DNA from: a bacterium
Lineage (GTDB): Bacteria; Joyebacterota; Joyebacteria; Joyebacterales; Joyebacteraceae
Assembly (NCBI GenBank): GCA_025782395.1
Contig: JALGZD010000224.1
Coordinates: 1-33,992 of the forward strand
Direction: 5' to 3'
DNA: 33,992 nucleotides
The notes beneath the pieces were generated by a model, which did not search any database, was not told the DNA's origin, and was given only the letters and a program-made list of their open reading frames with translations. Within the stretch, counting starts at the first letter, position 1; the number at the start of each line of letters is the position of its first letter. The translations under genes and the position numbers were made by a program. This document shows positions 1-33,992 of this stretch, in pieces.

Positions 1-1
1 C

Positions 2-523
2 GCGATCCTCCTGAACGCGCCGGGCGGCGGGGTGAGTAACTCGATCAGGTACCCGAAGGATGTTGGAGGCGAGACGTTCCGGGTTGTGTTCACTGCTTTC
101 CCGTTCGAGGCTTTTCCCAAGGAAGGCGCTGACCCGAACAACCAGAAGACCCTGATCGGTCGGATCATGGACTGGTTGGTTCCCGGGGGCGGTCTGGTTC
201 CGACCGGGGTGCCTGCACCGGAGAACGATGGGCCGCCGGCTCAGGGGCTCAGTGTAGCGAGCTTCCCGAACCCCCAAGCCGGTCACGTGACCCTTGCGTT
301 GAGGCTGGGGGTATCCGCAGTCTCTCCCGAGATCGCCGTCTATGCCGTGGGCGGGCGGCTCGTCCGCAAGCTCGCGGTCCCGGCCTCTCGGGGCAAGAGG
401 ACCGTCTTGGTAACCTGGGACGGCCGGGATTGCGAAGGGCGGCCCGTCGCCTCGGGCGTCTACTTCGTCAAAGTCAGATCAGGCGATGATGAGGCCAGGA
501 CGAAGATCGTGCTGGTCGAGTGA
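2..523 (+). CDS. C-terminal fragment of a secreted protein with FlgD-Ig sorting domain (5' partial)
   Basis: The frame is open from the first bases of the window, so the gene begins upstream and only about 173 codons are seen. The first part contains an FPFEAF motif followed by a helix ending in MDWL, which resembles the end of the GATase-like domain found at the end of large secreted peptidases; that is a weak inference. The last 90 or so residues are a clear FlgD-Ig/T9SS-type domain: FPNPQ, then IAVYAVGGRLVRKL, the WDGRD turn, VASGVYFVKV and the closing KIVLVE. In the FCB group such domains direct export and attachment through a type IX-like route. It converges with the next gene at a distance of only 18 bases, with no terminator between them. 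Confidence 0.8.
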   Translation, partial: AILLNAPGGGVSNSIRYPKDVGGETFRVVFTAFPFEAFPKEGADPNNQKTLIGRIMDWLVPGGGLVPTGVPAPENDGPPAQGLSVASFPNPQAGHVTLALRLGVSAVSPEIAVYAVGGRLVRKLAVPASRGKRTVLVTWDGRDCEGRPVASGVYFVKVRSGDDEARTKIVLVE

Positions 524-541
524 GTGCCCAGCTAAGGGTAC

Positions 542-3052
542 TCACTTGATAAGCACCATCTTGACCGCGTCATCGAAACCGTCGGTCTCTATGCGGGCGA
601 AGTAGACGCCTGCCGCGACGCACTCACCGCTCGCGTCACGACCATCCCAAACAGCCACGTGTGAGCCGGCATCCATGCGCCCACTCTCGAGCGTGCGAAC
701 GAAGCGTCCCGCCGCATCGTAGACCTTGAGCGTCACGTGCGAACGCTCGGGGAGTGAGAACTGCACTCTGGCCGCCGGACCGAACGGATTCGGGTAGGCG
801 AGCGACAGTGCGAGCCTCGCCTCGCCGCCGGGGTCGATCACACCCGTTCCACCCATCGACACACCCCAGATCTCAACATCATCGATGTTCCAGCCGGAGA
901 ATCGCCAGCTACTGTCGGTGGAACCCATAGTCCAGCGAAGATAGACGGCCGACTGCTCCGCCGCGACTGAAGAAATATCATACTCAAGCTGCGACCAGGA
1001 AGAATCCTCGATGTGGCTGTCCGGGTTGCTCCAGATCGTCTCCCATGACGAGCCGTCGTTGCTCACGTGGACGTAAGCATGATCGTACGAGTTGCGCTCG
1101 ACATTGAGCCATCGCCAGAACCTGACGGTCACCGTGCCAAGATTGGAACAGTCGATCGCCGAGGTCGTCAGGTGACGCTCTGAGAGGCTGTTCTCATAAT
1201 CGCCGCTCAGATTGTAGCCGTAGACGTTGGAGTTCGTGTGCCCCGACGTGGGATCGGCATTGCCATACTCGCCACCACCGCCGGTCGGCTGACCGAACGC
1301 CCAGAACCCCTGCGTCGTCCAGCCGGGGTCGGTGTCCATCGGGAAGCTGTAGGCCACTTCCGGAAGACCGACCGTTAGAGTGACGCCTCTCGAAGTGTCG
1401 CCGACGTGATCGGTCTCGTTCACAAATTCCAGCAGATCGGTGTAGACACCGTTCCCAAGGGAGTTAGCCGCGGAGTTGATCGTGACCGTCACGTTCACCG
1501 TAGCATGAGCGTTCAGATGACCGCTTGCGTTCGTGAGGGTGATCCACGCCGCGCTCTTGGAAACGCTGTAATCGATCCCCGTATCATCCTGGTTCTCAAC
1601 CACGTAGATGAACTCGTTCGGAGTGAACGGGCCGCCGGCGCTACCTTCCGATACGGTGGCGGACGATGGTGTCACGCGCATCCCGGCCGCGAACGGCGAG
1701 TAGAGATCGACCGTCGTTGCACCTGTCGATGCAGGATCCAGCCAGTTGCTCAGACGCGAGCTGCTCGAACCGCCTCCCGTCCACGATGTCGAGAACCGTC
1801 CGTACCAGTCGGACTCATCGTTGCCGCACGCGGCATAACCGCCGTGAAGCTGGCCAACGATACGATGGTCCTGGTCGAAGAGCGGCGAGCCGGACGAACC
1901 GGGCTCGGTCGTGCCGACGTCCCAGTCGACTACGCGCACGTGCGAGCCGTCGCCGGGCTGACTCGTTCCGAGATAGCTCGTTGTCTGGCAGGCATCATAC
2001 TCAAAGCTTATGCACTTGACGTCGGCATCAGGCTGATGGATGGCAGTCGAGCTTGTCGGATCCGCCGTCGTCCGGTCCCAGCCAGCGAACGTTACGTTAT
2101 GAGCCAGGTCTGGATCCGAATCGAGCTCAACCAGGGTGAAATCGGAAGTTGAGTACCCCGCCCGGAAATAAGAACCGGTCTGGTAATCGCTGAACGAACC
2201 GCCGCCAAGATCACCACAGTTCACACTCTCGTAGTTCCAGTAGACGACAAGCGAGGCTGCGTTACCCGTGTTGATGCCGCAGTGGTTCGCCGTCATGAAG
2301 TATGGGGTCCCGTCCTGGGCGGTGTTGTTCACCATGAAGCCGGTACAGAAGGTAGAACCGCCGGTCGAGATGACGCCGACCGAGGCGATGTCGTCGCGCC
2401 AACCGTCGCCTTCGGGACAGACCACGTCTATGTTGCACCATCCCGGGCTTCTGTCGATGAGTTCACCGAAACCTCGGTAACCAACATTGATCGAGCTGAG
2501 TTCCAGCTCGAGAGCGCCTACTGCCTTCGTGGCAATGGTGAGTTCGATGACGATATCGTCGGAGAGCACGACCGGTGTCCACAGCTCGCCGTGATCCTCG
2601 TTGTCCAGAGCAGTATACGGACCGGCGATGTGCGACCCGTCCGCGGCATAGATGAGAAGACTGCCGGTCGTGGGCAGACGATAGCGACCGAAACCGAGAT
2701 TGATCGATGAAGCTCCGTCAGAGGTGATCCTGAGACGCCAGAGCCTGGTCGCGAAATCCACATCCTCCCACGTACCGTCGGTCACCGGGGAGATGGAGAC
2801 TGCATTGGGAATCGCATAGCGCGGCGGGAGCCCTTGCTCCTCGCGAAGCTCATCCTCGAAAGATAGCTCCGCACGATCGACGATCGGTGCGCGCAGAAGC
2901 TCCACCGACTCCAGCGGGAGCACGTCGGCAGTGCAGGCCGTCGGTGTAACCTCGGCCGCACCGACCGGAACCGCTGACACGGCGAGAAAGACCAGGACGA
3001 TGAGGAACGCGGCGTGCGGAAGCCCCGCGCTGCTGCGGTCTCTTGCGAGCAT
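542..3052 (-). CDS. Secreted lysyl-endopeptidase-like serine protease with FlgD-Ig C-terminus
   Basis: Secreted trypsin-fold (S1) protease of 836 residues, most like Achromobacter lysyl endopeptidase. Residues 1-33 form a signal peptide. The protease domain spans about 205-440. Its triad is visible as His257 (TANHC), Asp304 (TSDFTLVEL) and Ser387 (EPGSSGSP). The SDWYGRF segment near 414 aligns by eye with the region giving lysine specificity in that family, so Lys-X cleavage is plausible but unproven. A BACON-like beta domain (about 458-560) follows, then a jelly-roll/MAM-like domain (about 566-735) with a WNIDDVEIWG ending, then a FlgD-Ig domain (745-836) ending VKMVLIK. The ATG start follows GGGAGG at good spacing. 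Probably an exported protein-degrading enzyme anchored on the cell surface. Confidence 0.88.
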   Translation of the reverse strand: MLARDRSSAGLPHAAFLIVLVFLAVSAVPVGAAEVTPTACTADVLPLESVELLRAPIVDRAELSFEDELREEQGLPPRYAIPNAVSISPVTDGTWEDVDFATRLWRLRITSDGASSINLGFGRYRLPTTGSLLIYAADGSHIAGPYTALDNEDHGELWTPVVLSDDIVIELTIATKAVGALELELSSINVGYRGFGELIDRSPGWCNIDVVCPEGDGWRDDIASVGVISTGGSTFCTGFMVNNTAQDGTPYFMTANHCGINTGNAASLVVYWNYESVNCGDLGGGSFSDYQTGSYFRAGYSTSDFTLVELDSDPDLAHNVTFAGWDRTTADPTSSTAIHQPDADVKCISFEYDACQTTSYLGTSQPGDGSHVRVVDWDVGTTEPGSSGSPLFDQDHRIVGQLHGGYAACGNDESDWYGRFSTSWTGGGSSSSRLSNWLDPASTGATTVDLYSPFAAGMRVTPSSATVSEGSAGGPFTPNEFIYVVENQDDTGIDYSVSKSAAWITLTNASGHLNAHATVNVTVTINSAANSLGNGVYTDLLEFVNETDHVGDTSRGVTLTVGLPEVAYSFPMDTDPGWTTQGFWAFGQPTGGGGEYGNADPTSGHTNSNVYGYNLSGDYENSLSERHLTTSAIDCSNLGTVTVRFWRWLNVERNSYDHAYVHVSNDGSSWETIWSNPDSHIEDSSWSQLEYDISSVAAEQSAVYLRWTMGSTDSSWRFSGWNIDDVEIWGVSMGGTGVIDPGGEARLALSLAYPNPFGPAARVQFSLPERSHVTLKVYDAAGRFVRTLESGRMDAGSHVAVWDGRDASGECVAAGVYFARIETDGFDDAVKMVLIK

Positions 3053-3139
3053 CTACAACCTCCCGGATTGGGCGACACGGATGAACTACCGGAGGGCAGC
3101 GAGCCCAAGGCGCAACTGTCCCCTTTCTTGACAATGTGT

Positions 3140-3167
3140 AGCATAATTAGTACCATTCGACCAGTAA
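3140..3167 (-). promoter_or_regulatory. Possible promoter of the serine protease gene
   Basis: Read on the minus strand, TTACTG is followed after 16 bases by TATGCT, about 90 bases before the protease ATG. The element lies between the terminator of the upstream beta-propeller gene and the protease start, so an independent promoter is expected here. The match is moderate only. Confidence 0.3.
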
Positions 3168-3180
3168 CGCTCCTCTTGGA

Positions 3181-3217
3181 TGAAAAGGGCCCCCGTGCGA
3201 TTCACACAGGAGCCCTT
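3181..3217 (-). terminator. Rho-independent terminator of the beta-propeller gene
   Basis: On the minus strand a hairpin opens with AAGGGCTCC and closes with GGGGGCCCTT, extended by four further pairs around a 7-base loop. It is followed by TTTTCA and lies 25 bases after the stop codon of the gene ending at 3242. One of the stem pairs is a G-T wobble. Confidence 0.85.
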
Positions 3218-3241
3218 CGTTTCTTGACTTGCAGCCAGTGA

Positions 3242-4897
3242 TTACCTGAGCAACACCATCTTCACGGCGTCGTCGAAGCCCTCAGCCTGCATCCGGCAGA
3301 AGTAGACGCCGGATGCGACCGGGCGCCCCTGTTCATCGGCGCCATTCCAATTGATGAGGCACCTACCGCCAACAGCAGGCTCATCGAACAGGTGTCTCAC
3401 GAGCCTTCCACTGGTGTCGAAGACGGCTACGCTGACCTGTGAAACGCCACGTGGAGCTTCGAATCGGATCGTAGTCTCGTCAGTGAAGGGATTCGGGTGC
3501 GCCGGGAAAAGCATGAGTTCCTTCACACCACCCCCTTCGACCTCCGTTACCTCTCCTTCGCCGTACACGATCGTCAAGTAGTCGTAGTCCGCTCCTTCAC
3601 ACCGGCTCCTGCCTGCCACACAGACCCTGCCCAAACCGTCGAGAACGATGCTGAGAGCTTCGTCAACGTCATTCCCCACCCCATCGTGTCGTGCCACCCA
3701 GACTTTTTCGCCTTCATGATCGTACTTGATTGTCGCACAATCGTAGCTGGTACTCACACCACCCCAGCTCCGTCCGGTCACGTACGTGTTCCCGGCGTCG
3801 TCAAGAACAAGCCCAAACGCGAGATCGTCACCACCGCCGGGACCATCGTATCTCGACACCCATTCCTCGTTGCCCTCGACGTCGTATCCGATCGTCACGT
3901 AGTCGAAGTTCCAACCGGAGCCGTGGCTCATCCCTGTGACGCGAACGCAGCCGGCACCATCCACACCAATGGCCTGCGGCATGTCATCGCTGGAGACCGG
4001 TCCATCGTAGATCGAGACCCACTTCTCGTTGCCATCGGAGTCATACTTGATCGTGACGATATCGTCCTCGCTATCGGGATCCCAGCTATCCCCCGTCACA
4101 TATACGTTCCCGAGAAGATCCAAGCCGATGGCGTACCCCGAGTCGGCGTTATGCCCCGGACCGTCGTACCGAGACACCCACTCCTCGGTCCCGTCCGGCG
4201 TATACTTGATCGTGACGAAGTCCGACGACGTGCCGACACCTTCACTCTGGCCGGTCACATAGACGTATCCGGCGGCGTCAACGGCCATGTCTCGGGCGGC
4301 ATCAACCATGTCCCGCGGACCATTGTAGGTAACGGCCCATTCCTCATTCCCGTCCGAGTCGTATTTGATGGTGACGTAGTCGTAGTTCGGCCCCGGAACG
4401 CAGCTGAAACCAGTGACGTACGCGTTGCCGGCATCGTCCACGGCTATCGCGGATGGGTAATCCTGACCATTGCCGGAACCATTGTAGAAAGCGACCCACT
4501 CCTCCGCACCGTCGGCCGCGTACTTGATCGTGGCGAAGTCGTAGTCCGTGGCGTCGTTCCAAGACAGACCCGTGACGTAGGCACACCCGAGCGCGTCGAC
4601 CGCGATGTCCCTCGCATTGTCGGTCCGCGCTCCCGGCCCGTCATATCTTGAGACCCAGTCCTCACAGCCCAGGAGATCGTACCTGATCGTCACGTAGTCA
4701 TTCCAACCAGCCATTCCGACGCTTTTCCCCGTTACATACACGTGCCCCTGGGCGTCCGCGGCGATACCGCACGCGATGTCTTCGAGACCCGACGGACCAT
4801 CGTAGAGGACCGCCCATTCCTCACGAACACCGGCATGTGCCGGCACAACAACGATCAGCGCCGCCGCAATCCCGAGAACCAGCCTTGCTGCGTTCAT
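3242..4897 (-). CDS. Secreted SBBP beta-propeller protein with FlgD-Ig C-terminus
   Basis: Residues 1-22 are a signal peptide (cut after AHA). Eight tandem repeats of about 53 residues fill residues 25-449. Each reads roughly EEWVSRYDGPG, then AVDAAGNVYVTG, then DYVTIKYDSDGN, the signature of SBBP beta-propeller repeats, so the protein probably folds as an eight-bladed or paired propeller outside the cell. The final 90 residues are a FlgD-Ig domain (HPNPF, FDTSGRLVRHL, VASGVYFCRMQAEGF, VKMVLLR). The longest frame begins at a GTG at 4906, but AAGGTGG is correctly spaced only for the ATG at 4897, which I chose (551 residues). No catalytic motif is seen; the role is probably binding or structural. 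A terminator follows. Confidence 0.88.
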   Translation of the reverse strand: MNAARLVLGIAAALIVVVPAHAGVREEWAVLYDGPSGLEDIACGIAADAQGHVYVTGKSVGMAGWNDYVTIRYDLLGCEDWVSRYDGPGARTDNARDIAVDALGCAYVTGLSWNDATDYDFATIKYAADGAEEWVAFYNGSGNGQDYPSAIAVDDAGNAYVTGFSCVPGPNYDYVTIKYDSDGNEEWAVTYNGPRDMVDAARDMAVDAAGYVYVTGQSEGVGTSSDFVTIKYTPDGTEEWVSRYDGPGHNADSGYAIGLDLLGNVYVTGDSWDPDSEDDIVTIKYDSDGNEKWVSIYDGPVSSDDMPQAIGVDGAGCVRVTGMSHGSGWNFDYVTIGYDVEGNEEWVSRYDGPGGGDDLAFGLVLDDAGNTYVTGRSWGGVSTSYDCATIKYDHEGEKVWVARHDGVGNDVDEALSIVLDGLGRVCVAGRSRCEGADYDYLTIVYGEGEVTEVEGGGVKELMLFPAHPNPFTDETTIRFEAPRGVSQVSVAVFDTSGRLVRHLFDEPAVGGRCLINWNGADEQGRPVASGVYFCRMQAEGFDDAVKMVLLR

Positions 4898-5016
4898 ATC
4901 CGCCACCTTCGCCTGGAAACCAGACTACGTGCGTCCTTGGATCGTACATATCAACCGGACCCAATTCGGCTCCGGTCATCCGCGCGAGCGCGCGGTACAG
5001 TAGACACTGTAAGAGT

Positions 5017-5046
5017 AGCATATATCCGAACAGAACTCAATAACAA
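5017..5046 (-). promoter_or_regulatory. Possible promoter of the beta-propeller gene
   Basis: The minus strand reads TTGTTA, 18 bases, TATGCT. The -10 octamer TATGCTAC is the same as in the candidate promoter before the serine protease gene. The leader to the ATG would be about 110 bases. Moderate match. Confidence 0.3.
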
Positions 5047-5091
5047 GAGAACACGAAATTCACCAGATATTGTGACATGATCCACAGTGCG

Positions 5092-5124
5092 AAAAAAGGC
5101 ACCCGCGCCAACGGCGCGGGTGCC
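5092..5124 (-). terminator. Strong rho-independent terminator after the C25 protease gene
   Basis: A perfect 12-base-pair stem (GGCACCCGCGCC / GGCGCGGGTGCC, loop of three) is followed on the minus strand by six T residues. It is the second of two tandem hairpins after the stop codon at 5209. Confidence 0.92.
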
Positions 5125-5138
5125 CACACACACAAGAA

Positions 5139-5182
5139 GGCGGACAGAGCCTGATCCCAATACGGGACCAGCCCTGTCCGCC
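5139..5182 (-). terminator. First hairpin of a tandem terminator
   Basis: Nine perfect outer pairs (GGCGGACAG / CTGTCCGCC) enclose an inner imperfect stem (GGGACCAG against CTGATCCC). It begins 26 bases after the stop codon of the C25 gene and is followed by only a weak T-rich stretch, so it may slow polymerase or protect the mRNA 3' end, while the hairpin after it terminates. Confidence 0.6.
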
Positions 5183-5208
5183 TATTCCAAACCTCGATTG
5201 TGACGATA

Positions 5209-8200
5209 CTATTTCAAGAGCACCATCTTCACGGCGGCGTCGAAGCCCTCCGCCTGCATCCGGCAGAAGTAAACGCCTGATGCGACCGAACGACCATCCT
5301 TGTCCCGGCCGTACCAGACAACGTTGTGATAGCCGGCCTCGATCTCGCCGTCGACGAGCGTCTTCACCAGCCGACCGTTCACGTTGTAGATGGCAAGCTT
5401 GACGTCGCTTGCTCTCGGCGCACCGTAGGCTATTGCAGTCATGGGATTGAACGGGTTCGGCGCAACGCCACCGAGGACGTAGGACCTTGGGATATCCAAC
5501 TCGTCGTCCACACCAGTGCCCTGCTGCGGGCCCGTCACCTTCACACACCAGGTATGGAGCGTCCCGATGTCGGCGCCGGCGTTGTCGCTCACCCAGATCT
5601 CCCACTCGCCCATCGCGTTCTCGCCGATGAAATCGTCGAGCGCGCCCGGGCCATTGACTGAGAGCTCCGACGGATACCATCCGATGATGTCGTTCGCGCT
5701 GCCGCCGGAGCGGTTGTGGAGCCTGACCGTGGTGCCCTCGGGCGATGTGATCTCCACGATGAGGTCGCCGGTGTAGGTGTGCGTCAGGTTCAGATAGACC
5801 TCAACCTCCGAGACCGTGGCATCGTCCGGGAACTGCAGCTGATCGTAGACGCCGGCCGGGCTGCTGTCCGGAATCGGAAGCTCCGGGGTCTCGCAGTACT
5901 CGTAGGTCGTGACCGGGGTCAACAAGAAGTCAACGCCGCTCACGTGCCCGCCTGCTGAGATAACCACGTCATCGATCACGGCCGTGCTCCACTTCTCCTT
6001 CATCGCCGCGACCGCGTAGGTTCCGTCGTAGAGGTTCTCAATGAGGTAGCTACCGTTCACATTGGTGAAGGCGTTCTGGCCGCCTGGAGAAACCGTCACC
6101 TTCACACCGCTGTGATCGCTTTCACCCACCAGAAAGACGTACCCGGACATGCTGCCTTCCGGCTGATTTTCCTGGGCAAGCAAATATGTGACCGTGTTCT
6201 CCAGGAGCTCCTTCCGCCCGGTCGCGTCAGCAGCGCCGTAGTTGAATGAGTAGAACACGATCTGCGCGCTCGCCGGATCCGGCGTGTTGTCGTAGACCAG
6301 CACGCTCGCCAGTGTCCCGTAGTTCGACCAGCTCATCACGATGTCGGCGTCGCAGGTCGGAATGTAGGAGTCCTGGTCACCGTAGCCGGAGTAGCTGACC
6401 GTGATGTCGCCGAGCGTGTTCGGGAACGTCGTGACCGGGTGTGCTCCGTCGTAGACCGTGATGCTCGTACCACTCGAGTCGTGCTCCCAGTCGTCCGAGT
6501 GAAGCACGTTCGCAGCGAACGCTGGATAACCAGGAGAGCTCGAGGCGTCGTAGGAAAGCTCGCCGCCCTCGATGAGTAGCTTGCCGCCACCTGCGACGTA
6601 CGCCTCAAGATCATCACGGTAGCTCTGCACTCCGACAGGGCTCGTGCTGTTGCCCGACGACCAGATGATGAAATCGTAGTCCTCCCAGGTCGCGGGGTCA
6701 CTCGTTGTCGCCGTCTCCACGATGACGTCGTAGCCCAGCTCGACGAGGTCAGTCTCGAAGTCCTGCGCTGCTGCATCCTGCGGGCCGTCGTAGGTGTCGA
6801 GTACGGCGCCGGCTTTGTCGAGCTTGACTGTCTCATCCTTCGCCCCGCCGTCCTGGATGACCAGCAAGTTCGCAAGCGTCGGCTCGAGATAGAACTGCTC
6901 GTTCTCGCTCGGCTCGTCGATCACGACGCCGCGGCTCTCCGGAATGTGATGGTACGCCCGGACCTTGAACGTGTAGTTGAAGTACGGGAGCGTCACCTCG
7001 AAGCGTCCGCCGGTGAGCGAGTCGGAGAAAACCTCCGTGTAGAGCTCGCCGCTGTCGGCGCGATAGACCTTGACCAACGCCGAGAGCGGATCCATCGTCC
7101 CGGCCTCGAAGACCGCGCCGCGCACGAGTCCTGACGGCGCCGGGTCGAGCAGGAAGTCAACGGTGTTGACGTCGTACTGGATGAAAAGCTCTTCGGTGTG
7201 CGTGAGGTAGGCGAACTTCATCACGTAGACGTCGTAGTAGCCGATCTCGAGCTCGTCTTCGACCACATATGTGCCGTTGCCAATCGTCAGCGCTTCGAAG
7301 GCGGGAGCCACGGTAGCCGTGTCGGCGCCCGCCACGTAGCCCTTCACCTTCGCGCCCTCGAGCACCCCGCCGCCGTTCTCTGCGACCGAGCCTGAAATCG
7401 TACCGTAAACGACTTCGACAAGGACGTTCTCGAGATACACGTTGAATCCGCTCTTGCCGATGGCGGCGTGAACGGTTCCAGTCCCGGTGCACGTGTCGAG
7501 GATATCGACCGCCGTCGCCCCGCCCGAGTTCGCCCCGGCGTCGATGCCGCAGCCGACTGCGTAGAGATCAAAGTCCGTCTCGGACGCCGTACCCGTGATG
7601 GTGCCCTCGTAGTACGGCGCGAGGAACCCATACAGGCCGATCGACGGCACGCTCGCCTCGATGTCCGCCGACGCGAAGTCAGCAGCACCCGTTACCGGTA
7701 GCACATCCGACAGGCAGTTGTACGTCTCGCTGATCCGGCTACCGAGGACGGTGAGGTCCTCACCGTATGGCGCCGTGATCGTGAGCACGGCCTCGCCATT
7801 GACGTCGGTCGTGTCAACGACGGCGTCGATGCCCCATCCGTCGATCGTGATGACGACGTCCGGCTCCAGGTAACCCTCGTCATCCCAGACCGTGATCGTG
7901 ACGTCGGTCATGATGTTGACGGGGATCGAGTCCGGCACGATCGTGTAGGTCACCGGGTAGATGACGGGCACGTCCTCGGAGTAGCGGTAGTAGTTCGGCT
8001 TCGTAACCGTGAGCCTCATCGCACCAGGCACCATCGCCGGGATGACGGTCATGTCCATCGAAGCGCCCGTCCCGTCGGCCACGCCGATGATCTCGCCATC
8101 GATCGTGAGAGCCACAATGGAGCCCTCGTCGGCCATCACGTTGAAGATCGTCGCGCCGACCGGCAGAACGCCCTGGTGCGTGACCGTCAGATCCTCGGGC

Positions 8201-10080
8201 ACCTCCGAGTAGAGCGTTGTGAAGACGTCACCGTGTGCGTGGAAGAGGTGGTAGGTGACTTCCTTGTCTTCCGGGTTGTACGGCCAGCTCGAAGCCCAGA
8301 GGAAGTGCTTGCCCGACGCGTTGCCGAACGCAGGCCGAAGCACTCCGTTGCTCTCGTTGAAACGACCTTCGACCGGATAGCCCGGATCGAAGTCCGGGAA
8401 CATCTCGTCGTAGATGCCGAAAATGTACGTGTCATTCACGAACGAGTAGGAGCTCTCGGATGCCGCGATGATCCCGAGCGCTCCATGCTCGTGTCGATGG
8501 AACGCCTCGGCGAAGCACTCGCCCGAGATACCGTACATGCCGGTCATGCAGTTGATTGAGAACACATACGGCAGATCGGTGTTCGTGAGACCCGCCATAT
8601 CGGCGATGTCGTAGGCGGGGTGGCCCCAAGCGGTCTGGTTGCCATGATCACGGTGCTGAAGTATGAACGCTCCGGCATTGATGTCCGCGTTCAGCCTCGT
8701 AGCATTGCCGCCCCAATCGGTCAGGTGACTCGAATCCTCCGGGAGATAGCCGAGTCCCTCGGGACCGAAGTAGTCCTCCAGCATGTATGTATTAGGGTTC
8801 GTCGACCAGAACGTGCCGGGGGTTCCGGAGTAGATAGCGTACTCGCGAACCGGGGTCTTGCCGTGGACGTTGGCGAAATAGCCATAGAGAATCTCAGTGC
8901 ACATCTGGAACCATCGCGAGTCCTGCCAGCCGCACGCCATGATCGGGTCTTGATAGAAGCCGGGGTTCGTCGGCGGGTTGCGCTCGTAGCTGATAGCCTT
9001 CGTGACCAGGAGCTCGATATTGTCCGGCGTAGCCGTCATCCGACCCATGACTATCTCAGGTAGGTGGTCAGCGTCGATGTCGCCGTAGATGTTGTCGGAC
9101 AGACAGTAGCTGCTGTAGGTTGGTGAGGTTATGCCGGTGGTGCCTCCGTTCGACACGTAGTCGGCGAGCAGGAGAACCGCCACAGGCGGCGTGCTCCACG
9201 TTGTGTACGCGTTGTTGATCCAGTTCTCGATATCAGTGTAGGTCGAACCCGTTTCGGTCAGGGTCACCACACCGGAGTCGATGCCTTGGTGTACCCGCCA
9301 CTGCACGATCGAATCGGCCCACGCGACGTAGGTCGGGTCGTCCGGAACAATGACGACGTACTCGTACTCCTCATCGCGGCCCGTCTGGATCCCGTAGTCC
9401 ATCTCCGGCAGAGTTGAGTAGTTGACAAGGTTCGCCGCGAGAATCGGATCCCAGTAACGGCTCCGGTATCTGTCCTCACCGAAGTGACCGCTACCGCCCT
9501 CGAACGTCACGCGGACCTCGACATCAGTGTAGACGGTGAGCTCGCGCATGATGGGGTTGTACTGGAACGGCGTGATGCCGAGCGTCGTGACGTCGACGCC
9601 GCGCATCTGGTGCACGTCGGATATACGCACGAACTCCACAGGAAACGCCGCGTTCACCGAGTAGATGGACTCGTCCTTGACGTGGACAAGCGGTGAGTCA
9701 TCGTTCTCAAAGGGGATCTTCGGCGCCGGGAGAACGTCTATTCCTGTGAAGATCTGCGCTCTCGCAGAGAGGATCTCGAGACGGGGTATCGCTCCCTCGG
9801 GCAGTGCCATCAGTCGTCCCACGCCGGGAAGGTTCGGCGCACCCTCATCGTTCGGCAGCATGAGACCTGATATCAGGATCTGCTGGAATATCTCGCCGTC
9901 TACCTCGACGTCCTCGATGCTGATCTCACTCAGTCTGTACGAGATCTCAACGAATGAATCAGATAGCTGCTCGACCGCCAGGCCGTCCTGCCCCACGTTT
10001 TCCTCGAACACGATCGTCCGAGCGGGACAGACGGTAACCATCAGCACGAGCGCTGCCACAACCCACGGAGCGATTCTCAT
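5209..10080 (-). CDS. Giant secreted gingipain-like (peptidase C25) multidomain protease
   Basis: 1623 residues. Signal peptide 1-21, then a C25-type propeptide region (about 22-235). The C25 catalytic domain (about 238-630) shows the His-Cys dyad: His479 in DHGNQTAW, matching gingipain GHGSETAW, and Cys511 in SINCMTG, 32 residues later. Ig-like and carboxypeptidase-regulatory-like beta domains follow (about 640-1065), then a GATase/ThuA-like flavodoxin-fold domain (about 1070-1303, with DFIIWSSGN and GGGKLLIEGGE), another regulatory-like domain (1308-1388), a P/proprotein-convertase domain (about 1393-1517, TGDLIVEITSPEGT), and a FlgD-Ig domain (1530-1623) ending VKMVLLK. AGGAGG sits 5-6 bases before the ATG. 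Gingipains are T9SS cargo in Bacteroidetes, so export by a similar route is likely; substrate unknown. Confidence 0.9.
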   Translation of the reverse strand: MRIAPWVVAALVLMVTVCPARTIVFEENVGQDGLAVEQLSDSFVEISYRLSEISIEDVEVDGEIFQQILISGLMLPNDEGAPNLPGVGRLMALPEGAIPRLEILSARAQIFTGIDVLPAPKIPFENDDSPLVHVKDESIYSVNAAFPVEFVRISDVHQMRGVDVTTLGITPFQYNPIMRELTVYTDVEVRVTFEGGSGHFGEDRYRSRYWDPILAANLVNYSTLPEMDYGIQTGRDEEYEYVVIVPDDPTYVAWADSIVQWRVHQGIDSGVVTLTETGSTYTDIENWINNAYTTWSTPPVAVLLLADYVSNGGTTGITSPTYSSYCLSDNIYGDIDADHLPEIVMGRMTATPDNIELLVTKAISYERNPPTNPGFYQDPIMACGWQDSRWFQMCTEILYGYFANVHGKTPVREYAIYSGTPGTFWSTNPNTYMLEDYFGPEGLGYLPEDSSHLTDWGGNATRLNADINAGAFILQHRDHGNQTAWGHPAYDIADMAGLTNTDLPYVFSINCMTGMYGISGECFAEAFHRHEHGALGIIAASESSYSFVNDTYIFGIYDEMFPDFDPGYPVEGRFNESNGVLRPAFGNASGKHFLWASSWPYNPEDKEVTYHLFHAHGDVFTTLYSEVPEDLTVTHQGVLPVGATIFNVMADEGSIVALTIDGEIIGVADGTGASMDMTVIPAMVPGAMRLTVTKPNYYRYSEDVPVIYPVTYTIVPDSIPVNIMTDVTITVWDDEGYLEPDVVITIDGWGIDAVVDTTDVNGEAVLTITAPYGEDLTVLGSRISETYNCLSDVLPVTGAADFASADIEASVPSIGLYGFLAPYYEGTITGTASETDFDLYAVGCGIDAGANSGGATAVDILDTCTGTGTVHAAIGKSGFNVYLENVLVEVVYGTISGSVAENGGGVLEGAKVKGYVAGADTATVAPAFEALTIGNGTYVVEDELEIGYYDVYVMKFAYLTHTEELFIQYDVNTVDFLLDPAPSGLVRGAVFEAGTMDPLSALVKVYRADSGELYTEVFSDSLTGGRFEVTLPYFNYTFKVRAYHHIPESRGVVIDEPSENEQFYLEPTLANLLVIQDGGAKDETVKLDKAGAVLDTYDGPQDAAAQDFETDLVELGYDVIVETATTSDPATWEDYDFIIWSSGNSTSPVGVQSYRDDLEAYVAGGGKLLIEGGELSYDASSSPGYPAFAANVLHSDDWEHDSSGTSITVYDGAHPVTTFPNTLGDITVSYSGYGDQDSYIPTCDADIVMSWSNYGTLASVLVYDNTPDPASAQIVFYSFNYGAADATGRKELLENTVTYLLAQENQPEGSMSGYVFLVGESDHSGVKVTVSPGGQNAFTNVNGSYLIENLYDGTYAVAAMKEKWSTAVIDDVVISAGGHVSGVDFLLTPVTTYEYCETPELPIPDSSPAGVYDQLQFPDDATVSEVEVYLNLTHTYTGDLIVEITSPEGTTVRLHNRSGGSANDIIGWYPSELSVNGPGALDDFIGENAMGEWEIWVSDNAGADIGTLHTWCVKVTGPQQGTGVDDELDIPRSYVLGGVAPNPFNPMTAIAYGAPRASDVKLAIYNVNGRLVKTLVDGEIEAGYHNVVWYGRDKDGRSVASGVYFCRMQAEGFDAAVKMVLLK

Positions 10081-10114
10081 CGCGGCCTCCTGCGTAGCAC
10101 GGGCCTACATGCAG

Positions 10115-10151
10115 GTAGCTGGTACCTCCATCGTCGGAAAGTACCAGCTAC
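10115..10151 (-). repeat. Perfect 11-bp inverted repeat in the leader of the C25 gene
   Basis: GTAGCTGGTAC and its exact reverse complement GTACCAGCTAC are separated by 15 bases, ending 34 bases before the ATG. In RNA this would form a stable stem just upstream of the ribosome site; in DNA it could be an operator. It lacks a T tract, so a terminator is unlikely. Confidence 0.7.
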
Positions 10152-10325
10152 TCGTTAGCTTGCGGCAAGCCATAGCACTATTTGTGCAATTTTTCCAGTA
10201 GAAGTTTGATTCTCACCGTAATTGCACACTCTATGCGTTCCGGCAATCGCCACACGCCGGTCGCAGGAGAGACAGTGGAACACCGTCCCGGAGATGTATC
10301 ACTCCATCCGGACAAGACATGTGAT

Positions 10326-11123
10326 CTATCGGTCGATGAACTCGAACAGGGTGCCGGGGTTGATCCCGATCCTCGTTATCGCAAAATCGTACTTAACGGG
10401 ATCGGCCGGCGCGAACCGCCGGAAGCCCTCAGTGATCTCAAGCGCCGTCCTGATATCGGCCTGCCGTCTCTGAGTCAGCCCCAGGGCTCTTGATATTCTG
10501 TGCATGTGTGTGTCGACCGGTACAACCAGTTTCGCGGGCGACACATGCTGCCACGGACCCGGGTCTATCTCGTCCCGCCTCACCATCCACCGAAGATAGA
10601 GATGAAGTCTCTTGCACGCGCTTCCGCGCTCAGGGAGCGCAAGCAGGGTTTGTGGACGCTCACCGCTGAATCCGCTCAGTCTCGCAACGAACTTCTCCAG
10701 AGCCGGAATGACGGTTTCATCGGAGTTCCGCATTCCCTCAACAAAACACGATTCGAGCGAGCCGCACTCCCTGAGTGTTTCTCCGATTCCGATGAGCAAT
10801 CCCGACATCTCAGCCCCGGTCGTAAACCGGTGTCTGAATTCCTGCAACGACTCCTCAAACGTTGAGGGTGCTGCCTCCAGAAGAAATGCAGACGGCGAGT
10901 CACCAAGCATCTCCAGCACTCTCGAGACGCTCTTGAGGATCTGTGCTACGCGCCCATACGCCAACGATGAAGCGATCAACCCCACGACCTCTTGGTCGCA
11001 CCGCTCGGTGTACTGGAAGAGGAATTCCAGCGGGTCGGGATGAAGGAACTCCCTCCGGTTGAAACGCTCATAGAGCGCCTCGAAGCACATCCCGTCTGGT
11101 CCGGATGGCGGCTCGAGGGCCAC
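10326..11123 (-). CDS. TIGR02757/DUF2400 family protein
   Basis: The sequence matches the TIGR02757 (DUF2400) family by its characteristic blocks: LYERFNRREFLHPDPLEFLFQY near the N-terminus, then VVGLIASSLAYGRVAQI, and toward the C-terminus KRLHLYLRWMVRRD, VPVDTHMHRISRALGL and the FAPADPVKYDFAITRIGI ending. The biochemical role of this family is not established. Starts are possible at 11183 (ATG), 11153 (ATG) and 11123 (GTG). Only the GTG is preceded by a clear ribosome site (GAGGGGG, 8 bases away) and it leaves a short leader before the conserved domain, so I chose it (265 residues). It follows desulfoferrodoxin by about 100 bases on the same strand and may be co-transcribed with it. No clear terminator follows. 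Confidence 0.85.
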   Translation of the reverse strand: MALEPPSGPDGMCFEALYERFNRREFLHPDPLEFLFQYTERCDQEVVGLIASSLAYGRVAQILKSVSRVLEMLGDSPSAFLLEAAPSTFEESLQEFRHRFTTGAEMSGLLIGIGETLRECGSLESCFVEGMRNSDETVIPALEKFVARLSGFSGERPQTLLALPERGSACKRLHLYLRWMVRRDEIDPGPWQHVSPAKLVVPVDTHMHRISRALGLTQRRQADIRTALEITEGFRRFAPADPVKYDFAITRIGINPGTLFEFIDR

Positions 11124-11224
11124 GGTGTATTCCCCCTCGCGCCGCCCTCCCATCACAAGCAGGGGATCGGCGCCACTCGGCATTGGCTTCGCGCATCGGT
11201 CGAAGACCTGGACCTTCCGAAGAC

Positions 11225-11596
11225 CTAGGCTTTCCAGTGCCCGTGAACGTTGCAGTACGCGCGGACCAGCTCGACATCACTGATCGGGAACACGGCTTCG
11301 GGGGCGCCACCCGGCTTCAGGAACTCGGTGTACGTCTTCCCGCCTGAGATGACTTCGATCCACTCGATGTAGTGCTCGTCGGCCATCGGATGCGCGACTT
11401 CACCGACCTTAACCTTGATCCCACCATCGGTTTCCTCGACGACCGGCACGTGCTTCTCCTGCGCCGCGTCCGTCGTGTTCTCTTCGAGAAGCACCATCGG
11501 GTCACCGCAGCAGACCAAGGCTCCGGCCCCGGTGTGGTAGACCTCAACGATGTTGCCGCACGTCTGGCACTTGTAGACCTGGGACATCGCCGTCAT
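11225..11596 (-). CDS. dfx: Desulfoferrodoxin (2Fe superoxide reductase)
   Basis: 123 residues, the normal length for the two-domain class. The N-terminal desulforedoxin-type iron site is visible as Cys10, Cys13, Cys29 and Cys30. The catalytic superoxide reductase centre is visible as EKH (His49), His69 and His75 in [12 protein letters not shown], and Cys115/His118 in CNVHGHW, with Glu47 and Lys48 also kept. The enzyme reduces superoxide to hydrogen peroxide in the cytoplasm without producing oxygen. The frame extends further upstream, but GGAGG lies 8 bases before the ATG at 11596, after the end of rubrerythrin. It lies 34 bases downstream of rubrerythrin, which can remove the peroxide formed. 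Confidence 0.95.
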
Positions 11597-11630
11597 TGTG
11601 TTTCCCTCCTCGTTGAAGCGAAGGTGCCTG

Positions 11631-12203
11631 CTACCAGTTCTCGCCCAGGATCTCAAAATGAGACTGCGGATGCGCGCATGCAGGACAGAGCTCCGGCGCC
11701 TCCGTGCCCTCGTGGAGATAGCTACAGTTCATGCAGCGCCAGACAACCTTGTCCTTGCGCTTGAAGACACTGCCGGCCTTCATGTTCGCAACGAGATCGT
11801 TGTAGCGCTTCTCGTGCTGTTTCTCTGCGATCGCGATCGACTCGAAGACCGTTGCGATCTCACCAAAGCCCTCTTCGCGCGCGATCTTCGCAAACGACGG
11901 ATACATGTCAGTCCACTCGTAGTTCTCTCCGTCGGCTCCAGCCTGCAGATTCTCGACCGTCGTGCCGATGACGCCCGCGGGGAACGACGCCGTTATCTCG
12001 ACTGCCCCGCCTTCGAGGAACTTGAAGAGCCGCTTCGCGTGCTCGCGCTCCTGATTCGCCGTCTCCTCGAAGATCTCCGATATCTGGCGGTAGCCTTCCT
12101 TGCGCGCTTTGCTTGCGAAGTACGTGTAGCGGTTCCTTGCCTGCGACTCACCCGCGAACGCTGCGAGCAGATTGTTCTCCGTCCGGCTTCCCTTGAGCTC
12201 CAT
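11631..12203 (-). CDS. rbr: Rubrerythrin
   Basis: 190 residues, typical length. The N-terminal four-helix ferritin-like domain carries the diiron ligand motifs: Glu19 (AGESQARN), ETANQEREH around residues 47-55, ENYEW at 93-97 and EKQH at 127-130. The C-terminal rubredoxin domain has Cys157-X2-Cys160 and Cys173-X2-Cys176. The protein reduces hydrogen peroxide in the cytoplasm of anaerobes and microaerophiles. GGAGGAGG precedes the ATG at good spacing. It heads a cluster with dfx and the DUF2400 gene and is divergent from the metal importer; a palindrome overlaps its probable promoter. Confidence 0.96.
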
Positions 12204-12254
12204 TTCAGTCCTCCTCCTTCTTTTCGGGGATTCCTTGTCTCGGGATGAGAACCA

Positions 12255-12283
12255 CTATTGCACATCAGGTACTTCTGATGCAA
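12255..12283 (-). promoter_or_regulatory. Probable rubrerythrin promoter with embedded palindrome
   Basis: On the minus strand TTGCAT is followed after 17 bases by CAATAG, 52 bases before the rubrerythrin ATG. The same stretch is an imperfect palindrome: TTGCATCAG, 6 bases, CTGATGTGCAA, which is symmetrical apart from a two-base insertion. A repressor bound there would cover the promoter. The regulator is not in the window. Confidence 0.5.
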
Positions 12284-12338
12284 CGGACAGGCCGTGGTTT
12301 CACGGTCTCCGAAAAGTGGGCGATTCGGAAGTTCGACC

Positions 12339-12367
12339 TTGCGCGCCGGTCGTGCGGCTCATAATCT
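12339..12367 (+). promoter_or_regulatory. Probable sigma-70-type promoter of the metal importer operon
   Basis: TTGCGC, 17 bases, TAATCT, about 60 bases before the GTG start of the first importer gene. No obvious Zur-like AT-rich palindrome was seen next to it. Confidence 0.45.
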
Positions 12368-12430
12368 CGATGGACGAGGACTCGCTTCGGAGGCCTGACT
12401 GCTGAGTAGGATGCGCCGGAGGAGACAGGC

Positions 12431-13330
12431 GTGAAGAACCGTGGAGTTCGTTTCAGGCAGGGCAGGATTCACAGTCTACTGGGCTTTCGCGTCGCCGGCT
12501 TTGCGCTCGCCGCGGTCCTGCTCGCTGCCGTCTCGATCTCTTTCTCTCCCCTGCCGTGCAGAGCCGATCCGCCGGTTGTGAATGTGCTCGTCAGTATCGT
12601 GCCTCAGGCGTTCTTCGTCGACCGCATCGGCGGCAAGAAAGTAAGCACATCAGTTCTCATACCGGCGGGTCGCTCTCCCCACACATTCGAGACCACCCCG
12701 ACTCAGATGATCCTGACCGCGACAGCCGATGTCTATTTTACCATCGGGCTCCCCTTCGAGCAGAACATCCTCCCCAAAATCCTGGACATAAGCCCCGACA
12801 TGACGGTCGTCTCCACGCAAGCGATCGAAGATGGGCTGGGCCCCGAGTTCGACCCTCACACGTGGATGAACCCAAGACTCGCGCTCGCCCAAGCCCACAC
12901 CATCTGCGACGCGCTCGTCAAGATCGACGCTCAAGGCGCCCGTGCATACCGGGCCAACATGGACTCGTTGAGAACGGACCTTCTTGAACTCGACGAGGAA
13001 CTCTCAGAGATACTGGCGCCATGCCGCGGAGGCAGCTTTTTCGTGTTTCATCCAGCCTTCGGCCACTTCGCCGATGCGTACGGACTCGAACAGATCGCCA
13101 TTGAATCCGAAGGAAAGGAGCCGACCGCGCGGGATCTCGCAGAGCTTATTGAGTCGGCGTCATCGAGAGAAGTCCGTGTTATCTTTGTTCAGCCACAGCA
13201 CGCGGCCAGGAGCGCGGAAACGCTTGCGGATGAGATAAACGCAGCCGTCGTCGCTCTCGATCCTCTCGCATACGACTACCTGGGAAATCTGAGGGAAATA
13301 GCCATGGCAATAGAGGAGTCTGCACGATGA
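12431..13330 (+). CDS. znuA: Zinc/manganese ABC transporter substrate-binding protein (ZnuA-like)
   Basis: 299-residue cluster A-I (ZnuA/TroA-type) metal-binding protein. Residues 1-45 form a long signal peptide. The metal ligands are visible as His84 (RSPHTFE), His143 (DPHTWMNP), His207 (FHPAFGHF) and a carboxylate at Asp277 (LDPLA). The His-rich loop of many zinc-specific ZnuA proteins is absent, so zinc and manganese cannot be told apart. The start is GTG with GGAGGAG 6-7 bases upstream. The stop overlaps the ATG of the ATPase gene (ATGA), which shows tight translational coupling. The protein would act in the periplasm, handing metal to the permease encoded two genes downstream. Confidence 0.92.
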   Translation: MKNRGVRFRQGRIHSLLGFRVAGFALAAVLLAAVSISFSPLPCRADPPVVNVLVSIVPQAFFVDRIGGKKVSTSVLIPAGRSPHTFETTPTQMILTATADVYFTIGLPFEQNILPKILDISPDMTVVSTQAIEDGLGPEFDPHTWMNPRLALAQAHTICDALVKIDAQGARAYRANMDSLRTDLLELDEELSEILAPCRGGSFFVFHPAFGHFADAYGLEQIAIESEGKEPTARDLAELIESASSREVRVIFVQPQHAARSAETLADEINAAVVALDPLAYDYLGNLREIAMAIEESAR

Positions 13331-14109
13331 GCGGGAAGCGGACCGAGGGCAGAACCACGATCATCGAGATGAAAGGGGTCGCGTTCTCATACGATGGGCA
13401 CGATGTTCTGAGCAACGTGAACTTCACCCTTTCGGACCGTGAGTTCGCCGGAATGGTCGGACCCAACGGCGGCGGCAAGACCACACTTCTGAAGCTCATG
13501 CTTGGGCTCCTGGCCCCTACCGCCGGCACTATCACCATGCTCGGATCGAGCCCCGTCGATGCAAGACCGCGCATCGGCTACATGCCCCAGCACGCACAGA
13601 TAGACCCGAGTTTCCCCGCCCCCGTTCTGGATATCGTCATGACCGGGCGGCTTTCAGGAGGCCGAGTCAGACGGTATTCATCCGAGGACAGGGAGCGAGC
13701 CGAGATCGCCCTGTCGGAGGTCGGGCTGTCCGACAGACGAGCGAGTATGTTCTCTTCGCTTTCGGGAGGTCTGCGCCAGCGAACTCTGATCGCCCGCGCG
13801 CTCGTCTCCGACCCGGAGCTCCTTCTTCTCGACGAGCCGACCGCCAACCTCGATGTGAGGATGGAGACACAACTTCACGAACTTCTTCGAAAGCTCAATG
13901 AACGGATGGCCATTGTGCTCGTGTCTCATGACGTCGGGTTCGTGTCCGAATACGCGACCAGGGTAATCTGCGTAAAGGAGACAGTCGTACTCCACCCGAC
14001 TTCAGAGCTCTCCGGTGATACTTTGAGAGAGATGTACGGAGAGAAAATCAGGATAGTCCGACACGACCACGACGAAGACGGACGCGTAACGGGAGATTAC
14101 CGTGGGTGA
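13327..14109 (+). CDS. znuC: Metal ABC transporter ATP-binding protein (ZnuC-like)
   Basis: 260-residue ABC ATPase. Walker A is GPNGGGKTT (residues 45-53), the Q-loop Gln is at 88 (MPQHA), the signature LSGG is at 145-148, Walker B ends in LLLLDEP (Asp169, Glu170), and the H-loop His is at 201 (VSHD). It energises uptake of the metal carried by the binding protein encoded just upstream. It shares four bases with that gene and overlaps the permease gene by eight bases, so the three genes form a single operon. Confidence 0.94.
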   Translation: MSGKRTEGRTTIIEMKGVAFSYDGHDVLSNVNFTLSDREFAGMVGPNGGGKTTLLKLMLGLLAPTAGTITMLGSSPVDARPRIGYMPQHAQIDPSFPAPVLDIVMTGRLSGGRVRRYSSEDRERAEIALSEVGLSDRRASMFSSLSGGLRQRTLIARALVSDPELLLLDEPTANLDVRMETQLHELLRKLNERMAIVLVSHDVGFVSEYATRVICVKETVVLHPTSELSGDTLREMYGEKIRIVRHDHDEDGRVTGDYRG

Positions 14110-14974
14110 GTTCATGCGTGCGGTCGCCGAGCATACCTTCATGCGCAACGCCCTCCTGTCGGGTCTCCTTGCGAGCGCAGCCTGCGGCGTTGTCGGCACC
14201 CTCGTTGTGGTTCGCCGCATCGCCTTCATTGCGGGAGGCATCGCGCACTGTGTGCTCGGCGGCATCGGGGCCGCCATCTACATGCAGACAGTGCACGGCT
14301 GGAAGTGGCTCGACCCCCTCTACGGAGCTCTTCTCTCCGCCCTCCTTGCGGCGGTCGTCATAGGCATGATCAGCGTCAAGGCCAAAGAACGTACCGACAC
14401 TGTCATCGGAGCCGTGTGGGCGATCGGGATGGCGACCGGCATCCTCTTCCTCGCCCGCACTCCCGGCTATGGCGGCGATCTCGTCGGCTATCTCTTCGGG
14501 AATATCCTCATGGTCAGGACGAGCGATCTTTGGTTGCTCGGAATCCTCGACCTGGTGGTTCTCGTTTCAGTGTTGGTCTACTACGACCAGCTGATGGCTG
14601 TGGCGTTCGATGAGGAGTACGCGCGCACGCGCGGAATCCCGGTTGATCTCTTTTTCATCGGCCTTCTGCTTCTGACGGCAGTGACCATCGTTCTGCTCGT
14701 CACCGCTGTCGGAATCGTGATGATGATCGCGCTTCTCACAATCCCGGCTGCCATCGCCGGCCGATTCGCTACGAAGCTCTCACACATGATGATCTGGGGT
14801 GCGATTCTCACCGTCGTGTTCACAACCACGGGGCTCGCGCTGAGCTACTCGCCGGGGCTCCCGGCCGGCGCCACCGTCATCATTCTGTCGGGAGTCGCGT
14901 ATCTCCTCGTCGTCCTCGCCACTACGCCGGGAGGCAGATTGCGCTTCCTGCCGGCACAACGCCACGACTCCTGA
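14102..14974 (+). CDS. znuB: Metal ABC transporter permease (ZnuB-like)
   Basis: 290-residue integral membrane protein of the ABC-3 family, with about eight hydrophobic segments. It has the family features FMRNALLSGLLAS at the N-terminus, IAHCVLGGIG near residue 55, and AFDEEYARTRGIP near 172, which is the cytoplasmic segment that contacts the ATPase. The start is a GTG inside the end of the ATPase gene, with GGGAGA five bases upstream; the ATG four codons later is a possible alternative. A strong terminator follows nine bases after the stop. Confidence 0.93.
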   Translation: MGEFMRAVAEHTFMRNALLSGLLASAACGVVGTLVVVRRIAFIAGGIAHCVLGGIGAAIYMQTVHGWKWLDPLYGALLSALLAAVVIGMISVKAKERTDTVIGAVWAIGMATGILFLARTPGYGGDLVGYLFGNILMVRTSDLWLLGILDLVVLVSVLVYYDQLMAVAFDEEYARTRGIPVDLFFIGLLLLTAVTIVLLVTAVGIVMMIALLTIPAAIAGRFATKLSHMMIWGAILTVVFTTTGLALSYSPGLPAGATVIILSGVAYLLVVLATTPGGRLRFLPAQRHDS

Positions 14975-14982
14975 AACAGAAA

Positions 14983-15020
14983 CGCCCCGCCCGGCATCAG
15001 CCAGGCGGGGCGCCTTCTTT
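14983..15020. terminator. Bidirectional terminator between convergent genes
   Basis: A nine-pair stem (CGCCCCGCC / GGCGGGGCG) with an inner GGC/GCC extension is followed by CTTCTTT on the + strand and by TTTCTGTTTC on the minus strand. It can end both the metal importer operon and the convergent gene that stops at 15058. Confidence 0.88.
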
Positions 15021-15057
15021 GCCAGTGCTACTGATGCACTGGATTCTTCACACCAGA

Positions 15058-16101
15058 CTACCTGTAGAGAGCCTTGATGGAACCCCAGCTCGACTCCTCG
15101 ACCGCCGTTACCGGACAGCCGTCGATTGTGAGGTAGTAGTCAGAACCACAAACGTAACCCAGATCCCAGGAGTCCGTCGAGACGAAGATCACCACATCGA
15201 CGGGTCCCACGTATGTGCGCGAGACCGTCGCGTACGTGCAGGCCGCGGTCGTGATGTAATCGTAGAACGAACCAGATCCCAGGTCAACGAAGCCCAAAAG
15301 GGCGCCGAACTCGGCCTCAACACCGATCGTCATGGTCGCGTCGTCTTCGAGTGTCAGCATGTACCAATCGGTGTCCCTGTAGGTGCTGTCACCGAACGGG
15401 AAGACACCCGACGTGCCGCAGATCACGATCTCCGGCGCGCAATCGACGTGCGAGTAAACGGGCGGGTCACTGTTGAGACCACCGTTGAAGTCGTCAACGT
15501 ACTCCGGGTAGCAGTCGACCTCACCCTCGTACAGCGCGCCCGCCGGGCACTCGACAATGCACGGCAAGACCTCGTACACATCGAGGACGTACTCACCACA
15601 GTCGCCGCCGTAACCGTCGACCACGATGTAGTAGGTGTGACCGGCGTAGAACGTGATTTCGGTCAGCCACGACTGATACATGTACGTGTTGTAGTCGCCA
15701 CATGAGCTGTTGTCGTCGTTACAGGCATACGGCGCGCCAGGTGTATGTCCATCCTCGTACACATAGACTTTCGTGTCGTACATGGACATGCACAGGAATA
15801 TGTCGACAAGCACATCGGCTTCAGGCGCGAACGAGTAAACGCAGTCCGGTGAGGTTGATCCCGTGTAGGGGCAAACCTCATCGTAGTCATCCACGAAGTC
15901 GCACGTGTTGCCGGCATCCGAGAACGGCAGTGCGGGAATCACGGTGGCGTCCTCAATGGTCTCACCACCGGGGCGGCCGGTCGGGTGTGCAACGCCGGAA
16001 ACAACGTTCGGCTTGACAGGGGCGATGGCCGTCGGCGAGACAGCAAGGGCAACCATACTGAGGGCAACGATCATGATCATTGCAAGATAAGCGACCTTCA
16101 T
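15058..16101 (-). CDS. Secreted Cys-rich protein with two PPC-like domains and WGSIKALYR C-terminus
   Basis: The ribosome site AGGAGG touches the ATG at 16107 directly, so the in-frame ATG at 16101, six bases further on, is the better start (347 residues). Residues 1-23 are a signal peptide. Two beta-sandwich domains resemble bacterial pre-peptidase C-terminal (PPC) domains: about 48-180 (with DCVYSFAPEADVLVDI and AGHTYYIVVDGYGG) and about 190-330 (DTDWYMLTLEDDATMTIGV, SDYYLTIDGC). Many cysteines suggest disulfides. There is no protease domain. The protein does not end in a FlgD-Ig domain; its last residues are VEESSWGSIKALYR, possibly a different export or processing tag. Probably an extracellular protein of unknown function. 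Confidence 0.85.
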   Translation of the reverse strand: MKVAYLAMIMIVALSMVALAVSPTAIAPVKPNVVSGVAHPTGRPGGETIEDATVIPALPFSDAGNTCDFVDDYDEVCPYTGSTSPDCVYSFAPEADVLVDIFLCMSMYDTKVYVYEDGHTPGAPYACNDDNSSCGDYNTYMYQSWLTEITFYAGHTYYIVVDGYGGDCGEYVLDVYEVLPCIVECPAGALYEGEVDCYPEYVDDFNGGLNSDPPVYSHVDCAPEIVICGTSGVFPFGDSTYRDTDWYMLTLEDDATMTIGVEAEFGALLGFVDLGSGSFYDYITTAACTYATVSRTYVGPVDVVIFVSTDSWDLGYVCGSDYYLTIDGCPVTAVEESSWGSIKALYR

Positions 16102-16523
16102 TTGCATCCTCCTCGATGGAAAAACAAGATGTCACTCACGAGAACACAGCTTCTGATGCGCATCCCCCCCTTCTCAAACATATATATCTGTTTGGGTTCT
16201 TCGATTGGAGTGTCCCGCCGGAGCCCATCCGGTACACGATGCTATCTGCTCCATTGTCAGCGGAACACTACTTGCCCACGCAAGAAACATTATATCACGA
16301 TTTGCCAGCAATCGTCAAGCACGATAGTGACTAGTGACCAGACACTCAGTATCCGCTGTACCCCCATTTCGCCGGGTCAGCCGACTCTCCGGCAGATTGG
16401 GATGGCGCTCGGACCAGGGTGTGGCATAATTGTGCGATGTTTGCCATGTTTGATGGGATTCCCGAACCGGTGTGAAACCCGCGCCACACTGAAGGAGCAC
16501 CTGCTGACACGGAGATCTGTACT
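16102..16523. other. Intergenic region, divergent promoters expected
   Basis: This 422-base gap between divergent genes holds no supported gene. At 16175-16194 an AT-rich inverted repeat (CAAACA, 8 bases, TGTTTG) lies about 75 bases before the minus-strand gene and could be an operator or promoter core. A C-rich run lies at 16164-16170. Short frames in the right half overlap each other on both strands and look random. Confidence 0.5.
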
Positions 16524-17147
16524 TTGACCCCACGACAACGCTACCCCATCCCGGCCGCTCGCCACCGTGTCGAGGAGACCATCCTCCGAAGCCGGTTCGT
16601 GACCACGGTAGGCCACGCATCATCCGTCGAGGAGGCACGAGCGTTCATCACAGCCGTGAGCTCTGAGTTCCCCGATGCCACACACAACTGCTGGGCGTAC
16701 GTCATCGGCCCACCCGGCGACACGAGCCGCGTGGGAATGAGCGACGCCGGCGAACCTCATGGAACAGCCGGCCGGCCGATGCTCACCGTGCTCATCCACA
16801 GTGGTGTCGGCGACATCGCCGCCGTTGTCACGCGGTACTACGGCGGCACGAAGCTCGGCAAGGGCGGACTCGCGAGAGCCTACAGCAGCGGCGTGAAGAG
16901 CGCGGTCGAGGGTCTTCCCAGAAGGATACTCATCACCACAACTATTCTTGCGATCATCGTCGATTACCCGAGCGCAGACCCGCTCAAACGGATTCTCTCA
17001 GACTACGAGGCCCACGTGCTTTCGGAGGACTACGGGACTCGCGTGACGCTTGAGATCGAACTTCCCGAGGAGCGCGCCGACGAGCTGTCGGACGCAGTGT
17101 CCGGTCTTACAAAGGGAACCGCTGTCATCGAGGCTAGAGGTCCATGA
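16524..17147 (+). CDS. YigZ/IMPACT family protein
   Basis: 207 residues, normal for the YigZ family. The diagnostic block runs from residue 24 (RFVTTVGHASSVEEA) through ATHNCWAYVIG, the DAGEPHGTAGRPML motif and VVTRYYGGTKLGKGGLARAY, followed by the smaller C-terminal ferredoxin-like domain. The eukaryotic relative IMPACT affects translation control by binding GCN1; in bacteria the role is poorly defined, possibly in RNA or translation. The start is a TTG with GGAG nine bases upstream and no better in-frame codon nearby. Cytoplasmic. The next gene follows 106 bases later. Confidence 0.92.
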   Translation: MTPRQRYPIPAARHRVEETILRSRFVTTVGHASSVEEARAFITAVSSEFPDATHNCWAYVIGPPGDTSRVGMSDAGEPHGTAGRPMLTVLIHSGVGDIAAVVTRYYGGTKLGKGGLARAYSSGVKSAVEGLPRRILITTTILAIIVDYPSADPLKRILSDYEAHVLSEDYGTRVTLEIELPEERADELSDAVSGLTKGTAVIEARGP

Positions 17148-17253
17148 TGAAACCCTATCTCCCCGAGTGGTGTCGTACAATTGTGGAAGCGACAATGATC
17201 GCCGATCGCCGCGTTCGGCACAGCGGAGATGGCACAACGACAGGGAGACACAA

Positions 17254-18000
17254 TTGAGAACTGCGTACAGAACTCTGCTGCTATCGGCGTCGGCTGTGGT
17301 GCTGGCCACCTCAGCAGGTTGCATATGCCGCGGCCCGACGATTCCGGTTGGAGAGATGGTGACGGAGACGTCCACTATCTCGGCCACGACGGCCGACTCG
17401 GTCACTGTCATCGTGGATGTGGGTGTCTGCGACCTGGTCATGGAGGGCGGTGCCGATACACTGCTGGATGCTGAGTTCACGTACAACGTGCCAAGCTGGA
17501 AACCCAGGATCACGTACACAGAGTCCGGCTCACACGGGCAGCTTACGGTGCGGCAGTCCACAGCGAGGGGCTCCGTAGGACGAGGCGCGGATTGTGACTG
17601 GCACCTCCGCTTCTCGGATGACATTGCACTCACGATAAAGGTCGATACCGGCGTCGGACGCTCCGAGCTTGATCTCACCGGGATGATGCTCACGGATCTG
17701 AACGTTGATGCTGGAGTCGGTGAAGTCATCGTAGAACTCGGAAACGCCGGGGATCACGATGTGACCATTGGAATCGACAGTGGCGTCGGCGACGTCGTGC
17801 TCCACATCCCCGAGCAGACGAATGTAGTTCTCGACTGTGACATGGGCGTCGGCGGTGTCGACGCCGGCAGTCTTGTCAAGCGCGACGGTGCGTACGTGAC
17901 CCATATCACAGCCGAATCCGGCCCGACCGTCAGAATCAACGTGGATGTCGGCGTCGGCGACGTCAAGGTCAACGGCCCGCAACCCCGTACACGAATCTGA
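17254..18000 (+). CDS. LiaF-like 'toast-rack' lipoprotein
   Basis: The long open frame begins inside yigZ, but GGGAGA lies six bases before a TTG at 17254 and the protein then begins with a clean lipoprotein signal (residues 1-22, lipidated Cys23 after SAG). This start gives 248 residues. The N-terminal part (TVIVDVGVCDLVMEGG, LLDAEFTYNV, WKPRITY) matches the toast-rack (DUF2154) domain associated with LiaF-type proteins. The rest is built of six similar strand-turn units with a VDxGVGxV core, at about residues 53, 129, 150, 173, 195 and 229, suggesting a small right-handed beta structure. LiaF proteins sense envelope stress in Firmicutes; here only a periplasmic or outer-membrane lipoprotein of unknown role can be claimed. 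Confidence 0.85.
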   Translation: MRTAYRTLLLSASAVVLATSAGCICRGPTIPVGEMVTETSTISATTADSVTVIVDVGVCDLVMEGGADTLLDAEFTYNVPSWKPRITYTESGSHGQLTVRQSTARGSVGRGADCDWHLRFSDDIALTIKVDTGVGRSELDLTGMMLTDLNVDAGVGEVIVELGNAGDHDVTIGIDSGVGDVVLHIPEQTNVVLDCDMGVGGVDAGSLVKRDGAYVTHITAESGPTVRINVDVGVGDVKVNGPQPRTRI

Positions 18001-18050
18001 GCGCGTGAAGTCTCAAATCCCCCCCAGAGACAGAGGCAGCGCGTTCGAAT

Positions 18051-18079
18051 GCCCCCGGAACCATGACGGTTCCGGGGGC
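18051..18079 (+). terminator. Probable terminator after the LiaF-like lipoprotein gene
   Basis: A perfect 12-pair stem (GCCCCCGGAACC / GGTTCCGGGGGC) with a 5-base loop, 50 bases after the stop codon. The tail (TGCTTCCTG) is only modestly T-rich, so efficiency is uncertain. Confidence 0.7.
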
Positions 18080-18161
18080 TGCTTCCTGTCGTGGTACGAG
18101 CAGAAGTGTGAGGAAGTACGACCTGAAGCCGATCGGCACGACCCTTTTCTTCTGTGCCCCC

Positions 18162-18191
18162 TTGACGCACCAGTCCGTTACGGAGTAGCTT
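18162..18191 (+). promoter_or_regulatory. Possible promoter of the barrel-protein operon
   Basis: TTGACG, 18 bases, TAGCTT, about 58 bases before the ATG at 18249 and downstream of a terminator. The -35 match is good and the -10 match is weak. Confidence 0.4.
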
Positions 18192-18248
18192 CCGCTCACG
18201 GCAAATAGCCACACTCACAGTGTCGCCCCGGAATCAAGGGAGGACGAT

Positions 18249-19148
18249 ATGACCGTTCCCGCCCGTCTGATGACGGCAATTGGGTTGGCCGCTCTGGCCC
18301 TGCTTCTGGCCGTCCCCGCGGTCGCTCAGATCGAAGAGCAGCTTTCCGCGTACACAGGCGTCAATGCGGAAGGGTACCTTCAGCCTCTCTCGGATGCCTT
18401 CGGAGCAGACCTCAACTCCGGCTGGTACCACTCGGCATACGTACCTGAGGACGGCTTTCACTGGAGCATCGAACTCCGCGTGATGGGCGTCATCTTCTCA
18501 GACGATGCCGCGACGTTCAGCGCCACGACCGAAAGCGGATTCACTCCTGAGCAGACTGTAGACGCACCGACCGTAGTCGGACCGGGCGACGCGGTAACCG
18601 TCGGCGGCGACGGCGGGACCGAGTTCTCTTTCCCGGGCGGCTTCGACCTCAATTCGTTTGCTGTCGCTGTTCCACAGATCAAACTGGGTTCCTACAAAGG
18701 AACAGAAGCGGTCATCAGGTATTTCGCGGTCGACGTCGGCGACGTCGAGATCGGGGATGTGAGCCTTCTGGGATTCGGACTGCGTCACAGTATCTCGCAG
18801 TACCTGGACCCTGAGTTCCCGGTCGACCTGGCAGGAGGGTTCATGTGGCAGAAGTTCACCCTCGGCGACGACTTCATTGACGCGAATGCCTTCACGATCG
18901 GTGTCCAGGCCAGCCGCAACTTCGGTTGGATCGAACCATACGCGGGTCTCTCCTACGACATGTTCTCGATGAGCGTCTCGTACGAGAGCGATGAATCCGG
19001 TGAGACCGAGGAGATCGATCTCGACGCGGAGTCGTCGGTTCACCTGTGTCTGGGATGCGCCATCGGGATCGCCCCGGTCATGGTAAACGCAGAGTACAAC
19101 ATCGCCGCCCAGAGCAGTTTTGCGTTCGGCCTGGCAGTCGGCTTCTAG
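18249..19148 (+). CDS. DUF6588-like probable outer-membrane protein
   Basis: 299 residues. Signal peptide 1-26 (cut after AVA, before Gln). The N-terminal motif GYLQPLSDAFGADLNSGWYHSA is the hallmark I associate with DUF6588-type proteins of the Bacteroidetes group. The rest alternates amphipathic strands and ends in an aromatic residue (GLAVGF), as expected of an outer-membrane beta-barrel. GGAGG precedes the ATG by 5 bases. The next gene starts 20 bases later, so the two are probably co-transcribed. Function unknown; transport or structural. Confidence 0.8.
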   Translation: MTVPARLMTAIGLAALALLLAVPAVAQIEEQLSAYTGVNAEGYLQPLSDAFGADLNSGWYHSAYVPEDGFHWSIELRVMGVIFSDDAATFSATTESGFTPEQTVDAPTVVGPGDAVTVGGDGGTEFSFPGGFDLNSFAVAVPQIKLGSYKGTEAVIRYFAVDVGDVEIGDVSLLGFGLRHSISQYLDPEFPVDLAGGFMWQKFTLGDDFIDANAFTIGVQASRNFGWIEPYAGLSYDMFSMSVSYESDESGETEEIDLDAESSVHLCLGCAIGIAPVMVNAEYNIAAQSSFAFGLAVGF

Positions 19149-19168
19149 CAGATTGAGGAGGAGGGTGA

Positions 19169-19789
19169 ATGATGAGAACGAGATTTCTGATACCGCTTCT
19201 GCTCCTGCTCCTGGGGTTCGCCCTGAGTGGAGGCAACTGCCTGCTCGACGAGAAGGTCCTGGACATTGTCTACTTGCACAAGACCTGTGTGGACTTCGAG
19301 GAAAACGAAGACTCGGAGGTGTTCACCACTCCCGCTACGGTGAACTACACGGAAGAGCTTGATGAAGTACTTGACGACAACAACATCGACAAAAGTGATA
19401 TCAACAGCGCTCACGTCGTCAGTGCCTCCTACATGGTGACCGACTTCTCCCAGACAGACGACTGGTCGATCACGGGTGAGATCACGGTCCGAAGAGTCGA
19501 CACCGGCGGCGCGGCGGTCACACTCGTCACGTATACGAACCAATCGGTCCTGGATGCACTCAACAACAGCGTACCGGTAGTGCTCGACCAGGCCGGGGTA
19601 GAGCTCCTGAACCAAGCTCTTGAGGACTACATCGCCGGCACAGCGGCGCCGGTGCTCATGTTCGCAGTGGAGAACGGAGACGTCGATCCGAGTCCCAGCC
19701 CGTCGAACCGGATGGTCTTCGACTGGCGTGGATGCGTCGCTATCCACGTCGTGGCCGGTGTATCGCTTGAAGTCCCGGATCCATTCTAG
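19169..19789 (+). CDS. Small exported protein of unknown function
   Basis: 206 residues beginning with a hydrophobic export signal (RFLIPLLLLLLGFALSGGNC). A Cys at residue 24 after GGN could be lipidated, but the lipobox is not canonical. The mature part is acidic and strand-rich, with no recognised motif. A purine-rich ribosome site (GAGGAGGAGGG) precedes two adjacent ATG codons. It follows the barrel protein by 20 bases, so it may be a periplasmic or surface partner of that protein. A terminator hairpin lies about 100 bases downstream. Confidence 0.75.
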   Translation: MMRTRFLIPLLLLLLGFALSGGNCLLDEKVLDIVYLHKTCVDFEENEDSEVFTTPATVNYTEELDEVLDDNNIDKSDINSAHVVSASYMVTDFSQTDDWSITGEITVRRVDTGGAAVTLVTYTNQSVLDALNNSVPVVLDQAGVELLNQALEDYIAGTAAPVLMFAVENGDVDPSPSPSNRMVFDWRGCVAIHVVAGVSLEVPDPF

Positions 19790-19890
19790 GCGACCGAGAG
19801 AGAAACAGTTGGTAGGCTGGTATCCTACGTGCCGCACAGGAAGCAGCGAGATCGAGCTGGGCATTGAGATCCAATGCAGTTGAATAGTGA

Positions 19891-19914
19891 AAGGCCGCCC
19901 CTAAGGGCGGCCTT
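19891..19914. terminator. Bidirectional terminator hairpin
   Basis: AAGGCCGCCC, loop of four, GGGCGGCCTT is a perfect 10-pair stem, extended by GTGA/TCAC outside a one-base bulge. The tails are TTCTCACT on the + strand and TTTCACTATTC (just beyond the stem) on the minus strand. It lies between convergent genes ending at 19789 and 20004. Confidence 0.75.
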
Positions 19915-20003
19915 CTCACTGGCCCCCTTCTCGGGAGCCGGAGGCAACCAGAACATGCCGTACTCCTGTTAGTGAACTCCGCAATCGGTCGATCGGACTC
20001 ATC

Positions 20004-20159
20004 CTACATGCCGTGCCAACCACCTGCCGCCCAGGTAAGGAACACCACGATCCAATCCCAGAGAGTCTCAGTGTTCTCCGAATTGGCGGCGAAGCACGTA
20101 ACCGGCGAAGCAAGAACCACCAGAAGAACGAGGTAGAACCTGGTCGAGAACCGCTTCAT
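20004..20159 (-). CDS. 51-residue secreted peptide
   Basis: A small frame of 51 codons that is easy to miss. It starts with an ATG eight bases after GAGGGGG. Residues 1-24 form a textbook signal peptide (MKRFSTRFYLVLLVVLASPV, cut after CFA). The mature part is only 27 residues and rich in Trp (four), with LWDWIVVFLTW and a Gly-Gly-Trp-His-Gly-Met end. It overlaps the 3' end of the gene at 20068-20715 by 92 bases in another frame. The ribosome site and signal peptide make chance unlikely. It could be a membrane-active peptide, a pheromone-like signal, or a small envelope protein; function unknown. Confidence 0.6.
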   Translation of the reverse strand: MKRFSTRFYLVLLVVLASPVTCFAANSENTETLWDWIVVFLTWAAGGWHGM

Positions 20160-20715
20160 TGTATTCACCCCCTCTCAGTTCAAAAGCGTCGGGGACCCAC
20201 CCTTGGTCGCCTGCGAGTGAACCCTTATCAAAACGCACGGTGGTCAGGTAGCCACCGCTTCTCACCTTTGCGTATCTGCCGTTATCCTCCGTAAGAAAGA
20301 CCGTCTCCTCCATATTGCTGAATACCCGCCTCTCAAGAATGCCGTCCGTGAGCAGGATCTCCTTGCTCTCCACCTCCCGGTCCCCGTAGCGGAACACGAA
20401 TCGGCTGTCTTCGTCGAAGACAAGCTCTCCATCGCCATCCACATAGACAATGCAGATGACGTAATCGCCGGGCGTTTCGCGAACCCTCACATGAAGACGA
20501 AATCCGCCCCGATGCTCGAGGCGGATCATTTCACGTCCTGCTCTTGTTTCTTCGAGGGCCGAAGGCCATGTCTCCTGCTCTACGACGACCTTGTGCTTGA
20601 ACGCGGCTGTGACGCCAGGGGCGATCTCCCGAATGATGCCATCTCCCCCTCCCGCCCAAGCGCTGAACGTGAAGAGAACAAGCAACGCCATCACTATGGC
20701 GACATGCGGTTTCAA
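20068..20715 (-). CDS. Exported protein of unknown function
   Basis: The frame is open from 20844, but the first credible start is a TTG at 20715 behind GGGAGGAGG; the protein then begins with a proper signal peptide (KPHVAIVMALLVLFTFSAWA). This gives 215 residues. The mature part looks like a small beta-rich domain (RLEHRGGFRLHVRVRETPGD, LVFDEDSRFVFRYGDREVE, TVFLTEDNGRYAKV). No family is recognised. The last 31 codons overlap the small secreted peptide gene, and both other frames contain stops just before that gene's ribosome site, so a frameshift near the 3' end (for example at the run of five G on the minus strand, 20168-20172) is possible and the true end may be near 20165-20182. Confidence 0.6.
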   Translation of the reverse strand: MKPHVAIVMALLVLFTFSAWAGGGDGIIREIAPGVTAAFKHKVVVEQETWPSALEETRAGREMIRLEHRGGFRLHVRVRETPGDYVICIVYVDGDGELVFDEDSRFVFRYGDREVESKEILLTDGILERRVFSNMEETVFLTEDNGRYAKVRSGGYLTTVRFDKGSLAGDQGWVPDAFELRGGEYNEAVLDQVLPRSSGGSCFAGYVLRRQFGEH

Positions 20716-21153
20716 AACCCTCCTCCCACGGTCGCACCTCACTTCATGGCCGTGTTCCACGGCTGAATCATGCATCACGCGTGCCACGAGGCAGTCGGAA
20801 GAGAGCGGCCTTGTAGCTAACGTGTTTGCAGGCTTGGGGTTCACATCGCAGAATCAACGGGGAAAATCCACACAGTTACATAGGGCGAGGCAAGAAGCAT
20901 CAACTTCGTTGACAGGAAAAACGCTGCCTGACGACTCCGCCCGGCATTACAGGCACAAGGCAGGAGCCGATCTCTATCACATAGACCTGACCACATGGAC
21001 CTGGCGGCTCAGATCGTAGCTGCGTTCGCCCGCCCTCCCTGGTCCGTTTGATGGCACTTTTCTTGCATTCCATGCATGCGGCGCGCACACGTGTGCCTCC
21101 AAGAACGACAGACCGGCGGCAACGCAGTGCGGAATACCTAAAGGAGGAAGAGG
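20716..21153. other. Intergenic region with sigma-54-type promoter
   Basis: This 438-base gap between divergent genes contains no supported gene. Its main content is the -24/-12 element at 21052-21067. Upstream of that, no clear enhancer palindrome was recognised by eye. The ribosome site AAGGAGG of the next gene lies at about 21139-21145. Confidence 0.5.
21052..21067 (+). promoter_or_regulatory. Sigma-54 (-24/-12) promoter
   Basis: TGGCAC, five bases, TTGCA: the invariant GG and GC are exactly ten bases apart, as required for RpoN promoters. Transcription would start near 21078, about 76 bases before the ATG at 21154. Activation would need a bacterial enhancer-binding protein, which is not encoded in the window. 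Confidence 0.6.
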
Positions 21154-23466
21154 ATGTTTCGGAAGTCAGCTCTAATACTCGCAATGCTTATGGCGGTGCT
21201 CACCCTGATCTCCTGCAGCAGTTCGTCCACAGGACCGGGCGACGACGGAGGTGACCAGAGCGACAGCGACATCCCAACGACATCCGTCTCCGGAACCGTC
21301 GAGTTCCCTACAGACTGCACGGTGGACGCCGACGACCTTCGCGCAGTCTCGTTTATTGCACAGGCGGACGTCAGCACGGACGGCGCGTTCTCCGTGGACA
21401 TCGTCGATTCCGACACGTATCAGTGGGTGCTCATCGTATCAAAGGGTACCGGGAACCCGGTCTTCATCGCCCTCTACGATCCGACAGCCCGGAGCGTGGT
21501 CGCCAGCAGCTCAACGACGGCGCTCGCACTCTGTGCCGGCATGCCGCACCTTATCTTCACGACGCACTCGGAGCGCGAAAACTACCTCGACAGAGTCGCA
21601 GACAGCACCACGTTCGACCAGGTCCTGGCGAACCTGAACGCCGCATACGCAAGCGATGCCGAGGGCGCGCTTGACCCCGTGACGAACTCGCTTCTCTACC
21701 AGTTCGTGGCGCAGGCCGCGGAGATCGCCTTCGAGAGCCTCGGCTCCGGGGCGAGACCGAGCGTCGCTCCACCGCACATCGAAGACGCCGCCGGCGACGA
21801 TATCGTGTTCGTGAGCGAACGGCAGATATGGTACACGGCCGGCATCTACGATGCATCCGCGCAGCTCAGCGATGTCGTTACTGTGGACCGCGATGACAGC
21901 CCGGGTTACGCGTGGGGATGGCCGCCGGCCATAACGACCGGCGAGCAGGAGACCACATACGCTCTCGGCGATGGGACATTTGCCATTGCTCTCCACAAGG
22001 GCGACGACTTCACGAAGGTGGACGAGTGGAGTGACCCCGTCGGTCGCGCCACTGCCCTCAACGTGGCACAGGGCACGATCTACCTGGTCGAGCTGCTCAT
22101 CGGTTATGAAGCCGCCGTCGACGCACAGGTCCTCTCCGGCGTGCTCACGGTGCCTTCACTCTACGCTTCGGAGCTGGCGCTCGACATGCGTCAGGGCCGC
22201 ACCGAGGCCTTCATCTCGCACTTCAGCGGCCTCATCGGCAACGAGGCTGACGACATCGCCGACTGGCTCCACGGCGGGAGTGCTCCCTCCGGCGCGTCCG
22301 AGACGTTCCTCGAGGAGTCCGTGTATATCCTCGAATACATCTGCTACTACCTGGACCTCCTCAGCATGACCAACACTGAGGGTCCGTTCTTCTGGGATTG
22401 GGTGATGGCGGACATCGACCTCGCGTACGACGTTACGCAGGAGGGCGGTGTCCTCACTACGATCGATGGTCTCACTGCGCCCAACGGCGAGTTCACCATC
22501 GACCCGCCCGCGGGCATCGTCGGAACGGTCTTCGAGTTCGACGCGTCGGGCACCACCGACGACAATGATCCAATCGGTAGCCTCTTGTTCCGTTGGGACT
22601 GGAACAGTGACGGGAACTGGGACACGAGTTGGTCGAGTTCCACCACCGCGACGCACTCCTATTCCGCGGGCGGCGCCTACAGCGTGAGTGTTCAGGTCAA
22701 GGACACCGATGAACTCAAGAGCGCTGTCACGCACAACCTGAACGTCGGCGGCGGCGGCGGCACTGCGACGCACATCAAGCTATTCCGCGACGTCTACCCG
22801 TGGAGCCTGAACTCGACGGTCGATGTTATCGAGAGCCTTGGGTTCACGAGCGGAACGGGCCCGAACACCTACGAGATCGTCACGTCATCGGAGATGGCGA
22901 CAGAAGAACTCATCCCTGGCGAGGACCTGGTCATCATCTGTAACGATCAGGTGCAGTCGTTCTACGACAACTACGCGGCCAGCCAGGTCCGGTTCAATAA
23001 CTTCGTCTACATGGGTGGGTCACTGCTCTGGGAGGCCTGCGACCAGGGATGGAGTTACGGTTCGATGGAGACGGCCGGCATTGTGCTGCCAGGCAACGTC
23101 GGGACGGTGTACGAGTACTGGCACTACAACTACATCCCGAACCCCGAGCTGCCTCTCGTGGCCGGACTCCCGACGACCATGGACCACAACTACGCAAGCC
23201 ACGAGAGCTTCTCGAATCTGCCGGACGGCACGACCGTGTACTGTGTGGACCAGTCCGACAACCCGACGCTCGTCGAGTACAGCCTGGGCGCCGGCTGGGT
23301 GGTCATGAGTGGTCAGCCACTCGAGCACCAGCACGTCTACATCTATGGGGACAACGACATGGAAGAGCTCCTCCCCCGCATCATATCCTACTTCACGGGC
23401 GTGACGCGGAGCAGTCCGGTGAGAAGCGCTGTCGAGATCTCTCCTATGTCGACGAACGGCCAGTAG
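21154..23466 (+). CDS. PKD-domain lipoprotein with C-terminal GATase-like domain
   Basis: 770 residues. Residues 1-20 are a lipoprotein signal, with lipidated Cys21 (LTLISC) followed by a Ser/Gly/Asp-rich linker. A beta-strand domain (about 43-130) precedes a mainly helical region (about 135-430) with no known motif. A PKD domain covers about 442-531 (FEFDASGTTDDND, FRWDWNSDGNW, THSYSAGGAYSVSVQVKD). After a Gly linker, residues 535-757 resemble a GATase/ThuA-like flavodoxin fold (GEDLVIICNDQ, FVYMGGSLLWEACDQGWSY, GAGWVVMSGQPLEHQ), like the one inside the C25 protease at 5209-10080. The ribosome site AAGGAGG is strong. Probably displayed on the cell surface; substrate unknown. A sigma-54 promoter precedes it. 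Confidence 0.85.
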   Translation: MFRKSALILAMLMAVLTLISCSSSSTGPGDDGGDQSDSDIPTTSVSGTVEFPTDCTVDADDLRAVSFIAQADVSTDGAFSVDIVDSDTYQWVLIVSKGTGNPVFIALYDPTARSVVASSSTTALALCAGMPHLIFTTHSERENYLDRVADSTTFDQVLANLNAAYASDAEGALDPVTNSLLYQFVAQAAEIAFESLGSGARPSVAPPHIEDAAGDDIVFVSERQIWYTAGIYDASAQLSDVVTVDRDDSPGYAWGWPPAITTGEQETTYALGDGTFAIALHKGDDFTKVDEWSDPVGRATALNVAQGTIYLVELLIGYEAAVDAQVLSGVLTVPSLYASELALDMRQGRTEAFISHFSGLIGNEADDIADWLHGGSAPSGASETFLEESVYILEYICYYLDLLSMTNTEGPFFWDWVMADIDLAYDVTQEGGVLTTIDGLTAPNGEFTIDPPAGIVGTVFEFDASGTTDDNDPIGSLLFRWDWNSDGNWDTSWSSSTTATHSYSAGGAYSVSVQVKDTDELKSAVTHNLNVGGGGGTATHIKLFRDVYPWSLNSTVDVIESLGFTSGTGPNTYEIVTSSEMATEELIPGEDLVIICNDQVQSFYDNYAASQVRFNNFVYMGGSLLWEACDQGWSYGSMETAGIVLPGNVGTVYEYWHYNYIPNPELPLVAGLPTTMDHNYASHESFSNLPDGTTVYCVDQSDNPTLVEYSLGAGWVVMSGQPLEHQHVYIYGDNDMEELLPRIISYFTGVTRSSPVRSAVEISPMSTNGQ

Positions 23467-23525
23467 AGAACTCGGCGTCCCGGACCTGCGGCACGAGCCG
23501 CGGTTGCCACACGTTCAACAATCGG

Positions 23526-23555
23526 GTAGGGCAGGGCCTCGCGGCCCTGCCCTAC
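23526..23555. terminator. Perfect hairpin between convergent genes
   Basis: GTAGGGCAGGGCC and its exact complement enclose a four-base loop (13 pairs). It lies 60 bases after the PKD lipoprotein stop and 72 bases after the stop of the permease on the other strand. Neither side has a T tract, so it may act as a barrier or mRNA 3' stabiliser, or be a copy of a dispersed palindrome. Confidence 0.5.
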
Positions 23556-23626
23556 TACATCACCGGCGAGGCATGGAGACCACGGTGGGTAGTTGCCGCT
23601 CTCGCTGAAGGCGATGATGCAGTCCC

Positions 23627-24844
23627 CTACTCGTACCTCAACGCATCTATCGGATTGAGCCGGGCAGCTTTGCGGGCAGGGTAGTAGCCGAAAAAGACGC
23701 CGACGGCGCCGGAGAAGCAAAAGGCCAGAGCTACGATCGCCGGTGAGATGATCGCCGTCATGCCGACGACACGATCCAGGAAGACAGAGACTCCGACGGC
23801 CAGCAGGATTCCCACGATCCCGCCGACGATGGCCAAGACAACGGCCTCCGTCAGGAACTGAATCAGGAGATCGCTGCCGCGCGCGCCGACGGCGAGGCGT
23901 ATGCCGATCTCCCGGGTCCGCTCAGTCACAGACACGAGCATGATGTTCATGATCCCGATGCCTCCGACCACGAGCGAGACAGCGGCAACAGCCCCGAGAA
24001 GCAGTGTCATCACGCGGGACGTCTCGGTCGCGGTCTCCAGGAACTCGGCCTGGCTCCTCACACGGAAGTCGTCTTCCTCGCCCGGCTCAAGGTGGTGCTC
24101 TTCCCTCAGAATAGCGACCAGCTCGTTCTCCGCCGCTTCAGAGACCTCGGTGGATAAGGCACTCGCGAAGATCCTGCTGATGTAGCGACCGCCGGCCAGA
24201 CGATAGAGCGCCGTCGTAGCCGGCACCATGACGACATCATCCCTGTCGGACCCGTAGCCCGACTGTCCCTTTGCCTCGAGAACCCCGACCACCTTGAAGG
24301 GCGTGTTTCTGATCCTTATCTTCTCACCGACAGGATCAGAACCCGGGAACAGGTTGTCGGCAACCGTCTTTCCGAGCACGGCCACCTTCGCCTTAGCCCG
24401 CACATCCCTCTTGGTGAAGAACTCACCCGACACGGTGTGCCAGTCCCGCACCTCCTGATACTCCGGGTCGACTCCCTGAACAGAGGTGTTCCAGTTGCTG
24501 TCACCACCGATTATCTGCGCGTTCACACGCACCTCGGCAGAGACGGCGGTGACGAGGGTCGCTCTCTCCCGGATGGCCTCCGCATCGTCGAGTGTGAGGC
24601 GGTTCTGCGAGCCCGCTCCGTGGCTCACCCCGCGTGACCACGACGCGCCGGGAAATATCATCACCATGTTCGCCCCCAGTGATGTTATCTGCGCTTCGAT
24701 GTCAACCTGGGCACCCTGACCGATGGCGACCATCACTATGACCGCAGCGACGCCGATGATGACGCCGAGCGACGTCAGGAGACTGCGCATTCTGTTCTTG
24801 GTGAGGCTCTTGAGGGCGACCTTCAGCAGGTTGCGGAGTCTCAT
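23627..24844 (-). CDS. MacB-type ABC transporter permease
   Basis: 405 residues with the MacB/FtsX layout: N-terminal cytoplasmic helix and membrane segment (about 21-43, [20 protein letters not shown]), a large periplasmic domain (about 45-280), then three membrane segments (about 282-304, 330-356, 366-390) with the conserved [20 protein letters not shown] and [11 protein letters not shown] cytoplasmic motifs, ending PIDALRYE. Members of this family drive MacA-dependent export of peptides or toxins, or extract lipoproteins, using mechanical force rather than moving substrate across the inner membrane. The ATG overlaps the stop of the ATPase gene, with a purine-rich ribosome site inside that gene. 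It is the last gene of the operon. Confidence 0.92.
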
Positions 24845-25545
24845 TCCATCTGCCTCCCCGCCCCCACAGCATCCCGGATGATGGTGCCGTCCTTCATTTC
24901 GATTGTCCGCCCAGTGGCCTCAGCAATGTCGTGCTCATGCGTAACGACTATGATGGTAATGCCCTGCGAGTTGAGTTCGCTGAAGAGCTTCATTATCTCG
25001 AGGGACGTGGTGCTGTCGAGATTGCCGGTCGGTTCATCAGCCAGGATGATCGATGGTCTGTTCACGAGCGCCCGCGCTATCGCCACACGTTGCCGCTCGC
25101 CTCCTGAGAGCTGATTCGGCTCGTGAGTGATCCGATCTCCCAGGCCTACGCGCTCGAGCGCCGCTACGGCTTCCGCCCGCGGGTCCTTGATGCGACGGGT
25201 GCGATCGTACAGGAGCGGGAGCTCAACATTGTCGAGAGCCGTCGTTCTGGGAAGGAGGTTGAACACCTGGAAAACGAATCCTATTCTGGTGTTTCGCACT
25301 TCGGCGAACTCGTTGGGGGCAAGCTCGCTGACATCCCTCCCGTTCAGGAGATACTCACCCGATGTAGGATGATCCAGACAGCCGAGCACATTCATGAGCG
25401 TAGATTTCCCGGAACCCGACGCGCCCATAATGGAGATGAACTCACCGTCTTCGACAGTCAGATCAACCCCTCTCAGGGCGTGGACTTCCACCTCGCCCAT
25501 CTGATAGGTCTTCGTGATCCCTGACGCTTCGATTACCGCACTCAT
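24841..25545 (-). CDS. MacB/LolD-type ABC transporter ATPase
   Basis: 234 residues. Walker A is GASGSGKST (41-49), the Q-loop is Gln93, the signature LSGGERQ begins at 146, Walker B is IILADEP (Asp170, Glu171) followed by the TGNLD D-loop, and the H-loop His is at 203. The [11 protein letters not shown] segment is typical of the LolD/MacB class. In MacB proper the ATPase is fused to the permease; here they are two genes with a four-base overlap, which is common outside Proteobacteria. AGAGG lies four bases before the ATG. It would power the permease encoded immediately downstream. Confidence 0.94.
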
Positions 25546-25598
25546 CGTGCCTCTCTGTCGGCTCGGGTTCCCGTCGTTGCTCCCTGATCGGTGCGGAA

Positions 25599-26924
25599 CT
25601 AGCGACGACGCCTCATGGCCGAACTGAGGGGATTCGAACTCCGCGAAGAATCTTCTTCGTTGACCTTCGTGATAGCGTTCGTGCCTTCGGTGATACCGCG
25701 CCCGTCCATGATCTCCGTCACCCGCCCATCGGTGGCCCCGGTGCGAACCCTGGCTACGTTGAGCTTGCCCTCCTCATCGAGATACCACAGCCGAGCAGCG
25801 TCACCGAACGCGTTGCCGCCTCCCATGCCGGAACCACTCCCCAAGCCAGCACCACTCCCCGTGCCTTGGCCGTTTCCCGGCGAACCGTGCTCGTCGGCCC
25901 CCGCCACATCCGATCCTCCCCCACGACCAGCACCCATCTTCTGCCGCTCTGAGTCCGGCATGTCCTTCATGCGCTCCTGCATCGCCGACCGGAACTCCTC
26001 GATCATCGATTCGCTCGGCTGGAAGCGGAGGGCCGCGTTCGGAACAAGCAGCACATCGCGGACCTCGTCTATCATGAAGTCGACTGTCGCCGTCATTCCG
26101 GGATAGAGCAGACCTTCCTCATTGGCGGCATCTATTACAACAGTGTAGTTCACTACATTCTGCACAGTCTGTGGCTGAAGCCACACTTGACGGACGGTGC
26201 CGTTGAACTCCTCATCGATGTAGGCTTCCACGGTGAAGTGAACGCTCTGCCCTTCTATGATCTGTCCGATGTCGCTTTCGTCAACAAGCGCCCGGATCTC
26301 CATCTCGGAGAGATCCTCCGCAATAATGAAGAGAGTGGGCGTTGAAAAGCTCGCCGCAACCGTCTGACCCGGCTCGACACTCCTCATGATCACGGTCCCG
26401 TCGATCGGAGATCGGATGACGGCATACGAGAGGTTCGCCACCGTTCTATCAAGCGAGGCAGCCGCTGAGAGCAAGGACGCTTCTGCAGACTTGGCGTTCG
26501 TCCCGATGTCTTCAAACTCCGCATCACTGATAAGCTTGTCGTTGAAAAGCTCGTACGCGCGCACAAGTTCCCTGTCGGCCTGCTCGCTCAACGCCTTCGT
26601 CCTCATTACCGAGGCGCGAGCATCGCGAACCGACGCCGATAGCATCGTCGTATCCAGAACCGCCAGAACCTGCCCGGCAGTTACGCTCTCGTTGTAGTCG
26701 ACGAGCACGTGAGAGACAGTGCCCGACACCTGCGTTCCCACCTCCACCGTCCCGACCGCCGAGAGCGTGCCCGTACTGGTGATAATGTTCTCGAGATCGC
26801 CCCGCGTAACCTCGACGAACTCGTAGCGTTCAGCATCCGAGCCGGCACCTCCGCTCCGAAGCGCAAGTACGACAGCAACGACAACCACGACGGCTGCCAA
26901 GGCTATGACAATCCACTTCTTCAT
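25599..26924 (-). CDS. MacA-like periplasmic adaptor (HlyD/RND adaptor family)
   Basis: The frame extends upstream to 27179, but GGAG lies seven bases before the ATG at 26924 and the protein then starts with a membrane anchor ([20 protein letters not shown]), so I chose it (441 residues). The layout is the usual barrel-sandwich half ([20 protein letters not shown]), an alpha-hairpin (about residues 95-165), the second half ([20 protein letters not shown]), then a beta-barrel and a membrane-proximal domain. Unusually, a charged helix and a linker rich in Gly, Ser and Asp (about residues 320-375) are inserted before the final strands, and the C-terminus is RRRR. The gene lies 53 bases before the ATPase gene and would connect the MacB-type permease to an outer-membrane channel not encoded here. 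Confidence 0.92.
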
Positions 26925-27013
26925 GTGTGTCTCCAAGACCAATGACAGGCAGCGTCCTTCCTGCTTTGCAGCCATTCCAGCACTTGCGTGACTTGTGCAC
27001 CAATGCTCTTGCC

Positions 27014-28981
27014 CTAGCGAAAGACCAACGTCCGCCCGCGATCGGAACCGTTCGCAAGGAGAACTCCACGCAGCTCCCTCCACATATCGGGAGGGATGGT
27101 CACCTGAGTCAGCGACAGCTCGCGCGTCACCGTGATCCACTCCCCGTCTTCCTCTACGTTCAGAATGAATTCTCCGCACGGGCGACTGACGGCGGCAGGT
27201 TCTGGTAGACGAACACTCTCAAGCTCCCCCACCTTGATCCTAAACGTCACCCTCTGAGAGATCACCGAAGGAAGGAACACGGGTGATTCTCGCCTGGATG
27301 AATATGTGTGCACATCTCCGGGAAGAAGGTCGATCACACCACCGGCCGGATCGCCTATCTCAAACCACGTTCGCCCTTCGTCATCAGGCTCGGGAGACGT
27401 CATCGTGAGAGCAAAACCCGCCACGACCTCTTCCTTTGTGAGAACGGCAACGTTGTGCTCCGTGATCTCCGCTCCGGGCAGGACGCCGTCCACAACTCCA
27501 CCGAAGAAATCAGCCGCCTCGCCGCTCAACCCGATGATGCGATCATGCGGGCTGAGAAGGCCCGAGGCACGGAAGAACCCCTCACCCACCCATTCGTCTG
27601 CATCGCCGGACTCGAGAGAGATGACCAGCTCCAGCCGGTTGCCGTCGCCGAGATCGCCGATCCCCAGTGCAGGCACCGTCCATTCGCCGGGCACCCACAC
27701 CGTGCGCCCCGCAAGAGACGACCCACCGTTCGTGAGGTGGCCGCTCACAGGATCGTAGTATGCGTTCAACCCGTCGCCGGTGACGCGGAGTGCAAGACCA
27801 TCGAAGCGCGAGAGCGATGGCACGTCGGCGGCAATCTCGCCGAACCCGCGGCTCCTGTAGACTGGGTTCACGTCACACCCCACCTCCTCGAAGAGAGCAA
27901 GGGCAAGCACCGCACGGTCGAGCCTGTGACCGTACGCTGTCTCCCACGTCCTCGATGCCTGGCGCGGCGTGAACTTCCAGAAGCGTTCATCGTACCTTAT
28001 CGCTCGCGTCGTCTCATCCACGTAGTCGACCACTGCCTGCGCCTTTTCCGGAAGGTATGGCTTGTGCTCCACCAGCGCCGACATCGTATCCCGGATGACA
28101 TCCGTGAGCTCCGCCGCTGCGTCGAAATTCCCAAGAACCGCGTCTCCGAGCTCGTTCCAATCCTTCCACGTCGACCAGACCACATAGGGAGCGACTGCGG
28201 CGGCATCGGTGATGTGTGGTCGAGGAAGCCGGGCCACATCACTCATCTCCCATGTGAACGTGTCCCGACCGCTCTCGACGCTGTACACGGGCTCCGGAGC
28301 GCCGTTCCCGGTCGTGTGCTCAAGCCGCTCGCCGGAGGGAACACTGACCGAGTACCGAACAACGATAGCCGGGTCGTCACGCCGGAACACCCAGAGACCG
28401 TCGGCGCCGGCTCCGTCCGGACGGGACTCCGTGGTTGTGTAGACGGTCTCCATGATGCACGGAATCTCAACGCCGTCGTGAAGGAGGACCATCTCGCGGA
28501 TTGCCAGATAGTCGTCGGCCCGCCCGAGCGCGCTCGGCGTCGTCTCCACGACGGCGGTCGGGCTAACCACGGACTCGTGTGGCCACCACCTACCGTCACG
28601 CCAGGTTCTGAGTACACGCACCTCGAGCGATGTGGTCTCCGTGTTGTACGGAACTCTGAGGTCAGCATACTCCTCGATTCCGAGCTCAGTAGAGATCCAG
28701 ACTATCTGATGGAATGTCGTGCGCAGACTCCCGTCCACGTGAACTTCGATCTCGCGGCCATCGTAGAGAATAACTGCATCCATTTCCGACAGGTCGAGAG
28801 ACGATTCCGCTTGCGACGTGAGCTTGCCTATGTCGAGTCCCCTTACAGAAGAGACCGGCTCTGCCGCAGACTGGTACGCAGCAATGAGAGTGAGCGTGAG
28901 AACGACCGCACAGACTCCGGCGCCGCGTGCAAGGACAGCGGTGAGGGAACGGAGGTGCTTACCAGCGTAGTTGGCTCTCAT
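27014..28981 (-). CDS. DUF3857 protein with degenerate transglutaminase-like domain
   Basis: 655 residues. Signal peptide or anchor 1-40. A DUF3857-like beta domain covers about 55-260 (VHVDGSLRTTFHQIVWISTELGIEEYADLRVPY and later WEMSDVARLP). The transglutaminase-like core is about 300-415, but the usual GDCKDK block reads GHRLDR (351-356), so the nucleophile Cys is Arg353, and the usual FNH block reads FDG (393-395), so the His is lost. Only the DP of YYDP (410-411) remains. The beta-rich C-terminal part is typical of DUF3857 proteins. It is therefore probably a pseudoenzyme with a binding or scaffold role. Its ATG overlaps the stop of the intact upstream homologue by one base, so the two are made together. 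The adaptor gene starts 89 bases downstream. Confidence 0.85.
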   Translation of the reverse strand: MRANYAGKHLRSLTAVLARGAGVCAVVLTLTLIAAYQSAAEPVSSVRGLDIGKLTSQAESSLDLSEMDAVILYDGREIEVHVDGSLRTTFHQIVWISTELGIEEYADLRVPYNTETTSLEVRVLRTWRDGRWWPHESVVSPTAVVETTPSALGRADDYLAIREMVLLHDGVEIPCIMETVYTTTESRPDGAGADGLWVFRRDDPAIVVRYSVSVPSGERLEHTTGNGAPEPVYSVESGRDTFTWEMSDVARLPRPHITDAAAVAPYVVWSTWKDWNELGDAVLGNFDAAAELTDVIRDTMSALVEHKPYLPEKAQAVVDYVDETTRAIRYDERFWKFTPRQASRTWETAYGHRLDRAVLALALFEEVGCDVNPVYRSRGFGEIAADVPSLSRFDGLALRVTGDGLNAYYDPVSGHLTNGGSSLAGRTVWVPGEWTVPALGIGDLGDGNRLELVISLESGDADEWVGEGFFRASGLLSPHDRIIGLSGEAADFFGGVVDGVLPGAEITEHNVAVLTKEEVVAGFALTMTSPEPDDEGRTWFEIGDPAGGVIDLLPGDVHTYSSRRESPVFLPSVISQRVTFRIKVGELESVRLPEPAAVSRPCGEFILNVEEDGEWITVTRELSLTQVTIPPDMWRELRGVLLANGSDRGRTLVFR

Positions 28982-31149
28982 CAGGAGTCACCTCCCTTCT
29001 CGGCGCGGTACGTCTTTCCGGCCCAATCCAACGCCTCATCCACCGCGGCCTTGAAGCCGTCAAATTCATCAGAGGGGATCAATCGTCTGCGCACCTCAAG
29101 ACGTTCCGTCACGGTGAGCTTCCGGCCGTCCGCCTCGCCTCCGGCCTTGAAGTAAGCGAAGGTCTCGTCTATCTCTTCGGACGACGGAGGATCATCTATC
29201 GAATACGCCCTCGGAAGTCGAATCGTTTCCTCTCCTTCGATCAGCTGCGTGAACCACAGGAAGATGTCGCTCTCGCGCTCCTCTCCCCAGCCGTAGACGC
29301 AGGACCTGCAGAGCCATCCGTTCTCTGTCGTGAGAACCGCCATTGGACTTCTGAACTCGAGTCCATCCTCGATGGAAAACGCGTACTCAGGGATCACGTA
29401 CTCGATCTCGATCCACGCGTTCCCGCTGAAATCATCCACGGCACGGTAGTCGAGGTTCACGATCTCGATTCCTTCACCCAGCTCCGACAAGTAGTACGCA
29501 ATGTCCTCCTCGATATCCGTGAGCCTGCTCATGCTCACCATCCCTCTGAGTCTCGAGTCCATGGCACCCGCCCCGGACAGCTTGAAGGTACCGCGCAGCG
29601 TTCCGTCTTCCGAGAGCTCCGCCTCGTGCCGAATACTGAGAGGCGATCCCTCCGGGGGACTGTACGGAATCGAATCGAGCGGCTCTCCCGCGGGCGTGCC
29701 TGTGAGATACTGCTGCTCTGTCTCATACTTCGACCATATCTCGTTGTAGTACGGAACCCAGGTCGGGTCGTACATCTCGAAGCTACCATCGTCCTTCCTC
29801 AGGGCACAGACACAGTGGTTGAACTGGTCAGCCGGGACTTCTTCGATGCGGCTTCCGGCCATCGTCATGGCGGCATAGGAGTCCATGCCGGCCGCGCGCA
29901 TCATCGTGACAAGCATCCCCGCTATGTCTTTGCAGACACCGCTCCGCTGCTCGAAGATCATGGCGCCCGAATGGAGAGTGAATCCTTCACCCTCCCCCAT
30001 CGTCTGCCCGCTGTACCGGATGTTCTGTGCGACCCAGTGGACGAGCACCTCTGCCTTCTCTTCGTCGCTGCCCCGAGCAACGCCGGCATCACGGAGGATC
30101 TCATCGACCTTCGCCTGGATCCCGGGAGTCACATCGAACTGGTCTTCGTTCACATCGAAGAACCAGCGGCTCTTGGCTTCCCAGCTCTCCACCGTCGCCA
30201 CGACGACCTTGGGAACACGATCACTCATATCCGGCGACCGCGGTTCGTTCGTAGTCGCCGGGACATCCTCAGCCCACCATGTGTATGTGGTCGTGTCGTC
30301 AGAGTAGGTCGTGCTCGCGTAGAGTGGACCGTTGTAGGTCTGGGAATGAAGCCTCTTGTCTGCCGGTAGCGTCAGCTCATAGCGCTTCTCGACAACCGGA
30401 ACCGACGCCTGGAAAAGCACGATGTCGAAGTACTCGCCCGGCATCGGTGGTATGTACTTGTCGTCATCCGGTTCGGCCAGAAGACCGCGCCCGGCCGGAA
30501 GCCCACGCCCGGCGCTCGTCGACTGCTGGCCCCCGGCTGTGTGTGCGGCAACCCGCAGGCCACCTGTCCCGGCCACAGCGCCGTCGCCCTCCAGCAGCGC
30601 ATAGCTGTAGCCCTTCCGGAAGACGCGGACCTCGACCCCGTCATCCACTTCCAGACGGGGAAGCTGCAGGGTCTTGATACGTGAGTTCCAGTAGATGCCC
30701 GACTGCGGAGCCGGCAGGTCGCGAACGTTCGACACATCGACAGGGATCATCTCCTCTCCCCGAACGATGTTGACCTCCGTGATCTCGATGAAGCTGCTCC
30801 ACGGCTCGTAGCTCCATCTTAGTACTGAGCGATCACGGCAGCCGGCCGGCGTCAGCATCTTGTAGAGTACGTAGCCGTCGACGTATGTGACCCCCGAAGG
30901 TTTCACGCGGCTCTCAGTGAGATCATAGACGATGATGTGGTCGGCCCCCGGGTGATCGTCGGCGTCTCCGGCCTCTGCCAGACGGGTGAATGCCGTTGAC
31001 GGCGGACTGTCGCCGGGCGGAAGCGCGCAATCGGACGCGACCGCCACCCCGGACGATAAGGCGCCCACTGTAAGCGGCAGCGCCAGGAGTGTGACGATGA
31101 ATACGACCGCTGCCACGGCGGTCGACCTCGACCCCACTGATCGAATCAA
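28981..31149 (-). CDS. DUF3857 protein with intact transglutaminase-like domain
   Basis: The frame is open to an ATG at 31227 that has no ribosome site; AGGAGG lies six bases before a TTG at 31149, after which the protein starts directly with a membrane/export segment (AVVFIVTLLALPLTVGAL). That start gives 722 residues. A DUF3857 domain fills about 53-300. The transglutaminase-like core has Cys406 in GVCKDIAGML, His445 in QFNHCVCAL and Asp461 in YDPTW, a complete Cys-His-Asp triad. Such domains act as periplasmic cysteine peptidases or amide-modifying enzymes; the substrate is not known. It heads a five-gene run with a degenerate homologue and a MacAB-type exporter, and is divergent from the nuclease-like gene at 31427. 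Confidence 0.88.
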   Translation of the reverse strand: MIRSVGSRSTAVAAVVFIVTLLALPLTVGALSSGVAVASDCALPPGDSPPSTAFTRLAEAGDADDHPGADHIIVYDLTESRVKPSGVTYVDGYVLYKMLTPAGCRDRSVLRWSYEPWSSFIEITEVNIVRGEEMIPVDVSNVRDLPAPQSGIYWNSRIKTLQLPRLEVDDGVEVRVFRKGYSYALLEGDGAVAGTGGLRVAAHTAGGQQSTSAGRGLPAGRGLLAEPDDDKYIPPMPGEYFDIVLFQASVPVVEKRYELTLPADKRLHSQTYNGPLYASTTYSDDTTTYTWWAEDVPATTNEPRSPDMSDRVPKVVVATVESWEAKSRWFFDVNEDQFDVTPGIQAKVDEILRDAGVARGSDEEKAEVLVHWVAQNIRYSGQTMGEGEGFTLHSGAMIFEQRSGVCKDIAGMLVTMMRAAGMDSYAAMTMAGSRIEEVPADQFNHCVCALRKDDGSFEMYDPTWVPYYNEIWSKYETEQQYLTGTPAGEPLDSIPYSPPEGSPLSIRHEAELSEDGTLRGTFKLSGAGAMDSRLRGMVSMSRLTDIEEDIAYYLSELGEGIEIVNLDYRAVDDFSGNAWIEIEYVIPEYAFSIEDGLEFRSPMAVLTTENGWLCRSCVYGWGEERESDIFLWFTQLIEGEETIRLPRAYSIDDPPSSEEIDETFAYFKAGGEADGRKLTVTERLEVRRRLIPSDEFDGFKAAVDEALDWAGKTYRAEKGGDS

Positions 31150-31246
31150 GCATTCCTCCTCGGTTCGTCGTCCAATGTCCGACCAGTCGTCATCTCGTGC
31201 CGAACCAGTGGACCGGACGTTCGTCATTGTCTTGCGTGCTCTCGTA

Positions 31247-31275
31247 ATCTTATGCTATCAGGATCGATACAACAA
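31247..31275 (-). promoter_or_regulatory. Probable promoter of the DUF3857-MacAB operon
   Basis: The minus strand reads TTGTTG, 17 bases, TAAGAT. Transcription would start near 31240, leaving a leader of about 90 bases before the TTG start at 31149. Confidence 0.4.
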
Positions 31276-31328
31276 CACGTCCCCGTGCGTCGGCGCAGGG
31301 AGGGTGAGATCTCAGCAGCTCCGTCTGC

Positions 31329-31357
31329 TTGCTGGATTCGCGTAGTTGTGTTATACT
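31329..31357 (+). promoter_or_regulatory. Probable sigma-70-type promoter of the EEP-family gene
   Basis: TTGCTG, 17 bases, TATACT, about 70 bases before the ATG at 31427. Spacing is optimal and the -10 is near consensus. It is the best housekeeping-type promoter match in the window. Confidence 0.6.
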
Positions 31358-31426
31358 GTAGGAAAGCGGTCCCGTTTTCTTGCTCGCCCCAAAGACAGAG
31401 GAAAACACAGGAAGAGAGACAGCAAC

Positions 31427-33369
31427 ATGCGAAACGGCAAAGCCCTCGTACTGGTGGCGGCTCTGCTCGTCACGCTTCTTCCCCAGACGGCGCTCGGCCT
31501 CAGGGTGGTTACATACAACATACTCAACTTCCCGGGCTCGACCGGCTCGGCCCGTGAGGACGATTTCATAAAGGTCGTCGACGAACTCGACGCGGACATA
31601 ATCGTTGTGCAGGAGATGCTCAGCCAGACAGGCACGAACCAGTTCCTGAACGACATCCTGAACTACACGGTGCCGGAAACATACGCCGCCGGCCCGTTCG
31701 TGAACGGACCCGATACCGACAATGCCCTCTTCTACCGCACAGCCACCGTGGACTACATCTCCCACCAGGAGATATCCACGGCGCTCAGGAACATCTCCGA
31801 GTATGTCCTATGTCCTGTCGGCTACAGCTCGTCGGATGCCGAGCTTACGATCTACTCTCTCCACCTCAAGGCTGGGTCCAGTTCATCGGACCAGACGAAG
31901 CGCCTGACTGAGGCGACGATACTCAGGAACCACATGAACAACAATGATCCCGCCGCCCACTTCATCGTCGCCGGTGATCTCAATATCAGAGGGAGTTCCG
32001 AGAACGCGTACCAGAAGTTCGTGGGAAGTGAGGCGAACAACAACGGTCGTGTGAAGGATCCCCTCAACAAGCCCGGGTACTGGCACGACAGCTACACGTT
32101 CAGGGACATACACACGCAGTCTCCACGCACAACGTCGTTTGGCGGCGGCGCAACAGGTGGGATGGATGACCGCTTCGACCAACTCCTCATCTCATATCCT
32201 CTCGACGACGGCGACGGCCTCTCGTACGTATCAGGAAGCCACGTCGCCTACGGTAACGACGGCGCTCATCTGAACCAGGCCATCAACTACGGTACGAACT
32301 ACGCTGTCGGATCCGTCATCGCCGACGCGCTTCACGAAGCGTCCGATCACATCCCGGTCTACGCGGACTTGCAGGTGCCTGCGAAGCTCGACTGCGCGTC
32401 GTCACTGGCGTTCGGCGAGGTGATCATCGGTGCGGTCTCAGAGCAGATCCTCTCTGTCGGTAACTCGGCCGTCTCACCAGCAGACGACCTGGACTACTCC
32501 TTCAGCGCACCTTCCGGCTTCGAAGCACCTGCCGGTGGTTTCTCTGAGCCCTCCGGTGGAAGCAGTGGGCACTCCATCTCGATGAACACCTCATCAGCCG
32601 GCGCACAAGCAGGCAATCTGACTGTGTCATCGAACGACGTCGACCTGCCTGCGGCGAGCGTTGCTCTCTCAGGGACGGTACTCAACCATGCGGCGCCATC
32701 GCTTGCGGCGGCGGACATCCTTCTTGTCGACACGCTCGATTTCGGGACACACGACGCGGGCGATTTCGACCAGATGGGAATCAGCATCCACAACTTCGAA
32801 TACGACAGCCTCCAGGCGCTACTTGAGATCTACGACGCTGAAATCGTGGGCGGTGGAGGGTTCTTCTCGATTGTCGGCGGGTTCTTCGCCCAAGAGGTCG
32901 GATCTACACCCGCGTACTACGGTATCGTGTTCGAGGATGCCTCGGCGCCGACGGGCGTTGTCTACGAAGCGGTCCTCACATTCAGCACGCGCGACCTTCC
33001 AGGCATAGTCGGTGGAGTGATGCAGGATGATCTCACCATCCAGCTGAGTGCGTGTCCCCTCAGCGGTACATCGGTGCCGTCCGGCCCCATGTGCTTCGCG
33101 CTCGCTCCGGGCAGACCCAACCCGTTCACTGACGCCACAGTGTTCCAGCTGTCGCTGCCGACGGCGACAGAGACCAGAGTGCTTGTGTTCGACGTCTCCG
33201 GCAGACTCGTGAGCACTCTCGTCTCAGAAGTCCTGACAGCGGGCGACCATGCTGTGCCGTGGGACGGCAGGGATGACCACGACGAGCTCGTGGCATCGGG
33301 CATTTACCTCATACGAGCGGACGCCGGCGAGTGGCGGCAATCGCGGAAGACGGTGCTTCTCAGAGGTAG
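31427..33369 (+). CDS. Secreted endonuclease/exonuclease/phosphatase-family protein with FlgD-Ig C-terminus (no in-frame stop)
   Basis: Signal peptide 1-24 (cut after ALG). Residues 25-316 are an EEP-fold domain with all usual catalytic positions: Asn31 (TYNILNF), Glu63 (VQEM), His146 (YSLHLKAG), Asp184/Asn186 (AGDLNI), Asp251 (DDRFDQLLIS) and Asp307/His308 (SDHIPVY). It may be a secreted nuclease or phosphodiesterase. A choice-of-anchor-D-like domain (about 321-420), a further beta domain, and a FlgD-Ig domain (about 555-646; GRPNPF, FDVSGRLVSTL, VASGIYLIRA) follow, closing on KTVLLR at 33364. No stop follows in frame: the frame stays open through a terminator-like hairpin to the window edge. 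I end it at the nearest TAG (33367-33369), which is out of frame, assuming a small indel or lost stop. Confidence 0.8.
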
Positions 33370-33391
33370 AGAAACCCCCTTGTCGAACAAC

Positions 33392-33425
33392 AAGAGGCCG
33401 GACGGATTCACCCGCCCGGCTTCTT
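33392..33425. terminator. Terminator hairpin between convergent genes
   Basis: AAGAGGCCGG pairs with CCGGCTTCTT (ten pairs, one wobble), with an inner CGG/CCG pairing. The T-rich 3' arm and tail (TTCTTGCTCT) suit the + strand gene; on the minus strand the tail is CTCTTGTTGTT. It supports a true end of the EEP gene near 33365 rather than further right. Confidence 0.7.
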
Positions 33426-33478
33426 GCTCTGGCGTCCGGTATCGCCGTACAACACGTCTCAGGCTTGGCCCCACCTCC

Positions 33479-33992
33479 CTAGTCGTCGTCCGGCTCCACC
33501 TCCTCCGTCACAGGTCTGGACGGACGGGTGCTCGCTGTCTCACGCGCCTGCTGCCGCCGCTGCTCTTCGTGCTCGTCGTAGTCGACGCTCATCGTCCGGG
33601 GCAGACCGTAGGCTTCGGGATGCATGTACTTGCCGCGCTCCCTCTCCAGTTTCTCTTCCTCCACCGGAGTCCGATTCTCCTCGGCGAACCTGTCCTGACG
33701 GATCCCGGTCACCTGCCAGGAGATCTCCATCCCCGGATCGCCACCCGCGATCCTGAAACGGTTGCCGGAGACCTTGTCGGCAACGTAGACGGGGGCGAAC
33801 GCGCCAACGCACGTCAGCTGATACCGGAAATCCCGGTTCAGAACCTCGAACCACTCGGGGAGTTCGACCCATGCCTCGCCCGACGCGTCCAGAACGGCGT
33901 TGCCGTTGTACATGTTCATCATGTCGGGGCTTTCCACGAACGAGTGATAGAGATACTTGTTCGCGGGGTCGAGCGGGTGGTCAATCACAGAT
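33479..33992 (-). CDS. C-terminal part of a protein with DHPLDPANKYL motif (5' partial)
   Basis: The frame is open to the right edge; the codon at 33986-33988 is a GTG (Val) inside the conserved motif IDHPLDPANKYL, not a start. About 170 residues are visible: DHPLDPANKYLYHSFVESPD, then a strand-rich block (AWVELPEWFEVLNRDFRYQLTCVG), VSGNRFRIAGGDPGMEISWQVTG, then a charged tail rich in Glu and Arg ending EPDDD. I have seen this block at the C-terminus of large secreted or tail-fibre-like bacterial proteins, but the function is not known. The extended charged tail (about residues 105-169) is probably disordered. It converges with the EEP gene. Confidence 0.75.
   Translation of the reverse strand, partial: SVIDHPLDPANKYLYHSFVESPDMMNMYNGNAVLDASGEAWVELPEWFEVLNRDFRYQLTCVGAFAPVYVADKVSGNRFRIAGGDPGMEISWQVTGIRQDRFAEENRTPVEEEKLERERGKYMHPEAYGLPRTMSVDYDEHEEQRRQQARETASTRPSRPVTEEVEPDDD

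Follow-up and report, generated by a model that had tools for sequence, protein, structure and literature searches.

A predicted sigma-54 promoter ahead of a PKD lipoprotein gene, with a divergent partner promoter and a candidate enhancer, in a bacterium of the Joyebacterota

A gene encoding a 770 amino acid PKD lipoprotein (P0001; 21154..23466, plus strand), preceded by the predicted ribosome-binding site AGGAGG (21142..21147, plus strand), is located in the 33,992-base stretch of DNA that was analysed, hereafter the window, from a genome termed G000 below. The translated product carries a signal peptide and a lipobox, LISC, recognized by eye at residues 18-21, as well as one copy of a PKD domain at approximately residues 454-528. 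The latter is supported by both sequence profile and fold, with PF00801 scoring at its cut-off and PF18911 just below it (26.5 against a cut-off of 27 bits), and is the only recognized domain in the structure model (mean pLDDT: 72.7); outside of it, the profile search found no named family or domain. The nearest named records with this lipoprotein, sharing 83% and 99% identity, are titled Candidatus Eisenbacteria bacterium, and all of the named relatives carrying it are metagenome-assembled genomes.

The region between P0001 and the divergently oriented neighbouring gene contains an exact match to the sigma-54 (-24/-12) promoter consensus TGGCAC-N5-TTGCA. The letters TGGCACTTTTCTTGCA at 21052..21067 (plus strand) place GG at -24 and GC at -12, ten bases apart, and lie 102 bp ahead of the P0001 ATG at 21154. 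The first-pass annotation had proposed a sigma-54 site at this position on account of its motif, spacing, orientation and distance to the ATG, all of which were borne out. This is the sole match without mismatches in the window, and the single match with one mismatch (20771..20786, minus strand) precedes the divergent gene. Judging from the position of the site, transcription of P0001 would be expected to start at approximately 21078.

The divergent gene, P0002 (20068..20718, minus strand; start codon GTG at 20718 or TTG at 20715), encodes a predicted secreted protein of 216 amino acids, the signal peptide of which was recognized by a crude rule and by eye and for which no Pfam or NCBIfam family was found. 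Its putative sigma-54 promoter, TGGCACGCGTGATGCA, sits 68-71 bp ahead of the start codon, and the predicted transcription start falls at approximately 20760. Matches to P0002 occur in 19 of the 20 family genomes, G000 included, and the motif TGGCA[CT]-N5-ATGCA is present upstream of all seventeen orthologues examined, 68-190 bp before the match, a count from which weak matches in G004 and G011 were left out; a P0002 paralogue (L139) is without the site. The ATGCA at -12 in all seventeen distinguishes the P0002 family from the sigma-54 -24/-12 class, in which TTGCW occupies this position. An inverted repeat, GTGAAC-N4-GTTCAC, was furthermore noticed by eye just past the expected P0002 start in G015, G006 and G012 (L124, L125 and L130), and is a possible operator for a further regulator. 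The folding of 32 leaders gave no support for a leader-RNA hairpin just past the predicted start (z-scores: -2.0 to 1.6).

Loose matches to the sigma-54 consensus are as common as chance predicts, which would favour reading the 16 bases ahead of P0001 as a chance intergenic sequence with no part in transcription. With up to three mismatches the window contains 63 matches against 66 expected, so that only strong matches are informative, and with up to one mismatch the whole genome contains 86 matches, compared to 122 when the consensus is read in reverse, and hence no excess. The spacing of the exact matches argues against this reading, with eleven genome-wide matches at N5 compared to one at N6 and none at N4; a dinucleotide Markov model, for which 280 kb of contig C1 served as training sequence, predicts approximately 0.5 exact N5 matches per genome, versus 2.7 under independent bases. 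Eight of the eleven are intergenic and no more than 330 bp from the downstream start, and three are not. In contigs C1 and C128 (440 kb together, picked for size, with gene calls from a crude purpose-written caller), nine sense matches with up to one mismatch fall within 35,983 promoter bases versus five within 344,139 coding bases, and spacings of 2, 3, 4, 6, 7, 8 and 9 yield 0, 0, 0, 1, 1, 0 and 0 matches, respectively, in the promoter DNA. In an 832-kb sample, partly chosen by hits, the 72,093 promoter bases hold 20 matches in sense and 10 in antisense orientation, and the 700,674 coding bases hold 10 in sense orientation; other spacings give 0-3 sense matches within the promoter bases. The excess of matches with at most one mismatch is confined to DNA ahead of genes, and to the N5 spacing only.

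Genes called in the window number 24, and for 20 of them a counterpart exists in the G001 stretches. P0001 and P0002 are the only ones with a site (up to two mismatches, with GG and GC kept) that G001 shares. A further candidate with two mismatches, TGGTACTAATTATGCT, upstream of the gene at 542..3052 (minus strand), was rejected as it is not kept in G001. P0001 had initially been described as unlike the other secreted proteins encoded here; this stands insofar as only it and its neighbour have a site kept in G001, but not with regard to that neighbour, as the adjacent secreted P0002 has its own, better conserved site. The window also encodes, at 5209..10080 (minus strand), a 1,623 amino acid gingipain-type C25 peptidase with a propeptide, a P-domain and a FlgD-like C-terminal sorting domain, and C-terminal domains of this kind recur in several of its neighbours, suggestive of a type IX-like secretion route.

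The first-pass annotation had proposed searching for the motif upstream of orthologues and ahead of other lipoprotein genes, and for rpoN and enhancer-binding proteins in the genome; its sigma-54 claim withstood the two tests that it had named as refuting, those on rpoN and on orthologues. GG-N10-GC is kept upstream of all eight family lipoprotein orthologues examined, 100-130 bp before the start of the match. The site reads TGGCACTTTTCTTGCA in G000 and G002, CGGCACCTTTCTTGCA in G001 and CGGCATCCTTCTTGCT in G008, and has drifted to three mismatches, with GG and GC kept, in G006, G012 and G015 (GGGCATGATTCCTGCA) and in G010 (CGGCATGATTCCTGCA). These four drifted sites are weak evidence on their own; chance reaches three mismatches with GG and GC in approximately 6% of 100-bp stretches (per-base probability: 0.0006). 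No such site lies within the 500 bp upstream of a more distant orthologue in a record labelled Caldithrix (L074; 48-49% identity), and a second fragment with this label (L077) comes without upstream DNA. Furthermore, all thirteen paralogues examined, a count that leaves out short and PKD-only matches, carry TGG[AT]AC-N5-TTGCA 82-220 bp upstream, a -24 element that differs from the TGGCAC of the class. The paralogue clade is also represented in G000 and shares 34-39% identity with the lipoprotein (in G012 two pieces, 48% and 28%); assuming independent bases (1.5e-5 per base), a match with up to one mismatch would arise by chance within 250 bp with a probability of approximately 0.004 for each paralogue. 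The presence of the element ahead of every family orthologue and every paralogue examined, together with the spacing control, led us to reject a chance match, which we consider very improbable.

A single rpoN gene was identified in the genome (PF04552 sigma-54 DNA-binding domain; E-value: 2.6e-56). It encodes an intact protein of 492 amino acids with an RpoN-box-like SRRAVAKYRDQ near its end, lies in what appears, from the protein sequences, to be an lptB-rpoN-hpf-hprK-like neighbourhood, and is found in all twenty family genomes. The AAA+ family PF00158 has 14 matches above its cut-off, which by itself is unspecific, with all 14 control genomes scoring positive. Ten of these have an E-value of 2.2e-21 or better and the other four (3.7e-7 to 5e-4) may represent other AAA+ proteins, placing the number of enhancer-binding proteins in the genome at about ten. 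Eight of the ten strong activators were examined by Pfam: four contain a response-regulator domain (one below its cut-off), and the remaining four contain PAS, TPR, TPR plus GAF, and no recognized sensor domain, respectively. One activator, encoded on C128 (L107:12366-17222), is 1,619 amino acids in length and combines a GAF domain with an extended TPR region, and C226 and C13 harbor further very large activators, with open frames of 1,084 and 1,040 amino acids. The PAS-domain activator encoded on C174 (L169:12445-17069) has its own sigma-54-like site; it adjoins two presumed MinD-like ATPases and a presumed NifX-like protein and, by eye, resembles the ORP cluster of Desulfovibrio. GAFTGA is the motif by which activators engage sigma-54. 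It is missing from a FleQ/NtrC-like AAA+ regulator (C153:47729-49117; L167:7729-9117) that was considered as a candidate for the activator; full-length orthologues of this regulator (61-84% identity) occur in 16 of the remaining 19 genomes of the family. A text search for GAFTGA misses the activators on C14, C69 and C174, and eight activators were hence compared, by blastp and tblastn, with the 114 genes called in seven neighbourhood stretches and with the underlying DNA, the part of the G008 cluster at C66 40001-46000 excepted; no activator homologue was found.

RpoN control of P0001 is well supported by the motif, its conservation and the gene complement. RNA polymerase with RpoN would bind the -24 GG and -12 GC at 21052-21067 and stay in a closed complex, which an ATP-driven enhancer-binding protein, presumably answering to an inducing signal, would open, and the transcript starting near 21078 would lead to an outer-surface PKD lipoprotein. 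The mirror-image promoter at 20786-20771 would likewise drive the divergent secreted P0002. That P0001 would be an inducible product, as proposed earlier, is a prediction from the general action of sigma-54.

A candidate enhancer (UAS) lies between the two promoters. At 20899..20913, ATCAACTTCGTTGAC forms an inverted repeat, GTCAAC-GAA-GTTGAT as read on the minus strand, which corresponds to GTCAAC-N3-GTTGAC with one mismatch and is located upstream of both sites, at a start-to-start distance of 127 bp for P0002 and 153 bp for P0001. A search of G000, G001, G003 and G008 with the relaxed pattern GTCAAYNNNRTTGAH gave 26 places, and the reversed repeat pattern has four matches in total, both strands counted. 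Twenty-one of the 26 places were fetched, six being intergenic and fifteen within genes by our own gene calls; the other five comprise the window repeat, two places in called genes (window 7156 and C34 61779) and two in G003. All six intergenic repeats are near a sigma-54-like site (five with up to one mismatch, one with two), compared to none of the fifteen in-gene repeats with up to one mismatch and three at two mismatches, and their targets are P0002, plus the lipoprotein gene where it is adjacent, and a gene for a CehA-like protein. A stricter repeat pattern is present in 14 of the 20 family genomes. Of twelve further loci examined, seven are in genes, none near a sigma-54-like site, and five are outside genes, two of the latter belonging to the G015 copy of P0002 and the G002 copy of the CehA-like gene. 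At the other three, L193, L196 and L202, the repeat lies near sigma-54-like sites in regions with poorly called genes, and these were not counted as evidence. An IHF site within the repeat was also considered and rejected as a misfit to the IHF consensus. GTCAAC-N3-GTTGAC is likely an enhancer.

The CehA-like gene (C1:276823-278997) encodes a secreted protein of 725 amino acids, the CehA/McbA-type match of which is weak and falls short of the curated cut-off, and which has a FlgD-like sorting domain at its C-terminus. It is located approximately 26 kb from the lipoprotein gene in G001 and approximately 30 kb from P0002 in G008. Repeat (up to two mismatches) and promoter (up to two mismatches, with GG and GC kept) are both present in five of the thirteen orthologues with upstream DNA and both absent in eight (Fisher p: 0.0008, a guide value only, as relatedness is ignored); of sixteen rows, three did not enter the count, two being C-terminal fragments and one a locus that lacks upstream DNA. 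The repeat-to-promoter distance is 68-70 bp, and 80 bp in G004, approximately one helical turn more. Among the eight orthologues with neither element, those of G014 and G019 have a site with three mismatches, and the G003 gene has a half-repeat near its start codon, the other half and the promoter being missing. This joint presence and absence provides the best evidence that repeat and promoter may form one unit, and since the gene has neither element in eight genomes, it is not a family-wide target. Judging from the gene order of contig C38 in G001, C1 appears to end close to where the window contig (C47) begins.

Upstream of P0002, the best repeat match in 16 genomes has 0-1 mismatches in six, two in four and 3-5 in six, and lies 125-127 bp from the promoter in G000, G001, G003 and G008 and 102-228 bp from it in the others. 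The steadiness of the former distance contrasts with that to the lipoprotein site, which is 153 bp in G000 versus 53 bp in G001. Furthermore, the lipoprotein orthologues of G006, G008, G012 and G015 lack the repeat in their upstream DNA (best matches with 4-5 mismatches), and in the eleven paralogues tested it is absent or within apparent coding sequence; five paralogue hits with 1-2 mismatches were discarded, being by eye YSVDG-type coding of an upstream FlgD-like domain. Given that it is missing at lipoprotein orthologues outside the genus and at paralogues, the repeat appears to belong to P0002, its use by the lipoprotein gene being only possible. The lipoprotein promoter may as such be truly sigma-54-dependent, with the enhancer serving P0002 alone and another activator, acting at a site that escaped recognition, driving the lipoprotein gene and its paralogues. 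Against this stands the genus with the divergent arrangement, where the repeat is positioned between both promoters and within the usual enhancer range of each, and we rate an enhancer exclusive to P0002 at slightly short of an even chance.

Alternatively, the repeat might be the target not of an enhancer-binding protein but of a different kind of regulator, such as a repressor or an architectural protein, by which the sigma-54 promoters are tuned. This would accord with the lack of an activator homologue in the neighbourhood stretches examined and with the GTGAAC-N4-GTTCAC repeats downstream of the P0002 promoter in some genomes. It fits poorly with the position of the repeat upstream of the promoters at both the CehA-like gene and P0002, with its presence or absence together with the sigma-54 site, and with half-sites resembling those of the FleQ box, and we consider it unlikely. 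An activator bound at the repeat is our preferred reading: GTCAAY-N3-RTTGAC at 20899-20913 would most likely be bound by one activator of the class with a Fis-type HTH, and would travel with the P0002 promoter, while it may also serve the lipoprotein promoter in its own genus.

The FleQ box, GTCAAT-N2-ATTGAC (PMC10723142), has the same GTCAA/TTGAC half-sites and is the target of an enhancer-binding protein with a Fis-type HTH. The repeat differs from it in the three-base, rather than two-base, spacer of the conserved copies at P0002 and the CehA-like gene, which places it outside the FleQ box proper; moreover, the targets here are not flagellar and the FleQ-like homologue on C153 is without GAFTGA. 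The arrangement, a pair of divergent sigma-54 promoters that share a region containing a candidate activator site, is also similar to that of the type III divergent operons (PMC4641369), but there the activator gene is inside one of the operons, whereas here none was found among the 114 called genes. With respect to the promoters themselves, the TGGCAC-N5-TTGCW motif, the GG-N10-GC spacing, the intergenic position upstream of a gene and the presence of rpoN and activators are all as in the sigma-54 -24/-12 class.

Of 66 sigma-54 sites in the sampled stretches, 30 are intergenic and no more than 330 bp from a start. A crude rule for signal peptides or lipoboxes flags eleven of the 30 proteins encoded downstream, and the others include, by eye, apparent response regulators, an apparent PilB-like ATPase and further cytoplasmic proteins. 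Sigma-54 has been described as a controller of the bacterial exterior, with stress on the transport and biosynthesis of exterior components (PMC3162934). The targets here agree in part with this view, including as they do secreted proteins, lipoproteins and pilus-type proteins, but differ from its emphasis in being single secreted proteins of unknown function. No sigma-54 or RpoN study of Eisenbacteria was found in the literature searched: the word Eisenbacteria is absent from the main text of a survey of 16 phyla (2025, PMC12316311), and a rhizosphere metagenome paper (PMC11278620) names Eisenbacteria and 'sigma54' once each.

Taken together, 21052-21067 is very probably a functional sigma-54 promoter, accompanied by a divergent promoter for P0002 and by a repeat that likely binds one activator and is possibly shared. 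The mechanism is known and ordinary and the lineage little known, and the additions made here are the partner promoter on the opposite strand and the conserved candidate enhancer. Control of the bacterial exterior by sigma-54 is, as a general idea, likewise already known; what is contributed is comparative evidence for RpoN promoters controlling cell-surface proteins in bacteria of the Candidatus Eisenbacteria type. We tentatively suggest, with slightly less than even confidence, a lineage-specific surface-protein regulon in which one sigma-54 activator recognizes GTCAAY-N3-RTTGAC and one enhancer serves two divergent sigma-54 promoters. If so, P0002, the CehA-like protein and, where its gene is adjacent to P0002, the PKD lipoprotein would be switched on as a set, and the sigma-54 core promoter of the lipoprotein gene would have been retained as this gene passed from one enhancer to another. 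The analysis yields an enhancer motif that can be tested, along with a small number of putatively co-regulated surface proteins of unknown function, which together offer a practical entry to the biology of bacteria whose named relatives are represented only by metagenome-assembled genomes.
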